Both the position numbers and the translations under genes were made by a program. From positions 1 to 58,038 of the forward strand of contig NZ_BATR01000133.1 in assembly GCF_000739655.1 (NCBI RefSeq): a stretch of DNA of 58,038 bases. The letters run 5' to 3'. This stretch comes from Verrucomicrobium sp. BvORR106. Lineage in GTDB: Bacteria; Verrucomicrobiota; Verrucomicrobiia; Verrucomicrobiales; Verrucomicrobiaceae. Shown in pieces: positions 1 to 58,038 of the stretch (its first letter is position 1; each line of letters begins with the position of its first letter). The notes under the pieces are model-generated. The model saw only the letters and a program-made list of their open reading frames with translations. It ran no database searches and was not told the origin of the DNA.

Positions 1-533
1 CCGATGAACCCCTCCGGTGTCCAGTTGGCGAGGGCGATCAGACCACCCGGCTTGGTCACCCGCCAGAGTTCCGCGGCAGCGACGGCGGGTCGAGGAGTGA
101 ACATCACCCCGAACATGCTCACGGTGAGATCGAACGAATTGTCCGGATAGGGCAGTGCTTCGGCATCCCCTTCCTGGAAGTCGATGTTCAATCCCGCAGC
201 GCGAGCACGATCGCGGGCCTGCTCCAGGAGGTTGGCCGCAATGTCAATGCCGCTAACCACGCAGCCGGACTGGGCGGCGAGCACCGCCAGATTCCCCGTG
301 CCGCACGCGACGTCCAGCACGCGCATGCCGGGGCACAACGGTTGACGGGACATAAAGTGCTCGGCGAAGTTCTCGATGCTCCTGGCTACCTTGCCGAAGT
401 CTCCGGCCTCCCAGGTGGACTTCTGCTTGGCCTTGATTTCCTTCAGTTGCGGAATCTCCGGCGTGGTTGACTGGGTGCCAGTCGTCGGGTGCTGCAGGCT
501 CTTTTCGGTTGGATTCAGGATCGTGGTTTGCAT
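1..533 (-). CDS. Class I SAM-dependent methyltransferase, C-terminus cut by the window edge
   Basis: The reading frame is open from an ATG at 533 to the left edge, giving 177 residues with no stop. Motif I of the Rossmann methyltransferase fold is clear at residues 72-80 (VLDVACGTG). It is followed by an acidic strand end (GIDIAA, 95-100), the GDAEALPYPDNSFD segment and the 'LWRVTKPGG' post-motif. This is a UbiE/Methyltransf_11-type small-molecule methyltransferase; the substrate cannot be read from the sequence. It lies 91 bp downstream of an AraC-type regulator on the same strand, so the two may be co-transcribed and the regulator may control it. The missing C-terminus should hold the end of the fold. 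Fold assignment is secure, specificity unknown. Confidence 0.9.
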   Translation of the reverse strand, partial: MQTTILNPTEKSLQHPTTGTQSTTPEIPQLKEIKAKQKSTWEAGDFGKVARSIENFAEHFMSRQPLCPGMRVLDVACGTGNLAVLAAQSGCVVSGIDIAANLLEQARDRARAAGLNIDFQEGDAEALPYPDNSFDLTVSMFGVMFTPRPAVAAAELWRVTKPGGLIALANWTPEGFI

Positions 534-624
534 GGGTGTATGGCGGTGTTTATCACCACGATCAGCTTACCCAATTCCCACGCGCGCTGCTTTGCTGCGC
601 GGTCCAGCCTTTTGACTGTGCGGT

Positions 625-1536
625 TCAAGACTCGGCCACATCTGCCATCACCGGCCCATCCGCGCGATATGCGATGGGAGAAACTCCGAAGCGATCCTTG
701 AACACTCGGCTGAAGTGCGAGACGTGCTCGAAGCCGCTCTCGAAGGCCACCTCGGTGACATTGAGAGTCGAGTTTCGCAGCAGCGTGGCTGCCAGATCCA
801 GGCGCTTCATCAGCAACCACTTCCCCGGGGATTCCTGGAAAGCAGCCTGGAACTCCCGCTTGAAGGAAGACAAGCTGCGGTGACAGAGCTTCGCATACTC
901 CTCCAGGGAGAGATTGTAGCGAAAGTTGATCTCCATGATCTCCGTCACCGACGGTGCCTCAGTAGCCCCCACCCGGCGGAAATACGCTGCCAGCGCCGTG
1001 TTGCTCCCGCTGGTGAGCACACTCATCACCAGCTCCTTGAGCTTTAGCCGCACCAGCGGCTCCGGGGGCTTCTCCACCCCCACCAAGTAGGTGCGCATGG
1101 ACTGGAACAAGGCATCCAGCCCCACATCGTGCTGCACTCGGAGAGCGGTGGCAGGAGGGGGGCTGACTGCGCCCACCAGGCTCAGCGCCTCGATCACCTC
1201 CCGCACGGTGCTGCGCATGAGAGCGTCCGGAATGAAAACCATGAGCAGACAGACCTCTGAATCGAAAAACTGCTCCACCACGGTGGCCCCTTTCTTAATG
1301 AAGAGAGTCTCCCCGGGACTGGCCTTCCACTCCCCGTCACAGGTGTGCCACGTCTTGGTGCCCGTCACCACATGGACAAAGTAATCCTTCTCCGTCCAGT
1401 TGGGGAGCATCTTGATGTTCGCCCCGCAGGTGTACTCCGCGAACAGGAACTCCCCAATCTCGAGCTTGCTGTAGCTCGGATTGTTGCGAACGGCGTCGTA
1501 GAGATTGAGCATAGGCGCACCGGGTGGCCCCGTCAC
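625..1536 (-). CDS. AraC-family transcriptional regulator
   Basis: A 303-residue protein with a cupin-like N-terminal sensing half and a C-terminal AraC/XylS DNA-binding half. The two helix-turn-helix units are at roughly 205-300: 'SLEEYAKLCHRSLSSFKREF' and 'VTEVAFESGFEHVSHFSRVF', then 'FKDRFGVSPIAYR', the usual end of the domain. The N-terminal half resembles AraC regulators whose sensor shows no obvious sugar pocket, so the ligand is unknown. The listed start is GTG with GGCGGA about 9 bases upstream; an ATG at 1512 (MLNLYDAV) is a possible alternative start. The methyltransferase gene follows on the same strand and is the likeliest target. Confidence 0.88.
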   Translation of the reverse strand: MTGPPGAPMLNLYDAVRNNPSYSKLEIGEFLFAEYTCGANIKMLPNWTEKDYFVHVVTGTKTWHTCDGEWKASPGETLFIKKGATVVEQFFDSEVCLLMVFIPDALMRSTVREVIEALSLVGAVSPPPATALRVQHDVGLDALFQSMRTYLVGVEKPPEPLVRLKLKELVMSVLTSGSNTALAAYFRRVGATEAPSVTEIMEINFRYNLSLEEYAKLCHRSLSSFKREFQAAFQESPGKWLLMKRLDLAATLLRNSTLNVTEVAFESGFEHVSHFSRVFKDRFGVSPIAYRADGPVMADVAES

Positions 1537-1586
1537 AGCGCATCATCCGCCAGAACTTTGCATGCAACAAGGCAGAAACGTCGCCC

Positions 1587-2651
1587 TCATCTGCGCGCTT
1601 GCAGGTACTTGGACTGAAATTCCGCAGCAACATCTTTGCCTGCAGCGATCCAGGCAACTTCATCATTCTTCACACCTTTATTGAGGTTCTCTCCTTTCAG
1701 CAGTGCACTGTCCAGCACCTTTTTCAGGTCCTTCTCCTCTCGTAAGTGGGATGCGCTGACCGCCCTGTACATCAGCGATTTCAGACGGACCTTCTCGTCG
1801 GCGTCGGTCACTTTTTCTAAAGCATGCAAATAGCACAATCCAGAAAGCTGGGAGGCATTTGCATCCATCTTGCCGTAGGACAGCAGATCCCCGAGGGCTT
1901 CCAGGAGGATCGGATTATCAAAGTCAGCAAAGTACATCATCCCCGTCACCCCGTTGATGGCGGCGTCCCGCTGCACTTCCGTAAATTTAATGAACTCGGG
2001 ATCCTTCGACAGGGCACCCATCTCCTGTCGAGCAACAAATGCAGCAAAGCCGGTGGGCAATTCCCCACGGTCGTACCGATCCGCCTCTCTTCTCTCTTCC
2101 TCCTCGGTCTTCACAGTGCTGCGCCTTTCCCGCAACCACATGACCAGCCATCGCTGATACTTCTCGCGGCCAAAGTGAGCGTTCGGATTGATGGCCAATG
2201 CCTTCTCGATCCATTTTTGAGCAACACTCAATTCACCCGCATAGATGTAAAACGTGCCGAGATTCGAATAAGTCTCATACAAGCCCGGCAGCTTCTTCTC
2301 CTTGGTCTCCATGGTGGCGATCGCCGCCTTGTGATCGCCGAGCTTGTGCTGAGAAACCGCCAGATCGTCATAGTCAGATGCGACAGCTTTGCCAGACTCC
2401 ACCAGAGGCTGCTTCTGCTGGATCCGCCAGGTGTGATACTCCTTCGAATGCCTTGGGAAAATGCCGGTCATGATCCCAGCCACATTGGGGAAACGGGCGC
2501 TTTCAGTGGCCAGGGTATCACTGTCCCAAAGACAGGCCTGGGTGATGCCGGGCACGGTGGCGCAGAAGATGAGGGCGGCTTTTTGGAGCGAGGTCACGCA
2601 GGAACTGTGAGGGAAATCCGGGGAATATTGCAACCCTATTTTTCGATACAC
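1587..2651 (-). CDS. Secreted or periplasmic TPR-repeat protein of unknown function
   Basis: A 354-residue protein. Residues 19-40 form a hydrophobic export-type segment. Two TPR-like helical pairs follow at about 93-155 (for example 'YDDLAVSQHKLGDHKAAIATM' and 'YSNLGTFYIYAGELSVAQKW', the latter ending in ALAINPNAHFG). The rest is helical and without a catalytic signature. The start is GTG with a good GGAGG about 8 bases upstream; an internal GTG at 2597 would place the hydrophobic segment nearer the N-terminus. TPR proteins mediate protein contacts, and nothing here identifies a partner. Confidence 0.75.
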   Translation of the reverse strand: MYRKIGLQYSPDFPHSSCVTSLQKAALIFCATVPGITQACLWDSDTLATESARFPNVAGIMTGIFPRHSKEYHTWRIQQKQPLVESGKAVASDYDDLAVSQHKLGDHKAAIATMETKEKKLPGLYETYSNLGTFYIYAGELSVAQKWIEKALAINPNAHFGREKYQRWLVMWLRERRSTVKTEEEERREADRYDRGELPTGFAAFVARQEMGALSKDPEFIKFTEVQRDAAINGVTGMMYFADFDNPILLEALGDLLSYGKMDANASQLSGLCYLHALEKVTDADEKVRLKSLMYRAVSASHLREEKDLKKVLDSALLKGENLNKGVKNDEVAWIAAGKDVAAEFQSKYLQARR

Positions 2652-2685
2652 CCTTCAGCCTCCCCTCCCTTGCAGGCCCGGAGGA

Positions 2686-3255
2686 TCACTCCACCAGCGT
2701 GGCAACCAGCTTCAGCAACCGGCGGGCGCGCACTTGGGGCGTCGTGGCTCTCAGCACAGGCAAGACCAGGCTGTACCGGGCACTCTTGGAGAGCGCCTCG
2801 AAAGCCTTCGCTGCCGACGGGTTGCCAGCCAGTGCCGCAGCCACGTCGTCCGGGAGCGAAGCCTCCTTCTGCGACTCATACGCGACGGCCCAGCGCCCGT
2901 CAGCTTTCGCCAGTTCGATTTCCTTAAACCCACCCGCCTTCATCCTCCTCGCAGCGATCAAGGCCTCGGCCCGCTGCACATTCAGCTTCGACCACGGACT
3001 CTGCGATCGTCTTGGAGAATAGCGCTGTAGATAGTGAGTATCATCATACCCCTTGCGCTGACTGTCGATCCAGCCATGGCAAAGGGCCACGTCCAAGGCA
3101 TCGCTAATGGCCAGGCCGGGGACACGGCACCCCTTCTTGACAATCAAGAGCCACACTCCTGCGGTTCCACCGTGATGCTTCCCGAGCCACCTCTCCCATT
3201 CGGAAGCGTCGGTGAAGTAATGAACATCGTCGGAGCTCTGAGACCTGGGTTTCAT
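2686..3255 (-). CDS. YdeI/OmpD-associated family protein
   Basis: A 189-residue protein beginning MKPRSQSSDDVHYF. The family pattern is clear: a 'DASEWERWLGKHH' start, 'GVWLLIVKKG', the conserved 'ALCHGWIDSQRKGYDDTHYL' stretch, 'RYSPRRSQSPWSKLN', and a C-terminal helical part with 'LPDDVAAALAGNPSAAKAFEAL'. The family has been linked to resistance to antimicrobial peptides and bacteriocins, but the biochemical activity is not established. The frame is open up to 3342; I chose the ATG at 3255 because the family pattern starts there and the upstream residues are low-complexity. It stands alone, with a divergent neighbour at 3452. Confidence 0.85.
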   Translation of the reverse strand: MKPRSQSSDDVHYFTDASEWERWLGKHHGGTAGVWLLIVKKGCRVPGLAISDALDVALCHGWIDSQRKGYDDTHYLQRYSPRRSQSPWSKLNVQRAEALIAARRMKAGGFKEIELAKADGRWAVAYESQKEASLPDDVAAALAGNPSAAKAFEALSKSARYSLVLPVLRATTPQVRARRLLKLVATLVE

Positions 3256-3451
3256 GGGGTGACAGGATCCTGCCGGAAATGCCAATCTGGGACAATCACA
3301 ATCGCTCCTCCCCGATCGTGGGCTCCGACCTCCCGTCAGCAAGCCAGCCCTCGGGTGAATTCCGCATTGATCCCACAGATTTTTCTCGACTAAGGCCTAC
3401 GTCAGACGTTCCCATTATTGTACCCCCGCAGGTTGTGTCTACATTGCGACT

Positions 3452-4855
3452 ATGAAGGACGAGGAGCTGGATACCCATCACAAGGCCCTGAAGATCAATC
3501 TCGACCGCCGATGGTATGGCACGCTGGCAGAGATCGGCGCTGGCCAAGAGGTGGTGCGCTGGTTTTTCCGCGTGGGCGGAGCAGCAGGCACCGTGGCCAA
3601 AAGCATTTCCGCCTATGACATGGTGGTGAGCGATGCCATCTATGGCGATACAGAGCGTTACGTCTCGCGTTCCCGGCTGCAGTCCATGCTGGACCACGAG
3701 TTTGAGTTGAACGTGGAACGCCTCAGCGACAAGCGGGGTGACACTACGGCGTTCTTTGCCTTTGCCGACACGGTTGTGGCGCGAAGCTACAAGAGCGGCA
3801 ACGAGTGCCATGGCTGGATGGGGGTGAAGTTCCAGTCGCGACCACGGGACGAGCCCAGCCAGATCCTCTTGCATGTGCGCATGCTGGACTCTGAGGCCGC
3901 TCTTCAACAAGAGGCCCTGGGAGTGGTGGGGGTGAACCTGCTCTACGGTGCCTTTTTCCTGCATCACGATCCCGACAAGCTTGTGGAGAGCCTGCTGGAC
4001 AAGCTGACCACGGGCCGGATTGAGATCGATGCGATTGAATTCAAGGGCATCGAGTTCCGCGCCGTGGACAACCGGCTCATCAGTCTGAAACTGGTGCAAC
4101 TGGGCCTGAGCGGTGCCGCCATGTTTGGACCGCGGGGCGAGGTTCTCCAGCCCTCTGATGTTCTTTACAAGAAGGCGGTCATGGTGGAACGCGGCAGCTT
4201 CCGCCCCCCCACGCATGTGAACCTAAACATGCTGGAGTCCGCCCTTGAGAAATTCCGGCAGGATCCCGCCGTCCGAGGCAAGGACGTGCTCCCTATCTTT
4301 GAGCTCACCATGCGGAACCTCATGGCGGGCGGCACTGAGGTGGATCGGCGTGACTTCCTGGCCCGGGCCGATGTACTGTCTGCCTGCGGTGTCACGGTAC
4401 TCATCTCCGACTACTTCGAGTACTACCGCCTCGCCGCCTACCTTTCCTGGCGCACGAAGGAGCGCGTAGGCATTGTCATGGGCATACCGAGCCTGCTGGA
4501 GATCTTCGACGAGCGTTACTACACCCAGCTTCCAGGAGGCATCCTGGAGTCATTTGGCCGTCTCTTTAAGAACGATCTCAAGCTTTACGTGTATCCACTC
4601 CAGACGACCTCCCCCGCCGGGCTCACCACCGTGCACACCCTAGAAGTCGCTCCAGAACTGAAAAAGCTCTACGGCTATCTGGCGGACCGTGGCAGTTTCG
4701 TGGAGCTGGACAACTACAACCCAGCCTACCTCCCCTTCTTCTCACGCGATGCTCTGGCCAAGATCGCCGCTGGCGACGAATCCTGGAGGGAAATGGTGCC
4801 CCAGGCGGTGGCCGATGTCATCACTGAAAGACAGTTCTTTGGCTACAAGGGGTGA
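3452..4855 (+). CDS. Conserved protein of unknown function, large soluble family
   Basis: A 467-residue protein with no signal peptide or membrane segment. It opens with 'LNLDRRWYG'-like residues, then the strongly patterned 'EIGAGQEVVRWFFRVGGAAG', 'MSAYDMVVSDAIYG'-like and 'YVSRSRL' segments, 'NECHGWMGVKFQ', 'LHVRMLD' and 'GVNLLYGAFFLHHDP'. I recognise this as a family seen in cyanobacteria and planctomycete-related bacteria. From memory, database labels such as nucleotide adenylyltransferase are attached to some members, but I see no (H/T)xGH nucleotidyltransferase motif here and do not endorse that label. The high conservation of Trp, His and Cys residues suggests an enzyme. An antisense frame at 3296-4216 is a shadow. 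Confidence 0.85.
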   Translation: MKDEELDTHHKALKINLDRRWYGTLAEIGAGQEVVRWFFRVGGAAGTVAKSISAYDMVVSDAIYGDTERYVSRSRLQSMLDHEFELNVERLSDKRGDTTAFFAFADTVVARSYKSGNECHGWMGVKFQSRPRDEPSQILLHVRMLDSEAALQQEALGVVGVNLLYGAFFLHHDPDKLVESLLDKLTTGRIEIDAIEFKGIEFRAVDNRLISLKLVQLGLSGAAMFGPRGEVLQPSDVLYKKAVMVERGSFRPPTHVNLNMLESALEKFRQDPAVRGKDVLPIFELTMRNLMAGGTEVDRRDFLARADVLSACGVTVLISDYFEYYRLAAYLSWRTKERVGIVMGIPSLLEIFDERYYTQLPGGILESFGRLFKNDLKLYVYPLQTTSPAGLTTVHTLEVAPELKKLYGYLADRGSFVELDNYNPAYLPFFSRDALAKIAAGDESWREMVPQAVADVITERQFFGYKG

Positions 4856-4918
4856 GGGTCGGCCTCGCGTGCCACCGGTCAACAGGTGGAGAAATCTGCC
4901 GACAGACCGCTTGCGAGA

Positions 4919-4954
4919 AGACGGGAGACACGGGAGTTTCCGAGTCTCCCGTCT
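4919..4954. repeat. 11-bp perfect inverted repeat between two genes
   Basis: AGACGGGAGAC at 4919-4929 and its exact complement at 4944-4954 enclose a 14-base loop. It lies 64 bases after the stop at 4855 and 16 bases before the ATG at 4970. There is no T-run after it, so it is a weak candidate for an intrinsic terminator. It could be a structured leader that masks the next start, or an operator. Confidence 0.5.
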
Positions 4955-4969
4955 GGCTCCCCTTCTTTC

Positions 4970-5554
4970 ATGATTACCTGCGGCTGGTGCAACACTCACT
5001 ACCAAACCTGGCGCTCCAAGTGTGATGCCTGCGGTGGCCCCATGCCGCCGCCCCCAGGTCAGGAACTCGGCCCACCACCACCGGAGGTGCCACGCGATTT
5101 GCCCTCTGGCTACGCCTTCCGCACGCGGTTCCTCAATTTGCCAGTGTTGCTGGGGATGGCTTTCACCGGTTTCTTTGGACTGTTCCTCGTTCAGGTCCTG
5201 AAAAATGGACAGTGGCTACTGGCCCTGTTGCCCGGCTTCTTCCTCCTCGGCGGGCTCTCGTGTCTCCGCTACGGGTGGACGAAAGCCAGCGGAATCCTTC
5301 GAGCCTTCCGCCGTGGGATCGCGATTCCAGGCAAGGTGGCGTCGGTGAGTCTGGACACCACCCAGTCACTCAATCAGAAACACCCCTGGAAGCTGACCTA
5401 TCATTTCACGCTGGACGGGCGCCTCTACGAGGGCGTGATCACCTCGTTCGACAGTACGTTGGCCAAGCGGGCGGCAGGTCAGCCACTCTGGGTGCTCTAT
5501 GTGGAGAAGGACCCCACGCAAAACACCCTTTACCCACCGCTCAAGTACTTTTGA
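4970..5554 (+). CDS. Zinc-ribbon membrane protein, DUF3592-like
   Basis: A 194-residue protein starting MITCGWCNTHYQ. Two CxxC pairs (CGWC and CDAC within the first 20 residues) form a zinc ribbon, followed by a proline-rich linker. Two membrane helices follow ('LPVLLGMAFTGFFGLFLVQV' and 'WLLALLPGFFLLGGLSCL'). The C-terminal half carries a DUF3592-like beta domain ('GKVASVSLD', 'WKLTYHFTLDGRLYEGVI', 'WVLYVEKDPTQNTLYPP'). The frame is open further upstream, but the ATG at 4970 starts just before the zinc ribbon and upstream residues overlap the inverted repeat. Function unknown; DUF3592 proteins are membrane proteins of unassigned role. Confidence 0.8.
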   Translation: MITCGWCNTHYQTWRSKCDACGGPMPPPPGQELGPPPPEVPRDLPSGYAFRTRFLNLPVLLGMAFTGFFGLFLVQVLKNGQWLLALLPGFFLLGGLSCLRYGWTKASGILRAFRRGIAIPGKVASVSLDTTQSLNQKHPWKLTYHFTLDGRLYEGVITSFDSTLAKRAAGQPLWVLYVEKDPTQNTLYPPLKYF

Positions 5555-5891
5555 GAGTGCGGCTTGTGGGCCTTTAGTACTGAATGGATCTATGGAAACT
5601 ACGCAGTTTCCTAGATTTCCTCTACCAATTCCCCGCAAAACTGGCGGAGGAGAACCATTGTTGCGCCGCAAAAAATTGTCCGGACGAACATCCGCGTCGG
5701 CCTCTACTCCTATTTTCACCTCAGACTACCCGGTCGGCTAGTTGCCCGGTCTGAAAACTGCATCTATGAAACAATCTTATTTCATGGTGCCATGGCGATG
5801 ATTCTCGCTCGCGGACTGTCTTCCGCAGCATGGGGATTTCACCTCATCGGACTGTGAAGTCAGCCCCCAGACCAGCCTGAACCCCCTTCTC
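5555..5891. other. Intergenic region before the autotransporter gene
   Basis: 337 bases without a credible gene. A hairpin at 5589-5615 (GGAAACT/AGTTTCC with a 4-base loop, extended by TCTA/TAGA across one bulged base) may end the preceding transcript, although only a short pyrimidine stretch follows. CCCGGT occurs twice as a direct repeat near 5730-5750. The rest should hold the promoter of the 5892 gene, but I see no convincing -35/-10 pair. Confidence 0.4.
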
Positions 5892-8702
5892 ATGACCCCG
5901 TCCCAGCTGCATCCCGACCACCTTCCGACGCCGCGATTCCTCTCTGCCGCACTTCGTCGGCTGGCGCTCATCACCGCACCTCTCGCCGTCGCAACCGCCA
6001 CCTCCCTTCAGGCTGGGCCACTCGAAAAAAATCCGGTCAAGAACCCGAGCCTTGATCCGGTGCAGCAGGAGGCTCCCCCCTTGTACCTGGGCACCATCAC
6101 CGGCGGAGTGAAGACCAGTGACGCGTACACCGAGGGCAACTTCTCCATCGTCGCTCCGGTTTACAGCACCCTGGGTGCAGACACCACCCTCTCAGGCGAC
6201 GTTCTCTACCTCGAACCCTACACCTCCTGGGGCGAGGGCGGCGAGGTCGCTGCTTCCCTGGGCCTGGGCTGGCGTCACCTCTTTGGCTCCCAGCCCGTCT
6301 CGGCACTGACGCGCAAAGACACCCCTCAGGCTGGTTTCCTTGATGAAGGTTTCTTCGTCGGGGCGAACCTCTTCATCGACATGCTCGATACCGAGGCCAA
6401 TAACCAGTTCTGGCAACTGGGCGTGGGTGTGGAGTTTGGCACCCGGTACCTTGAGGTACGCGGCAACTACTACATTCCCCTCTCTGACAAGCAGCTCGCA
6501 GAGCAGACCCGCACCCGCGAGGTCCTGCGCAACTCTTCCAGCCGCGATGCCACGTCCATCACGGGAGTGGATGATCCCTACGCCACGGGTCACAGCGTTT
6601 TGCAGGACGTCTCATACCGCACCCTGCGTACGACTACCACGACCACCACCACGATTGAACGACTCTTCAGCCGGTACGAGGAAGGTATGGAGGGCTGGGA
6701 TGCCGAAGTCGCCCTGCTGGTCCCCGGCCTGGACAACTACTTCGACCTCCGCCTCATCGGTGGCTACTACAGCTTCGACAACCAGCCCTTTGGTCCCCAG
6801 ACTGGCGGTACTGGCAATGTGGAGGGCTGGAAGGCCGGCGTAGAAGTCCGCCCGGTGCCCGCTGTGATCCTCACCGGCACCTGGTATGAGGACGCCCGCC
6901 TCACCGGCAGCGACTGGACCGCAGGAGTGCAGCTGCAACTTCCCTTTGAAGCCGGCGACCTGGGCGATGGCAAGGGCTTCTGGGGCCGTATCGGCGATGC
7001 CTTCAAACCCCGCCGTCGCCACCTGGCCGAGCGTCTGGCCGAGCCCGTGCGCCGTCAGAACGCCGCCATCAAGGTGGCCAACACCGTGGACGTAGACACC
7101 AAGGCCTCCACCAGCGTGAAGAAGGTGACCAAGGTGGTTTCCCAGGGCCCGGGCAAGGTGGTGCTGGCCGATGACATTGTGTTCGTCAACAATGGTGAAG
7201 CGGTGGGTAACGGCATTCAGGAGGGCAGCAGCTCCCAAGAAGGTGCCGATGGCACGGCCGAGAAGCCCTTCAACAACATCTCCGATGGGGCCACCCTTGC
7301 AGGTGACAAAAGCTCCTCCACCTCCAGTCTCTGGAGCGTGTACACTCAGGGCGGAACCGGCGCTTCCTACAGTGACCAAGTGTACGTCGGAGTGGGCAGC
7401 ACCCGGTTTATCAGCTCATTCACCCCGATTCAAGGCCTGGCAGGCAAGCAGTTCGGCGGTGATACCGCGCGCCCCATCATGGAGGGCGGGATCAATGCCG
7501 CTAACGTCAACACGCTCGTGGTCACGGGTTACGAGATCCGTGACGGCTACGATCTTGGTGATGGCTATCATACAGGGGTCAATACCGAAGGCGTTCAGAA
7601 CGTGACGATTACAGACAACGTATTTGCCGACATCTCAACATGGGGAGTCAGCGTCATGACTTTCCAAGAATTCAATAACGTTGTGATACAGGACAACCGC
7701 TTCACCGCCTCCGGTGGTGGGCTCTCCCTCGTCGCCTATGAGGGACAGACCGATGCCTTGCTCCTGAACAACCAAGTGGATCTGGATGACTCCGAGGCAA
7801 CGGGCTTCCAGATTCGCGCCAACCATGAGGCGTTCACCAATGCCAGCACTCTGCTTAATGTTGAGATCGCTGGAAACACCTTCGAAGGCACCATGTACGA
7901 TGGCATCTCCATTACCGCGTACAACCTTGGGACCTTGAATGCTGAAGTCAAAGGCAACACGCTGAGTGGCACCTTCGAGACAGGCATCCATGTCGAAGCC
8001 TTTAATTCGGAATCCGAGGGCCTCACCTCGATCAATGCTGACATCATTGGGAATACTTTCAGCGGCACATTCGGCCAAGGGGAACAAGAACACTACTCCA
8101 ATGCCCTGCATCTGAATGCCCTGTACAACTCCCGCATCGACGCGGATATCGCTGGCAACCTCTTCAGCGGAAACTCATATTCAGGCATTGGCATGGCGGC
8201 AGCTGCGGGGGCCAGCATCTATGCAAATGTCACTGACAACACCTTCTCCGGTGACTTCACAGAGTCCGTCATCCACGTTACCAGCTACGACGAAGATGCC
8301 CTCATCGATACTAACATCACCGGCAACACGCTGCTCGGGAATGTCACCGACTACGACTTCCTGTGGCTGTTGGCCTACAGCACCAGCAACATCCGTGCGA
8401 CCGTAGCGAGCAACACCATTGGAGCAGAAGCTTCACTGGGAGACGGCTTCGCCTACCTCTACGCACAGGACTCGGGCAACATCACCGTCGAAGGGTTTGA
8501 CAACAACGCCCTCCTCGGCACCGCGGACTACTACCTGTGGCTGGACAACTCCGGCACCGGCTCCGTCCAGGTAGATGGCACGCTGAGCGCCCCGTTCAGC
8601 AATGCCGCTCCTGCCCTGAACACGTCGGACATCAACGTCTTCGGAACCGCCAGCGGCAAGATCTTCTTCAACGGGGCCGAGTTCGACTTCGCAAATCCAT
8701 AA
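5892..8702 (+). CDS. Inverse autotransporter with beta-helix passenger
   Basis: A 936-residue outer-membrane adhesin-like protein. Residues 1-41 are a long N-region plus signal peptide ending SLQAG. Residues about 60-380 form the inverse-autotransporter beta-barrel ('GWRHLFG', 'GFFVGANLFIDMLDTEANNQFW', 'YYIPLSD', 'GWDAEVALLVPGLDNYFDLRLIGGYYSFD'). A charged linker at about 385-470 leads to 'DGTAEKPFNNISDGATLA', a typical entry to a right-handed beta-helix. From about 480 the passenger carries at least seven copies of a roughly 35-residue unit centred on 'GNTFSG', with variants GNTFEG, GNTLSG, GNLFSG and DNTFSG. In this type the N-terminal barrel is inserted into the outer membrane and the C-terminal passenger is displayed outside, as in intimin/invasin. 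There are no Ig-like or lectin tip domains. Binding target unknown. Confidence 0.88.
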   Translation: MTPSQLHPDHLPTPRFLSAALRRLALITAPLAVATATSLQAGPLEKNPVKNPSLDPVQQEAPPLYLGTITGGVKTSDAYTEGNFSIVAPVYSTLGADTTLSGDVLYLEPYTSWGEGGEVAASLGLGWRHLFGSQPVSALTRKDTPQAGFLDEGFFVGANLFIDMLDTEANNQFWQLGVGVEFGTRYLEVRGNYYIPLSDKQLAEQTRTREVLRNSSSRDATSITGVDDPYATGHSVLQDVSYRTLRTTTTTTTTIERLFSRYEEGMEGWDAEVALLVPGLDNYFDLRLIGGYYSFDNQPFGPQTGGTGNVEGWKAGVEVRPVPAVILTGTWYEDARLTGSDWTAGVQLQLPFEAGDLGDGKGFWGRIGDAFKPRRRHLAERLAEPVRRQNAAIKVANTVDVDTKASTSVKKVTKVVSQGPGKVVLADDIVFVNNGEAVGNGIQEGSSSQEGADGTAEKPFNNISDGATLAGDKSSSTSSLWSVYTQGGTGASYSDQVYVGVGSTRFISSFTPIQGLAGKQFGGDTARPIMEGGINAANVNTLVVTGYEIRDGYDLGDGYHTGVNTEGVQNVTITDNVFADISTWGVSVMTFQEFNNVVIQDNRFTASGGGLSLVAYEGQTDALLLNNQVDLDDSEATGFQIRANHEAFTNASTLLNVEIAGNTFEGTMYDGISITAYNLGTLNAEVKGNTLSGTFETGIHVEAFNSESEGLTSINADIIGNTFSGTFGQGEQEHYSNALHLNALYNSRIDADIAGNLFSGNSYSGIGMAAAAGASIYANVTDNTFSGDFTESVIHVTSYDEDALIDTNITGNTLLGNVTDYDFLWLLAYSTSNIRATVASNTIGAEASLGDGFAYLYAQDSGNITVEGFDNNALLGTADYYLWLDNSGTGSVQVDGTLSAPFSNAAPALNTSDINVFGTASGKIFFNGAEFDFANP

Positions 8703-8733
8703 GTCGAACAGACCGCAATAGACCAATCACAGG

Positions 8734-8769
8734 CAAGGGCAGCGCTGAGAAACTCTCTCGCTGCCCTTG
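8734..8769. terminator. Hairpin between convergent genes
   Basis: CAAGGGCAGCG at 8734-8744 pairs perfectly with CGCTGCCCTTG at 8759-8769 across a 14-base loop. It sits 31 bases past the autotransporter stop and 55 bases past the end of the convergent AHSA1 gene, so it could terminate both. The T-run is poor (TTGTTG on the plus strand). Confidence 0.6.
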
Positions 8770-8824
8770 TTGCGTCTTTGGACATCAAAAACGCGTCTCA
8801 CGACTCTGCTACGGACCCAATCTG

Positions 8825-9298
8825 TTAGCCGTGGTCCGGAATCTCGGGGTCCACCAGCTTCGCCAGCTGTTCCAGAGATTCCTGCCAGCCCATGTAGCAG
8901 GCTTCGGCCGGAATGACACTGGGGATCCCCTCCTGCACCGCCGTGATCTCTGTGCCGCAGAATACCTTCTTGAGGGTCACGGTCGTGATCATCTCTCCGG
9001 GAAGATTCGGATCATCAAACACATCGGTGTACCTGAGCAGCTCATTGGGCTTGAGCTCGAGATACTTGCCACCAAAGGAGTGGCTGGAGCCCGTGGAGAA
9101 GTTAGTGAAAGACATCTTGTATGACCCGCCCACCGTGGCATCCATGTGGTGAACCTTGCCAGTGAATCCGTAGGGAGGCAGCCATTTCACCATCGCATCC
9201 GGATCGATGAAGGCGCGATAGACACGCTCCGGCGTGGCGCGCAGCACACGGTGAAGACGGACGGTGTTGGTGGCAGGGGTGGTAGTATCGGTGGACAT
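8825..9298 (-). CDS. SRPBCC/AHSA1 domain protein
   Basis: A 157-residue protein that is almost entirely one START/Bet-v1-like domain of the AHSA1 group. The pattern 'LHRVLRATPERVYRAFIDPDAMVKWLPPYGF' at the N-terminus and 'TTVTLKKVFCGTEITAVQEGIP' towards the C-terminus is typical. The final helix contains 'GWQESLEQLAKLVD', also typical. Such proteins form a hydrophobic cavity; some act as stress or chaperone cofactors, most bacterial ones have no known ligand. It is monocistronic. Confidence 0.9.
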   Translation of the reverse strand: MSTDTTTPATNTVRLHRVLRATPERVYRAFIDPDAMVKWLPPYGFTGKVHHMDATVGGSYKMSFTNFSTGSSHSFGGKYLELKPNELLRYTDVFDDPNLPGEMITTVTLKKVFCGTEITAVQEGIPSVIPAEACYMGWQESLEQLAKLVDPEIPDHG

Positions 9299-9455
9299 AG
9301 ACAGTGTGGTTAAGGGTGCAGGATGACTGGTGTGATGAGAGCGGACGGTTTCATGCGCTCATCGTCATGACGAAGCACGAGGGCGGATCAGGACAAGAAT
9401 CTTGTCTTTTTGGCAAATCCACCGGATCAACGAAATTGGAACATTCGGCGGCCGG
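9299..9455. other. Upstream region of the AHSA1 gene with a plus-strand terminator-like hairpin
   Basis: GACAAG (9392-9397), a 3-base loop and CTTGTC (9401-9406) are followed directly by TTTTT (9407-9411). This is the layout of a short intrinsic terminator on the plus strand, although both flanking genes are on the minus strand. It may be chance, or end a small plus-strand transcript that I cannot see. No other feature was found here. Confidence 0.35.
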
Positions 9456-9487
9456 GAAAAACCTACCCGACACACACTCGGGTGGTT
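9456..9487 (-). terminator. Rho-independent terminator of the deacetylase gene
   Basis: Read on the minus strand, AACC-ACCCGA (9487-9478) pairs with TCGGGT-A-GGTT (9470-9460) across a 7-base loop with one bulge, and is followed by a run of five T ending at 9456. It begins about 15 bases after the stop of the minus-strand gene that ends at 9502. Confidence 0.8.
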
Positions 9488-9501
9488 CTCGCCTGCGACA
9501 G

Positions 9502-10716
9502 TCAGGGGCAGCTGGCATCTTCTTTCTCCGCCATGGCTAGTTGCCACGCTTGCGAAGCTGTGGTGAACCGCAGACTCCCCTCTTTGACCCGCCTCGCCAG
9601 CGAAAGCATGTTCTCAACAAAGCACGGCCAGTAGCCGGTGTCCGCGATGTTGGACCTCACGGCAAAGGCGAGATGGCTGGGCGCGGGCTTCTGCTGAATG
9701 ATGAATTCGAGGGCCTCATCCACCCGGTGATTGGGAGCCCACAAGCATAGGCTCCCTCCCTGAAAAGGCGTTAGCGGAAGGATGCCCAGCCCATCGCTTT
9801 GACCAGGAGCTGGCACGCGAAAGTCCTCTACGCAGGGACGGTAGGCGTAGGCAGGTGCCCCACTGCAATCCGGCAGGCTTCCCGTGCCATGCTCAACCTC
9901 CACGAGCCGCTGCATGGTAGGCAGCAGTTCCAACGTCATATCCAGGGGAATGCCCTCCTCTCGCAGTACGCGCAGCACCGTGTCATCCAGATAATGGTCC
10001 CCACCCCGGTACACTGGCGGAGTCTTGCCGAAATGGGCACGGTACTCCCCGATGGCTGAGCGCAGGCAATGCTCCATCCATGCAGAGTCCCCGTGATCCT
10101 GGGACCATTGTCCAGTCTCCTCCTGCCAACGCCAGCCGTGCATATGTAGGCCGATCTCATCGCCAGCCGCTTGGGCAGCCTCCCAATGTTGGGTGTACCG
10201 CTGAAGCGCGAAGCCGGCCGAACCGTTGCTTTTCTCAATTTGTGGATCTGCACGGGGAAACCAAGTGAGCGGTACAGATGCCGCCCCCGATTTCTCTACC
10301 AGGGTGGCCATCAGGGCTGGCCACTTCTCCAGGAACACATCCGTTCCACGCCAAGAAGGGTCGGCGAGATCCACCTCCCTGGCGTCAGGCTCCACGTCCA
10401 CACAGAGCACCACCGGTATGGGGGTGGTCGGTTTCTGGAACTGCCCCGCACGAGCCGCAGCCACGCGATCCAGGAGGGTAAATTGCAAAGGATCGGCATC
10501 AGCCTCGCGCTGGCGGAGCTCCGCCACCTCTGCTTTCAGCGATTCACACAGCTTGCTGAGGGCCCGGGTATGGTCCAATTCTCTACCCCGCGTCTCGGTC
10601 AAAACCTTCAGTTTTTCCGCAAGCTCAGCCTGCCGCAGCTTCGCCTTGGCGAGCCTCTCCTCCCACTCTGCCAATGCCGCAAGGTGCCGGGCTCTCCGAA
10701 TGTAGGGCAGTTTCAT
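9502..10716 (-). CDS. Polysaccharide deacetylase-like protein with N-terminal coiled coil
   Basis: A 404-residue protein without a signal peptide. Residues about 12-75 are a charged heptad-rich coiled coil. From about 100 a NodB-like polysaccharide deacetylase domain follows: 'VVLCVDVEP' (Asp107 in the catalytic-base position), 'EIGLHMHGW' (His191 and His193, metal ligands), and 'PVYRGGDHYLDD' as the arginine loop. The canonical TFDDG motif is changed to CVDVEP, which places it with the divergent deacetylases often found in glycan and polysaccharide biosynthesis loci. It probably acts on a sugar chain in the cytoplasm or at the membrane. No glycosyltransferase lies next to it. A clear terminator follows. 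Confidence 0.8.
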   Translation of the reverse strand: MKLPYIRRARHLAALAEWEERLAKAKLRQAELAEKLKVLTETRGRELDHTRALSKLCESLKAEVAELRQREADADPLQFTLLDRVAAARAGQFQKPTTPIPVVLCVDVEPDAREVDLADPSWRGTDVFLEKWPALMATLVEKSGAASVPLTWFPRADPQIEKSNGSAGFALQRYTQHWEAAQAAGDEIGLHMHGWRWQEETGQWSQDHGDSAWMEHCLRSAIGEYRAHFGKTPPVYRGGDHYLDDTVLRVLREEGIPLDMTLELLPTMQRLVEVEHGTGSLPDCSGAPAYAYRPCVEDFRVPAPGQSDGLGILPLTPFQGGSLCLWAPNHRVDEALEFIIQQKPAPSHLAFAVRSNIADTGYWPCFVENMLSLARRVKEGSLRFTTASQAWQLAMAEKEDASCP

Positions 10717-10802
10717 GGGTCAATCGATGGTGCATCGCCAGAACAGGAAAGCCAAACGAATTCCCCGGTTTGATGCACCTCACGCCTCCGCGTTCGCCAG
10801 CG

Positions 10803-11339
10803 TTACGGACTCACTTCAAACTCAATCTCACCAGTCCGCTGATACTCGCTTCGCAACTGGCGCTTGATTTTGATCTTTTCAGATTTCGGCAGCGCGGCAT
10901 TCAGCAGATAGACGCTCACGCCGGCTAGATGCTGGTTTTCAAGGCTCAACTTGTGAACCCCAGCAGCCAGGGGTTCGATAGGTGTGGAGTAGTCCAGCTC
11001 AATGCTGGCCGTCCCACTTCGCAGTCCAGGCGGTGCCGGGAACTTTGAATGCGTCAATTTCAACTCTAAATTCTGGCCATCCAGACGTGCCACGAGGTTC
11101 TGCAGTAGCGCTTCCGCGTAGTTTGCAGCCTCCTTTTCGGAGATTGCACCATTGCCATCCCGATCAATTTGCGCCAGCACATCGTTCGCCACTTCCACCC
11201 CAGGAGTCAGAGTGAGCTGCAGGCGGACCGCACTGGGTTCAATGACCACCAGGGTCGCTTGCAGATACTCATCGAGCCGGTGTGCGGATGCGGAGGCCGC
11301 CGCCAGCCAGACAACGAGGAGCAACAGACGACCGGACAT
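10803..11339 (-). CDS. Secreted EF-hand protein, HupE N-domain-like
   Basis: A 178-residue protein beginning MSGRLLLLVVWLAAASASAHR, a clear signal peptide ending near ASAHR. A single canonical EF-hand loop, DRDGNGAISEKE, lies near residue 65-77. The sequence around it ('HRLDEYLQATLVVIEPSAVR', 'LTLTPGVEVANDVL') resembles the extracytoplasmic domain that precedes HupE/UreJ-type membrane segments in other bacteria, but no membrane part is present here. The start at 11339 is chosen because it lies 5 bases after the stop of the upstream DUF3500 gene, which indicates an operon. Function unknown; calcium binding is an inference from the loop. Confidence 0.75.
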   Translation of the reverse strand: MSGRLLLLVVWLAAASASAHRLDEYLQATLVVIEPSAVRLQLTLTPGVEVANDVLAQIDRDGNGAISEKEAANYAEALLQNLVARLDGQNLELKLTHSKFPAPPGLRSGTASIELDYSTPIEPLAAGVHKLSLENQHLAGVSVYLLNAALPKSEKIKIKRQLRSEYQRTGEIEFEVSP

Positions 11340-11344
11340 GGCGT

Positions 11345-12400
11345 TCAAGGTTCCTTCGTCCACTTCACCCCATACTCGTTCGTGGGATCACGATAGATCG
11401 TGTGAATGTGTTTCTTTGTATCCCCTCCCAGGCGCTGGGGAGCATATTCAATCAGCACTGTGGGCCCCTGGATCCGGAAGTAGGCGGAACTGCCCTTCTC
11501 CGTGGGACCACTCCAGGCAAACCAGGTCTCCGCCAGGTGCTTCTTCATCTCCTCCAGCTTGGCCTTGGCTACGGCGTCATGCATGATGCCGGTCCACTCC
11601 GCTGCAAGTTCGAGGAGCAACTCACCCTGTTTTACAGTCAGTTCAGAGCCCTTCAGCCCTTCTGGCTGGATGATCTGGCCATCCCTGCCTGGTCCCAGCA
11701 CCAGATCCCTCATTTCAAACCCCAGGACGGCCTGTTTTCTCTGCGACTCATCCAGAGAAGCCATCAACTCATGGGCCTTGTCCGTCTCCCCGCCCAGTGG
11801 TCGGATGGTTTTCCCCTCCAGTTCATAGATGGCCGGCTGCGCAGCCGTGTGGCTGGGGGCCAGCGTGGCGTTCTGCCCCGCCAGGGTGATGTTCAGCGCG
11901 AGATGATGCCCACCGAACTGGATCATCCAGGGCGCGGTGGCGGAAGGGGTGCCCAGGAAGGAAATGTAGTACTCGTCCCGGCCGAACATCTTCCTTTGCG
12001 ATCCTTGGTTCAGCACCTCGTCTGCCTCCACGATCTGCACCACTTTCTCATATCCCTTCGGACTCAATGCCGTCGCCAGCAGGGCCATGGCCGCCTCCCG
12101 CTGCGCCGGGGTCAGATCACCCATGCGCAGCCCCCCGCGTTTCACGAACGAGGTGGGCAGATTGGACCAACGCTTGCGCTGCTCTTCGTCATTGAACGCA
12201 TACACAGCCCCCTTGCGCCCGACCTCATCCAGAGTGCTGAGAAACTTGTCCGCCGCCCGCGCTATCCGGCTGGTGGCTTCTGCAATCGCCGGGCTTGTCG
12301 CTGCGATCGGCTCTGCCGCACGAGATGACAACGGCGGTGCACTGCCCACCAGCAGGGCGAAACAGAGGCCGGTACAGGATGTCTGGAAGATACCTTGCAT
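11345..12400 (-). CDS. DUF3500 secreted protein
   Basis: A 351-residue exported protein starting MQGIFQTSCTGLCFALLVG. The family pattern includes 'RKGAVYAFNDEEQRKRWSNLP', 'RGGLRMGDLTPAQREAAMALLATALSP', 'YISFLGTPSATAPWMIQFGGHHLALNIT' and 'HIHTIYRDPTNEYG'. The two histidines of GGHHLAL and the HIHTIYRDP motif look like metal or active-site residues, but the family has no assigned function. A longer frame reaches 12565, yet only the ATG at 12400 puts the hydrophobic signal at the N-terminus. It sits directly upstream of the EF-hand protein (5-base gap), so the two are very likely co-transcribed and exported together. Confidence 0.85.
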   Translation of the reverse strand: MQGIFQTSCTGLCFALLVGSAPPLSSRAAEPIAATSPAIAEATSRIARAADKFLSTLDEVGRKGAVYAFNDEEQRKRWSNLPTSFVKRGGLRMGDLTPAQREAAMALLATALSPKGYEKVVQIVEADEVLNQGSQRKMFGRDEYYISFLGTPSATAPWMIQFGGHHLALNITLAGQNATLAPSHTAAQPAIYELEGKTIRPLGGETDKAHELMASLDESQRKQAVLGFEMRDLVLGPGRDGQIIQPEGLKGSELTVKQGELLLELAAEWTGIMHDAVAKAKLEEMKKHLAETWFAWSGPTEKGSSAYFRIQGPTVLIEYAPQRLGGDTKKHIHTIYRDPTNEYGVKWTKEP

Positions 12401-12534
12401 AGCTAAAAGATTGGATGAAAGCCTCCGCCGCCCAGCTGAGCAGCAACACGAGTCTAACCCGCGGCGATGCAAACAGTCTCCAAAAACTTTTGCTTCGGTT
12501 TGCCAGTGAGCAGAAGAGCACCCACCTCCCCAAC

Positions 12535-13824
12535 TTAGGCTCCCAGCTCCGCAAACACCACGCAAGACGGATTGCCGACAGGGACATATTGCCCCGTAAA
12601 CTTCAGCAAGCCTGTCGCCTTGTCCACCCGGAAGACGGTGACGTTGTCTGCACGCTGGTTGCAGCAGTAGAGGTACTGTCCGCTGGGATCAAAGTTGAAG
12701 CTGCGAGGGTAGTTACCGCGAGTCCATTCCTCGGTCACGTAGGTGAGCGTGCCATCCTTGGCCACCGCGAAGATGCTGATGCTGTCGTGCAACCGGTTGC
12801 CGGCATAGATGTATCGCCCATCAGGGGAGACATGAATGCCAGAACAGAAATTGCTGCCCGCATACCCCGGCGGCAGACTGGAAAGGGTCTGCCGCGGCGT
12901 GAGTGTCCCTGACCCGCCGTCGTAGTCAAACAACACGACGGTGGAGCCCTCTTCCTGCAGGGAGTAGAGCCAACGCCCATCTGGGTGAAAGGCAAAATGG
13001 CGGGGTCCATCCCCCGGCGGAAGGGTAACATGCGGCGGATCGTTGGGCGTCAGAACGCCAGTGCTGGCATCGAACTTCCAGACATGAATCTGATCGAGCC
13101 CCAGATCCACATGGAGCACATACCTGCCCGAGGGATCGGCCGCGATCATGTGGCAATGCGTCTGATCATGTCCGCTGAACGCGAAGCTGCCTGCTGGCGC
13201 ATTCGTAGCCTGACGCGGGCCGATGGTGCCCTCATCCTTCTTCACATCCGTGGCCTCACCCAAACGGCCATCTGGCAGCACCGGCAGCACTGCCACGGTG
13301 CCGCCAAAGTAGTTGGCCACAAAGAGGTGTCTGCCAGAGGGATGCAGACTGACATAGGTGGGCCCCTTGCCTCCCGAGTTCACAGAATTGAGCAGGGTCA
13401 GGCGACCGTCCTCAGGACTCACAGTGAAGCTGCTGACCGTGCCTGCTTCATTGTCCCCCACCCGGTCCGTTTCGTTCGCAGAGTACAAGTGGGTCCCCGC
13501 CCGGTTCAGAACCAGGCAGGATGGACTGGTGCCCATCTCATGAATCCCCGCCGCAGTGAAGGCTCCAGTGGAGCGATCCACTTGGAACAGGTGAATGCCT
13601 TTGCCATTCCCCGGCGGCAGGTCCACTTGAGTCGCCTTCATGTTCTGCAACGGCGAGCTGAACGTGCCTACATAGGCGATAAGCTTCCGCCCAGCAGAGC
13701 CACTTCCATCAACCGCTGGCAACTGGATCGGCAACAGGGCACCCGCCGCCGCAGTGGCGGTGGATTTCAGGAACAAACGACGGGAAGATGGCGCGGGCGT
13801 CATAGATGAAGAGATGGCTTCCAT
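12535..13824 (-). CDS. Tat-exported lactonase, seven-bladed beta-propeller
   Basis: A 429-residue protein of the 6-phosphogluconolactonase-like (Lactonase) beta-propeller family. A twin-arginine signal, SSRRLFLKSTATAAAGALL, occupies residues 13-31. Blade repeats follow: 'YVGTFSS', 'GIHLFQVDRSTGAFT', 'SCLVLNRAGTHLYSANE', 'YVSLHPSGRHLFVANY', 'HMIAADPSGRYVLHVD', 'RHFAFHPDGRWLYSL' and 'SFNFDPSGQYLYCCNQ'. Cytosolic Pgl enzymes hydrolyse 6-phosphogluconolactone; with a Tat signal this one acts outside the cytoplasm, so a sugar-lactone or lactone-like substrate is more likely. A second Met at residue 8 could be the true start. Confidence 0.88.
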   Translation of the reverse strand: MEAISSSMTPAPSSRRLFLKSTATAAAGALLPIQLPAVDGSGSAGRKLIAYVGTFSSPLQNMKATQVDLPPGNGKGIHLFQVDRSTGAFTAAGIHEMGTSPSCLVLNRAGTHLYSANETDRVGDNEAGTVSSFTVSPEDGRLTLLNSVNSGGKGPTYVSLHPSGRHLFVANYFGGTVAVLPVLPDGRLGEATDVKKDEGTIGPRQATNAPAGSFAFSGHDQTHCHMIAADPSGRYVLHVDLGLDQIHVWKFDASTGVLTPNDPPHVTLPPGDGPRHFAFHPDGRWLYSLQEEGSTVVLFDYDGGSGTLTPRQTLSSLPPGYAGSNFCSGIHVSPDGRYIYAGNRLHDSISIFAVAKDGTLTYVTEEWTRGNYPRSFNFDPSGQYLYCCNQRADNVTVFRVDKATGLLKFTGQYVPVGNPSCVVFAELGA

Positions 13825-13875
13825 GGCTACGCCGCCACCCGCCGTGGTATTGCAGAGGGAGTCCCGCGACGCACC

Positions 13876-14277
13876 TCAGTCTTCAGCACCTGCCCCATGC
13901 AAGGCCCTGCGCGGGATGCGCATGGGTTCCGACGTCCGCTCTTCCCGGGAGGTGCTGCTGCCGGAAAGCACCGGCCAGATGTGAAAGCCGCCTGACCAGC
14001 TACCCGGAATTTTCCAAGTACCCCAGATGCCGGGCACCGGGCCTTCTCGGAAGCCCCGATACTGCACGAGGTGCCCGCTTGGATAGCTCTTCAGCCAATC
14101 GGCTTCGCGGCTGGCCTCGTTATAGCTCCCCTCGATCCGAAACACCCCCAGCTCATCCACGCCAGTGCCGGACATCCGCCCATCCTCAAAGGTGAGCACC
14201 AGATCCTGGGTTCCGCGCTGGCCCGTCCGATACTGGTAATAGCCCGTCCAGGGCCCGCTGGGGAATTCGTTGGTCAT
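13876..14277 (-). CDS. Small beta-rich protein of unknown function
   Basis: A 133-residue protein beginning MTNEFPSGPWTGYYQY. The alternation of polar and hydrophobic residues ('DLVLTFEDGRMSG', 'FRIEGSYN', 'HLVQYRGF', 'IWGTWKI') suggests a small beta-barrel or beta-sandwich; the last 25 residues are probably disordered. There is no signal peptide and no catalytic motif. The frame is open up to 14547, but the upstream part has low-complexity glutamine-rich residues and overlaps the divergent gene, so I chose the ATG at 14277. I do not recognise the family with certainty. Confidence 0.65.
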   Translation of the reverse strand: MTNEFPSGPWTGYYQYRTGQRGTQDLVLTFEDGRMSGTGVDELGVFRIEGSYNEASREADWLKSYPSGHLVQYRGFREGPVPGIWGTWKIPGSWSGGFHIWPVLSGSSTSREERTSEPMRIPRRALHGAGAED

Positions 14278-14424
14278 AAATGGAAGTTTCCAGCAGGGTA
14301 ACGATGCAAAACCGGGCGACCTGTCAGCTTGCTTATTTCGCCAGTAACTCTCCGCCGCCCCCGACGCCGTGGCGGATCGCTTGGCTCTTGTGACCTGCCA
14401 ATCCCTCTGCATCATGCGGCGCGC

Positions 14425-16302
14425 ATGACTGACACCAAGCCCTCCTCCCCGGCTGCAAAGCTGCTGCCCGCCCTGCTGCTGGGATTGGGAGTGTTGATCT
14501 ATCTCTTCTTTCCCCGAGACAGCTATCAGGCCCTGAAGGGGCTGCATGGCCCTTCAGAGGCCACGCCACCCCTCACATCTCCAGCCGAGTCAGTGTCGTC
14601 GTGGCGTCGCTTCAGCACAGGAGAGACCAGTCGCCTGGCAGTGCTCCTGACGGATCCGAACTCCGCCTGGATGGGTGTGCAGCAGGCGCTGGAGACCATG
14701 GGCATTCCCTACATCTTCACGGATGACGTCGCCCAGGCCACGCAGCATCGGGTGGTATTGGTTTACCCCATTATTTCGGGAAAGTTCCTGAAGCGCGACC
14801 AGCAAGAAGGGCTGAGGCAACACGTCAGCAAGGGAGGTTGTCTCCTCGCCACCCAGGTGCTCGGCGCCGACATGAAGGATCTCTTTGGCTTCGCTGAAGT
14901 GGAGGAGAGCCGGGAGCATTTTGAGATCAACTTCAACACTGAAAATGCCACCCTTCCCACCTGGCTCACGCACGAGCGGGAACGCACGGTACGCCTGGGC
15001 AACCCTCAGCGGCCCCACACCTGGATCGGCACCCAGCACTACCAGGGCCCTGAGCAGGTTCTAGCCACTTATCAGGACGGCAAAGCTGCCTGGATTGCCA
15101 AAGAACATCCCGGCGGCGGGAAGGCCATGGCTCTGGGCTTTGATCTGGGCTTCTTCATCCTCAAATGCCAGGCCGACCGTGATGACGAGGCGTCCCGCAG
15201 TTACGTCAATGACTACGAACCTTCCGTGGATGTCTGGCTGCGCCTGCTGCGTGATTTGTATCAAAAGCATGAGCCATTGGCTATCACCGTCGATACCGTG
15301 CCCGACGGACGGCGACTCGCTGCCGTGATGACATTCGACATCGACTACGTCAAGTCCATGCCCAACATGGTAGCTTATCGCGATCTTTTGAAGACCAATC
15401 AGGTGCCGGCCACCTTCTTCATCCAGGCCAAATACTACCGAGACTACAACGACAGTGGGTTCTTCAATGACGAGTCCGTCAGCCTGCTCCGCAGCATGCA
15501 GGAGAGTGGCATCGAGATCGCCAGCCATTCCGTGGCCCACAGCGATATGTTTGCCCGCCTGCCAGCTGGCACCGGCGCCGAGGTGTACCCCGACTATCAG
15601 CCCCGGGTTTACAACAAAGGTGATACCCGGAACGCGACCGTCATGGGTGAGCTGAGGGTGAGCAAGTACCTTCTGGACACCGTGGTGGGCACATCGGTGC
15701 GCTCCTTCCGGCCGGGCTATCTCGCCTGCCCTCCCACCCTGCCCCAGGCACTGGAGGCTGCCGGCTACCGCTACTCTTCCTCCGTCACTGGAGCCAGTGT
15801 GATGACCTATCTTCCCTATCGGAAGCTGTTCAATCGCGAGTACTCCGGCTCCACCGGAGTGTATGAGTTCCCTGTCACAGTGGAGGATGAACACAGGCCT
15901 CTCATGGACGAACGGGTGGATAGCGCGCTACGGCTCGCGGAAAAACTCGCCGAATACGGCGGCACCTTCAACGTGCTGAGTCACCCGAACGTGCTGGACT
16001 ACAAGTACCGGTTCTTCGAACAGATCCTACCACGACTGAAGAACCTGGCTTGGATGGGCACGATCGGGCAACTGGGTGACTGGTGGAGCGCGCGCGAGCA
16101 ACTGGAGATCGATGTCGCCCGTCGCGACCAGCGCATTCTCGTCGCCATCTCGGCCCCTCAACCGGTCAAAGGAATAACATTGCATCTGCCCGCATCATGG
16201 AAGCCGGCGGCCGCACTTCCGGAGGGCTCCAAGCTGGAGACCGGCCGCCTGTACCTTCCTCAGATCGAGAACTCCATTCTGCTCACCTTCTCAGAGAGGT
16301 GA
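14425..16302 (+). CDS. Membrane-anchored polysaccharide deacetylase
   Basis: A 625-residue protein. A single N-terminal membrane helix (13-29, LLPALLLGLGVLIYLFF) anchors it. Residues about 68-250 form a Rossmann-like domain resembling glutamine-amidotransferase/ThuA-like folds, and the C-terminal half (about 296-540) is a NodB-type deacetylase. TFDID (303-307) replaces TFDDG, HSVAH (368-372) gives the two metal histidines, and RPGYL (429-433) the arginine loop. It probably deacetylates an exopolysaccharide or peptidoglycan-linked glycan outside the inner membrane. The start at 14425 is the first ATG before the membrane helix. It ends 7 bases before the convergent gene at 16310. Confidence 0.85.
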   Translation: MTDTKPSSPAAKLLPALLLGLGVLIYLFFPRDSYQALKGLHGPSEATPPLTSPAESVSSWRRFSTGETSRLAVLLTDPNSAWMGVQQALETMGIPYIFTDDVAQATQHRVVLVYPIISGKFLKRDQQEGLRQHVSKGGCLLATQVLGADMKDLFGFAEVEESREHFEINFNTENATLPTWLTHERERTVRLGNPQRPHTWIGTQHYQGPEQVLATYQDGKAAWIAKEHPGGGKAMALGFDLGFFILKCQADRDDEASRSYVNDYEPSVDVWLRLLRDLYQKHEPLAITVDTVPDGRRLAAVMTFDIDYVKSMPNMVAYRDLLKTNQVPATFFIQAKYYRDYNDSGFFNDESVSLLRSMQESGIEIASHSVAHSDMFARLPAGTGAEVYPDYQPRVYNKGDTRNATVMGELRVSKYLLDTVVGTSVRSFRPGYLACPPTLPQALEAAGYRYSSSVTGASVMTYLPYRKLFNREYSGSTGVYEFPVTVEDEHRPLMDERVDSALRLAEKLAEYGGTFNVLSHPNVLDYKYRFFEQILPRLKNLAWMGTIGQLGDWWSAREQLEIDVARRDQRILVAISAPQPVKGITLHLPASWKPAAALPEGSKLETGRLYLPQIENSILLTFSER

Positions 16303-16309
16303 CCACGCA

Positions 16310-18355
16310 TCACTTCACCTCGAATTCCGTGAGCACCGCAGCGTGGTCCCCAGGCCACAACACCTCCGCGTTTGTGTGTTCACCAATCGTCCTCGATCGT
16401 AAAGCCCGCACCCCATCACCCTTGTAGTAGATGAAGTCGATGCGGAAGTCACGGCACCACTTGTAGATGGCAGCCCAGGTGCCTCCCGGATGAGTCACCT
16501 CGTTTGGATTCACCTCACGATAGCTGTCCTTGAATCCCGCTGCGAGCATCTCCTTTGCGGTTGGAAAATCCACCACCCATCCACTATGCAACCCCGCTGC
16601 GGCGGCACGTTGGGTGAAGTCCAGGTGTGAGCAACTGTTGAAGTCACCGGCCACAATGAGCGGCATCTTGCCGTCATGCGTCGCCTTGATGTCTTTCTCC
16701 AGAATCTCACAAATGTCTGCAACCGGATACTTGCTGTCCCCCGCCAACCACTCTTCAACCGTCTCATAGTTACGAAGGTGCTGGGTGAGGACGTAGTTCC
16801 CGGGCCAGTACCTCAGCCATACACACCACACCAGCGCCTCCTTCCCATCCTCAAGTTTCACCTTGATCCCCGTGCTTTGAAAACTGCTCTTCTTTGACTT
16901 GTATGTCTCCACGATGGGATGCCGCGACAGGATCGAAAGGTTCGATCCTGGTCCTGTCTCGTGAAAATTAAATCCCAGTTGTTCAGCAATCCAGGGCCCG
17001 GATCCGTAGGTCTCAACCATCGTCACCACATCCGCGTCGCTCGCCTTGATGATCTCCACAATCTGCCTCGGGCCGACGTCCCGCCCTTTCTCGATTCCAC
17101 CATGCCATATGTTCCAGTTCAGAACCTTAAGCTTCCCGGGATCCTTTTTGACTGGCAGCAATGTCCTGCCATCGTCACTGCCCACGTGCACTGGCTTCAC
17201 CACCTGCCCGGAGAGTGACAGTGAGTCACACTCCACATGCAGTATCTGGCCAGGTTCTGCGGTTGCCTTGAGATCCGCAGTGACAGCCACGTAGTTGATC
17301 CCCGGGCGTAGAACCTCCGCGTTTTCATCTTTTAGCGTGATCTTCGTGGTTGGGACTATGTTACCGCTACTGTAGGGCTGCTTTATGTCGAGTTCGGCAT
17401 TCGGCCCCAGCAGGTACACATGCAGATTCTCAATGCCCTCAAGACCACTGCACCTGGAAAGACTGAGGTTGAGGGCACTCAAGCGCAGCGGTTTCTCGTG
17501 GCCCTCGACATTGACCTTTATCTTGAGCAACTCGACTTCCTTGTCGCCGGGGCGCGCCCCCAGAGTCGTGCGCGCGGCACTACTGGAGACGAGACGCATC
17601 GGGCTGGCCCCGGAGACAAAATCCTGGTTGTCGTTCCGCACATAGGAAGGTCCGTTACCATCGCTCTTGCTCTTGTAGTGAATCTTGCGGTCCGCCTTGT
17701 TGTCTCCGCTGTAGTCCGTGGCATCTGTCGCCAGGTCGTCAAAGCGGTAGTAAGCGACGAGGTGGGAGCGAAGGGAGTGCGTAAGATCGACCGGTCGGTT
17801 CATCCAATGTTGAATCAGCGAATCTGGCAGAGCCTTGTCCCAGATCTGCACTTCATCCAGGAGCCCATTGTAAAACTCCTTGCCGTTGTCGGATCCCAGA
17901 AAGGCTGGACAAATCGGTCCGCCACCCTGCTTTTGCATGATGACCTTGCCATCAAGAAATAAGGTGGTGGTTTCCCCATCCCACCGGGAGGCCACATGAT
18001 GCCATCCTGGCCCAGGAGTCTCCCTGGCAAATAAACCGGTGCGATACACGCCGAGACGCCCGTTGCTCACACAGAGCGGATAGTCCTCCCATCCTTTATT
18101 GGTGATCCAGCCGCTGCCAACAAGGACTTCATCTCCCACCCAGGGCCCTTCCTTTTTGATCCAGGCCGAGACCGTCCATTGCTTTGTCAGCGGTGCCATG
18201 AACAAATCCACCTGATCGTCACGACCATTGAAGGCGAGGGCATAGTTTTCCGGTGCCGCCGAATCGGCCCCGGACACCACCGCCCCCATGAACACGATGA
18301 TCAATGGCAGTACCCGGAGAGACTTTGCCCGGAAAAGGCGGTGGGGGACGCCCAT
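16310..18355 (-). CDS. Secreted LamG-endonuclease/exonuclease/phosphatase fusion protein
   Basis: A 681-residue exported protein. A signal-type hydrophobic stretch at about 15-30 (VLPLIIVFMGAVVSGADS) is followed by a LamG/concanavalin-like domain (about 35-210, 'LAFNGRDDQVDLFM', 'WTVSAWIKKEG', 'GLLDEVQIWDKAL'). Next comes a beta domain resembling the N-terminal domain of BNR-repeat sialidases (about 270-400). The C-terminal domain (about 415-681) is endonuclease/exonuclease/phosphatase: 'VLNWNIWHGG', 'VTMVETYGSG', 'VAGDFNSCSH', 'RIDFIYYKG' and a final 'PGDHAAVLTEFEV' with the catalytic Asp-His. This is a metal-dependent phosphodiesterase fold, so it may act on extracellular nucleic acid, phospholipid or phosphosugar. 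Start chosen at 18355 for the signal peptide and AAGG just upstream; an ATG at 18436 is possible. Confidence 0.85.
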   Translation of the reverse strand: MGVPHRLFRAKSLRVLPLIIVFMGAVVSGADSAAPENYALAFNGRDDQVDLFMAPLTKQWTVSAWIKKEGPWVGDEVLVGSGWITNKGWEDYPLCVSNGRLGVYRTGLFARETPGPGWHHVASRWDGETTTLFLDGKVIMQKQGGGPICPAFLGSDNGKEFYNGLLDEVQIWDKALPDSLIQHWMNRPVDLTHSLRSHLVAYYRFDDLATDATDYSGDNKADRKIHYKSKSDGNGPSYVRNDNQDFVSGASPMRLVSSSAARTTLGARPGDKEVELLKIKVNVEGHEKPLRLSALNLSLSRCSGLEGIENLHVYLLGPNAELDIKQPYSSGNIVPTTKITLKDENAEVLRPGINYVAVTADLKATAEPGQILHVECDSLSLSGQVVKPVHVGSDDGRTLLPVKKDPGKLKVLNWNIWHGGIEKGRDVGPRQIVEIIKASDADVVTMVETYGSGPWIAEQLGFNFHETGPGSNLSILSRHPIVETYKSKKSSFQSTGIKVKLEDGKEALVWCVWLRYWPGNYVLTQHLRNYETVEEWLAGDSKYPVADICEILEKDIKATHDGKMPLIVAGDFNSCSHLDFTQRAAAAGLHSGWVVDFPTAKEMLAAGFKDSYREVNPNEVTHPGGTWAAIYKWCRDFRIDFIYYKGDGVRALRSRTIGEHTNAEVLWPGDHAAVLTEFEVK

Positions 18356-18557
18356 CCACCTTTCCCACACGGCCCCCACCCTGCTCGCCACACCACCGAT
18401 GAAACGTGAAAACACTTCTGAGGCAAATCCGTTCATATGGTGACAACAACGCAGCTCACCCCAGGATTGCTTTAGAATCCCACTTCTCGAAATGCGCCAC
18501 CAAGTTCGCAAAAGGCGCATACCTCACTTGGACCGCATCCGGTGCCGACGCGACGTT

Positions 18558-19586
18558 TCACGCAATGGCGATCACCGCGGTCTGCGCCGTGGGCAGCAAG
18601 GGATGAAGCTCCGCCCCATGAAAGCCGGCATCTGCCAGCATCTTCTGAAAGTCCCCAAAAGTGTAAGCATCCCCTTCTGGGGTAGTTCCCAGCATCACCA
18701 GGCTAAAGGATGCTGCAGGTGGCGGGGAGACGCGATCTTCGTTGGGCACAAACTCCACGATCACCACCCGTCCTCCGGGACGCAGCGCAGCCTTCACGCG
18801 CTGCAGAAACCGGGTGCAGTCTGCCGTGTTGAAATGGTGCAGGAAATTCGGGACTAAGACCACGTCGTAGTCCGTCCCCAATTCGACGGTAAAAGCGTTG
18901 CCTACAATTTTGCTAAACCGATCTCCCAATCCTGCAGAGATCGCATTTACCTCTGTGACAGCCAGCACGGCCTCCCAGTCCAAAGCGACGAGATGGACGC
19001 CCTCATGCTGCCGCGCAAATGCGATGCCAAACGCACCATGGCTGGCAGAGATGTCCAGCACCTTGGCCTGACGAGTACCATCCACCTGAACCGGCGGTAC
19101 GACTGCTGCAACAGCGGCCGCAGGCCCCTGCATCATGGGTGCCATGGCCTTGGCAAACTCCACCCACACTGGATGGTCCGGTGCGGTGGTGCCGTCGTTG
19201 GAAGTGTGCACGCGACCGCTCCGCACCGTGGCTACCAGATCGCCAAAAGCCTCCGTGATGCTGGGAGCCAGCATAAACTGCAGGGTGCCCCCCAGATAGG
19301 CGGGAGAGTTCTGGTCCAGAAACAGCGCCGAGTCCTGGGTCAGCAAGTACCTGCCGTCCACCTTGTTTAGAAAGCCAAAGATGGCCAGCGAGTCACAGAG
19401 GATGCGAATGCCCCGCACGGGGCACTGACAGCTTTCTGCCACCCTCTCTGCGGTTGCCACGCCCGCCGCCAGGACGGTGAATACTCCAAGCTCCACCCCC
19501 GCCTTCAGCGCAGCTGTTCTTTGATACGCGTTGATCGTCTCAAAAAAGAGATTCGGCGAGGGAGCAGACGTTTCGGCGGAGGACAT
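18558..19586 (-). CDS. O-methyltransferase-like protein (dimerisation domain plus SAM fold)
   Basis: A 342-residue protein with the layout of family-2 O-methyltransferases. An N-terminal winged-helix dimerisation part (about 12-90, 'INAYQRTAALKAGVELGVFTVL', 'LCDSLAIFGFLNKVDGRYLLT') is followed by the SAM-binding fold. Motif I is 'VLDISASHGAFGIAFA', and 'VLVPNFLHHFNTADCTRFLQ' and 'ALRPGGRVVIVEFVPNED' follow in the expected order. Such enzymes methylate hydroxyl groups of small molecules or sometimes are regulators; the substrate is unknown. A TTG start at 19598 is possible but the ATG at 19586 is preferred. The plus-strand gene lies divergent upstream. Confidence 0.88.
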   Translation of the reverse strand: MSSAETSAPSPNLFFETINAYQRTAALKAGVELGVFTVLAAGVATAERVAESCQCPVRGIRILCDSLAIFGFLNKVDGRYLLTQDSALFLDQNSPAYLGGTLQFMLAPSITEAFGDLVATVRSGRVHTSNDGTTAPDHPVWVEFAKAMAPMMQGPAAAVAAVVPPVQVDGTRQAKVLDISASHGAFGIAFARQHEGVHLVALDWEAVLAVTEVNAISAGLGDRFSKIVGNAFTVELGTDYDVVLVPNFLHHFNTADCTRFLQRVKAALRPGGRVVIVEFVPNEDRVSPPPAASFSLVMLGTTPEGDAYTFGDFQKMLADAGFHGAELHPLLPTAQTAVIAIA

Positions 19587-19736
19587 GCCCCAACGCAACC
19601 CACGAATAGAACCGAAGCAATTAATTATTTTTTCGGAACAGTCCCGTGGACAATGGCCTGGCGCTGGCTCACCATCGGTCCGTCTCGCGCAACGAATTCA
19701 GCAACAACCCCCTGGGGTTTTCCCGGCCTCGAATTT

Positions 19737-20993
19737 GTGAAACCAGTCTTTTTCTTCTTCCAGATAGCTACTGCAGCACTTGCGGGCTGTCTCGTCGCCC
19801 CAGTGCTCATGGCCAGTGAGCTGGATGCCAGCCGGATGCGGGCCATCACCCGTGCTTACGACGAACGAGAGTATCAACCCGGCCCGGACAACTCCACCGA
19901 AGCACACCGCAGCTGGGTTTCGTCGCCAAAAGCCAAGGAGGACATCGCCTACATGACGGCACACTACGAGGCCATCCCAAGCCTCACCCGCTCCAGCATG
20001 GTGACCGAGCTGGCGCGGACCGGCCTGCCTGAGATCGTTCCGTTCATCAACCGGGCCCTTGCAGATGATTCGGACGGAACGGACGCCTTGCCGGGCATTT
20101 TTTACGGATGTCACTTGGCCAATGCGACAGATTCATACAGGAAAGGATTGGCAGAAGGCGTCGCACGATGGTGCATCAAAGACAGTCACGAACAAGATGA
20201 TGCCATCCGTCTCCTGCCGCATCTGGACAAGGAAGTCGCCAGACGCACCCTTCTCAGCGACAAGCTCCTTTCAGCAAGCAACCCGCACATCGTAGACATT
20301 CTGACGGGCTGCAACAGTGCCTGTCTGACCATCCCACTTGAGCAACTCGAGCCCCTGCTCGCAGCATGGCAGGCTACAGCCCACGATCCTAATTCCGCCT
20401 ATCCCATCCGCCGCGGCTACACCGAGGCCGTACAGGCCCTGGCTGCCCATGCTCCCGCTCGCGCCATCGCGCTTGCAGAGGCAGGGGTCAAGGCAACGCC
20501 ACAGGACAGCAGCAACTGGGCAGAAGTCCTTCTGGCAGCCGCGGGCCTGACCGGGCTCTACGACCGCCTGTGTGATTTTAATGAACCCACCTCTTTTGCC
20601 ACGCTTCCTGAACCCGCCAAGATCTACTTTTCCATCAGCTATTTTGAGGGAGACAGCTCCAACGGTGGCGTTGGCCAGGCTCTGGGGAACCCCACAGGAG
20701 ACTACCTGCCATGGGTGAAGAAAGGCTATGAAGCGATTGGGGACAAGCAGGCTGCGTCGTGGCTTGCAGCCATGTGCAAGCCTTTTGGTGAAGCAGGTCC
20801 CGCAGCTATGCAGGAAGAAAGACTGAAGCAGATGAAGGCCATGAAACCCAACTACTGGGAACAGGAAGACGCCTTGTTCGATGCATGGTCAAAATCACAA
20901 CCGGACGATGGCCGTCCCGGCGTCGAGTGGATGCTGGCAGCTTATGTTGTTCGTCACGCGGATACGCTGCGCCCCCTGCTCCAGAAAAAGTGA
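19737..20993 (+). CDS. Exported protein with C-terminal DUF4375/DMP19-like domain
   Basis: A 418-residue protein if started at the GTG at 19737, which yields a signal peptide (KPVFFFFQIATAALAGCLVAP). The frame is open upstream with an ATG at 19653, so the start is uncertain. The middle is helical and HEAT-like. From about residue 275 a DUF4375/DMP19-like domain follows: 'YFSISYFEGDSSNGGVGQAL', 'GNPTGDYLPWVKKGYEAIG'. Related domains are named after a DNA-mimic protein of Neisseria, but the match is only at fold-pattern level and DNA mimicry is unlikely for an exported protein. Confidence 0.65.
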   Translation: MKPVFFFFQIATAALAGCLVAPVLMASELDASRMRAITRAYDEREYQPGPDNSTEAHRSWVSSPKAKEDIAYMTAHYEAIPSLTRSSMVTELARTGLPEIVPFINRALADDSDGTDALPGIFYGCHLANATDSYRKGLAEGVARWCIKDSHEQDDAIRLLPHLDKEVARRTLLSDKLLSASNPHIVDILTGCNSACLTIPLEQLEPLLAAWQATAHDPNSAYPIRRGYTEAVQALAAHAPARAIALAEAGVKATPQDSSNWAEVLLAAAGLTGLYDRLCDFNEPTSFATLPEPAKIYFSISYFEGDSSNGGVGQALGNPTGDYLPWVKKGYEAIGDKQAASWLAAMCKPFGEAGPAAMQEERLKQMKAMKPNYWEQEDALFDAWSKSQPDDGRPGVEWMLAAYVVRHADTLRPLLQKK

Positions 20994-21146
20994 CCCACCT
21001 CACATCTCCCGGCGACGCTCTCTGCTGAGCCACCGTGGCCACAGGGTAGCCCCCATGTCTTTTTCTCGATGTCATCACACCTTGGATTTTCTTGACTCGA
21101 TAGAATGAGCATCCGAGGTTCCCAACACGATCCTCGCAGACGACCT

Positions 21147-22145
21147 ATGGGCTTTTTCAGCAACCTGTTCAAATCCTCCTCCCCGGCATCCAACACGGCT
21201 GCCAAGATCACGATCACACCTGAACAAGAATTTGATGAGGCGTGGGAGAGAAACAAAATCTATTTTGACGCCGTCATCGATACCGGACCTCTAACGATCC
21301 CCCTCAATCACCCAGAGACCCACGCGGTCATGAAAGCGCATCAAGGCCTTAACGGTACCTTTGAAGATTGGACTAAGGCAAAGTCGCCGTGGGAAAAGAG
21401 AGACATCATACTGGAATGCATCTTCGATTTATTGCAAGGCACGCTGAGTGGATGGCAAGTCGCCAACTATCTCACCGCAACCCGCCGACCGTCACAAGCA
21501 TTGGACGTATTGGAGCGCACCTCCTGCAACGAGGATTGCGCCGAAGAAAAGGCGCGATATGCGGCGGCAGTAGCATGGGCGTATCTTGCGGAAGGCTACG
21601 AGGGTGGGCACTCACAGCACTATGCGCGCATCGCCGTGGAAAAGAGTCCGAACAATCACCGGTACCTGACACTTCTCGCGGACTGTCTCCACATTGAACC
21701 CACTGGGGACCGGGAGGAAAGTCACAAGATCTATGGCAAGCTCATGTCCCAGGTGGGAACCTCAAAAGAAGACGGCATTGAGGAGATGTTCACCAAGATC
21801 TATTCACGAGTGACGGGAGGCATGCCGTCCCCCGTCATGGCCATTCTGATTGCAAACTCTCTGGGTGACCCAGCTCAATCGAAACGATTCTGGCAATTGA
21901 TCGAAACGGAATACTACGACAGCCCCTATTTTCGCGAACAACACGCCATCTTCCTTGCAGGCAACGGGGAGCTGGTCCGCGCCTATGCAAAATTGAGGTC
22001 GCTTGTGCAAGCAAATCCTCATTTCGAGTCTGCAAGCCTGCGCTTGCTTCGCGTGCTTGAGCACATTGACCCAGACGGCACCAAGTTTGAAATCGAGTAT
22101 CGCAACCAACTCGTCGCTACGATTCAGAAGAACGGCTGGAAGTAA
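21147..22145 (+). CDS. Helical repeat protein of unknown function
   Basis: A 332-residue protein beginning MGFFSNLFKSSSPAS, a start typical of small cytosolic proteins with an amphipathic N-terminus. The body is helical and TPR-like: 'YAAAVAWAYLAEGYEGGHSQHYARIAVEKSPNNHRYLTLLADCLH' has the spacing of two TPR hairpins, and 'REQHAIFLAGNGELVRAYAKLRSL' another. No catalytic residues are evident. A further ATG at 21105 is possible. The DUF72 gene follows after 55 bases on the same strand. Confidence 0.65.
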   Translation: MGFFSNLFKSSSPASNTAAKITITPEQEFDEAWERNKIYFDAVIDTGPLTIPLNHPETHAVMKAHQGLNGTFEDWTKAKSPWEKRDIILECIFDLLQGTLSGWQVANYLTATRRPSQALDVLERTSCNEDCAEEKARYAAAVAWAYLAEGYEGGHSQHYARIAVEKSPNNHRYLTLLADCLHIEPTGDREESHKIYGKLMSQVGTSKEDGIEEMFTKIYSRVTGGMPSPVMAILIANSLGDPAQSKRFWQLIETEYYDSPYFREQHAIFLAGNGELVRAYAKLRSLVQANPHFESASLRLLRVLEHIDPDGTKFEIEYRNQLVATIQKNGWK

Positions 22146-22200
22146 CTCTGTAGTGATTCCGCCGCAGGTGTTCGACATTTCCCCTCTCACGCATTCCACA

Positions 22201-22965
22201 ATGACATCCTCCCAAGTCCGAACCGGCACGTCCGGCTTCCAATACCCTGAATGGAAAGGCAAATTCTATCCTGCGGACTTGTCATTGGCCAAAATGCTGA
22301 CCTACTACTCGTCCCAGTTCGGCTCCACGGAAATCAACTACACCTTCCGAAGCACCCCTTCCACCAAGACGATCCAGCGCTGGCACGATGAAACTCCCGA
22401 TGCCTTTCGTTTTGCCCTGAAGGCTCCACAGAAGGTGACCCATTTTGCAAAGCTGAAGGACTGCTCGGACGTCATGGAGTCCTTCTTCGAGTCCGTGCAA
22501 GGACTTGGACCCAAGACCGGACCCGTATTGCTCCAGCTGCCGCCCACCTTCAAGACGGATCCCGCCCGCCTGCAATCCTTCTTGAAATCTCTGAACCCAC
22601 CTAAAAAGTCCTCCAAAGCACAAGATGCCTCCAGTCCGCGAAGACTCGCGTTTGAGTTTCGCCACGAGTCCTGGTTTACCGACGACGTGTATGGCATCTT
22701 GTCAGAACACGGCGCGGCCCTCTGCCTCGCCGAGTCAGAGGACCTGGAAACACCCTGCGTGACCACCGCAGATTTTGGGTATCTGCGTCTCCGTCGGGAG
22801 GACTACAAGCCTGCCAACCTCAAACGGTGGGCGAAGTTTGTACATGATAAGAGAGACGCTTCAACGTGGTCTGAAGCCTTCATCTACTTCAAGCACGAGG
22901 AAACCGGCGTCGGCCCGGAATTTGCCAAAAGCTTCATGAAACTCCTTGGCTCGCCACTCTCCTGA
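22201..22965 (+). CDS. DUF72 (YecE-family) protein
   Basis: A 254-residue protein covering the whole TIM-barrel-like DUF72 family. The N-terminus 'VRTGTSGFQYPEWKGKFYP' is diagnostic, followed by 'YYSSQFGSTEINYTFRSTPS', 'FALKAPQKVTHFAKL', 'GPVLLQLPPTF', 'RLAFEFRHESWF' and 'DFGYLRLRRED', all in the usual order. The family has no confirmed biochemical role. The frame is open from 22003, but the family start and the ATG at 22201 agree. A short hairpin at 22992-23015 follows it. Confidence 0.9.
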   Translation: MTSSQVRTGTSGFQYPEWKGKFYPADLSLAKMLTYYSSQFGSTEINYTFRSTPSTKTIQRWHDETPDAFRFALKAPQKVTHFAKLKDCSDVMESFFESVQGLGPKTGPVLLQLPPTFKTDPARLQSFLKSLNPPKKSSKAQDASSPRRLAFEFRHESWFTDDVYGILSEHGAALCLAESEDLETPCVTTADFGYLRLRREDYKPANLKRWAKFVHDKRDASTWSEAFIYFKHEETGVGPEFAKSFMKLLGSPLS

Positions 22966-22991
22966 GGAAAGCACGCCAAACGCTTGTTGGG

Positions 22992-23015
22992 CGCTCGCCC
23001 TGAGAGGAGCGAGCG
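22992..23015. repeat. 7-bp hairpin between convergent genes
   Basis: CGCTCGC (22992-22998) pairs with GCGAGCG (23009-23015) across 10 bases. It lies between the DUF72 stop and the end of a small minus-strand gene. No T-run flanks it on either strand, so a terminator role is uncertain. Confidence 0.35.
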
Positions 23016-23041
23016 GATTTGCCTCAACTGGCTTGGGAAAC

Positions 23042-23260
23042 CTAGGCTTCAGCGCCTGGAGCGGGCTTTGAGCCTTCCGCGACTGCCTCGGATCTTTCCG
23101 TCTCAGTCGCCTCCACCTTCTTCTTCACCTTGGCCGCGGGTTTCGAGGTCGGATTGGGTGCCGGGATAAAGCCACCACCTTGACCACCGTTCCAGTGCCC
23201 CGACCCATTTCCTGGCTTAAAGGACCTTGGGGAGCGGTTTCTCTGTTTCTGACTTTTCAT
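23042..23260 (-). CDS. Small low-complexity charged protein, uncertain gene
   Basis: A 72-residue frame beginning MKSQKQRNRSPRSFKPG. It has a basic N-terminus, a glycine-rich middle ('NGGQGGGFIP') and a lysine/alanine/glutamate-rich tail ('KPAAKVKKKVEA'). It resembles in composition the tail of the small protein at 36561-36857. The frame continues upstream to 23464, but that part lacks coding character and overlaps the divergent gene. There is no obvious ribosome-binding site. It may be a nucleic-acid-binding small protein or not a gene at all. Confidence 0.45.
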   Translation of the reverse strand: MKSQKQRNRSPRSFKPGNGSGHWNGGQGGGFIPAPNPTSKPAAKVKKKVEATETERSEAVAEGSKPAPGAEA

Positions 23261-23458
23261 GAAGAGGGGGACGGTGGAGTGAAGCGAACTTGGCATTCTA
23301 ACTCTGGAAAGTGCACCTATCAATGCCGCATCGCTCGATCGCGAGCCAGAAATCGCCGGAGAGAGCCATCCCCAAAAAGAGGTACGGAAAGCAATTCTCC
23401 AGCCCCCCTCCCAGTTCCCCGCTTGCCTGACGCAGCGTTTTTTGATACGCCATTGCAA

Positions 23459-24355
23459 ATGCATCTCCCGACTTTTTCCACTGGTGCCTTTGCTTTCCTT
23501 GCTGTGGCCTGCCTGACGGCGATGGCACTGCCGACCCGGGCACAGACGCCGGGCGCATTCACGAGCAAAACGTACCCTGAGGTGGACGCCTTTGCCTCCA
23601 GCATCAAAGGTACCATCTGGGAACTCCGCGGGACGAACACCCTCAAGAGACTCCAGTTCACTGGAGAGAACATGGTCTCACTGAGTCCCAGCGGACGTGC
23701 CAGCGCTCCCTACGATAGCGCCTTTGTGGACGTGGGGGTGGTCAGGCTCAATTTTTCCGGCCCCAACACCGCCTGGTACTTCTTCAGTGATGACCTCAAA
23801 TACGTCACGCCTACCACCGTGGTGGGTGAACTGGCTTACAAGCTGGCCAAGACCGGCACGCCCAAGCGCATCAAGAACTTCCCGGCCGACATCCAGAATC
23901 AGGTGTGGGACTTCGAAGACGATGGTCGCAATCTCAACCCCACCCGCGTCCGCTGGAACGGCACCCAACTGGAAGTCGGGGTGCTCCGGAATAATGCGTG
24001 GGATGTGAAGAAGCACGACGTGGTGGTGGCAGAACGGCGCGTCCTGGAAACCAAGTCAGAACCGGCCCGCATCCCCTCGTGGTACGTCTTCTCGTCAGAT
24101 GGCACGGAAGCCTGGATGCTCCAGGTTCAGGATGTCTTCGGTGGGCAGCCCTCCAACGCCCCGGTCAAATCCAGCCGCACAGCTAGCGAAACAGGGCTCA
24201 AACTCCAGCACAATGATTTGGCCAACTATGGCGAAGACCTGACTGCAACCTCCGAACACGTCCGTCTGGACACCATCAGGCGCTACTTCCAACGATCACT
24301 GGCCAAGCAGCCCGACGTAGCCAAGTCCACCCATGTACGCCTGGGCGGGAAATGA
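23459..24355 (+). CDS. Secreted protein of unknown function
   Basis: A 298-residue protein. It starts MHLPTFSTGAFAFLAVACLTA and has a signal peptide ending LPTRAQ. The mature part is beta-rich, with two internal blocks that look related: 'IWELRGTNTLKRLQFTGENMVSL' and 'VWDFEDDGRNLNPTRVRWNGTQLEVGVL'. Each has a Trp start, a glycine-asparagine turn and a strand pair, so a duplicated small beta domain is likely. I do not recognise the family. The frame is open from 23180, but only the ATG at 23459 gives a signal peptide. A small membrane protein follows on the same strand. Confidence 0.75.
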   Translation: MHLPTFSTGAFAFLAVACLTAMALPTRAQTPGAFTSKTYPEVDAFASSIKGTIWELRGTNTLKRLQFTGENMVSLSPSGRASAPYDSAFVDVGVVRLNFSGPNTAWYFFSDDLKYVTPTTVVGELAYKLAKTGTPKRIKNFPADIQNQVWDFEDDGRNLNPTRVRWNGTQLEVGVLRNNAWDVKKHDVVVAERRVLETKSEPARIPSWYVFSSDGTEAWMLQVQDVFGGQPSNAPVKSSRTASETGLKLQHNDLANYGEDLTATSEHVRLDTIRRYFQRSLAKQPDVAKSTHVRLGGK

Positions 24356-24424
24356 GGCCTTCTGGGTGGAGCAAGCCTGACTCCCCCACTCACTGACCCT
24401 TCATCTCGAATCCCTCGCAGCCGC

Positions 24425-24904
24425 ATGTCCTCCGTTGTACCCACCCGGGCAGGCGTCATTTACTTCTCGGTCATCGTGGCAGTAGCCGTAGGCCTCTACG
24501 CATGGAAGGGCGAGCGCACAGTATTGAGTTGTGAGAGGAAAGAGGGTCAGGTTCAAGCCCGGCTTCAGTCAACGCGTCTCTTTGGCACTCACACGATTGA
24601 TCTGGCCCCTGGCTCCATTCTCAATGCAGATCTCGAGGAGAGTCAGCGGTATGAAGATGGGCAGATGATCACCCGAACCAAAGCCGTCCTGAAAACCAGT
24701 TCTGGCACGATCCCCCTCACCCGCTCCCCAGATGGATTCAACGTGAAGACTCCGAGGGAAGCAGTAAATGCCATCAATGCCTTTCTCAGCGATGCCGCCG
24801 CGTCAACACTGACAGTCGAGCAGGACATGAGGGGCCAGTGGGCCCTTTGGGCGGGGCTCATGATCCTACCGGGCCTCTGGCTCTTGTTTAAAGGCGGTCA
24901 CTAG
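24425..24904 (+). CDS. Small membrane protein of unknown function
   Basis: A 159-residue protein. It has an N-terminal membrane helix (AGVIYFSVIVAVAVGLYAW, about 9-27) and a C-terminal one (WALWAGLMILPGLWLLF). The loop between them is about 100 residues, beta-rich and polar ('TVLSCERKEGQVQARLQSTRLFG'). This layout, with a loop of PH-like strands between two helices, is common in small membrane proteins without known activity. It lies 69 bases after the secreted protein and 129 bases before the sulfatase on the same strand. Confidence 0.7.
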   Translation: MSSVVPTRAGVIYFSVIVAVAVGLYAWKGERTVLSCERKEGQVQARLQSTRLFGTHTIDLAPGSILNADLEESQRYEDGQMITRTKAVLKTSSGTIPLTRSPDGFNVKTPREAVNAINAFLSDAAASTLTVEQDMRGQWALWAGLMILPGLWLLFKGGH

Positions 24905-25033
24905 CGGTAAGGAGGCCAGCGTCTCGCAGAGCCCACCTCGGCCCTCTGGTCCGGCATTCGATGAAACATCGGCGGCAGTCTGACGTTCCAGAGCGCCTCC
25001 AGGCCTTCTGGAAGACTTCTCAGCCCCCTGCCC

Positions 25034-26542
25034 ATGAATCGATCACGCCCCTTTCGCCCTTCGCTCCTTGTCCCCCTGCTGGCCTTGCTGGCCTTGCTGG
25101 CCCTATGGGCGCTCCAGCCACGAGCGTACGCGGCAGAGCCGCAGAAGCTCAATTTGCTCATCATCACGGCCGATGACATGAACGCCGACTCCCCGGGCTG
25201 GATGGGGAACACTGTCATCAAGACTCCGAATCTGGACGCCTTTGCGGCAACGGGACATCGCTTTATCAACCACCATGTCACCGCGCCCATCTGCCAGCCT
25301 TCGCGGTCAGCGCTCATGACCGGTCGCGTGCCTCACCGCAACGGTGCCCTGGGTTTCAATCCCGTTCGGGAGGATGTCCCCACCCTCGTGGAGATTCTTC
25401 AACAACAGGGCTACTTTGCCGCCTGCATCAACAAGGTCGTGCACATGGCACCGCGGACCAAGTTCCCATGGAACAGTGTGGCGGACGGTTCAGGAAAGAA
25501 TCCCGACCAGATTGGCAAAGACCTGGCCACAGCCCTTCAGGAAGCCAGCAAGACCGGCAAACCCTTTTTCATCAACGCCAACATCACTGATCCCCACCGC
25601 CCTTTCTACGGCACCACCAAGGCTGGCGGAGGCAAGAAGCGTCAGGCAGCAAAGAATCCCAAAACTGCTGGCACCGATGCGGAGGGAGATACCGACAAGG
25701 ATGAAGCCATCATCACTCCGATTCAGCCCGAGGCGGCACAGGTTCCCTCATTCCTGGAGGATGTTCCCGATGTGCGCAAAGAAGTGGCGCAGTATGACAG
25801 CAGCGTCCTCAGGCTGGACCAGAGCTTCAGCAGGATCCTCGCTGCACTGAAGGACTCAGGACAGGAGGACAGGACAGTGGTCGTCTTTCTTTCTGACCAC
25901 GGCATGTCCTTCCCTTTCTCGAAGGCCACCGTTTACCGCAATGGCACCTGGTCCCCCGTCATTTTAAGGCTTCCATCGAATCACCCGCTCACCAAGCCAG
26001 CTGTCCACGAGGAGTTCGTCAGCAGCGTAGATCTTCTGCCCACCTTGCTGGAGCTTCTCTCAGTACCTCTTCCAGAAGGGCTCGATGGCCGTACTTGGAC
26101 TCCTCTCTTGCGCGGTGAAAGCCAGCCCAACCGGGAGGCAGTCGTCACCCACGTCAACACCGTCTCCAGCGGCCAGAGCTTTCCCCAGCGGTGCATACGT
26201 ACCAAAAGCCGTTCCCTGATCTTCTCGGCCTGGTCCGGAGGCCCGCGAGACTTCAAAGTCGAAGCCATGTCAGGCTTGAGCTTTCGCGCCCTGGCGGAAG
26301 CGGCCAAATCCGACCCCAAGATCGAAGCCAGGGTCACCCAGTTGTTGAAGGGCATCCCCCTGGCCCTGTACGACCTTGATAAGGATCCTAACGAACGCGT
26401 CAACGTCATTGCCGATCCGGCTTATCGCAATGATGCTGTCAAGCTTGTGGAACAACTGAAAGAACACATGACCAGGAGCACTGATCCACAGTTGGATGGA
26501 TTCCTACACGCAGCTCAGCCCCTGCAGATCGCAGACAAATGA
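25034..26542 (+). CDS. Cys-type sulfatase, N-sulfoglucosamine sulfohydrolase-like
   Basis: A 502-residue exported sulfatase. A signal peptide (about 1-34, with a leucine-alanine core and ending AYAAEP) precedes the catalytic domain. 'NLLIITADDMNADSPGWMGN' carries the metal aspartates. CQPSR at 87-91 is the C-x-P-S-R signature whose Cys is converted to formylglycine. 'VVVFLSDHGMSFPFSKATVYRNGTW' supplies the Asp-His pair and is close to the S1_8 or heparan-N-sulfatase group. It should remove sulfate from a glycan outside the cytoplasm, probably an algal or animal sulfated polysaccharide. No formylglycine-generating enzyme lies in the window. It ends 4 bases before the convergent gene. Confidence 0.92.
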   Translation: MNRSRPFRPSLLVPLLALLALLALWALQPRAYAAEPQKLNLLIITADDMNADSPGWMGNTVIKTPNLDAFAATGHRFINHHVTAPICQPSRSALMTGRVPHRNGALGFNPVREDVPTLVEILQQQGYFAACINKVVHMAPRTKFPWNSVADGSGKNPDQIGKDLATALQEASKTGKPFFINANITDPHRPFYGTTKAGGGKKRQAAKNPKTAGTDAEGDTDKDEAIITPIQPEAAQVPSFLEDVPDVRKEVAQYDSSVLRLDQSFSRILAALKDSGQEDRTVVVFLSDHGMSFPFSKATVYRNGTWSPVILRLPSNHPLTKPAVHEEFVSSVDLLPTLLELLSVPLPEGLDGRTWTPLLRGESQPNREAVVTHVNTVSSGQSFPQRCIRTKSRSLIFSAWSGGPRDFKVEAMSGLSFRALAEAAKSDPKIEARVTQLLKGIPLALYDLDKDPNERVNVIADPAYRNDAVKLVEQLKEHMTRSTDPQLDGFLHAAQPLQIADK

Positions 26543-26546
26543 TCAT

Positions 26547-27182
26547 CTACCGCTGCGTTGGTTTGACGGAGGAGGATGGACGACCCTTTTCTCGGTCGAA
26601 CTCCCTGGTGTATCCCAGCGCATCTATCTTCTGCTGCAGCATCTTCACAACCTCATCTGCAGGATAAGCATTGGGCGCATAGCTGAAGAGATAGACCCAC
26701 GGGTAGCTCAGCCCTGCATCCACCTTATCACCATCCGCCGCCCACACCCTGACATAGGCCGTGCGGCCAGCTCCTTTGTGCAGTTTGGGCGTCACGTCAT
26801 AGTCCACCATCACCGCTCTTACACGATCCGCGACCAGTTCACCTCGCTTCAATCCATCGCGCCACTGGAGCACTCCACCCCGGGCCGGGATGTTGACCTC
26901 CTGCCATTCCTCCCACAGGAGCGGAGCCATCATCAAGCTGGGAAACCCCATCACAAAGGCCGCAAAGAAGCTCCCCCACTCCATCGGAATCAAACAGCCC
27001 AATCCCAACAGGGAAAACCCCACAAACCCCACAGACATCAGAAGACTGGGACGATGCTTCAGCCGAAGGAAACTTCCCTTCGACTCTTCAAGTTGAAAGC
27101 CCTTTGAGAAAAGCCACACGATCTTAGACCACTGGCATGATCGCCCAAAATCCCCCAGAGGCAAGTCGCAGCGCCGGATCAC
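26547..27182 (-). CDS. Membrane protein of unknown function
   Basis: A 211-residue protein with two adjacent membrane helices at about 47-90 ('LLMSVGFVGFSLLGLGCLI' and 'WGSFFAAFVMGFPSLMMAPLL'). A cytosolic or periplasmic beta domain follows ('VNIPARGGVLQWRDG', 'VRAVMVDYDVTP', 'AYVRVWAADGDKVDAGLS'), then a C-terminal charged tail. The listed start is GTG at 27182 and is uncertain, since no clear ribosome-binding site is seen; a later GTG near residue 22 is possible. It is convergent with the sulfatase and divergent from the small outer-membrane protein. Not recognised. Confidence 0.6.
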   Translation of the reverse strand: MIRRCDLPLGDFGRSCQWSKIVWLFSKGFQLEESKGSFLRLKHRPSLLMSVGFVGFSLLGLGCLIPMEWGSFFAAFVMGFPSLMMAPLLWEEWQEVNIPARGGVLQWRDGLKRGELVADRVRAVMVDYDVTPKLHKGAGRTAYVRVWAADGDKVDAGLSYPWVYLFSYAPNAYPADEVVKMLQQKIDALGYTREFDREKGRPSSSVKPTQR

Positions 27183-27504
27183 GCCGCAACGGTACTATCC
27201 TCCAACATTTTCCACCGGGAGGATGCCTCACGATCGCCCTCGCCGGGCTGGCGGGATAACTCCGGACGTCCGGACGGTTTGCATCTTTCAGCGAGTTCAC
27301 GCCCCCATGCGATACTCAGGGACCTATCACGGGAAGGCAGATATACGATATCAATAGGCATTTGGTCTCACATATCATCAGGAAAAAATTCAAATATGTC
27401 CATTGCGCATACCTTTAATTTGCCCATCATTGTCCGCTACTGGCGGACGGGTTCCGTCCTCCGGTGGAAACAACCAAACTGGAAACAACAACACCCAACG
27501 AAAC
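27183..27504. other. Divergent regulatory region with a 14-bp palindrome
   Basis: 322 bases between the membrane protein gene and the outer-membrane protein gene. A perfect palindrome TCCGGACGTCCGGA lies at 27261-27274. TTTAAT at 27414-27419 is five of six bases like a -10 box and would give a leader of about 80 bases for the plus-strand gene; its -35 partner is unclear. A hairpin GTCCGC/GCGGAC (27432-27437 and 27443-27448) falls in that leader. Confidence 0.4.
27261..27274. promoter_or_regulatory. 14-bp perfect palindrome, possible operator
   Basis: TCCGGACGTCCGGA is exactly self-complementary. It sits in a divergent intergenic region, where operators are expected, but no regulator is identified. 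Confidence 0.4.
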
Positions 27505-28152
27505 ATGAAAATCGTTCGCAACAGCCTCCTCGCCCTGGCCAGCCTGACCCTCGCGGCGTCCAGCTTCGCTGGTACTCCCGTCTCCCCTCCTCCCGCACCG
27601 CTCGAGCCCGCTCCCGCTGGCGGCCTGTACTTCTCGCTTAACGGCGGTGCCGTCTGGCTTGACGATGTCGGCGCATACGGAGCCAACCTCGAATTCGACA
27701 CTGGATTCTCCATCCTCGGAGCAGTCGGCTACTCTTTCGGCAACGGCCTCGCCGTTGAGTTGGAATCCGGCTACATCGGCGTGGACGGTGCAGAAGGCTC
27801 CTACCGCGGCCTGCACGCAGACGTGGACGGTGAATTCCGTCAGGTTCCGATCTTCGCAAACGTGGTGTACACCATTGATCTCACCGACCGCCTCGGCGTC
27901 TACATCGGTGGGGGCGCTGGCCTCGTGTGGAGCGAAGCCGAGATCGACTCCGTGGGCGGTTTTAACACCGACTTCACCTCCAGCGACGAATGGAACTTCG
28001 CCGCTCAGGCCAAGGCCGGTCTGACCTTCAAGGTCACCGAAGCCGCCAGCCTGAACGTGGGTTACCGCTACTACTACGGCCAGGACGCCGTGGGCGGCCT
28101 TGATGACGCCCAGGGCTCCGTCCTGGAAGGTGGCATCACCATCCGCTTCTAG
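27505..28152 (+). CDS. Small outer-membrane beta-barrel protein
   Basis: A 215-residue protein with a signal peptide (MKIVRNSLLALASLTLAASSFAG), then a proline-rich stretch and an eight-stranded-type barrel. Glycine-aromatic strand pairs recur: 'GLYFSLNGGAVWLDD', 'GFSILGAVGYSFGNGLAVELESGY', 'RLGVYIGGGAGLVW', 'NVGYRYYYGQD', and it ends in an aromatic residue (GGITIRF), the usual insertion signal for outer-membrane barrels. It is like OmpA-N/opacity-type porins of the OMP_b-brl group. It is followed by two strong terminators, suggesting high and insulated expression. The start at 27505 is fixed by the signal peptide. Confidence 0.9.
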   Translation: MKIVRNSLLALASLTLAASSFAGTPVSPPPAPLEPAPAGGLYFSLNGGAVWLDDVGAYGANLEFDTGFSILGAVGYSFGNGLAVELESGYIGVDGAEGSYRGLHADVDGEFRQVPIFANVVYTIDLTDRLGVYIGGGAGLVWSEAEIDSVGGFNTDFTSSDEWNFAAQAKAGLTFKVTEAASLNVGYRYYYGQDAVGGLDDAQGSVLEGGITIRF

Positions 28153-28161
28153 TCCATTCAG

Positions 28162-28186
28162 GCGTCGGCCTGCCGACGCTCTTTTG
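28162..28186 (+). terminator. First terminator of the outer-membrane protein gene
   Basis: GCGTCGGC (28162-28169) pairs with GCCGACGC (28172-28179), followed by TCTTTTG. It begins 10 bases after the stop at 28152. Confidence 0.75.
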
Positions 28187-28213
28187 TGTCATTGCTAGTT
28201 CATTGTGTTTGGT

Positions 28214-28243
28214 GGGAGCGGCCTTCGGGCCGCTCCCTTTTTT
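28214..28243 (+). terminator. Second, stronger terminator in tandem
   Basis: GGGAGCGGCC (28214-28223), loop TTCG, GGCCGCTCCC (28228-28237), then six T. The UUCG tetraloop, GC-rich stem and T-run make it a textbook intrinsic terminator. Confidence 0.9.
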
Positions 28244-28515
28244 GTGAAGCGAGTCCACTCAGCATAGTCCGCGAAATGCCTGTGCAAAGCTCGCCCTCTC
28301 CGCGTCGGTTACCGGATGAACACCCTCGGGGTCACTCGCAAGAGTGGCCGCAGATGACGGATGTGGAGTCTCCGCCCCCATCCATACCGCAAACTAAAGT
28401 TTGCCTAGTCCTGCCATCCCCCACCGAACAGCAAAGCATCTTAGCCAGGAAACGCGCCCTTGAGTGTCTCGTGCGCGCCCTTGGCCTGGGATGCCACTCC
28501 CGCCCTCTCACAAAT
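28244..28515. other. Gene-free stretch downstream of the outer-membrane protein gene
   Basis: About 270 bases, the plus-strand frame over it overlaps the terminators and has no coding character. A short hairpin GCAAACT-AA-AGTTTGC occurs at 28389-28404. I see nothing else. Confidence 0.4.
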
Positions 28516-28516
28516 C

Positions 28517-28552
28517 AAAAAGGCCTGTCACGGTGCTCCGTGACAGGCCTTT
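28517..28552 (-). terminator. Terminator of the RNase E/G operon
   Basis: A 15-base stem, AAAGGCCTGTCACGG (28519-28533), with loop TGCT and perfect partner CCGTGACAGGCCTTT (28538-28552). Read on the minus strand it is followed by five T (the A-run 28517-28521), 24 bases after the rng stop. It may also act on the plus strand. Confidence 0.92.
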
Positions 28553-28575
28553 GATCAAAGCCGGGCTCGGCAGAC

Positions 28576-30165
28576 TTACTTGAGTTCGTCGCCAGTCTTC
28601 GCGTTGGCGATCAGGAACTGCTCGCGGGTGTAGTTGGGATCCGTGCGGAAGGTCATGCGGGCCTGATACTTGCGCTCCAGTTCAACCAGGATTTGGTCGT
28701 CAGAGGTGCGCAGACGCTGCATCACATCCGGGTGGATGACCACGAGCACATCACGATCATGCTCAGGAAGACGGGACATCACAGAGGACAACCGGCGCTG
28801 AAGCTCCACGCTCATCGTAAGCGGCGTCTTGATCTGGCCGTGTCCTTTGCAGTGCGCGCACTCTTCGTACATGGCGTCGCTCAGGCTCTCGTGGAGACGC
28901 TGGCGGGTCATCTCCATAAGGCCAAACTGGGAGATCGGCAGGATCTGGGTCTTTGCCTTGTCCCGTTGGGTATGGTCGATCATCGCCTTGTACACCGCCT
29001 GCTGCTCCTTGCGGCCCTTCATGTCGATGAAGTCCACCACCACCAGACCGCCCATGTTGCGCAGCCGCAGCTGGCGCGCCACTTCAGCGGCCGCCTCCAT
29101 GTTGGTGTCCAGGATGACCTTGTCCACGTTGTTTCCGGCACCCTTGTTGCGGCCCGTGTTCACGTCGATCGAGATGAGCGCCTCGGTCTGGTCGATGACA
29201 ATGTAACCACCACACTTGAGCCAGACCTGACGGTAGAAAGCGGAGTCGATCTGACGCTGGATGTGGTACTTCTCAAACAAGGAACCCGGTCCTGGGAAAT
29301 AATTGATCCGGCGCTGGGCACGGCGTGAGATCGGAGCCACCAGCTCCTTCATCCGCTGCACCACCGCCTGGTCGTCACACACGATCTCATCCAGGTCTTC
29401 TGTAAGGAAGTCGCGCACCGTACGCTCAAACACGTCCGGCTCCTCGAAACAACACACGGGGGCCTTCTGGGTATCCCGGCGCTCAGCAATGTCCTTCCAC
29501 TGCTCCACGAGAATGCTCAAGTCCCGGATGATATGGCGGGCCCGCTTGCCGGAGGCTTCCGTGCGCAGGATGACGCCCATGCCTTCGGGAAGGCTCAGCT
29601 TTTCAATGATGCGGCGCAGGCGCAGGCGCTCTTTGGGATCATCAATCTTGCGGGAGATACCGCAGGAGTCGTTCAATGGCATGAGCACCAGAAGACGTCC
29701 CGCCAGAGAGATGTTCGTGGTCACTCGCGGCCCCTTGTTCCCGACCGGCCCCTTGGTCACCTGCACCAGGATCTCAGAGCCCACAGGATAGAGATCAGGG
29801 ATGTCCTTGGCCGTGATGGCCTTCTTTTTCTTTCCGTTGCCGCCCCGGTTGATCTCCTCCATGCCGGCATCAAGGGCCGCCGGGATGGCATCCCAAAAGT
29901 GAAGGAAAGCATTTTTCTCGAGGCCGATGTCAATGAACATGGCCTTCAAGCCCTGCTCAATGTTCTTGATGCGCCCCTTGTAGATGCTGCCCACGAGGTG
30001 AGTCGTGCCCACCCGCTCCACGGAGTACTCCTCGAGCACTCCGCTCTCAAGCAGAGCCACCCGGTTCTCGAGCTTTTCACAGTTGATGACGATTCGCGTT
30101 CCGCTGTTCACATCCTTGTGTCCGGTGAAAAACTCCTTAATTCTTTGCACAAATCCCAAAGCCAT
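28576..30165 (-). CDS. rng: Ribonuclease E/G
   Basis: A 529-residue enzyme of the RNase E/G family, which cuts single-stranded RNA during rRNA and mRNA processing. The S1-like RNA-binding part is at about 45-160 ('VGSIYKGRIKNIEQGLKAMFIDIG'). The RNase H-like catalytic part has 'SIDVNTGR' (Asp334) and 'GGLVVVDFIDM' (Asp378/Asp381), the metal-binding acidic residues. The zinc-link CAHCKGHG (Cys436, Cys439) mediates dimerisation. It lacks the long C-terminal scaffold of E. coli RNase E, so it is G-like in size. An insertion with GGNGKKKK near 108-115 widens the S1 part. It follows mrdA with a 38-base gap and closes the mre cluster. Confidence 0.96.
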   Translation of the reverse strand: MALGFVQRIKEFFTGHKDVNSGTRIVINCEKLENRVALLESGVLEEYSVERVGTTHLVGSIYKGRIKNIEQGLKAMFIDIGLEKNAFLHFWDAIPAALDAGMEEINRGGNGKKKKAITAKDIPDLYPVGSEILVQVTKGPVGNKGPRVTTNISLAGRLLVLMPLNDSCGISRKIDDPKERLRLRRIIEKLSLPEGMGVILRTEASGKRARHIIRDLSILVEQWKDIAERRDTQKAPVCCFEEPDVFERTVRDFLTEDLDEIVCDDQAVVQRMKELVAPISRRAQRRINYFPGPGSLFEKYHIQRQIDSAFYRQVWLKCGGYIVIDQTEALISIDVNTGRNKGAGNNVDKVILDTNMEAAAEVARQLRLRNMGGLVVVDFIDMKGRKEQQAVYKAMIDHTQRDKAKTQILPISQFGLMEMTRQRLHESLSDAMYEECAHCKGHGQIKTPLTMSVELQRRLSSVMSRLPEHDRDVLVVIHPDVMQRLRTSDDQILVELERKYQARMTFRTDPNYTREQFLIANAKTGDELK

Positions 30166-30203
30166 AAAATTGATCGTAAATTGCTAAAGTTAAGCCCACA
30201 AGG

Positions 30204-32417
30204 CTAACCATCCCTCCCGAACAATCTCTTCAGGAAGTTGGCCCGGCGCGGTGGGGGCGCTTGATTCTTGTTTTGTTTCGTACCTTCGGCGTCGGCTTCG
30301 TCGCGAATGGTGGGACGCGCCTTCGGTGCATCCTCACGCTTCGCACTACGACGCGGTTCATCATCGTTGTCCACCACGGCCTCCTCTTCCTCCGTCCCTG
30401 GCTGGAACGCAGTGGGGAGCCCGTCATATGAGACAGTGTCCACAGGGTTGAAGTTACCTTGCACCTCATTCACCTTGGCGAGCTCGACCTCGTATCCCTT
30501 GTCGAGTGCCAGAGCCTGTTCCAAAATACGTTTGGCCACGGGAGCAGCTGTCACCCCGCCACCTTTGCCACCCTGCACGAGGATGCAGGCGGCAAACTTG
30601 GGGTTCTCGTACGGGGCGAAGGTGATGAAGAGCGTGTGGTTATCCTTCACGAACTCCTTGCCATTCTTGCGCCAGTTTTGGGCAGTGCCCGTTTTCCCGG
30701 CCACCTCTGTTCCTGCGATCTTGGCCGCCTTGGCCGTGCCGCCCTGGTCGTTGACCACACGCCACATCCCACGGCGCACCAGCTCCAGCTTCTGTGGCGT
30801 CAACCCGAAGTCCTTGAAGTTCGCACGCACATCCGGCATCTGCTCGCGAATGAGCTCTGTGCCGTCCATCACCTTGTTGAGCAGGTGCGGACGGTAAGCG
30901 ATACCGCCGTTCCCCACCGCTGCGGCCACTCCGGCCATTTGCAGAGGGCTGGCCTCCACGGCTCCCTGGCCGATCGCCATGTTCGCGATGCTGGCCTCAG
31001 AGAAGCGCTCGGCCGCGGTCTTGTTCACGCGCCACCAGCGCTCCACAGGCAGGATACCCGGAGCCTCTTCTTCCAGCTCAATACCAGTGCGCTGGCCCAG
31101 GCCAAACATGTCACCCGCCTTGGTCATGGCCGCATTGCCAGCGTGGTTGGCGTAGCGGTAGAAGTAGCAGTTGCACGAACGCATGATCGCCTCACTCAGG
31201 CCCAATGTGCCGTGGGCGCCGCCCTTCTGGCCGATCCAGCACTTCATGAACTTGCCACCAAACTGAATGCCCCCCGGGCAGTTGACCATGTCCCCTTCCA
31301 CACCCGCCAGGATCCCGGCAAAGGATGTCATGATCTTGTAGGTGGAGCCGGGCACGAAACCTCGCACCGAGCGATTCAGCAAGGGCACGCAAGGATTCTC
31401 CAGATAGCCGGCAAAATCATCTTTGCTAATCGAGGGAATGAACTTGTTCGGGTTATAGGAAGGAACCGACGCCATGGCCAGCACTTGGCCAGTGGACGGA
31501 TCCAGCACCACCACCGCACCTCGGCCGATCGCCGGCGTCCCCTCGCGCAAGGCCTTCTCCGCGATCATCTGGATGCGAGCATCAATCGCAAGGTACACAT
31601 CATGCCCCTTGCGCGGCTCCTGATAGTCCACCTCTTTGACCAGGCGGCCTTTTTCGTTCTGCAGCCAGATGCGCATCCCGGCCTTGCCCCGTAGATCCTG
31701 GTCGAAGGTCTTCTCCACGCCATAGACCCCGTAGTCGTCCGGCACGAAGAAATCCCATTCATTGATCTCCTCTTTCGAAGCTTGCTGCACATCGGGCTGG
31801 TTCACATAGCCCAGAACGTGGCAGGCAAATGAGTCAAAAAGATACTGGCGGACCGGCCGCACCTCCACCGAGATACCCGGCAGCCCCAGACGATGCTCCG
31901 CGAAGCGGCTGAACTCCTCAAAGGTCAGGTCACTGCGATACACCCACGGCACCACCCCACGATTCGTACGGTAGTGGATGCGCAGCTTCTTCGCATTGAA
32001 GTCCGCCGCGAGCCCTAGCTTGTTGAGCGGCTCAATGATGCCTTCATTGACGATGGTGACAATGTCCGTCTCATCCTTGCTTCGGGGGATGCCTCCTTCG
32101 GTGTACTTGTAGGTGTAGAGAGGAACGTCCCGCTTTTCCGCCCTCGCCTGCTTGGTGTACTCCTCCACCAGCGTCTTCAGGTTCACGCGAACCTCGAACG
32201 AAGGCTTGTTGGATACCAGCACCACCCCGTTCCGGTCACGGATCTCCCCGCGCGAGCCCGGAATACGAGCCCGCAGGTTTTTGGTTCCCGGAACCTTGTT
32301 CTTCAGTTCTTCGTGGTGGTCGATGCTGAGATTCCACAGGCGCTGGGACAGCGCACCGAATCCAATCAGGATCACCACGGTAAAGAGGTACAGTCGGAAG
32401 CGATACTTAACCACCAT
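30204..32417 (-). CDS. mrdA: Penicillin-binding protein 2 (elongation transpeptidase)
   Basis: A 737-residue class B PBP that crosslinks peptidoglycan during cell elongation. One membrane helix (about 9-27) is followed by the PBP dimer domain with 'RIPGSRGEIRDRNGVVLVSN'. The transpeptidase domain has the SxxK motif S358-T-Y-K361, SxN as S414-C-N416, and KTG at 575-577. Motif spacing is normal. Residues about 660-737 form a long acidic then basic, proline-rich tail ending FLKRLFGRDG, which is longer than in usual MrdA and looks disordered. The start codon overlaps the last 11 bases of mreD. The polymerase partner RodA is not adjacent. Confidence 0.95.
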   Translation of the reverse strand: MVVKYRFRLYLFTVVILIGFGALSQRLWNLSIDHHEELKNKVPGTKNLRARIPGSRGEIRDRNGVVLVSNKPSFEVRVNLKTLVEEYTKQARAEKRDVPLYTYKYTEGGIPRSKDETDIVTIVNEGIIEPLNKLGLAADFNAKKLRIHYRTNRGVVPWVYRSDLTFEEFSRFAEHRLGLPGISVEVRPVRQYLFDSFACHVLGYVNQPDVQQASKEEINEWDFFVPDDYGVYGVEKTFDQDLRGKAGMRIWLQNEKGRLVKEVDYQEPRKGHDVYLAIDARIQMIAEKALREGTPAIGRGAVVVLDPSTGQVLAMASVPSYNPNKFIPSISKDDFAGYLENPCVPLLNRSVRGFVPGSTYKIMTSFAGILAGVEGDMVNCPGGIQFGGKFMKCWIGQKGGAHGTLGLSEAIMRSCNCYFYRYANHAGNAAMTKAGDMFGLGQRTGIELEEEAPGILPVERWWRVNKTAAERFSEASIANMAIGQGAVEASPLQMAGVAAAVGNGGIAYRPHLLNKVMDGTELIREQMPDVRANFKDFGLTPQKLELVRRGMWRVVNDQGGTAKAAKIAGTEVAGKTGTAQNWRKNGKEFVKDNHTLFITFAPYENPKFAACILVQGGKGGGVTAAPVAKRILEQALALDKGYEVELAKVNEVQGNFNPVDTVSYDGLPTAFQPGTEEEEAVVDNDDEPRRSAKREDAPKARPTIRDEADAEGTKQNKNQAPPPRRANFLKRLFGRDG

Positions 32418-33033
32418 AGAATCGGTAAACTAGCCCTTCTGTCCGCACCTCATAGTGGACGAGTCGCGCAAGCGTATGAAGCATGAACAGAAGTAGCGGT
32501 GAGACCAACATGGCCAGCAGTGCATCCGTCACCAGCTTCGTCCACAGGCCGGGATGGAATTCAAAACTGCCCCTCAGGAATGACATCATTAAAAACTCTA
32601 TCAGAAGACACAGGAGCGTGGCAATGCCAACCATGATGACCGGCAACTCCCAGCGCCCACGTTTGAAAAGCGGCCGAATGCCCTGCATCAGCGTCCCTGT
32701 GACGCCAAAGAGGAACATGGAGTAACCCACCGGGAGCGAGGTCCCTGTGGGAGGCTGCTTCTCCACGGGCAGCTCCCGCGCCAGATCCGCGGACTCCACC
32801 GCAACGGGTTTCTCCGGCTTGTACGGCAGGTGGCGGGCGTCCCACACCAGACCCGTGAAAAGCGCGAGAAACAGCATCATCGGGAATGACACCGTCAGCG
32901 AAGCAGAGAAAAACAGCACGGGCGGCAGAAGCACCCGGGCATGATTGGCAAACTCAATGGCTGGCAAAAACTCCTGCGCTCCAAAGCTCAGGGCCACCAG
33001 CAGCACGACGATGATGTTGTACAAGAAACTCAT
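32407..33033 (-). CDS. mreD: Rod shape-determining membrane protein MreD
   Basis: A 208-residue membrane protein between mreC and mrdA. Several hydrophobic segments are visible: 'FLYNIIVVLLVALSFGAQEF', 'PPVLFFSASLTVSFPMMLFLALFTGLVW', 'YSMFLFGVTGTLM', 'VIMVGIATLLCLLIEFLMM' and 'LLAMLVSPLLLFMLHTLA'. MreD sequences are poorly conserved, so the call rests on position and topology. A hydrophilic insertion at about 73-95 lies between helices. It overlaps mreC by 4 bases (ATGA), which suggests translational coupling. Together with MreB and MreC it organises lateral wall synthesis. Confidence 0.85.
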   Translation of the reverse strand: MSFLYNIIVVLLVALSFGAQEFLPAIEFANHARVLLPPVLFFSASLTVSFPMMLFLALFTGLVWDARHLPYKPEKPVAVESADLARELPVEKQPPTGTSLPVGYSMFLFGVTGTLMQGIRPLFKRGRWELPVIMVGIATLLCLLIEFLMMSFLRGSFEFHPGLWTKLVTDALLAMLVSPLLLFMLHTLARLVHYEVRTEGLVYRFYGG

Positions 33034-33845
33034 GGGGAGACCAACGAATCCATGTGGACAACAAAGACGTCTTCGATGAGGCCGAAATTCACTGCGGGAT
33101 CGACCACGGCCTCGCCAGAAATGTCTTTGAATTCAAATGCCTTTACCTTGCCCAGCGCCAGACCTGCGGGGAAAACGCCGCCGTCGCCTGAGGAATAGAT
33201 ATTGGCTCCCGGCTCAAGCTTGAGCGTGCGATCCAGAAAACGCAGACGCAAATCCGGGCGCGTCTCAAACCCGCCGCGCTCACCACTAAGAATCCCTTTG
33301 GCCTGCGTCCCTTCGATCCGGGCCGCCACGCGGCACTCTTCGTCCGTGAGGAGGATCACCTCGGCCGTGTGAGCCGCCACTTTGCTCGTCTTGCCCACCA
33401 AGCCGGACTCGGTGATGACCGGACTGTCCGTGCCCACGCCATCCATGAAGCCTTTGTCGATGATGACCGTCGTCCACCAGTTGGAGGCGGAACGGCGCAG
33501 CACATGGGCGGCGGTCAGCTTGAAAGCAGACTGCTGCCGATACCCAAGCATCGCACGGAACTTGTTGTTTTCCTCGAGCGTCATGTGGTACTTCTGCTCG
33601 AAGATCATCAGCCGGTTCATTTCCCGGCGCAGGCTTTCATTCTCCTGCTGAAGCCGGGCAGCGTCCACGGGATTGCTCACCACCTCATGCACCTGATTTT
33701 GTGCATGAGCTCCCATCCGGATGAAGGGCGAGAGCACATTCATCACGGAGGTCTGGATCGCCCGCGTCTGCGGAGTCTTGAGCGTGAACACTGCAACCAG
33801 TGCCACGAAAAAGAGCAGCAGGGCGATGACGTTAATCTTCTTCAT
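33030..33845 (-). CDS. mreC: Rod shape-determining protein MreC
   Basis: A 271-residue protein with an N-terminal membrane anchor (about 5-22), a coiled coil at about 58-90 ('AARLQQENESLRREMNRLMI') and a C-terminal double beta-barrel ('AHVLRRSASNWWTTVIIDKG', 'DGVGTDSPVITESGLVGKTS', 'VILLTDEECRVAARIEGTQAKGIL'). The 'VGKTSKV' and 'LRFLDR' segments are typical of MreC. It works in the periplasm to bridge MreB and PBP2. The gene follows mreB after 88 bases and overlaps mreD. Confidence 0.93.
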   Translation of the reverse strand: MKKINVIALLLFFVALVAVFTLKTPQTRAIQTSVMNVLSPFIRMGAHAQNQVHEVVSNPVDAARLQQENESLRREMNRLMIFEQKYHMTLEENNKFRAMLGYRQQSAFKLTAAHVLRRSASNWWTTVIIDKGFMDGVGTDSPVITESGLVGKTSKVAAHTAEVILLTDEECRVAARIEGTQAKGILSGERGGFETRPDLRLRFLDRTLKLEPGANIYSSGDGGVFPAGLALGKVKAFEFKDISGEAVVDPAVNFGLIEDVFVVHMDSLVSP

Positions 33846-33933
33846 GCTTGCAGCACTCCCCTGTATAGCCGCCAGCCCGGGAACGCCGAATTTTCAGCGT
33901 TCACGGGATCTGGCCGTTGGTGTCCATGACCGA

Positions 33934-34965
33934 CTAGTCGTTGGTGCTGACTTTGCGGAGAAACTCAATCTCGCTCAGCACCCGGCCTGCACCTTCCGCC
34001 ACTGCGCTGAGCGGGTCATCGGCCACATGGACCGGGAGAGCCGTCTCTTCCTGCAGCAGTTTGTCGAGGCCGCGCAGCAACGCGCCACCACCCGCCAGCA
34101 TGATGCCGCGGTCCACCAAGTCGGCGGAGAGTTCAGGGGGGCAGCGCTCCAGCGTCGTGCGCACCGCGTCAATGATCGTGTTCAGAGGCTCCAGCATGGC
34201 CTCGCGAACTTCCTGGCTCGTGATGGTGATCGTCTTCGGCAGACCTGCCACCATGTCACGGCCCTTCACTTCCATCGTCGTCTCCTTACCCAGCGGGTAA
34301 GCGGAGCCGATACGAAGTTTAATTTCTTCCGCCGTGCGCTCACCAATCATGAGGTTGTACGCACGCTTCATGTAGTTGATCACGGCTTCATCCAGCTCGT
34401 CACCCGCCACACGGACGCTGCGGCTGTACACGATGCCGCTCAGTGAGATGATCGCCACCTCGGTGGTGCCCCCACCGATGTCCACGATCATGTTACCGGC
34501 AGCTTCCTGCACAGGCAGGCCCACGCCGATCGCTGCCGCCATCGGTTCTTCGATCAAATAAACTTCACGGGCACCAGCCTGCTCAGCGCTCTCCTTGACG
34601 GCACGCTTCTCCACTTCGGTGATGCCGGAGGGCACCGCGACCACCACGCGTGGCCGGACGAAGCTGCGACGGTTGTGAACTTTGAGGATAAAGTGACGCA
34701 GCATGGCCTCCGTCACCTTGAAATCTGCAATGACCCCATCCTTGAGCGGACGAATGGCCACAATGTTTCCGGGAGTGCGTCCCAGCATGCGCTTGGCATC
34801 ATCCCCTACGGCCACCACTTCGTTGGTGCCCGCTTTCACTGCCACCACGGAGGGCTCACGAAGCACAATGCCGTGATCCTTCACATACACGAGGGTGTTG
34901 GCGGTGCCGAGGTCGATGCCAATATCACTGGATGCAAATCCGAACAAGCTTCTGAAAAACGACAT
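33934..34965 (-). CDS. mreB: Actin-like cell-shape protein MreB
   Basis: A 343-residue MreB. It opens [10 protein letters not shown], an amphipathic membrane-binding start. Phosphate-1 '[12 protein letters not shown]' (about 17-28) precedes '[16 protein letters not shown]', phosphate-2 '[16 protein letters not shown]' and the adenosine motif '[14 protein letters not shown]', which are all intact. Length is normal for MreB. It forms membrane-bound filaments that position wall synthesis. The gene is first in the mreBCD-mrdA-rng run; its upstream 323 bases should hold the main promoter. Confidence 0.97.
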
Positions 34966-35288
34966 GTGGTTGTTGAAATTGAAAGGGTGGAAAGAGCGAA
35001 AAAAGGGCAGTCAGGCGTGAGCTTGAGAGAAGGATATCAAAGAAAAGCGAAAAATCAGGAAATGAAAACCACGCCCAATTCCAAACCGTTGACCTTCAAG
35101 TAAAAACCCCTGCTAATTTTCTTCAAGGGAAAGATTCCCAGGGCGGATACCTCTACAGGCAACGGGATTGCGCGACGAATTTTCCCCCCGCCTATCGTTC
35201 TCCCTCTTTGGTTTGCAAGCGGAATCCACGGTCTTGTAAAAGAAGGGCCTTTTTTGCCGACGCAGCCAAAAATCATATTTCACCCGGG
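34966..35288. other. Gene-free region upstream of mreB
   Basis: 323 bases between the start of mreB and the end of recF, rich in A/T on the mreB side. It must contain the promoter of the mre cluster, but I could not identify a convincing -35/-10 pair. No repeat, terminator or small gene stood out. Confidence 0.4.
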
Positions 35289-36359
35289 TCAAATGCCGCG
35301 CTCATTCAGGCACCCGTGCTCGACCTCGTACACCACCCCACCGACTCCGGTCTCACTGGCCCAATCCGTGAACGTAGTGGTGATGACTTTCTGCCCATGC
35401 GCAGGTAGATAGGCCAGAAGCGCCTGCCGCCGCGTTTTGTCCAGCTCTCCAAAGATGTCGTCAATCAGCAGGAGCGGCGGCTCCCCCTGCGCCTCCTCCA
35501 GCACCCGGGCCTGGGCCAGCTTGAGAGCCAGGCAGAGTGTCCGTTGCTGCCCCTCGGAGGCAAAGGCTCCCGCTGGCCTCCCGTGGATCGTCAGGGCCAG
35601 ATCGTCCCGGTGCACCCCCACTTGGGTAGTCCGAAGCCGAGCTTCGCTGTCCCGCACTTCCAAGAGAGCCGCCTCCAGATCCTCCCCTGAGTACCCAGGG
35701 ACATAAGCAACAGCCCCTGGCTCTGCGCCAGCGCTCAACCCCGAGTGCGCAGTCGTTACTGGCTCTTGCACCCTCTGGATCAGGTCTGCCCGGCATCGGC
35801 GGATCACGGCGCCATGCTCAGCCAGGATGCGACCATAAGCGTCCACCTGTCGCCAAGAGATGGCCGCATCACGCTTCAAGAGGAAATTCCGGCTCCGCAA
35901 CGCCCGCTCGTAGCTCTTGAGGGCGTTTAAGTACTCTGGGAAGAGCTGGGCGGCAGCGAAGTCCAGGTACCGGCGACGGTGTTCCGCCCCGCCCCGGGCG
36001 AGGTTCATGTCAGAGTGGTCCATCCACACCACCCGGGCAGACTGCATCAGATAATCCCCCGCCCTTGGGCAGACGGAGTCATTCACAGCGACCCTGCGAG
36101 CGGTCGGGCTCTGCGCTACCCTCAGCTTTCGCCCTCCTACTGCCCCCTCTGTCACACAGGTCTGGGCACCAAATCGGATCAGATCCGAGCGCGTGGAGGT
36201 ACGAGGCGACTGCAACCGCATCAGCACACACGCCGCCTCCAGCAGAGAGGTCTTGCCCTGGCCGTTTTTTCCAACCAGCAGGGTAGTCTCTGGATGCAGC
36301 TGGAGACGCGCCTCCGTAAAGCAACGAAAATCCCGCACCTGCATCCATTCCAGCAACAT
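35289..36359 (-). CDS. recF: DNA replication and repair protein RecF
   Basis: A 356-residue SMC-like ATPase. Walker A is GKNGQGKT (30-37), the ABC-type signature is in 'ASEGQQRTLCLALKLAQ' (about 267-283), and Walker B 'LLLIDDIFGELD' is at 296-307. The 'RVVWMDHSDMNLARGGAEHRRRYLD'-type stretch in the middle is typical of RecF. It loads RecA at gaps through RecOR. dnaN and gyrB, its usual neighbours, are not adjacent; instead it lies upstream of mreB. It starts divergently from the small protein at 36561. Confidence 0.95.
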   Translation of the reverse strand: MLLEWMQVRDFRCFTEARLQLHPETTLLVGKNGQGKTSLLEAACVLMRLQSPRTSTRSDLIRFGAQTCVTEGAVGGRKLRVAQSPTARRVAVNDSVCPRAGDYLMQSARVVWMDHSDMNLARGGAEHRRRYLDFAAAQLFPEYLNALKSYERALRSRNFLLKRDAAISWRQVDAYGRILAEHGAVIRRCRADLIQRVQEPVTTAHSGLSAGAEPGAVAYVPGYSGEDLEAALLEVRDSEARLRTTQVGVHRDDLALTIHGRPAGAFASEGQQRTLCLALKLAQARVLEEAQGEPPLLLIDDIFGELDKTRRQALLAYLPAHGQKVITTTFTDWASETGVGGVVYEVEHGCLNERGI

Positions 36360-36560
36360 GTGCAGCGATGATGCGAGGGGTAATGCCCTTGTCCAGCGCT
36401 CTCTTCACCCCTCCTCCTGTCAATTCGGCATGGAATATGCTAAAAATACGATCATCGCGGCCGTCTGGCCCGAATTCAGCCCCGGTGAGTGACAATTTGT
36501 TCGATTGGGGTTCCCTCACCTCAGGGCTATCCCCTGAACCCAAAATATCTTACCTACCAA

Positions 36561-36857
36561 ATGAGCACCCAAGTTTACCTCAGCCGCAACTTCACCGAAT
36601 TCGGAGCCTTCACCGTCGCAGAGATCCTCGACTTCAAAAAACGCGGCATCGTCTTGGACGGAGACTTCATCCGAGAAGAAGGCAGCAGCGCCTGGGTGCC
36701 CTCCCTTGATTTTCTTTCCTCGCTTCCGGAGGCCGCGCCCAAGGCAGCCCCCAAACCAAAGGCCGTCAAAGAAGCCAAGCCAGCCAAGGAGACCAAGCCC
36801 GCTGCCAAAGCCCCGGCAAAGAAAGCTGCCAAAAAGGCCAGCACCCCCGCCGAGTAG
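36561..36857 (+). CDS. GYF-like domain with lysine/alanine-rich tail
   Basis: A 98-residue protein. Residues 1-55 ('YLSRNFTEFGAFTVAEILDF', then 'GDFIREEGSSAWVP') match the GYF_2/DUF4339 pattern of small domains that bind proline-rich peptides. Residues 58-98 are a low-complexity lysine, alanine and proline tail with KPAAKAPAKKAAKK, like the C-terminal tail of bacterial histone H1-like proteins. The tail could bind nucleic acid. A longer start at 36489 is possible, but the GYF domain begins at the ATG at 36561. It lies 91 bases upstream of hisS and divergent from recF. Confidence 0.7.
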   Translation: MSTQVYLSRNFTEFGAFTVAEILDFKKRGIVLDGDFIREEGSSAWVPSLDFLSSLPEAAPKAAPKPKAVKEAKPAKETKPAAKAPAKKAAKKASTPAE

Positions 36858-36948
36858 CGCCCTTGGCGACGCCCTGCTGGGTCCCGCTCGCTCGAAAGCG
36901 GCCAATCCATTTGCGTGAACCCCTGCTCTGCTGCATCAGTAGGGTTCC

Positions 36949-38238
36949 ATGTCTGGCTTCAAGACCGTCAAAGGCTTCCGCGATTTCTTCCCTGAAGAGT
37001 GCGCTCTGCGCAACTCCATCTTCAAACGCTGGCGCAGTGTCGCCTCGCGTCATGGGTTCGTGGAATATGAAGGCCCCTCGCTGGAGAGCACGGATCTGCT
37101 CAAGAAGAAGAGCGGGGACGAGATCACCCAGCAGCTTTTTTGCTTCACGACCAAGGGCGACGAGGAAGTCTCCATGCGCCCTGAGGTGACACCGACTCTG
37201 GCGCGCATGGCCGCAGCCCGTCAGCGTGATTTCCCCAAGCCCCTGAAATGGTTTCAGATCGGTCCCTGCTATCGCTATGAGCGCCAGCAGCGTGGCCGTC
37301 TGCGGGAGTTCTACCAGTTCAATGTGGACATCCTGGGTGAGGCATCTCCTGCAGCGGATGCGGAACTGGTCGCCCTCGCGATCGAGAGCCTCCGGTCTTT
37401 TGCCCTGGAGCCAGGTGATTTCATCATCCGCCTCAGCGACCGCCGCCTGTGGACCGAGTTTCAGGCTTCCTATCAGCTCAATGAAACCCAGAGCGGCGAA
37501 TTCCTCCAGATCATCGACAAGATGGAGCGCACGCCCGCTGAGGTCACCAACACCAAGCTTGAGGCCTTGGGCATGAGCCTTGAGAAGGTTCATGCCTTTA
37601 TCAGCAGCATCAGCGCTGACCATCCCATTTTTGCGGAGCTTCGGGAGAATCTCGAAGCGCGTGACCTCTGGCAGTACGTGAAGATTGATCCCGGCATTGT
37701 GCGCGGCCTCGCGTACTACACGGGAACGGTCTTCGAAGCTTTCGACATCAAGCATGGCCTCCGGGCCATCGCCGGCGGCGGCCGCTATGACAACCTCGTG
37801 GGCCACCTCAGCGACGGTGCCGTGCAGATGCCTGCCTGCGGCTTCGCCATGGGCGACGTCGTCCTGGGCGAACTCATCAAGGCCACCCCTGCCGCGCAGG
37901 AGCAGATGAAGCGCGACATGGACCAGTCCGTGGCCGTGGACGTCTACGTTCTGCTGGCGGATGAATCACGTCGCCGCGAGTGCCTCCAGACCGTCACCCA
38001 GCTCCGCAGCGCGGGCTGGCGTGTGGACTACAGCCTCACCCCGCAGAAGGTGAACAAGCAGTTCCAGGCCGCAGAGAATTCCAAGGCCCGCTTCGCCGCC
38101 ATCATCGGCGGCGAGTATCCCACCGTGGTACTGAAGAATCTCGCCACCCGCGACCAGATGGAGGTTCCAGCCGCCAACCTCGCGGAGAAGATCGCTGAGC
38201 AGATGAGCAACCCGGTGTACAAGCATCTCCTCGCCTAG
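36949..38238 (+). CDS. hisS: Histidyl-tRNA synthetase
   Basis: A 429-residue class II aminoacyl-tRNA synthetase that charges tRNA-His. Motif 2 is 'FQIGPCYRYERQQRGRLREF' and the histidine-specific motifs 'RGLAYYTGTVFEAFD' and 'AIAGGGRYDNL' are intact. 'RPEVTPTLARM' precedes them. The anticodon-binding domain begins at about 325 ('VDVYVLLADESRRRECLQTV') and ends with the usual 'LEKA'-like helices. Length is normal. No terminator is evident downstream; the next gene starts 73 bases later. Confidence 0.97.
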   Translation: MSGFKTVKGFRDFFPEECALRNSIFKRWRSVASRHGFVEYEGPSLESTDLLKKKSGDEITQQLFCFTTKGDEEVSMRPEVTPTLARMAAARQRDFPKPLKWFQIGPCYRYERQQRGRLREFYQFNVDILGEASPAADAELVALAIESLRSFALEPGDFIIRLSDRRLWTEFQASYQLNETQSGEFLQIIDKMERTPAEVTNTKLEALGMSLEKVHAFISSISADHPIFAELRENLEARDLWQYVKIDPGIVRGLAYYTGTVFEAFDIKHGLRAIAGGGRYDNLVGHLSDGAVQMPACGFAMGDVVLGELIKATPAAQEQMKRDMDQSVAVDVYVLLADESRRRECLQTVTQLRSAGWRVDYSLTPQKVNKQFQAAENSKARFAAIIGGEYPTVVLKNLATRDQMEVPAANLAEKIAEQMSNPVYKHLLA

Positions 38239-38310
38239 AGGACGAGAGAATAGCATCGACATGCAATAAAAGGTGGCTACCAGCCGTAAGGTTGGACCCA
38301 TCTTTTTGCA

Positions 38311-39234
38311 ATGCGTTGTTTCTTAATACCCCGACTCCTTCCTGCCGCCGCGACCCTGGCGGCCACAGTGCTGCTGGCCACACCGCTGCCCAGTCGGGCG
38401 TCCACGCTGATCTATTTTCAGTTCAACGGCACTGATGGAGCGTCGGCTTCCGCCATTGCGGATTCGTCCACCTATGGTCTGAACGGAACCGCCAGCGCCT
38501 CGGGCTCCGGTCAAGCGCCCAAGTACAGCTCCCAAACGGTCGGCTCAGTCATCACCAACGGTATCGGGGGCGAGATCGTCAACGCCAACAACACCTCGTC
38601 CCTGAAGTTTGACAACACGGGCACTGTGACCAGTGGCGATGGCGGACGCATCACTGTTCAAGATCCAGTGGGCAACGATTCTCTCCTAGAACCCAGCAGC
38701 TTCACTGTCGAGGCGTTCATCAAGGTTCAAGATTCCATTCAATACCCCACCCTCGTCTCCAAGAGCCGGGTGGACGGCGGAGGTTCCAGCTGGCTCGTGG
38801 ACACGAACAGCAACAACACCCTGCGCGTACGCACCGACCATCAGGCGATTGGAGTCGCGACCAGTCCCGCCCCTCCCGGGTTCAACCAGTCCATTAGCAG
38901 CACGCCAAACATTGCCGATGGCAACTGGCATCATTTCGCCGTCACCTATGACGCCACCGGAAAGCGATTCACGATCTACCTGGACTACGTCTCGATCGGC
39001 ACCGGCACGCTCAGCGGTGGCGAACTGAATCTTGTCTATGATGACAACCCTTTGCTCATCGGACAAGGCGGTGGCGGTCGCGCATTTGACGGTTGGATGG
39101 ACGAGTTCCGGTTCACGGATTCGGTTCTCACCAGCGACCAGTTTCTGAGGGCGGTTCCAGAGCCAGGCCGCGCGCTGCTTCTGACGCTTGCTGGGGCGAT
39201 GATGCTGACGCGCCGCCGTCGTCCGCGTCACTAG
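38311..39234 (+). CDS. PEP-CTERM secreted LamG-domain protein
   Basis: A 307-residue protein with a signal peptide (about 1-30), a LamG/concanavalin-like lectin domain (about 35-278, 'TLIYFQFNGTDG', 'FTVEAFIKVQD', 'WHHFAVTYDATGKRFTIYLD', 'GWMDEFRFTDSVLTSDQFL'), then VPEPGR at about 281-286, a hydrophobic helix and a cluster of arginines. That tail is the PEP-CTERM sorting signal, recognised by an exosortase and then cut near the VPEP. The protein should be exported, possibly to the surface or extracellular matrix. It follows hisS on the same strand but is probably separate. Confidence 0.93.
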   Translation: MRCFLIPRLLPAAATLAATVLLATPLPSRASTLIYFQFNGTDGASASAIADSSTYGLNGTASASGSGQAPKYSSQTVGSVITNGIGGEIVNANNTSSLKFDNTGTVTSGDGGRITVQDPVGNDSLLEPSSFTVEAFIKVQDSIQYPTLVSKSRVDGGGSSWLVDTNSNNTLRVRTDHQAIGVATSPAPPGFNQSISSTPNIADGNWHHFAVTYDATGKRFTIYLDYVSIGTGTLSGGELNLVYDDNPLLIGQGGGGRAFDGWMDEFRFTDSVLTSDQFLRAVPEPGRALLLTLAGAMMLTRRRRPRH

Positions 39235-39543
39235 ATTCTCAGGGGACCTGATAACGAAGGCACTCGCCGCTCAAGGTTGATCCAACTCCCTAGGAAAGAG
39301 CGCAACGCTCGGGGAGCGTTTCATCGTGTCCACAGGCCATGGCAGAGATTCCTCCTGCCAATGCCCGATTTCCTGTCTGCACGGCACATCTTCTGCATTC
39401 GCAGACTCCCGTAAAAACTTGCGGGAGCTTGGCCTGCCACCTGCTTGCACAAATAGCTCCGAGCTCTCCACCGTCGTCGTGCAGGCTCACAAGTGCACAC
39501 GTTTTATAAAAAAGGTAACACACTCGAAACCGACCCTCTCATC
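39235..39543. other. Upstream region of the ABC importer genes
   Basis: 309 bases without a gene. AACGCTC-GGG-GAGCGTT at 39304-39320 is a hairpin that may end the PEP-CTERM transcript. CTCCCG/CGGGAG at 39406-39411 and 39422-39427 forms another hairpin. A long structured leader before a sulfonate-type ABC importer invites a riboswitch test, but I do not recognise any known class. AAAAAAGG occurs a few tens of bases before the start at 39544. Confidence 0.35.
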
Positions 39544-40509
39544 ATGAAGATCAAGATCCTCTCTCTTCTCGCTGCCCTGGGCTGCGCGCTCCAGCTCCAG
39601 GCCGAGCCGCTCAAGGTGGCCTACTCTGACTGGCCGGGCTGGACCGTGCTGGAGGTCGCCAAGCAAAAGGGCTGGTTCAAAGAGGCCGGGGTGGATGTGG
39701 AGCTGCTCTGGTTCGAGTACCTGCCTTCCTTGGATGCGTTTGCGGCGGGCAAGGTGGATGCCGTGCTGGCCGTGCACACGGACGCCCTTGTGACTGGTGC
39801 CAATGGAGCGAAGAGCAAGATCATCGCCGCTACGGACTACAGCAATGGCAACGACAAGATCATTGGCAAACCCGGCATCAAGTCCATCAAGGACCTCAAG
39901 GGTAAGAAGGTCGGCCTGGAGTTGACCCTCGTGGAACACCTCCTTCTGCTAAAGGCCCTTGAGATGAATGGCCTCAAGCAGGGTGATGTGGAGCTTGTCA
40001 ACGCCGCCACCAACGACACGCCTCAGACACTGGCCTCTGGTCAGGTGGATGCCATCGGTGCCTGGTATCCCATCGCCGGGCAGGCGCTCACCCAGGTGGC
40101 GAATTCCACCCCGCTCTTCACCAGCGCAGATGCTCCTGGCCTCATCTATGATGTGGTCGCCGTCAATCCCGTCAGCTTGAATGATCGCAAGGACGACTGG
40201 GGCAAGTTTCTCAAGGTGTACTTCCGCTGCATCGACTACATCCTCGATCCCAAGACTGAGGAAGACGCCGTGAAAATCATGGCCGCCAAGGTGGGTGCTG
40301 ACCCTGCCGAATATAAGAAGAACATTCCCGGCACGAAGTTCCTCACGCTCAAGGAGGCCAAGGCCGTCATGAAAAAGGGCGACGGCCTGGGTTCCCTCTA
40401 CGGCTCCCTCACCATTGGCGACAAGTTCAATGTGGACAACAAGGTGTACAAGGAGTCGCAGAAGCCGGCTTCCTACGTCGCCCCCAGCCTCCTGCAGAGC
40501 CTGGAGTAA
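39544..40509 (+). CDS. ABC transporter substrate-binding protein, SsuA/TauA/NMT1 type
   Basis: A 321-residue periplasmic binding protein with a signal peptide (about 1-19, ending LQLQA). The family pattern is clear: 'LKVAYSDWPGWTVLEVAKQKGWF', 'VDVELLWFEYLPSLDAFAAGKVDAVL', 'GIKSIKDLKGKKVGLELTLVEHLLLLKAL' and 'TPQTLASGQVDAIGAWYPI'. Members bind nitrate, sulfonates, taurine, thiamine precursors or bicarbonate; the ligand here cannot be assigned. A permease and ATPase gene follow. A 12-bp intercistronic hairpin lies after the stop. Confidence 0.92.
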   Translation: MKIKILSLLAALGCALQLQAEPLKVAYSDWPGWTVLEVAKQKGWFKEAGVDVELLWFEYLPSLDAFAAGKVDAVLAVHTDALVTGANGAKSKIIAATDYSNGNDKIIGKPGIKSIKDLKGKKVGLELTLVEHLLLLKALEMNGLKQGDVELVNAATNDTPQTLASGQVDAIGAWYPIAGQALTQVANSTPLFTSADAPGLIYDVVAVNPVSLNDRKDDWGKFLKVYFRCIDYILDPKTEEDAVKIMAAKVGADPAEYKKNIPGTKFLTLKEAKAVMKKGDGLGSLYGSLTIGDKFNVDNKVYKESQKPASYVAPSLLQSLE

Positions 40510-40527
40510 GGCTCCCTTCCACCGCCC

Positions 40528-40563
40528 GGACGTGCCCAGTTCCAATCCGGGACTGGCACGTCC
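40528..40563 (+). promoter_or_regulatory. Intercistronic hairpin between binding protein and permease genes
   Basis: GGACGTGCCCAGT (40528-40540) pairs with ACTGGCACGTCC (40552-40563), 12 pairs with one bulged C and an 11-base loop. No T-run follows. In ABC importer operons such a hairpin usually protects the binding-protein mRNA, so that this protein outnumbers the permease. Confidence 0.65.
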
Positions 40564-40600
40564 TGTGCGGATGTCATTTCATTGATTTCCCGGCGCACTC

Positions 40601-41731
40601 ATGGTTTCTCCCTCACCTCTCCCCAAGCGCGATTCGGACTTTCTCGGCCTCAAAAAGGAACTGCCGCCCCGGCGGAACTGGCTGCTCGGCGCAGCTTCGT
40701 TTCTTCTCCCTCTGGTGCTGTGGTCCATCGTCTCCTACGTCCCGTGGCTGTGGCATCCCCTGGTGCACATCACCGATGCGGGCGAGGTGGAGATGTTCTC
40801 TGAGGGGATGGACCTGCCCCGGGCCGACTTTGACCGCGCCAATGCCCAGGCTGTGAAAGAAGGGCTTGCTCCTGGTAATGGCGTCCGGGTGAATCCCGTT
40901 TACCTGCCCGCTCCTCACGAGGTGGCCCGCGCCTTCTACACCGCCTTCACCACCCCGCCCCGCCTGCCCGGGGAACCCTGGCTGCACCAGAGTCTCTGGC
41001 ACAGCGTCAAGGTGATCGCGTCCGGTTTCCTTCTCTCCTCACTGATCGGTGTCCCACTGGGCATTCTGTGCGGATCCTTCCGCTTCTTCTCCCGTCTCCA
41101 TGAGCCGTTCATCGAGTTCTTCCGTTATCTCCCCGCACCGGCATTTGGAGCCCTGTGTGTGGCCATGCTCGGCATTCATGATGCGCCCAAGGTGGCGATC
41201 ATCTTTATCGGCACCTTCTTCCAGCAGGTCCTCGTCATCGCCAACACCGTCAGGAAGGTGGACCCAGGCCTGATTGAGGCGGCCCAGACGCTGGGCGCCT
41301 CCCGCCGGAGACTGGTCACCCGGGTGATCATTCCTTCCAGTATCCCAGAGATCTTCACAGACATGCGCATCCTGCTGGGCTGGGCGTGGACCTATCTCAT
41401 CGTCGCAGAAATCATCGGGGCCACCTCCGGACTCACCTGGTTCATCAACCAGCAGGCCCGCTATCGAAACTTCGACAATGTGTACGCCGCCATCTGTTTG
41501 ATCGGCTTCATCGGTCTGGGCACGGACATCCTCCTGGCCAAGCTTGGCACCTTGATCTTCCCCTGGCGTCGCCGCAATCGTGGCCCCTCCTTCTTGGGAA
41601 GCATGATTACCCGCCTCATCAAGCCGCTGAAGAAATCCATCAGTAACGCCGGTTCATCCGCTCCTTCGGCGACGCCTGACACCACCTCCCCGCCGACCCC
41701 GACCGCTGCTGACACCCCTCCTTCCGCATGA
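40601..41731 (+). CDS. ABC transporter permease, SsuC/TauC type
   Basis: A 376-residue inner-membrane permease. The first hydrophobic helix (about 26-46) is followed by a 100-residue mostly hydrophilic insertion and then the usual six-helix core of BPD_transp_1 ('[28 protein letters not shown]', '[17 protein letters not shown]', '[20 protein letters not shown]'). The EAA loop is '[26 protein letters not shown]', the site that contacts the ATPase. The tail from about 330 is low-complexity, rich in Ser, Thr, Pro and Ala. Its last bases overlap the ATPase gene (ATGA), so the two are coupled. Confidence 0.92.
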
Positions 41732-42633
41732 GCGCTTCCCCTCTGCCCACTTCTACCGACTATCGTACGCAGGAACCCGCGGTGGCAGATCGCTTCAAGC
41801 GGCTCTACCAGCGCCCCGTCATCCTGAGCGTGGACAACCTGCGCAAGGACTTCGGGTCCAACGGCAGCACGCGGACCGTCTTCGACAACCTTAGCTTCAA
41901 CATCCACCGGAGAGAGTTCATCACGGTCATTGGGCCATCAGGATGCGGGAAGTCCACCTTCATCCGTATCGCCGCGGGTCTGGACGACGCGTCCGGCGGC
42001 CAGATCCTGCTTGATGGGCAACCTGTCTCCGGCCCAGGGCCAGATCGCGGCATGGTCTTCCAGGGGTACACCCTGTTCCCCTGGCTCACCGTGAAGCGGA
42101 ATGTCATGTTCGGCCTGGAGATGCGGGGCAAGGACAAATCCACTGCAGAAAACGAGGCCGGGCTCTGGCTGGACATGGTGGGGCTCTCCAAATTTGAGAA
42201 CTCTTACCCGCACGAACTCTCGGGCGGCATGAAGCAACGGGTGGCCATTGCCCGGGCCCTGGCCAATGAACCCCGGGTCCTCATCATGGATGAACCGTTC
42301 GGTGCCCTGGATGCCCAGACGCGCGCCCAGATGCAGAGCTACTTGCTCCAGATCTGGCGCAAGGTGGATGTCACCATCCTCTTTATTACCCACGATCTTG
42401 ATGAGGCCTGCTACCTTTCCGACCGCATTCTCGTCCTCGGCACCAATCCCGGCCGCGTGGTGGAGTTCATTGAGAACCCCGTGCCCCGCCCGCGTAGCCC
42501 GGCGCAGTTCGCCTCGCCTGAATTTCAGGCGCTAAAGCAGCGGCTTGAGGAGCTCATCCATCCACCGGTCGAGATCGAGGAACAGCAGCTTCCGATGGTC
42601 CGGCTCACTGAAGCTGGCGATGATGTGGAATAG
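41728..42633 (+). CDS. ABC transporter ATPase, SsuB/TauB type
   Basis: A 301-residue ATPase. Walker A is GPSGCGKST (69-77), the signature LSGGMKQR is at 164-171, and Walker B '[12 protein letters not shown]' is at 184-195, followed by the H-loop '[21 protein letters not shown]'. It has about 30 extra N-terminal residues compared with the usual SsuB. It drives the importer formed by the two preceding genes. It overlaps the permease by 4 bases. Confidence 0.95.
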
Positions 42634-42769
42634 GAGGCGACGACCAGACGAGGCACCTTTGACGATTTTGATTCTGAAGAATTCGCCACCTGCTCATTTT
42701 CTGGACTTTTTGATCCTTTCCTGCTTGCCAAACCACGGCAAAATTGGCTAACTTTCACTTAATTCTTTC

Positions 42770-43189
42770 ATGAAAAATCGTATCACCCTCATGCTTGTCG
42801 GTGCCCTCACCTTGGGCAGCCTCGCTTTCGCGGACATTCAGGCTCCTCCCGGGGCTAAGTGGAACTGGAGCCGCAAGCTCTCCCGCTCACTGGCGAACCT
42901 GGCTTACGGCGTGACGGAGTATCCCACGACCTGGAGCAAAGTTGAGCGTCAGGACGGCGTGAATGCAGCCGCCACGTCCATGGTTGTTGAAGGCACCTCC
43001 CGCACCTTGGTGCGCGTGGGCTATGGCCTCTTCGAACTGGTCACCTTCCCCTTCCCGGCCTACAAGGGCGGCTACAAGCCCCCGTACTACAAGGACGAGC
43101 GTTTCGACACCTGGTATGGCTATGAGGAATTCCCCCCTCAGCTCGGCTTCACTTCCCAGGCCCGCTACAGCCGTACGCAGAGCAACTAA
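42770..43189 (+). CDS. Exosortase-system-associated protein, TIGR04073 family
   Basis: A 139-residue secreted protein with a signal peptide (about 1-21, ending SLAFA). The mature start 'KLSRSLANLAYGVTEYPTTW' and the middle 'RVGYGLFELVTFPFP' match a small family found with PEP-CTERM/exosortase systems in Verrucomicrobiota. The role is unknown. The two PEP-CTERM proteins in the window (38311 and 55977) fit this context, but no exosortase gene (epsH/xrtA-like) is present here. A strong terminator follows, so it is monocistronic or the end of a short transcript. Confidence 0.82.
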   Translation: MKNRITLMLVGALTLGSLAFADIQAPPGAKWNWSRKLSRSLANLAYGVTEYPTTWSKVERQDGVNAAATSMVVEGTSRTLVRVGYGLFELVTFPFPAYKGGYKPPYYKDERFDTWYGYEEFPPQLGFTSQARYSRTQSN

Positions 43190-43215
43190 GCTGACGGTCT
43201 GAGTTTGATTTCATG

Positions 43216-43247
43216 AAAAAGGCGAACCGCAAGGTTCGCCTTTTTTT
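43216..43247 (+). terminator. Rho-independent terminator of the TIGR04073 gene
   Basis: AAAAAGGCGAACC (43216-43228), loop GCAA, GGTTCGCCTTTTT (43233-43245), with a T-run of seven (43241-43247). It starts 26 bases after the stop and is bidirectional in form, so it could also end the convergent L,D-transpeptidase transcript. Confidence 0.93.
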
Positions 43248-43308
43248 GTTGGAAGTTAAAGAGGGGCGAATGGATTACGAGAAACTCCTCCTGCTACACG
43301 ACGGGTCC

Positions 43309-43482
43309 CAAGGAGCGGCGGTTTGTGCTTCAAGCACAACCGCCGATGGTGACCAGAGGGATCCGGTGCACAACCGATGAATAACGGTCGAGCCCCCTGT
43401 TTTTGGAGGCATAGGGCGGACTGAACGATTGCCCGCTTCGCTTCCCATCGGCGGTTGTGCAAGCACAATCCGCCGCTCCTTG
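43309..43482. repeat. Palindromic repeat element, copy A (two inverted hairpin arms)
   Basis: About 174 bases between a terminator and the L,D-transpeptidase gene. The left arm is CAAGGAG followed by CGGCGG-T-TTGTGCTT and its complement AAGCACAACCGCCG (43316-43345), a hairpin of about 14 pairs. The right arm is CGGCGGTTGTGC-AAGCACAATCCGCCG (43449-43475) followed by CTCCTTG, the complement of the left outer end. The element as a whole therefore has inverted ends and each end is itself a hairpin. The same design, with the same ends, begins at 57880. The interior (43346-43448) is not coding. Confidence 0.88.
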
Positions 43483-43515
43483 TTCTAGAACACGGGAGAA
43501 ACAGCCCGCCACTCC

Positions 43516-44151
43516 TCAATCCTTCTTGTCCGGCGACTTCGCCAGGATCGTCACCGGCGTGCCGATCGTCGTGTTGGCAAAGAACTTCTGCGCCATGTAG
43601 CGGGGCACGCGGATGCAGCCGTGGGAGGCGGTCGCACCGGGGCGCGGAATTGGTCCCACGTGGAGACCCACGCCATCATTGGTCAGGCGCTGGAACATGG
43701 GCATGCGAGCTGGCGAAAATTGATGCCCTTCCGGCACCTCTTCCTTGCTCAAGTTGAAATCGCTATCCACCACCTTGCCGTCCACATCCAGGAGCTTGCC
43801 GTACAAGTTGGAGATCTTGTCCGGGGTCTTTTCGATGATCCGGAAATTGCCAGCAGGTGTGGGATGGGAAGGTTTCCCGGTGGCCACGTAGGTCCAGCCC
43901 ACCAGCTTCTTGCCGCGGTAGAACTCTGCCTTCTGGGTATCCAGATAGATCACGATGGACGCGTCCCCTTGCACACCGTCCCCCTCCCAGTGGTACATCA
44001 CAAACTTGGCAGGCTCTGCCGCAGGTTTCTGGTGCCGCTTGCCTGTCGCACAAGAGGACAATCCCAAAGCGACCGCCAATGCCAGCAGCGCACCGGTTTT
44101 CAGTGTCCAAGATGCAGCAATGGAGCGGAAAGACAGATTCAGTTTTCTCAT
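43516..44151 (-). CDS. L,D-transpeptidase (YkuD family) lipoprotein
   Basis: A 211-residue lipoprotein. A signal ends in a lipobox LSSC (Cys34). The YkuD domain spans about 65-205 and holds the catalytic 'HVGPIPRPGATASHGCIRVP' with His164, His177 and Cys179, the nucleophile. It forms 3-3 crosslinks in peptidoglycan, or links an outer-membrane protein to it. The start at 44151 gives the signal peptide; a frame from 44166 adds five residues. It is convergent with the TIGR04073 gene across the palindromic repeat. Confidence 0.93.
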   Translation of the reverse strand: MRKLNLSFRSIAASWTLKTGALLALAVALGLSSCATGKRHQKPAAEPAKFVMYHWEGDGVQGDASIVIYLDTQKAEFYRGKKLVGWTYVATGKPSHPTPAGNFRIIEKTPDKISNLYGKLLDVDGKVVDSDFNLSKEEVPEGHQFSPARMPMFQRLTNDGVGLHVGPIPRPGATASHGCIRVPRYMAQKFFANTTIGTPVTILAKSPDKKD

Positions 44152-44242
44152 GGGAGTTCGCCGCATCTATAAGCGAAGGCACCGGGCCTGACAAGCCCCA
44201 TGTGCCCTCCGATAGGGCCCTTCCGCCCGCCTGCTCCGACCG

Positions 44243-45331
44243 TCAGGGATTCACCCGCAGGTGGGCCGCCTTCAGCTCTTCCACCAGCTTTTTAGAGTCA
44301 TCCGAGAGCGGGTTGCCGCCCAGGTAAAGATTCAGATAGGGAGCGAAGCGCCGGGGACCATCAAGGTCCTTTTTCAGCATGCGATGCAACGGCGCCAGAT
44401 CCATCACCTTGTTGCCATCCAGAAAAATCCAGCGCAACTCCGTGAGGGGTTCCAGAGGGGACGCATCCACGATCTGGTTGTTCTTCAGCGACAGCATGCC
44501 CAGCCACTTCAAGGCGCCGATGCCGGCGATGCTGGTCAGCTTGTTATCATCCAGATAGAGGGACGAGGCCTTCGGCAGTTTGAACAGAGGACTCGCATCA
44601 ACAATCTGGTTGCCGGACAGGTAGATGGAGGTGAGCGCGGGAATGCCTCCCAACGGCGTCACGTCCTTCACTTTATTGCCGGTGAGTTCGAGGTATTGCA
44701 GTCCTTTCAGAGTACCCAGCGCGGTGATGTCCTCCACCTGGTTCCCCGCCAGATCCACAAACTGCAGACGCTCCAGGCCCTTGAGCGGCGACACATCCTT
44801 CACCTCGTTGTTGGCCAGTTCCAGCTGCGCCAGAGCCTTGCACTGCTCCAGACCGGAGAGATCCGTGATCTTCAGGCCCTTGCCTTGGACAAAGGAGATG
44901 TTCTCCACGTCGGCGGCATAGAGAGGCTCATTGTTGTCCCGCTTGGCGAACACCTGCTTGCGCACTGCTGTCTCCAGATTCTTGTCCTTGAAGACCGGCA
45001 CCTGCGGAGGAGCAGCGGGCTTCTCATCCTTTTTCTTTTCCTCAGGCTTGGCTTCGGCGGCTTTGGGAGCGTCCGGCTTCTTCTCTTCTTTCTTGGGCTC
45101 TGCGGGCTTGGCCTCCGCTGGTTTCTTTTCTTCCGGCTTCTTGGCTGGCTCCGCAGGCTTGTTCTCCGCAGCCGCGGTGGCTGGAGCTGGAGCGGGAGTC
45201 GCTGAGGGTGCTTGAGCCGGAGCAGGCACGGGTGCGGGGGCAGCAGGCGCGGCCGCAGGCGGGTTGTCTGCACCACGCGACAATCCTACGATGGACAAAA
45301 CGGTGATTCCTGTGAGGAGACGGAAGTTCAT
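44243..45331 (-). CDS. Secreted leucine-rich repeat protein
   Basis: A 362-residue exported protein. A signal peptide (about 1-20) is followed by a low-complexity linker of Pro, Ala, Lys and Glu (about 22-115), for example PAEPAKKPEEKKPAEAK. From about 125 it carries seven or eight internalin-like LRR units of 22 residues ('LEQCKALAQLELANNEVKDV', 'LKGLERLQFVDLAGNQVEDI', 'LGTLKGLQYLELTGNKVKDV', 'PALTSIYLSGNQIVDASP'). Such repeats make a curved protein-binding surface; a target is unknown. The linker probably spans the peptidoglycan or is disordered. The start at 45331 is fixed by the signal. It is divergent from the phosphatase gene at 45447. Confidence 0.9.
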   Translation of the reverse strand: MNFRLLTGITVLSIVGLSRGADNPPAAAPAAPAPVPAPAQAPSATPAPAPATAAAENKPAEPAKKPEEKKPAEAKPAEPKKEEKKPDAPKAAEAKPEEKKKDEKPAAPPQVPVFKDKNLETAVRKQVFAKRDNNEPLYAADVENISFVQGKGLKITDLSGLEQCKALAQLELANNEVKDVSPLKGLERLQFVDLAGNQVEDITALGTLKGLQYLELTGNKVKDVTPLGGIPALTSIYLSGNQIVDASPLFKLPKASSLYLDDNKLTSIAGIGALKWLGMLSLKNNQIVDASPLEPLTELRWIFLDGNKVMDLAPLHRMLKKDLDGPRRFAPYLNLYLGGNPLSDDSKKLVEELKAAHLRVNP

Positions 45332-45446
45332 GTCGAAGACAATGGGAGGTTCCTTATTCGTGGCTTGCCAATACGTGATCACGCGTGGCAAACTTTCGCC
45401 ACCCAACACAGGAAAGTCACCCGTGAGGCAACGCCCGGCTCCCGCC

Positions 45447-47276
45447 ATGAAAAGACTTTTTCCCGTCCTCGTCACGCTGTTTTCGTCTTCCCTCCTGCTC
45501 TCCGCCCAGTCTCCCGCCAAGACTGAGAGCCCGCCGCCCAGAAAACGCGAGCCGCTCATCGTCCCGGACGTCCCGCGAAACGAACTCATCTGCTTCGCCC
45601 TCTACACCACCAGCCGGGGCGTCCTCAAGATGTCGACCTTCCTCTACCCGCTGAAGGACGGTGAGGAGCGCAAGCTGACCCTCGAGGTGATGAGGGACGA
45701 AAAGTGGCAACCTCTCTCGGAAGCGCCCGTGGAGGAACTGGGGTGGATGGCCCAGTTCCGCGTCTCCCCCTGGGACGATGCCAAGGAGCACCGCTACCGC
45801 ATCACCCATGCGGGCGGCTCCATTTACGAAGGCGTCATCCGGCGCAATCCGGTGGACAAGGACGAGATCGTCGTGGCGAACTTTTCCTGCAACGGCAACA
45901 ACGACCGCGGTCCCCGGGAGGACATCATCCGCAACATCAAGGCCCAGAATCCTGACCTCCTTTTCTTCGCGGGAGACCAGAGCTACGATCACAAGGAACA
46001 CTATGCCGCCTGGCTGCTCTTTGGCCGGCAGTTCGGGGAAATATGCCGGGACCGCCCGGTAGTGACCATTCCGGACGACCACGATGTGGGGCACCCGAAC
46101 CTCTGGGGTGAAGGCGGTGAAATCTCCCGGGTCCCCACCGGCAACGATGGCGGTTATTTCATGCCAGTGCCCTATGTGAACATGGTGCAGCGGGCTCAGT
46201 GTGGGCACCTGCCAGATCCCGCGGATCCTACTCCGGTGAAAAATGGCATCACCGTGTACTACACCTCACTCCAGCTCGGCGGCATTGACTTTGCCATCCT
46301 CGAAGATCGCAAGTGGAAGACCGGCCCCGCAGGATTGGTGCCCCAGATGGGCCCCCGCCCGGATCACATCAACGACCCGAACTATGACCGCCAGAGCATC
46401 GACGTGCCGGAGGCGCAGCTTCTCGGAGACCGCCAGCTCAAGTTCCTGGAAACTTGGGCCAACTCCTGGAATGGCGTGGAGATGAAGTGTGTTCTTTCCC
46501 AAACCCCGTTCGTGGGCACGGCACACCTGCATGGTGGCAAAGCGGACCGGCTCCTCGCTGATCTTGATTGCAATGGCTGGCCGCAAAGCGGGCGCAACGC
46601 CGCCCTGCGGGTGATTCGCCGAGGCTTCGCCGTGCACCTCTGCGGAGACCAGCATCTCTCCACCGTGTGCCAGTACGGCATCAATGCCTGGGGAGATGCG
46701 CCTTGGGCCTTCGCCTCCCCGGCCATTGCCAACATCTATCCACGCTCTTGGGATCCGCTTGAGAAGCCGAAGAGACACGATGCTGCGTCTACCCTCCCTG
46801 CCACCGGCGACTACTACGACGGCTTCGGTAACAAGCTCACCATGCGCGCCTATTTCAATGCGGTGCCGGAGAACAACATGGGTATTGGCTACGGCATCGC
46901 CCGCTTCCGCAAGAGTACACGTGAAATCACCTTTGAACTCTGGAAGCGCGGTGCAGACGTCACCAAGGACAAACCCGTCACTGGGTGGCCGGTCACGATC
47001 CGCCAGCAGGACAACTACGGTCGCGCGCCCCTCGGCTGGCTCCCCACTTTGAGAATCTCAGGTGCCAAAGATCCGGTCGTCCGCATCGTCGAAGAATCCT
47101 CAGGCGAGACCGTCTATGCTCTGCGGATTCAGGGAAACCAGTTTCGGCCCAAGATCTTCAACGCCGGAAGTTACACCGTTGTCGTAGGTGAAGGTGACCA
47201 TCAAGTCACGCTTCCCAATGTCAGCTCCCTGTCACTGGATGCGCCGGAACAGAATCTCGAAATCATCATACCCTGA
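45447..47276 (+). CDS. Secreted PhoD-like metallophosphatase
   Basis: A 609-residue exported protein with a signal peptide (1-20, SSLLLSAQ). It resembles PhoD-like alkaline phosphatases and phosphodiesterases: 'LFFAGDQSYDH' (metal-binding GDQ, 176-178), 'VVTIPDDHDVGHPN' (DDHD, 210-213), and 'HLCGDQHLSTV' toward the C-terminus. Members of this superfamily cut phosphodiesters or phosphomonoesters outside the cell. An N-terminal beta domain precedes the catalytic part and a further beta domain follows at about 520-609. The start at 45447 agrees with the signal peptide; the frame is open to 45264. Confidence 0.9.
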   Translation: MKRLFPVLVTLFSSSLLLSAQSPAKTESPPPRKREPLIVPDVPRNELICFALYTTSRGVLKMSTFLYPLKDGEERKLTLEVMRDEKWQPLSEAPVEELGWMAQFRVSPWDDAKEHRYRITHAGGSIYEGVIRRNPVDKDEIVVANFSCNGNNDRGPREDIIRNIKAQNPDLLFFAGDQSYDHKEHYAAWLLFGRQFGEICRDRPVVTIPDDHDVGHPNLWGEGGEISRVPTGNDGGYFMPVPYVNMVQRAQCGHLPDPADPTPVKNGITVYYTSLQLGGIDFAILEDRKWKTGPAGLVPQMGPRPDHINDPNYDRQSIDVPEAQLLGDRQLKFLETWANSWNGVEMKCVLSQTPFVGTAHLHGGKADRLLADLDCNGWPQSGRNAALRVIRRGFAVHLCGDQHLSTVCQYGINAWGDAPWAFASPAIANIYPRSWDPLEKPKRHDAASTLPATGDYYDGFGNKLTMRAYFNAVPENNMGIGYGIARFRKSTREITFELWKRGADVTKDKPVTGWPVTIRQQDNYGRAPLGWLPTLRISGAKDPVVRIVEESSGETVYALRIQGNQFRPKIFNAGSYTVVVGEGDHQVTLPNVSSLSLDAPEQNLEIIIP

Positions 47277-47281
47277 CCTCC

Positions 47282-47608
47282 ATGGGCGGCTTTTCCTGGG
47301 CAGTTGTCATCATGTACTACATCCTCGGTGCGGGTACCGGGGTGTTTTTGGCGCTTTGGAAATGCCCGTATGTCTTCGCCAACCCGGATCGCCTGATCGT
47401 CTATTCGGTGTTGTTCGGGTTGATCACGCTGGGTGGCGGTCTCGGCGGACTGGTCCAAAGTATTCCGGGGACCACGCCGGATACTTACCTGATTCCGCCT
47501 GACGAGCCGGTAAACACCCGCGCCAGCCTCTTGGTGATGTCCTGCTCCATGGCCATCGGCGCGGCCTTGTTGGGATTCGCGCTTTACCGCCATCTGGCCC
47601 CCGGCTAA
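47282..47608 (+). CDS. Small integral membrane protein of unknown function
   Basis: A 108-residue protein with three hydrophobic segments: 'WAVVIMYYILGAGTGVFLALW', 'IVYSVLFGLITLGGGLGGLVQSI' and 'LLVMSCSMAIGAALLGFALY'. It begins 5 bases after the stop of the phosphatase gene, so it is almost certainly on the same transcript. No family is recognised. Confidence 0.75.
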   Translation: MGGFSWAVVIMYYILGAGTGVFLALWKCPYVFANPDRLIVYSVLFGLITLGGGLGGLVQSIPGTTPDTYLIPPDEPVNTRASLLVMSCSMAIGAALLGFALYRHLAPG

Positions 47609-47666
47609 AGAACGCCTGCACATCTGCCCGAGAGGCAGCCTGCGTTTCCATCCCACCCACTTCCCT

Positions 47667-47960
47667 ATGATCTCCCTTATTGTCACCGTTGAAGTCCACC
47701 CTGAGCGCGTGGACGAGTTCATCCAGTACATCACGGAAGAAGCCGCTGACGCCCGCACCAAGGAGCCCGGTTGCCGTCGCTTTGAGATCAGCCAGAGCGT
47801 GGACAAGCCCAACCTCTTTACCCTCACCGAGGGCTACGATGATCTGGCCGCCCTGGAGGCCCACCGCCTCACCCCGCACTTCCTGCTGTTCCGTCAGCGT
47901 GCCGATTCCGGGCTGATTCTCAGCAAGCAGTCCGTTTGCGGCAACATCATCGACGCCTGA
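47667..47960 (+). CDS. Antibiotic-biosynthesis monooxygenase (ABM) domain protein
   Basis: A 97-residue single ABM domain. 'VEVHPERVDEFIQYITEEA' and 'KEPGCRRFEISQSVD' are typical, as is 'FTLTEGYDDLAALEAHRLTPHF'. Such small ferredoxin-fold proteins are monooxygenases or scavenge reactive aldehydes and quinones (YgiN-like). A hairpin at 47966-47984 follows at once, so the gene may be separately terminated. Confidence 0.9.
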   Translation: MISLIVTVEVHPERVDEFIQYITEEAADARTKEPGCRRFEISQSVDKPNLFTLTEGYDDLAALEAHRLTPHFLLFRQRADSGLILSKQSVCGNIIDA

Positions 47961-47965
47961 TCTCA

Positions 47966-47984
47966 GGCCGGAGGTTGTCCGGCC
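47966..47984 (+). terminator. Weak hairpin after the ABM gene
   Basis: GGCCGGA (47966-47972) pairs with TCCGGCC (47978-47984) across five bases; only TTTT further along follows. It starts 6 bases past the stop. It is a plausible weak terminator or attenuator before the next gene at 48000. Confidence 0.45.
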
Positions 47985-47999
47985 ATCACTCCGTTTTCC

Positions 48000-48737
48000 A
48001 TGGGTCTGCCCACGTTGGATCACCGCCTGGGGGTGCGCGCACGACCGCCGCACCCCCATGTCATGTACCAGACGTGGAGTCACCTGCTCTTCCTCCACTG
48101 GGAGTGGGATGCTGCGGCCATCCAGCGCACCCTGCCCCCAGGGCTGCATGTGGATACTTTCGGCGGAAACGCCTGGGTGGGCCTGGTCCCTTTCTTCATG
48201 CGGAACATCCGCCCTAGGTACCTTCCTGCCGTGCCCTGGGTGAGCTATTTCCTCGAGCTCAATGTCCGCACTTATGTGCACGATGACGAGGGTCGCCCGG
48301 GGGTCTGGTTCTACTCGCTGGACTGCAACCAGCCTCTCGCCGTGTGGACGGCACAAACTTTTTTCCACCTGCCCTACCAGCATGCCCGGATGTCAGCAGA
48401 ATTTGGCGTCGGGCAGGAGATTAACTACCGCTGCCACCGGGCCGGCGCCCCAGAGGGCTCTGAATTCCGCTATCAGTTGGGAGCCACTCCTACCCTGGCC
48501 GAGCTGGGGACGCTGGAGTTCTTCCTGGCGGAGCGCTACCTCCTCTTTTCCCGCACCCCTCGCGGGATCCTTCGCGGTCAGGTGCATCATGAGCCCTACC
48601 CGCTTGTCCCTGCGAAAGTAAGCGCTTGGGATGACCGCATCCTCCAGATGCAGGGCTTTGCCAGCCCCGGTCGCCCGCCCGATCACGTGGTGGGCTCTCC
48701 GGGCGTGGATGTCCGGGTCTATCCCTTGCAGCGGTGA
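48000..48737 (+). CDS. DUF2071 (YqjF-family) protein
   Basis: A 245-residue protein matching the whole DUF2071 pattern: 'MYQTWSHLLFLHWEWDAAAIQRTLPPGLHVDTFGGNAWVGLVPFF', 'VSYFLELNVRTYVHDDEGRPGVWFYSLD', 'YRCHRAG', 'FLAERYLLFSRTPRGILRGQVHHEPY'. The family resembles the acetoacetate decarboxylase fold, but the catalytic activity is not established. It overlaps no neighbour and has its own start after a 39-base gap. Confidence 0.9.
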   Translation: MGLPTLDHRLGVRARPPHPHVMYQTWSHLLFLHWEWDAAAIQRTLPPGLHVDTFGGNAWVGLVPFFMRNIRPRYLPAVPWVSYFLELNVRTYVHDDEGRPGVWFYSLDCNQPLAVWTAQTFFHLPYQHARMSAEFGVGQEINYRCHRAGAPEGSEFRYQLGATPTLAELGTLEFFLAERYLLFSRTPRGILRGQVHHEPYPLVPAKVSAWDDRILQMQGFASPGRPPDHVVGSPGVDVRVYPLQR

Positions 48738-48802
48738 CGCAGGGAGCCGTCGGCGATTTTTCTTGCTAACCTTCGCGGAACTCCCGGAATGGAGATTGGG
48801 TC

Positions 48803-49351
48803 ATGTCAGATCCTGCACCAGTCCCCGGCTCCGCAGAGCACCAGCAAGCGCTGGTGCAGCGGCTGTTCGTGCAGCACATTGTCCCACTCCGCGGCTTCCT
48901 GCTCGGCCTGACCACGGACTTCCACCGGGTGGATGATCTGGTGCAGGAGACCTTTCTCACGGCCCTGAAAAAGGCGGCCGATTTTCAGGAGGGAACCAAC
49001 TTCCGCGCCTGGCTCTACAGCATCGCCCGCTACAAGCTCCTGGCCACCTTCCGCGATGCCAGCCGGGAGCCTGCGTCGTCCCTGAGTCCAGATGTGATCG
49101 AGGCCCTCTGCGCGGTGGAGCCCGACTTCTCCAGCAACGACGAACGCCTCCGCCACCTGCCCGACTGCCTGCAAAAACTGGCCCCGCAGGCACGCCACGC
49201 CATGGAGCTGTGCTACCAGCAGACCAAACGCCCGGCAGAGATCGCGGCCTGCATGGGCTGGACCCCCGGAGCCGTGAAGGTGACCCTCTCCCGGGCCAGG
49301 TCCGTGGTGCGCGAGTGCATTGAACGAAAACTCGCCGGAGGTCTCGCATGA
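48803..49351 (+). CDS. ECF-type RNA polymerase sigma factor
   Basis: A 182-residue sigma factor. Region 2 is 'FVQHIVPLRGFLLGLTTDFHRVDDLVQETFLTAL' and 'FRAWLYSIARYKLLATFRD' (about 15-80), and region 4 is 'RHAMELCYQQTKRPAEIAACMGWTPGAVKVTLSRARSVVRECI' (about 130-175). GGAG sits about 8 bases before the ATG. The next gene, a FecR-domain protein, starts in the ATGA overlap, so this is a sigma/anti-sigma-like pair and the sigma factor is probably held inactive at the membrane by its partner. Confidence 0.93.
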   Translation: MSDPAPVPGSAEHQQALVQRLFVQHIVPLRGFLLGLTTDFHRVDDLVQETFLTALKKAADFQEGTNFRAWLYSIARYKLLATFRDASREPASSLSPDVIEALCAVEPDFSSNDERLRHLPDCLQKLAPQARHAMELCYQQTKRPAEIAACMGWTPGAVKVTLSRARSVVRECIERKLAGGLA

Positions 49352-50889
49352 ACGGCGCCCGGTTGCAGCACCTGCTGGAGCTTCACTTTGACGGCGGGAT
49401 GGCGGAAGCAGAACGCCAGGAGATGGAAGGCCTGCTCCGCGAACATCCCGAGGCCCGCACAGCCTACTGGAAGGCGGCGGAATGGCACGCCCTCTTCCGG
49501 CAATGGGGTGAGGAAACTACGGGAAGACAGGCGGCGGAAAAGATGCTGCAGGAAGTGACCGTACCGGCTCCACCGGTAGCCCGTCGTTCCCGCAAGCTGA
49601 CCCTGCTCGCCCTGGCCACTCTGGGGGCCGTTGTGGCAGCCTGCCTCCTGCTCGGCCCGTTGTGGTTCGCTCCGCCCGTCGCAACCGTTGTTCAGGAGTC
49701 CGATGCCGTCTGGAGCCCGGCGGGACTGGTGCCTGAGCCCGGCAGCGCCATGAAGCGCGGCACGCTGATCCTGGAGAAAGGCTCGGCTGTTGTTTCCTTA
49801 TCCCAAGGGGCCAGCCTGGTGTTGGAAGGTCCTGCCAGAATCCGGATCGACCGGGCCAATCGCATCGAGCTTCAGGAGGGGCGGCTCCGCGCCCGGGTCC
49901 CCACCCAGGCACACGGCTTCACCGTCATCACCCCGCACTTCACCGTGGTCGATCTGGGCACGGAGTTCGGCTGCCAGGTCCTGCCGGATGGCTCGGGCGA
50001 GGTGCACGTCATGGAAGGCAGCGTGGAAGTGCGTCCCCGCGATGCCCAGTTCACTCCTAAAACCCTGAACGTGCATCAGGCCCTCCGCATTCGACCAGAA
50101 GGAGCCACGGCCATTGCCAGCGAGCCAGCCAGATTCCTCGGCCAGGAACAGTTCGCGCTGGAGCGGCGTACCCGGCAGGAGGCCCAGTTTGCCGCGTGGC
50201 GTACTGCGAGCCGTGAGCTGGCGGCAAACGCATCCACCCTGCTCCACCTCGATTTCGAAACCGGCAGCGACACCCGACTGATGAACCGGGCCAATCCCGT
50301 GCATGCCGGTGCTGAGGCCATCATCCAGGGCTGTCGGTGGACCCAAGGGCGCTGGACGGGCAAAGGGGGGCTGGAGTTCAGCTCCCCGGAGGACCGGCTC
50401 CGCATCACGGTGAATGGCACCTACCCGGCCATGACGCTGATCACGTGGATCAAGTCAGCCGACTTGGCCTCCCGCCAGCATTTGCTGGCCCCCTCCGGGG
50501 ACTACCGCCCGGGCGAGATGGATTGGATCATCAACTCCGACGGGACCTGGGGCATCGGCGTGCACCTGAGCACCGCCGGCGATCCCGCACGCAACTGGCG
50601 CGTCACGCTCGCCCCGGCCGGCCTGACCCCAGGCCGGTGGCACATGCTCTCAGCGGTACTGGACACCCCGGCGCGGAAGGCCTCGCTCTATCTCGACGGC
50701 GTCCTGGTGACCGAGGGATTCCTTGAGGGCCGCACGCCGCTAAGCCTGGGCAGCCTGGTAATCGGGAACTCAGACCGGCATCGTACCCTGCGCCCCAACT
50801 TCCGCGGCCGCATGGACGAGCTGAGTGCCCACAGCATCGCGCTGCCTGCGGCTGAGATCCGCCTTCTCTACGAGGCGGGCCACCCGTAG
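49348..50889 (+). CDS. FecR-domain anti-sigma-like protein fused to a LamG domain
   Basis: A 513-residue membrane protein. The cytosolic N-terminus (1-80, 'LLELHFDGGMAEAERQEMEGLLREHPE') looks like an anti-sigma zinc-finger-like helical domain. One membrane helix spans 84-108. The periplasmic FecR domain (about 115-250) includes 'LEGPARIRID', 'LQEGRLRARV' and 'FTVITPHFTVVDLGTEFGCQV'. A LamG/concanavalin-like lectin domain occupies about 300-510 ('LLHLDFETGSDTRLMNRAN', 'LITWIKSADLASRQHLL', 'DELSAHSIALPAAEIRLLY'). It overlaps the sigma gene by 4 bases with GGAGG before its ATG. A sugar ligand bound by LamG could release the sigma factor; that is inference. Confidence 0.93.
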   Translation: MNGARLQHLLELHFDGGMAEAERQEMEGLLREHPEARTAYWKAAEWHALFRQWGEETTGRQAAEKMLQEVTVPAPPVARRSRKLTLLALATLGAVVAACLLLGPLWFAPPVATVVQESDAVWSPAGLVPEPGSAMKRGTLILEKGSAVVSLSQGASLVLEGPARIRIDRANRIELQEGRLRARVPTQAHGFTVITPHFTVVDLGTEFGCQVLPDGSGEVHVMEGSVEVRPRDAQFTPKTLNVHQALRIRPEGATAIASEPARFLGQEQFALERRTRQEAQFAAWRTASRELAANASTLLHLDFETGSDTRLMNRANPVHAGAEAIIQGCRWTQGRWTGKGGLEFSSPEDRLRITVNGTYPAMTLITWIKSADLASRQHLLAPSGDYRPGEMDWIINSDGTWGIGVHLSTAGDPARNWRVTLAPAGLTPGRWHMLSAVLDTPARKASLYLDGVLVTEGFLEGRTPLSLGSLVIGNSDRHRTLRPNFRGRMDELSAHSIALPAAEIRLLYEAGHP

Positions 50890-51041
50890 GCTCGCGACGA
50901 TCCGAAAAGATAATCTGCTAACGGGCAGGCAGCTTTCGGAATGAGAAGGGTGACGCAGAGCTTCGTCCATCACGTGGACACCAGCTCGGCCCTCGCCCTT
51001 CAGCAACTGGAGTCGCACGCTCCATCACCCCTGATCCTCCC

Positions 51042-51929
51042 ATGGACTACTTCCTCAATGGCAGCCCCAAAGGGACCACCCTGGCCATCCCCCGCAAACG
51101 AAGCATCCCGGCCCCGGAGGAAGAGGACCTGCCCAACCCACCCCGGGCCTTCCAGGCCAGTTTCTTCCGCCGCATGGGCAGCCTGCAGCAGTTCCGGGAG
51201 CTGTTCGACTTCCTGCCGGACGTGGAATACTTCGCCAAGGACACGGAGAGCCGATTCGTGGCGATCAGCGCCGGCATGCTGCGGCGCATTGGTGCCGCCA
51301 GCGAGGAAGAATACCTCGGCGTCTCAGACGCTGTCATTCACCCGCCTTCTATTGCCCGCGAAATCCGCCGGGACGATCTGGAGGTCATGCGCTCGCGCAA
51401 ACCCATCATCGACCGCGTGGAGGCTCTGTTCGCCCGCACCCGGGCCCGCGACTGGTTCCTCACCACCAAGCTGCCCCTCTATGACACCGCCGGGGAGGTG
51501 ATCGGCGTCATGGGCTTTGTCCGCCCTTACCGTGCGGGCACCAGCAGCGGCGTGCAGGACATCCAGCTTCAGCGGGTGGTCGCCCATATCCAGGAGCATT
51601 ATCGGGATCGCATCCCCATGGCCCAGCTCGCTCAACTGGCCCACCTCTCCGAGCGGCAGCTCAACCGGAGGTTTCAGGAAACCTTTCGCATGAGCGCCCA
51701 GGAGTTCATCATGCGGACCCGCATCCAGGCCGCCAGCGATGATCTGCTCTCCACGGAGAAGTCAGTGGCGGACATCGCGCTGGAGCACGGGTTTTATGAT
51801 CAGAGCTCCTTCACCAAGCACTTTCGTGTTCACACGGGAGAGACCCCACTGGCATTTCGCCAGTTCCGACGCATCGCGCGGAAGCACGGTGTATCCCGCG
51901 CGGTGGAGCAACTCCCCGCAGAGGCCTGA
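51042..51929 (+). CDS. AraC-family regulator with PAS sensor domain
   Basis: A 295-residue cytosolic regulator. A PAS-like domain lies at about 45-165 ('ELFDFLPDVEYFAKDTESRFVAISAGMLRRIG', 'FLTTKLPLYDTAGEVIGVMGFV'). The AraC DNA-binding domain (about 182-285) has 'PMAQLAQLAHLSERQLNRRF' and 'SVADIALEHGFYDQSSFTKHF' followed by 'FRVHTGETPLAFRQF'. The PAS ligand is unknown, perhaps a flavin or small molecule. It follows the sigma/FecR pair by 152 bases on the same strand, and is convergent with the methyltransferase gene by 3 bases. Confidence 0.92.
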   Translation: MDYFLNGSPKGTTLAIPRKRSIPAPEEEDLPNPPRAFQASFFRRMGSLQQFRELFDFLPDVEYFAKDTESRFVAISAGMLRRIGAASEEEYLGVSDAVIHPPSIAREIRRDDLEVMRSRKPIIDRVEALFARTRARDWFLTTKLPLYDTAGEVIGVMGFVRPYRAGTSSGVQDIQLQRVVAHIQEHYRDRIPMAQLAQLAHLSERQLNRRFQETFRMSAQEFIMRTRIQAASDDLLSTEKSVADIALEHGFYDQSSFTKHFRVHTGETPLAFRQFRRIARKHGVSRAVEQLPAEA

Positions 51930-51932
51930 AAA

Positions 51933-52778
51933 TCAATACAGCGGTGCCACTCCCACTCGCACCCGACAGCTCCAGGACCAAGGCCGGACGTTGTTTCCCA
52001 GCATCGTCCGGCAGGCCTCGCGTAGATCGGTGAGCCCGATCTCGTCCTCTCCAATGCCGAGCTTCAGCAGTGTCTGTACATGCCCCTGGCTGGTGGAGAG
52101 ACCAAAGAGGCGATCCCCCGTGCCATCGTCCACGTGATGCACCAGCACCTCCCGCACGTAGGCAAAGTTCCCGGAGTCTTTCATGCGCCCCAGATGCCCC
52201 TCCTTCTCCCACTGCCGGAGTTGCGCCGTCACGCCGTGACGGCGCTCCAGATCGCGCGCGGTCTTCATGCATTGCTCATAAGCCTGGTCCACCTGCCAGA
52301 CTCCCGTGGCCGGAGGCCAGTCGTAGTCAAAGGCGGCGAACACCCCGCCGGGGCGCAGCAGCCGGGCCGCTTCCTTAAAGGTCCCTTCCGGCTCCATCCA
52401 ATGGAGCGACTGCGCACACGTCACCAAGTCCGCGATGCCTCCCGGCAACCCCGTCTCATGGGAGAAGCCCCGGCGATAGCTCACGCCTGGCAGAGACGTC
52501 TGCACGGCCTGCTGCCGCATACTGTCGGACGGCTCCACCCCGACCACCGCATCTGCCTTGCCCGACCAGTAGCGAGTGGACAGCCCGGTGCCTGAACCCA
52601 GATCGACCACAAGCCGGGGCCGCTCCACTGCGGCCATGCGACATAGCAAGGGGGCCAGCGCCGGCGGAGGCGAGGGCCGTACCTCATCATAGTGGGCGGA
52701 GAATCCCGTAAACCGGGCAATGTTTCCCTCGAATCCCATGTCACCTTTACTGCCGTCAGGATCGTGCGTCGCCTGCAT
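51933..52778 (-). CDS. Class I SAM-dependent methyltransferase
   Basis: A 281-residue methyltransferase. Motif I is 'LVVDLGSGTGLSTRYWSGKADAVVGVEPS' (about 53-82) and is followed by 'YRRGFSHETGLPGGIADLVTCAQSLHWME' and 'RLLRPGGVFAAFDYDWPP'. This is the Methyltransf_11/25 type for a small molecule, substrate unknown. Its start codon overlaps the stop of the FAD oxidoreductase (TGATG), so the two are translated in a coupled way and the oxidoreductase gene is upstream. Confidence 0.92.
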   Translation of the reverse strand: MQATHDPDGSKGDMGFEGNIARFTGFSAHYDEVRPSPPPALAPLLCRMAAVERPRLVVDLGSGTGLSTRYWSGKADAVVGVEPSDSMRQQAVQTSLPGVSYRRGFSHETGLPGGIADLVTCAQSLHWMEPEGTFKEAARLLRPGGVFAAFDYDWPPATGVWQVDQAYEQCMKTARDLERRHGVTAQLRQWEKEGHLGRMKDSGNFAYVREVLVHHVDDGTGDRLFGLSTSQGHVQTLLKLGIGEDEIGLTDLREACRTMLGNNVRPWSWSCRVRVGVAPLY

Positions 52779-54400
52779 CAGGGAACGTCCAACACCTGCG
52801 CGTCCTTCTCAAGGCGCAGTTTGAGCTTCTGATAGTCCAGTTGCTGCACCGGCACCCCGCTGTCCATGGCCAGCACGGCGGCCGTGGCCACGGACTGTCC
52901 CATCACCATGAAGGTCCACTCCAGGCGGATGGCTCCGTACGCCACATAACTGGAGGAGGGGCAGGTGGGGGTGAGCAGGTTCACGCATTCTGCGGCTTTG
53001 GGCACCACGGAGCGATAGCTCACGCCGAACGGAGCCCACTTGTCCCCGCCAAAGACGGTGCCCTCATTCCAGGCCGCTCCGTCCTTCACGATTCTGCGGG
53101 CGTTATGCAGATCAAACGGCCACCAGACCAGCGCGACAGAGTCATCCACCGCCACCTGGTTCTCCTTCCGTCCATGCGCTTCTGTAAGCACGAAGTCGCT
53201 GATCATACGTCGGCCGTTGCGCACGTAGAACATGCGCGGCCAGCCGCCGTGATCCTGAAACTCGTCTTTGCATACGCCCCACTGCGACCAGGCCTGACGC
53301 ACATCTTCCGGCACGCTTGGGTCGTTGGCGGAGAACCAGCAGAGCCCCTGGATGAAGGTCAGGCTGTGCTTGAACAACTCCTGCCGACGCGCGTGGGTTG
53401 CCGTGGGCCAGTCGTGATTCCAGCCGATCATGTTGCCAGAGAGATCATGCCAGGAGCCCAGATCCGTTTTGCCATTGGGGAGGGCCGGGCCGGGCTTCCA
53501 GAGTTTCCCACCCGCCTTTAAGTAGCGGCGGTAAATCTCGTATTCATCGGGATTGTAGCCATCCGGCTTGGCAAAGGGAATGCGATTGGCAGGATCCTTC
53601 GTGAAGCAGAGACGGAAGCAGTAGGCCTGGATGCTCTTATCCCCAGCGCCATGCTCTCCCACCACCCCGTCTTGAATGCAGGCAATCAGGCCGCTGGATG
53701 GATCCCCGGGCGTCTTGTAAGGATCCAACTTTACGCTGAACTGGTTGTAGGTCGTGTTGGCACGAATGCCGTTTAGTGTCTCCCCATACTTGGCGTTGCC
53801 CTCCCGACCCACGGTGGTGCTCACACCGGCCGCCGCCAGGAGATCCCCTTCATAGGTGGCATCAATAAACATCCGCCCGCGAAACTCCTGCCCCCCTTCC
53901 GCCTTGAGCGCCACGAGACGCGGCCCCTCCTTCACCGCGCCGCCTGCGTCCGCTAGCCGGGTTCCCGGAAACAGACGAATCTTGGGAAACTCCTTCATCC
54001 AGGTGGAGAACACCTCCTCCGCCACATGCGACTCAAAACGCCACAGCGCCGGTTTCTTCTCCCGCGTTTTCAGCATTTCATCGAACTCGGCCAGTTTCCC
54101 GTATCGGCGCGCCGCCTTGCGGTAGAACTGGAGCGTGAGCCCGCCCACGGCCGGACTGTTCTGAAAGGGCTTGTGGTTGTCGATGTCAGATCCCCCCAGC
54201 CCTTCCACGCTCATGCCGCCGAAGTGCTGGCTCGGCTCGATCAAGGCCACGCTGCGCCCCATCTTGGCTGCCTGCACAGCCGCCACCACCCCGGCGCTGG
54301 TGCCGCCATAGATGACGAGATCCGTCTGGACCGCCTCCTGCCCGGCCAGGGGCAGCGCAGACAGCAGGGTCAGGGCAAGGGAAGCGAGAGGAAGTTTCAT
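52778..54400 (-). CDS. Secreted FAD-dependent oxidoreductase (FAD_oxidored family)
   Basis: A 540-residue exported protein with a signal peptide (1-22, SALPLAGQ). The FAD-binding N-terminus is 'TDLVIYGGTSAGVVAAVQAAKMGRSVALIEPSQHFGGMSVEGLGGSDID', where GGTSAG takes the place of GxGxxG. The 'FIDATYEGDLLAAAG' and 'TPTCPSSSYVAYGAIRLEWTFMVMGQSVATAA' segments are typical of the PF12831 family. These proteins are probably oxidoreductases of uncertain substrate and are frequent in Verrucomicrobiota and Planctomycetota. The start at 54400 is the ATG that begins the signal peptide. Its gene is divergent from that at 54543. Confidence 0.9.
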   Translation of the reverse strand: MKLPLASLALTLLSALPLAGQEAVQTDLVIYGGTSAGVVAAVQAAKMGRSVALIEPSQHFGGMSVEGLGGSDIDNHKPFQNSPAVGGLTLQFYRKAARRYGKLAEFDEMLKTREKKPALWRFESHVAEEVFSTWMKEFPKIRLFPGTRLADAGGAVKEGPRLVALKAEGGQEFRGRMFIDATYEGDLLAAAGVSTTVGREGNAKYGETLNGIRANTTYNQFSVKLDPYKTPGDPSSGLIACIQDGVVGEHGAGDKSIQAYCFRLCFTKDPANRIPFAKPDGYNPDEYEIYRRYLKAGGKLWKPGPALPNGKTDLGSWHDLSGNMIGWNHDWPTATHARRQELFKHSLTFIQGLCWFSANDPSVPEDVRQAWSQWGVCKDEFQDHGGWPRMFYVRNGRRMISDFVLTEAHGRKENQVAVDDSVALVWWPFDLHNARRIVKDGAAWNEGTVFGGDKWAPFGVSYRSVVPKAAECVNLLTPTCPSSSYVAYGAIRLEWTFMVMGQSVATAAVLAMDSGVPVQQLDYQKLKLRLEKDAQVLDVP

Positions 54401-54542
54401 GCGTTGAAGAAGTCGGAAATGCCGGATTTTGGACGGAAGAACCTGGTCCGAGATGAACTCATTTTCACCTGGGGAGGCGAACGCTGATCCTCCGAGATTG
54501 CCCCGATAGAGCAACCCGCCACCCCGGCGTATAGCATCCTCC

Positions 54543-55328
54543 ATGAATTCACGCACCCTTCATTTCAGCAAGCCTCTCCTGGCCCTCCCTTTCCTCCTGG
54601 CGGGACTCACCTCCGCCCCGGCGGCAGACGCGCCCAAGCTGCCCAAGATCCCCTCCAAGTCGATCGCCGTGAAGAAGGAGCTCTTGTTCTCCGATGACTT
54701 CCAAGGGGCGACACCGGCCGCTGTCTGGCACAAGGTGGTCCCCACCTTCGCGGTGGAGAATGGCACGCTGAAGGGTACCCAGACTCGCGACCAGAACATT
54801 CCTGCCGCCGATGGCAAACCTGCCGTCACCGCCCACGCCGCCGTGCACGGCCTGGAGATCCCCACCAAGGACAGCGTGGTGGAAGTGAAGATCAAGTTCG
54901 AAGGCGCATCCATGATCGACGTCGAGTTTGACGACCGCAAGTACACCGGCGCCCACTACGGCCACCTGTGCCGGGCCCAAGTTCGTCTCAATGGCGTCAC
55001 CATCATCGATGAGCGCGACGGCGGCATGAAGAATGAGATCCGCGAGATGCGCAACAGCACCGACCCTGCCAAGAAGGCGGAGGCCAACAAGCTGCTGGTG
55101 GGTCGTCAGGTCACCTACCCGGCCAAGCTGGAGACGGGCAAATGGTACAATCTGGTGGTGGAGACAGTCGGCGACGAAATTCGCGTCACCATCGATGGCG
55201 AGCCAGCCGGCTACCTGAAATCCTCCGGCATCGCGCATGCGACCAAGTCCAAGATCGAACTTGGCGTGGCTGGCAAGGACGGCTTCTACGACGACATCAA
55301 GGTGTGGAATGCCGCACCCGCCAAGTAA
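54543..55328 (+). CDS. Secreted DUF1080/concanavalin-like protein
   Basis: A 261-residue protein with a signal peptide (about 1-28). The mature part is a single jelly-roll domain of the DUF1080/3-keto-disaccharide hydrolase type in pattern: 'LLFSDDFQGATPAAVWHKVVPTFAVENGTLKGTQTRDQN', 'VVEVKIKFEGASMIDVEFDD', 'WYNLVVETVGDEIRVTIDGEPAGYL' and 'KIELGVAGKDGFYDDIKVWN'. It may bind or hydrolyse a sugar chain; a catalytic residue cannot be pointed out. It sits divergent from the oxidoreductase gene with 142 bases between the starts. Confidence 0.82.
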   Translation: MNSRTLHFSKPLLALPFLLAGLTSAPAADAPKLPKIPSKSIAVKKELLFSDDFQGATPAAVWHKVVPTFAVENGTLKGTQTRDQNIPAADGKPAVTAHAAVHGLEIPTKDSVVEVKIKFEGASMIDVEFDDRKYTGAHYGHLCRAQVRLNGVTIIDERDGGMKNEIREMRNSTDPAKKAEANKLLVGRQVTYPAKLETGKWYNLVVETVGDEIRVTIDGEPAGYLKSSGIAHATKSKIELGVAGKDGFYDDIKVWNAAPAK

Positions 55329-55374
55329 GGCGAACCGGACGCAGCTTCACAAAAACCCCTTCCCCATTCTGCTC

Positions 55375-55875
55375 ATGAGCCACTCCCGATTTGCCCCACG
55401 TCATTGGATTGCCGCCGGTTCTCTGGTCGCCGGAGTGGCCATCATGTCCCTTGCACAGGAGCCAGCCCCTGGAGTCGCTGCGTCGCCCCCAGTCGCCGCA
55501 CCGCCGATGAGTTCCCAGGTCTTTGACTGGGAAAAGATGACCGCCAAGAACACTGCCAAGGGGCAGGTACGAAAAGTCTGCCAGGCCCCCACCGCCACTC
55601 TGGATGAACTGGAGTGCCACATCACTACCTTGAACCCCGGTGAGGAAGCCCACCCGCCCCATCAGCACCCCGACGAGGAGCTCATTGTGGTAAAGGAGGG
55701 CACGGTAGAATCTCTCGTGAACGGGCAACTGGTTCGCATCGGCCCAGGATCCGTCATCTTCCAGGCAGCCAACCAGATGCACAGCATCCGCAATGTGGGA
55801 GACACCCCGGCCACGTATCATGTGATCAAGTGGAACTCTCCCGGCATGCTGAAGGGGCGTCTCCAGAAGAGGTGA
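55375..55875 (+). CDS. Exported cupin-domain protein
   Basis: A 166-residue protein with an N-terminal signal or anchor (SRFAPRHWIAAGSLVAGVAIM). A single cupin domain follows: motif 1 'HPPHQHPDEELIVVKEG' with metal histidines and Glu, and motif 2 'GSVIFQAANQMHSIRN' with the last metal His. It may bind a metal ion and a small molecule; role unknown. It begins 47 bases after the DUF1080-like gene and may share its transcript. A longer start at 55237 lacks a signal peptide. Confidence 0.88.
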   Translation: MSHSRFAPRHWIAAGSLVAGVAIMSLAQEPAPGVAASPPVAAPPMSSQVFDWEKMTAKNTAKGQVRKVCQAPTATLDELECHITTLNPGEEAHPPHQHPDEELIVVKEGTVESLVNGQLVRIGPGSVIFQAANQMHSIRNVGDTPATYHVIKWNSPGMLKGRLQKR

Positions 55876-55976
55876 GCTGCCCCTGCTACAGATGCCGTTT
55901 CACAAACTGACGGACAATGGTACTTATGTACCCGCTGGCTCTCCGTGGCATGCGTCGTGCATGATCCAGCGCCATC

Positions 55977-56771
55977 ATGCGATGGCCCTGCCTGCGTTCC
56001 TTCTTGATCCCGGCCCTGATGGTTGTTTCCACAACCCTCCAGGCTGCCACGGTCCTTTCCTCCCACCAGGGAGCCACTGATCCCACGACGGAAGGCTGGG
56101 CCAAAAGCGCGAGCGGGGCCACCACCATCGTCACCTCTGACTACACGGACACGGCGGACAGCAACAGGGAGTCCTGGCGGATCTACGACCCGGGGGCCAC
56201 CTCTGGTGGCACAGGGTTGTACTACCAGACCACCCTCACCGCACCGAAGGTCACAGACATCCTGAGCACGGGTTGGGAGTACATTGCCACCATCAAGGTC
56301 CCCACGCTCGACCCCAACGAGAACACGGCCTGGACCACCGGCAGCAACACTTGGGTGGGCTTCCTGGCTGCCAACGACGGATCAGGCAACCGGCGCGCCT
56401 GGGCGCTGATGTTTGGCCGGAATGCCACGGGAGGCACCATCGTCTCCGTCTTTGGAGGCACCAACAAAACTCTGGCCCCAGGATACCATGACTACTCCAT
56501 GGTCTATGACCCTACGACAAAACTCACCACGGTCTCCATCGATGGCACGGTCTGGCTCACCGACTATGCGGGCAGCAATCAAGGAGCAACCAGCGGCTCA
56601 AGCCTGCTCTACTGGGGTGACAACAACGCGCAGTCCGCCACTCAGACGGCCCGGGCTGCCTACTACGAATCGGTCGAATTCATCCAGTACTCCGCGGTTC
56701 CGGAGCCCGGGCGTATGCTGCTGCTGAGTTCCGCTTTGGTGGTCTGGGCCTTGCGCCGCCGCCGGGGATAG
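55977..56771 (+). CDS. PEP-CTERM secreted protein, second in the window
   Basis: A 264-residue protein with a signal peptide (about 1-23, ALMVVSTTLQAA), a beta-sandwich mature part with repeated 'WEYIATIKVPTLDP', 'NTWVGFLAANDGSGNRRAWALMFGRNATG' and 'TKLTTVSIDGTVWL' segments, and a VPEPGR motif at about 240, a hydrophobic helix and a short arginine cluster at the end. The sorting signal is nearly the same as that of the protein at 38311. The fold resembles concanavalin-like lectins. It stands alone on its strand, between the cupin and LLM genes. Confidence 0.9.
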   Translation: MRWPCLRSFLIPALMVVSTTLQAATVLSSHQGATDPTTEGWAKSASGATTIVTSDYTDTADSNRESWRIYDPGATSGGTGLYYQTTLTAPKVTDILSTGWEYIATIKVPTLDPNENTAWTTGSNTWVGFLAANDGSGNRRAWALMFGRNATGGTIVSVFGGTNKTLAPGYHDYSMVYDPTTKLTTVSIDGTVWLTDYAGSNQGATSGSSLLYWGDNNAQSATQTARAAYYESVEFIQYSAVPEPGRMLLLSSALVVWALRRRRG

Positions 56772-56834
56772 GCGTCTTGTGTCTTGAAGTCTTCTGTCTC
56801 TACCCCGTTTGCCGACACGTATCCCTAGGACACC

Positions 56835-57857
56835 ATGCAAATCGGGATCGACAGCTTCGTGGCCACGTCCACCAATACCACCTCCGGCAACGCCATCTCT
56901 CCAGCCGAGAGGATGGGCAACCTGCTCGAGGAAATCACCCTCGCGGACGAGTCCGGTCTGGATGCCTTTGGCATTGGCGAGCACCATCGCAGTGAGTTCC
57001 TTGATTCCGCACCCGCTGTCATCCTGGCGGCCGCTGCCGCACGCACCCAGCGCATTCGTCTGAACAGCGCTGTCACCGTGCTCAGCGCAGCCGATCCGGT
57101 CCGTGTGTTCCAGGAGTTTGCAACCCTTGACCTCATTTCCAAGGGGCGCGCGGAGCTGGTGGTGGGTCGGGGCTCCTTCACAGAGGCCTTTCCCCTCTTC
57201 GGCCTCAATGTGCGCGACTACGATTCGCTCTTTGCCGAGAAGCTTGACCTCCTGCTGAAACTGCGTGCCGAGACCCATGTCACCTGGTCCGGGCGGCATC
57301 GCGCCCCACTCACCGGGCAGGGCGTCTATCCTCGTCCCCTACAGGAGTCCATTCCCATCTGGCTCGGAGTCGGCGGCACTCCTGCCTCCTTTGTACGGGC
57401 TGGCACGCTGGGCCTCCCGCTCATGGTGGCCATCATCGGTGGTGATCCTCGACATTTCCGTCCCCTGATTGATCTCTATCGCCAGGCAGGCCTCGAGGCA
57501 GGGCATAAACCAGAAGCGCTCAAAGTCGGACTGCACTGCCTCGGGTTCGTGGGTCAAACCACGGCCGCTGCCAAAGACGACTTCTTCCCCGGTTATGCCG
57601 AGTCCTTCACCCGCATCGGCAAAGAACGCGGCTGGCCTCCGACCACGCGTGCGCAGTTCGAAGCCGTGGCCGGACCGAATGGAGCGCTGCTCATCGGCGA
57701 TCCCGACACGGTCGCGGAGAAGGTCGTCCGTCTGAGCAAGGATCTGGGCGGTATTTCCCGCCTGAACTTTCAGATGACCGTGGCCGCGGTGCCCCATGAG
57801 AAGATGCTGGAGTCCATCCGGCTGCTGGGGACAGAGGTCGCGCCGCGGCTGCGGTAA
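56835..57857 (+). CDS. LLM-class flavin-dependent oxidoreductase
   Basis: A 340-residue TIM-barrel enzyme of the luciferase-like monooxygenase family. 'LADESGLDAFGIGEHHRSEF' and 'LNSAVTVLSAADPVRVFQEFATLDLISKGRAELVVGRGSF' are typical, as are 'VTWSGRHRAPLTGQGVYPRP' and 'ESIPIWLGVGGTPASFVRA'. It should bind FMN or F420 and oxidise a small molecule; the substrate is unknown. The copy B repeat starts 23 bases after its stop. Confidence 0.93.
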   Translation: MQIGIDSFVATSTNTTSGNAISPAERMGNLLEEITLADESGLDAFGIGEHHRSEFLDSAPAVILAAAAARTQRIRLNSAVTVLSAADPVRVFQEFATLDLISKGRAELVVGRGSFTEAFPLFGLNVRDYDSLFAEKLDLLLKLRAETHVTWSGRHRAPLTGQGVYPRPLQESIPIWLGVGGTPASFVRAGTLGLPLMVAIIGGDPRHFRPLIDLYRQAGLEAGHKPEALKVGLHCLGFVGQTTAAAKDDFFPGYAESFTRIGKERGWPPTTRAQFEAVAGPNGALLIGDPDTVAEKVVRLSKDLGGISRLNFQMTVAAVPHEKMLESIRLLGTEVAPRLR

Positions 57858-57879
57858 GCAGTACCAAATCCCGTTTGTC

Positions 57880-58038
57880 CAAGGAGCGGCGGTTTGTGCC
57901 TTAAGCACAACCGCCGTGGCGAGCGGAGCAGGCGATCGCCAACTTAAAAAAGCGGTGCATCAGGCCATTGGCGACCGTCACCCAAGTATGAGGCACGTCT
58001 CCCTCCGGCCACGATCGGCGGTTGTGCTTGAGGCACAA
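57880..58038. repeat. Palindromic repeat element, copy B, cut by the window edge
   Basis: The left arm CAAGGAGCGGCGGTTTGTGCC plus AAGCACAACCGCCG (57880-57916) has the same first 20 bases as copy A and folds the same way. At the far side CGGCGGTTGTGCTTGAGGCACAA (from about 58016) is the start of the inverted right arm, which runs off the window. The interior differs from copy A, but GGTGCA followed by a divergent stretch and CGGTC/CCGTC occurs in both near the centre, so the interior may be distantly related. Expected total length about 175-180 bases. Confidence 0.85.

Follow-up and report, generated by a model that had tools for sequence, protein, structure and literature searches.

The palindromic element at positions 43309-43482 of the window (the whole stretch analyzed, a 58,038-nucleotide contig of Verrucomicrobium sp. 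BvORR106) is best explained as a REPIN, which is a non-autonomous inverted pair of REP sequences whose dissemination depends in trans on a REP-associated tyrosine transposase (RAYT/TnpA-REP) of the HUH Y1 family. We give this reading a probability of roughly 0.85. Copies of the element are dispersed, they occur as head-outside pairs of near-fixed length, and their arms are far better conserved than the spacer. Moreover, a RAYT gene is located between the hairpins in a sister genome, copies are present in some genomes and absent from others, and pairs have decayed to solo REPs at orthologous sites. The new point about this family is the head of its REPs, which is CAAGG instead of GT[AG]G.

The element is composed of two inverted hairpins (REPs of 40 and 37 nt) that flank a 97-nt spacer. 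An inverted-repeat search recovered outer arms at 43309-43330 and 43461-43482 (22 nt, 95% complementary) and inner arms at 43334-43349 and 43445-43460 (16 nt, 100% complementary). The left arm alone (41 nt) folds into a hairpin at -15 kcal/mol (z = -5.4) and the right arm alone (38 nt) into a hairpin at -11.5 (z = -3.6), while the whole element of 174 nt folds at -58.4 (z = -9.4), with shuffled versions averaging -28.6. In each of these three cases, 0 of 200 shuffled sequences folded as well. The window element is real and is not a chance structure, and the first-pass annotation was correct to describe its ends as inverted copies and each arm as a hairpin in its own right.

The left REP (43309-43348, + strand) carries the head CAAGGAG, a 12-bp stem with one bulged T, and a 5-nt loop enlarged by a CAA insertion. 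It is identified by a model match of 60.8 bits, by alignment, by its fold, and by a REP at the same site in two related genomes: the sister Verrucomicrobium sp. BvORR034 (G001) and a genome of one 8.22-Mb contig that we take to be probably V. spinosum (G003). The spacer (43349-43445) is longer than those of the other 34 of 35 pairs. The right REP (43446-43482, - strand) is inverted with its head outside and has a short loop. It is identified by a model match of 63.4 bits and by its fold, and its counterpart at the orthologous G003 site was not found. The window copy is the longest of the 35 pairs, with the extra length made up of the CAA in the left loop and additional spacer bases. A second REPIN of the same family (57880-58038, + strand) is truncated within its right REP where the contig stops, an assembly break at the repeat, and goes unmentioned in the first-pass annotation of the element.

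The neighboring genes are convergent (42770-43189 on the + strand and 43516-44166 on the - strand), with the element starting 121 bp past the left gene and ending 35 bp before the right gene. This agrees with the original placement of the element between convergent genes. A hairpin outside the repeat (43216-43245, + strand), formed by a 13-bp inverted repeat with A and T runs and conserved in G003 and G001, looks like the terminator of the left gene, but a terminator consensus scan of 43100-43600 returned 0 sites.

The REP is abundant in the BvORR106 genome (G000, 8.7 Mb). A 37-position covariance model built from 30 copies in this genome gives at least 109 matches there, and BLAST gives 115. 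Among 60 fetched loci and the window, there are 35 inverted pairs with lengths of 159-172 bp, and 23 of these are exactly 161 bp. The first pairing script demanded that heads be outside; a stricter and independent pattern yielded 35 head-outside versus 0 head-inside neighbors within 260 bp. Mean pairwise identity across the 35 pairs is 94.7% and 94.6% for the arms versus 63.4% for the spacer. Thus, the family exhibits the traits by which REPINs are recognized: inverted REP pairs with a spacer of constant length, ends more conserved than the spacer, and many copies that are mostly intergenic (38 of 41 examined are between predicted genes). Association with a RAYT, a further trait, is observed in the sister genome G001 only, and what bears on movement itself is the presence of copies in some genomes and their absence from others.

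Among 30 aligned REPs, 29 open with CAAGGAG, although these were gathered with patterns containing AAGGAG and only the first C is independent of that choice. The 33 unpaired hits are solo REPs mixed with chance matches of a loose pattern. Covariation within the REP family was uninformative, and a stop-free frame through the element plus 100 bp on each side is present in 8 of the 35 copies. Related outer flanks of ∼60 bp are found in 14 of 35 copies, and outer ends (≤2 mismatches) were located to the left of 11 copies and to the right of 4, with both ends present in 3. At L058, L062, L067, L068, L070, L113, and other loci of this genome, the REPIN resides within a larger repeat of ∼280 bp whose outer ends, GTCAGGTTAAGA and TTTAACCTGAC, are likewise inverted. 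Separately, a head-stem-head palindrome of ∼40 bp at L105 (C125:61709-61747) has the form expected if the center of a REPIN were deleted, and a similar palindrome is present in G003 at C1:599.8 kb.

The first-pass annotation had proposed a REP/BIME-type or MITE-like element. The repeat is not limited to just two copies in the genome, and the many copies, their arrangement as inverted pairs of near-fixed length, and their enrichment in convergent intervals (see below) favor REP/BIME. Terminal inverted repeats and short dispersed copies are also what a conventional MITE of a DDE transposase would display. However, an exact target duplication of 2-10 bp was found at 0 of 35 copies, each end is itself a hairpin, and a Y1-type RAYT is located between such ends in G001. 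We therefore view a conventional MITE as extremely improbable.

The placement of the elements relative to genes was assessed with gene calls from a home-made gene finder, using the window and the same 40 loci as the background of intervals. Of 41 elements, 24 are in convergent intervals, 14 are in codirectional intervals, and 3 are inside a predicted ORF. Convergent intervals constitute 23 of 40 REP-bearing intervals versus 16 of 105 others (p = 1e-6), whereas divergent intervals constitute 0 of 40 versus 11 of 105 (p = 0.035). When the others are limited to those of at least 100 bp, the corresponding values are 9 of 36 for convergent (p = 0.005) and 7 of 36 for divergent (p = 0.004). Such a distribution is what selection against insertions close to promoters would produce.

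The same enrichment, together with the lack of divergent REP-bearing intervals and the retention of the left REP at the window site in three genomes, might indicate that the element is not mobile and is kept as a host feature such as a bidirectional terminator, an mRNA stabilizer, or a protein-binding site. This explanation is very unlikely. Avoidance of promoters would account for the placement on its own, and an Rfam search with the element produced 0 matches. Furthermore, the spacers diverge while the length of the pair stays, the presence of copies varies between sister genomes, and a RAYT resides among the same hairpins in G001.

This G001 gene (C35:10021-10659) encodes a RAYT-type protein of 213 aa and is surrounded by REPs in the REPIN orientation. 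An intact REP is located upstream and an inverted REP downstream, with REP starts ∼861 bp apart. The downstream REP has an intact stem and has lost its head (TTGTGGG instead of CAAGGAG). After another 173 bp comes a further inverted REP pair with intact heads. When a profile of 25 relatives of the protein was compared with solved structures, TnpA-REP (4er8) ranked first (E = 1.2e-8), with IS200/IS605-type transposases behind it; a phmmer search of the PDB with the single protein gave 0 matches. The protein has the residues expected of a RAYT: the HUH histidines H126 and H128, the catalytic tyrosine Y186, and, four positions after it, the asparagine N190, all of them unchanged in 25 of 25 sequences. 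The protein scores 69.9 bits on the NCBIfam model NF047646 (REP_Tyr_transpos), which is below the cut-off of 80, but this is nevertheless its best-matching family (E = 2e-19).

Matches to Y1 transposases number 18 in the BvORR106 genome, 15 in G001, and 39 in G003. Loci scanned for REPs include all of L009-L022 in BvORR106, 15 of 15 in G001, and 15 of 39 in G003. For the remaining G003 loci, coordinates were compared by eye with the listed REP places and the two nearest were fetched. One of these is a long RAYT-like gene of a different kind, with a single REP ∼450 bp downstream, and the second place checked (∼10 kb from a Y1 match) is a solo palindrome. The BvORR106 loci L009-L013 and L015-L022 are without a REP within ∼1.5 kb at ≤3 mismatches. 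None of the 18 matches in this genome is on the window contig, as had been claimed from the sequence of the window for transposases in general. A cognate RAYT was not found in the BvORR106 draft, where the nearest RAYTs are 41%-44% identical to that of G001. The RAYT-type Y1 gene between the same arms that was anticipated by the first-pass annotation exists in the sister genome, albeit with one head lost, and not in the genome that carries the window element. At C151:2749-4111 in BvORR106 (L020/L021), two similar long RAYT-like genes with open frames of 300 and 351 aa are arranged in tandem, and the first has a different C-terminal end.

The first candidate for the cognate enzyme was an IS200-type Y1 transposase of 148 aa on contig C27 of BvORR106. 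This gene has one REP on each side (C27:46790, - strand, and C27:47640, + strand), and its relative in G001 (91% identical) has a REP on one side. The candidate was set aside because its relatives are flanked by another repeat: A different repeat borders the gene on either side in 13 of 30 loci, of which 9 are outside the genus and without the CAAGG REP, and so the C27 gene is probably not the cognate enzyme. In addition, the REPs at C27 are in the opposite orientation and lie outside such other repeats. The protein scores 62.8 bits on the IS200 model (cut-off 55) versus 19.3 on the REP model (cut-off 80), and genes of this type occur in 28 of 57 genomes versus 3 for the REPIN. Movement of the pairs by this transposase is therefore unlikely. 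The repeats in question form a second family. In the region C27:45580-48921 (L014/L149), the IS200-type gene is flanked by a repeat in which small hairpins stand on either side of a GTAG-tagged one, and the 13 loci of its relatives carry related repeats composed of the palindrome GATGCCGGAGGCATC and a TAG-tagged hairpin.

Given that the BvORR106 draft is without a cognate RAYT, the window REPIN was most likely mobilized by an enzyme that is now lost or unassembled, leaving the element an orphan. A REP-flanked gene could be missing from the draft, since the end of the window contig falls within a REPIN. A REP/BIME-type element moved in trans, as initially proposed, is the best reading, and the RAYT gene between REPs of this family in G001 agrees with it.

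A BLAST search with a single complete copy detects the family only within the genus of the window, in 3 of 57 genomes. The REP covariance model gives at least 78 matches in G001 and at least 25 in G003, and 0 in G002 among the matches listed. At E = 0.001, this model has a match in 18 of 57 genomes, with a best value of 7e-8 outside the genus versus 5e-16 inside. Matches outside the genus number at least 29 in G006, 18 in G007, 21 in G046, 12 in G053, and 11 in G013. Both G006 and G007 hold RAYTs near that of G001 (58% over 133 residues, and 57%). We found no open-access account of extragenic palindromes in Verrucomicrobium or of REPINs in Verrucomicrobium spinosum, although an earlier account of the family may exist in further literature.

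The left REP is present at the window site in both G003 and G001, as is its five-base loop, with small differences in each. Further to the right, the sequences of these two genomes are different, and the G001 site is split over two contigs that each carry a REP. The left REP predates the split of the three Verrucomicrobium genomes, and thus the insertion in the window is old. At C63, BvORR106 carries a solo REP at a site with a complete REPIN in G001, the difference being a single missing block. This fits the published view, as given in the part of that paper used here, that singlets are remnants (PMC3116915). A clean empty site was not obtained when L002 and L006 were compared with the sister genomes: The L002 element is in BvORR106 only and the surrounding intergenic DNA differs as well, while for L006 the sisters yielded just one flank, which has no REP.

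REP heads are believed to direct cutting, and those of the systems studied to date are GTAG-like. No GT(A/G)G head is present at the 5′ foot of the Verrucomicrobium REPs. To judge from the portions of the literature drawn on here, published RAYT-adjacent REPs carry GT(A/G)G (PMC2817692; PMC6006769), CGTC is known as a tag of repeats (PMC3733652), and some subclasses have atypical feet, including CnGA in class 3 (PMC6006769). Of 30 RAYT loci, 15 have CAAGGNG with a hairpin on both sides of the gene. These 15 all belong to the 17 loci that are closest to the G001 gene, and the count among the other 13 is 0. Three control motifs are on both flanks in 0, 1, and 1 of 30 loci. GT[AG]G with a hairpin borders the gene on both sides in 6 of 30 loci, but as a four-letter motif without a control of its own length it is subject to more chance matches. 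These counts were made with a loosened hairpin rule and controls, as a stricter rule missed several flanks, including those of the G001 RAYT. CAAGGAG is also visible by eye at L250, L254, L258, and L262, which are outside the count.

A RAYT tree was made from 27 of the 30 loci (L252, L265, and L266 were dropped) and two BvORR106 RAYTs. All 14 CAAG rows are within one 20-row fork (97/93), and the CAAG labels need 4 changes versus 10.1 in shuffles. The four changes mean that these rows are clustered and do not form one clean clade. The stems of the REPs differ between RAYT lineages. With ≤2 mismatches allowed, one stem pattern occurs in multiple copies (6-38 sites) in 7 of the 10 genomes examined, and the three genomes without it are BvORR106 and two chosen as controls; reversed-pattern controls gave 0. 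Because the head is conserved among the closest RAYTs and the stems differ between lineages, the head tracks the RAYT group, whereas the stem tracks the lineage.

Several known systems resemble this family, as described in the parts of each publication considered here. The REPINs of Pseudomonas fluorescens SBW25 (Bertels and Rainey 2011, PMC3116915) are likewise inverted REP doublets with conserved ends, a fixed-length spacer, and a hairpin fold, and they are RAYT-associated with singlets that resemble remnants. Unlike these, the Verrucomicrobium family has a CAAGG head, a longer unit (161 bp), a host from another phylum, and no cognate RAYT in the host draft. Gammaproteobacterial units (Nunvar 2010, PMC2817692) also place a RAYT between inverted REPs whose stem varies with the RAYT, but their REPs are GT(A/G)G-headed. 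With E. coli TnpA-REP (PMC8266576; PMC6006769), the family shares an HUH Y1 protein, a bulged stem, and aligned W, Q, and R residues of the guide-reading region. The E. coli system has a GTAG guide and demonstrated biochemistry, whereas the CAAGG family is known from sequence alone. GTAG- and CGTC-tagged repeats (Di Nocera 2013, PMC3733652) are tagged stem-loops that in several families are mostly head-outside dimers, and GTAG repeats are present in the verrucomicrobium O. terrae. Neither tag fits the Verrucomicrobium family, and "caag" is absent from the main text of that paper.

By analogy with E. coli TnpA-REP, the RAYT would bind the single-stranded REP hairpin and read the head at its foot, its tyrosine would cut nearby, and the element would be joined elsewhere without target duplication. 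A role for the head in guiding cutting is likewise inferred from what is described of other systems (PMC8266576). The odds appear about even that a verrucomicrobial RAYT clade exchanged a GT[AG]G guide for CAAG while the stem kept changing lineage by lineage, with the recognition code made up of a clade-level part, the head, and a species-level part, the stem, and that BvORR106 contains an orphan REPIN population outliving its enzyme. A RAYT clade whose conserved head departs from GTAG and whose stems vary naturally supplies existing pairs with which the specificities of head and stem can be tested separately. Likewise, the three sister genomes, of which one has the matching enzyme and two apparently lack it, allow a REPIN population to be traced after enzyme loss.
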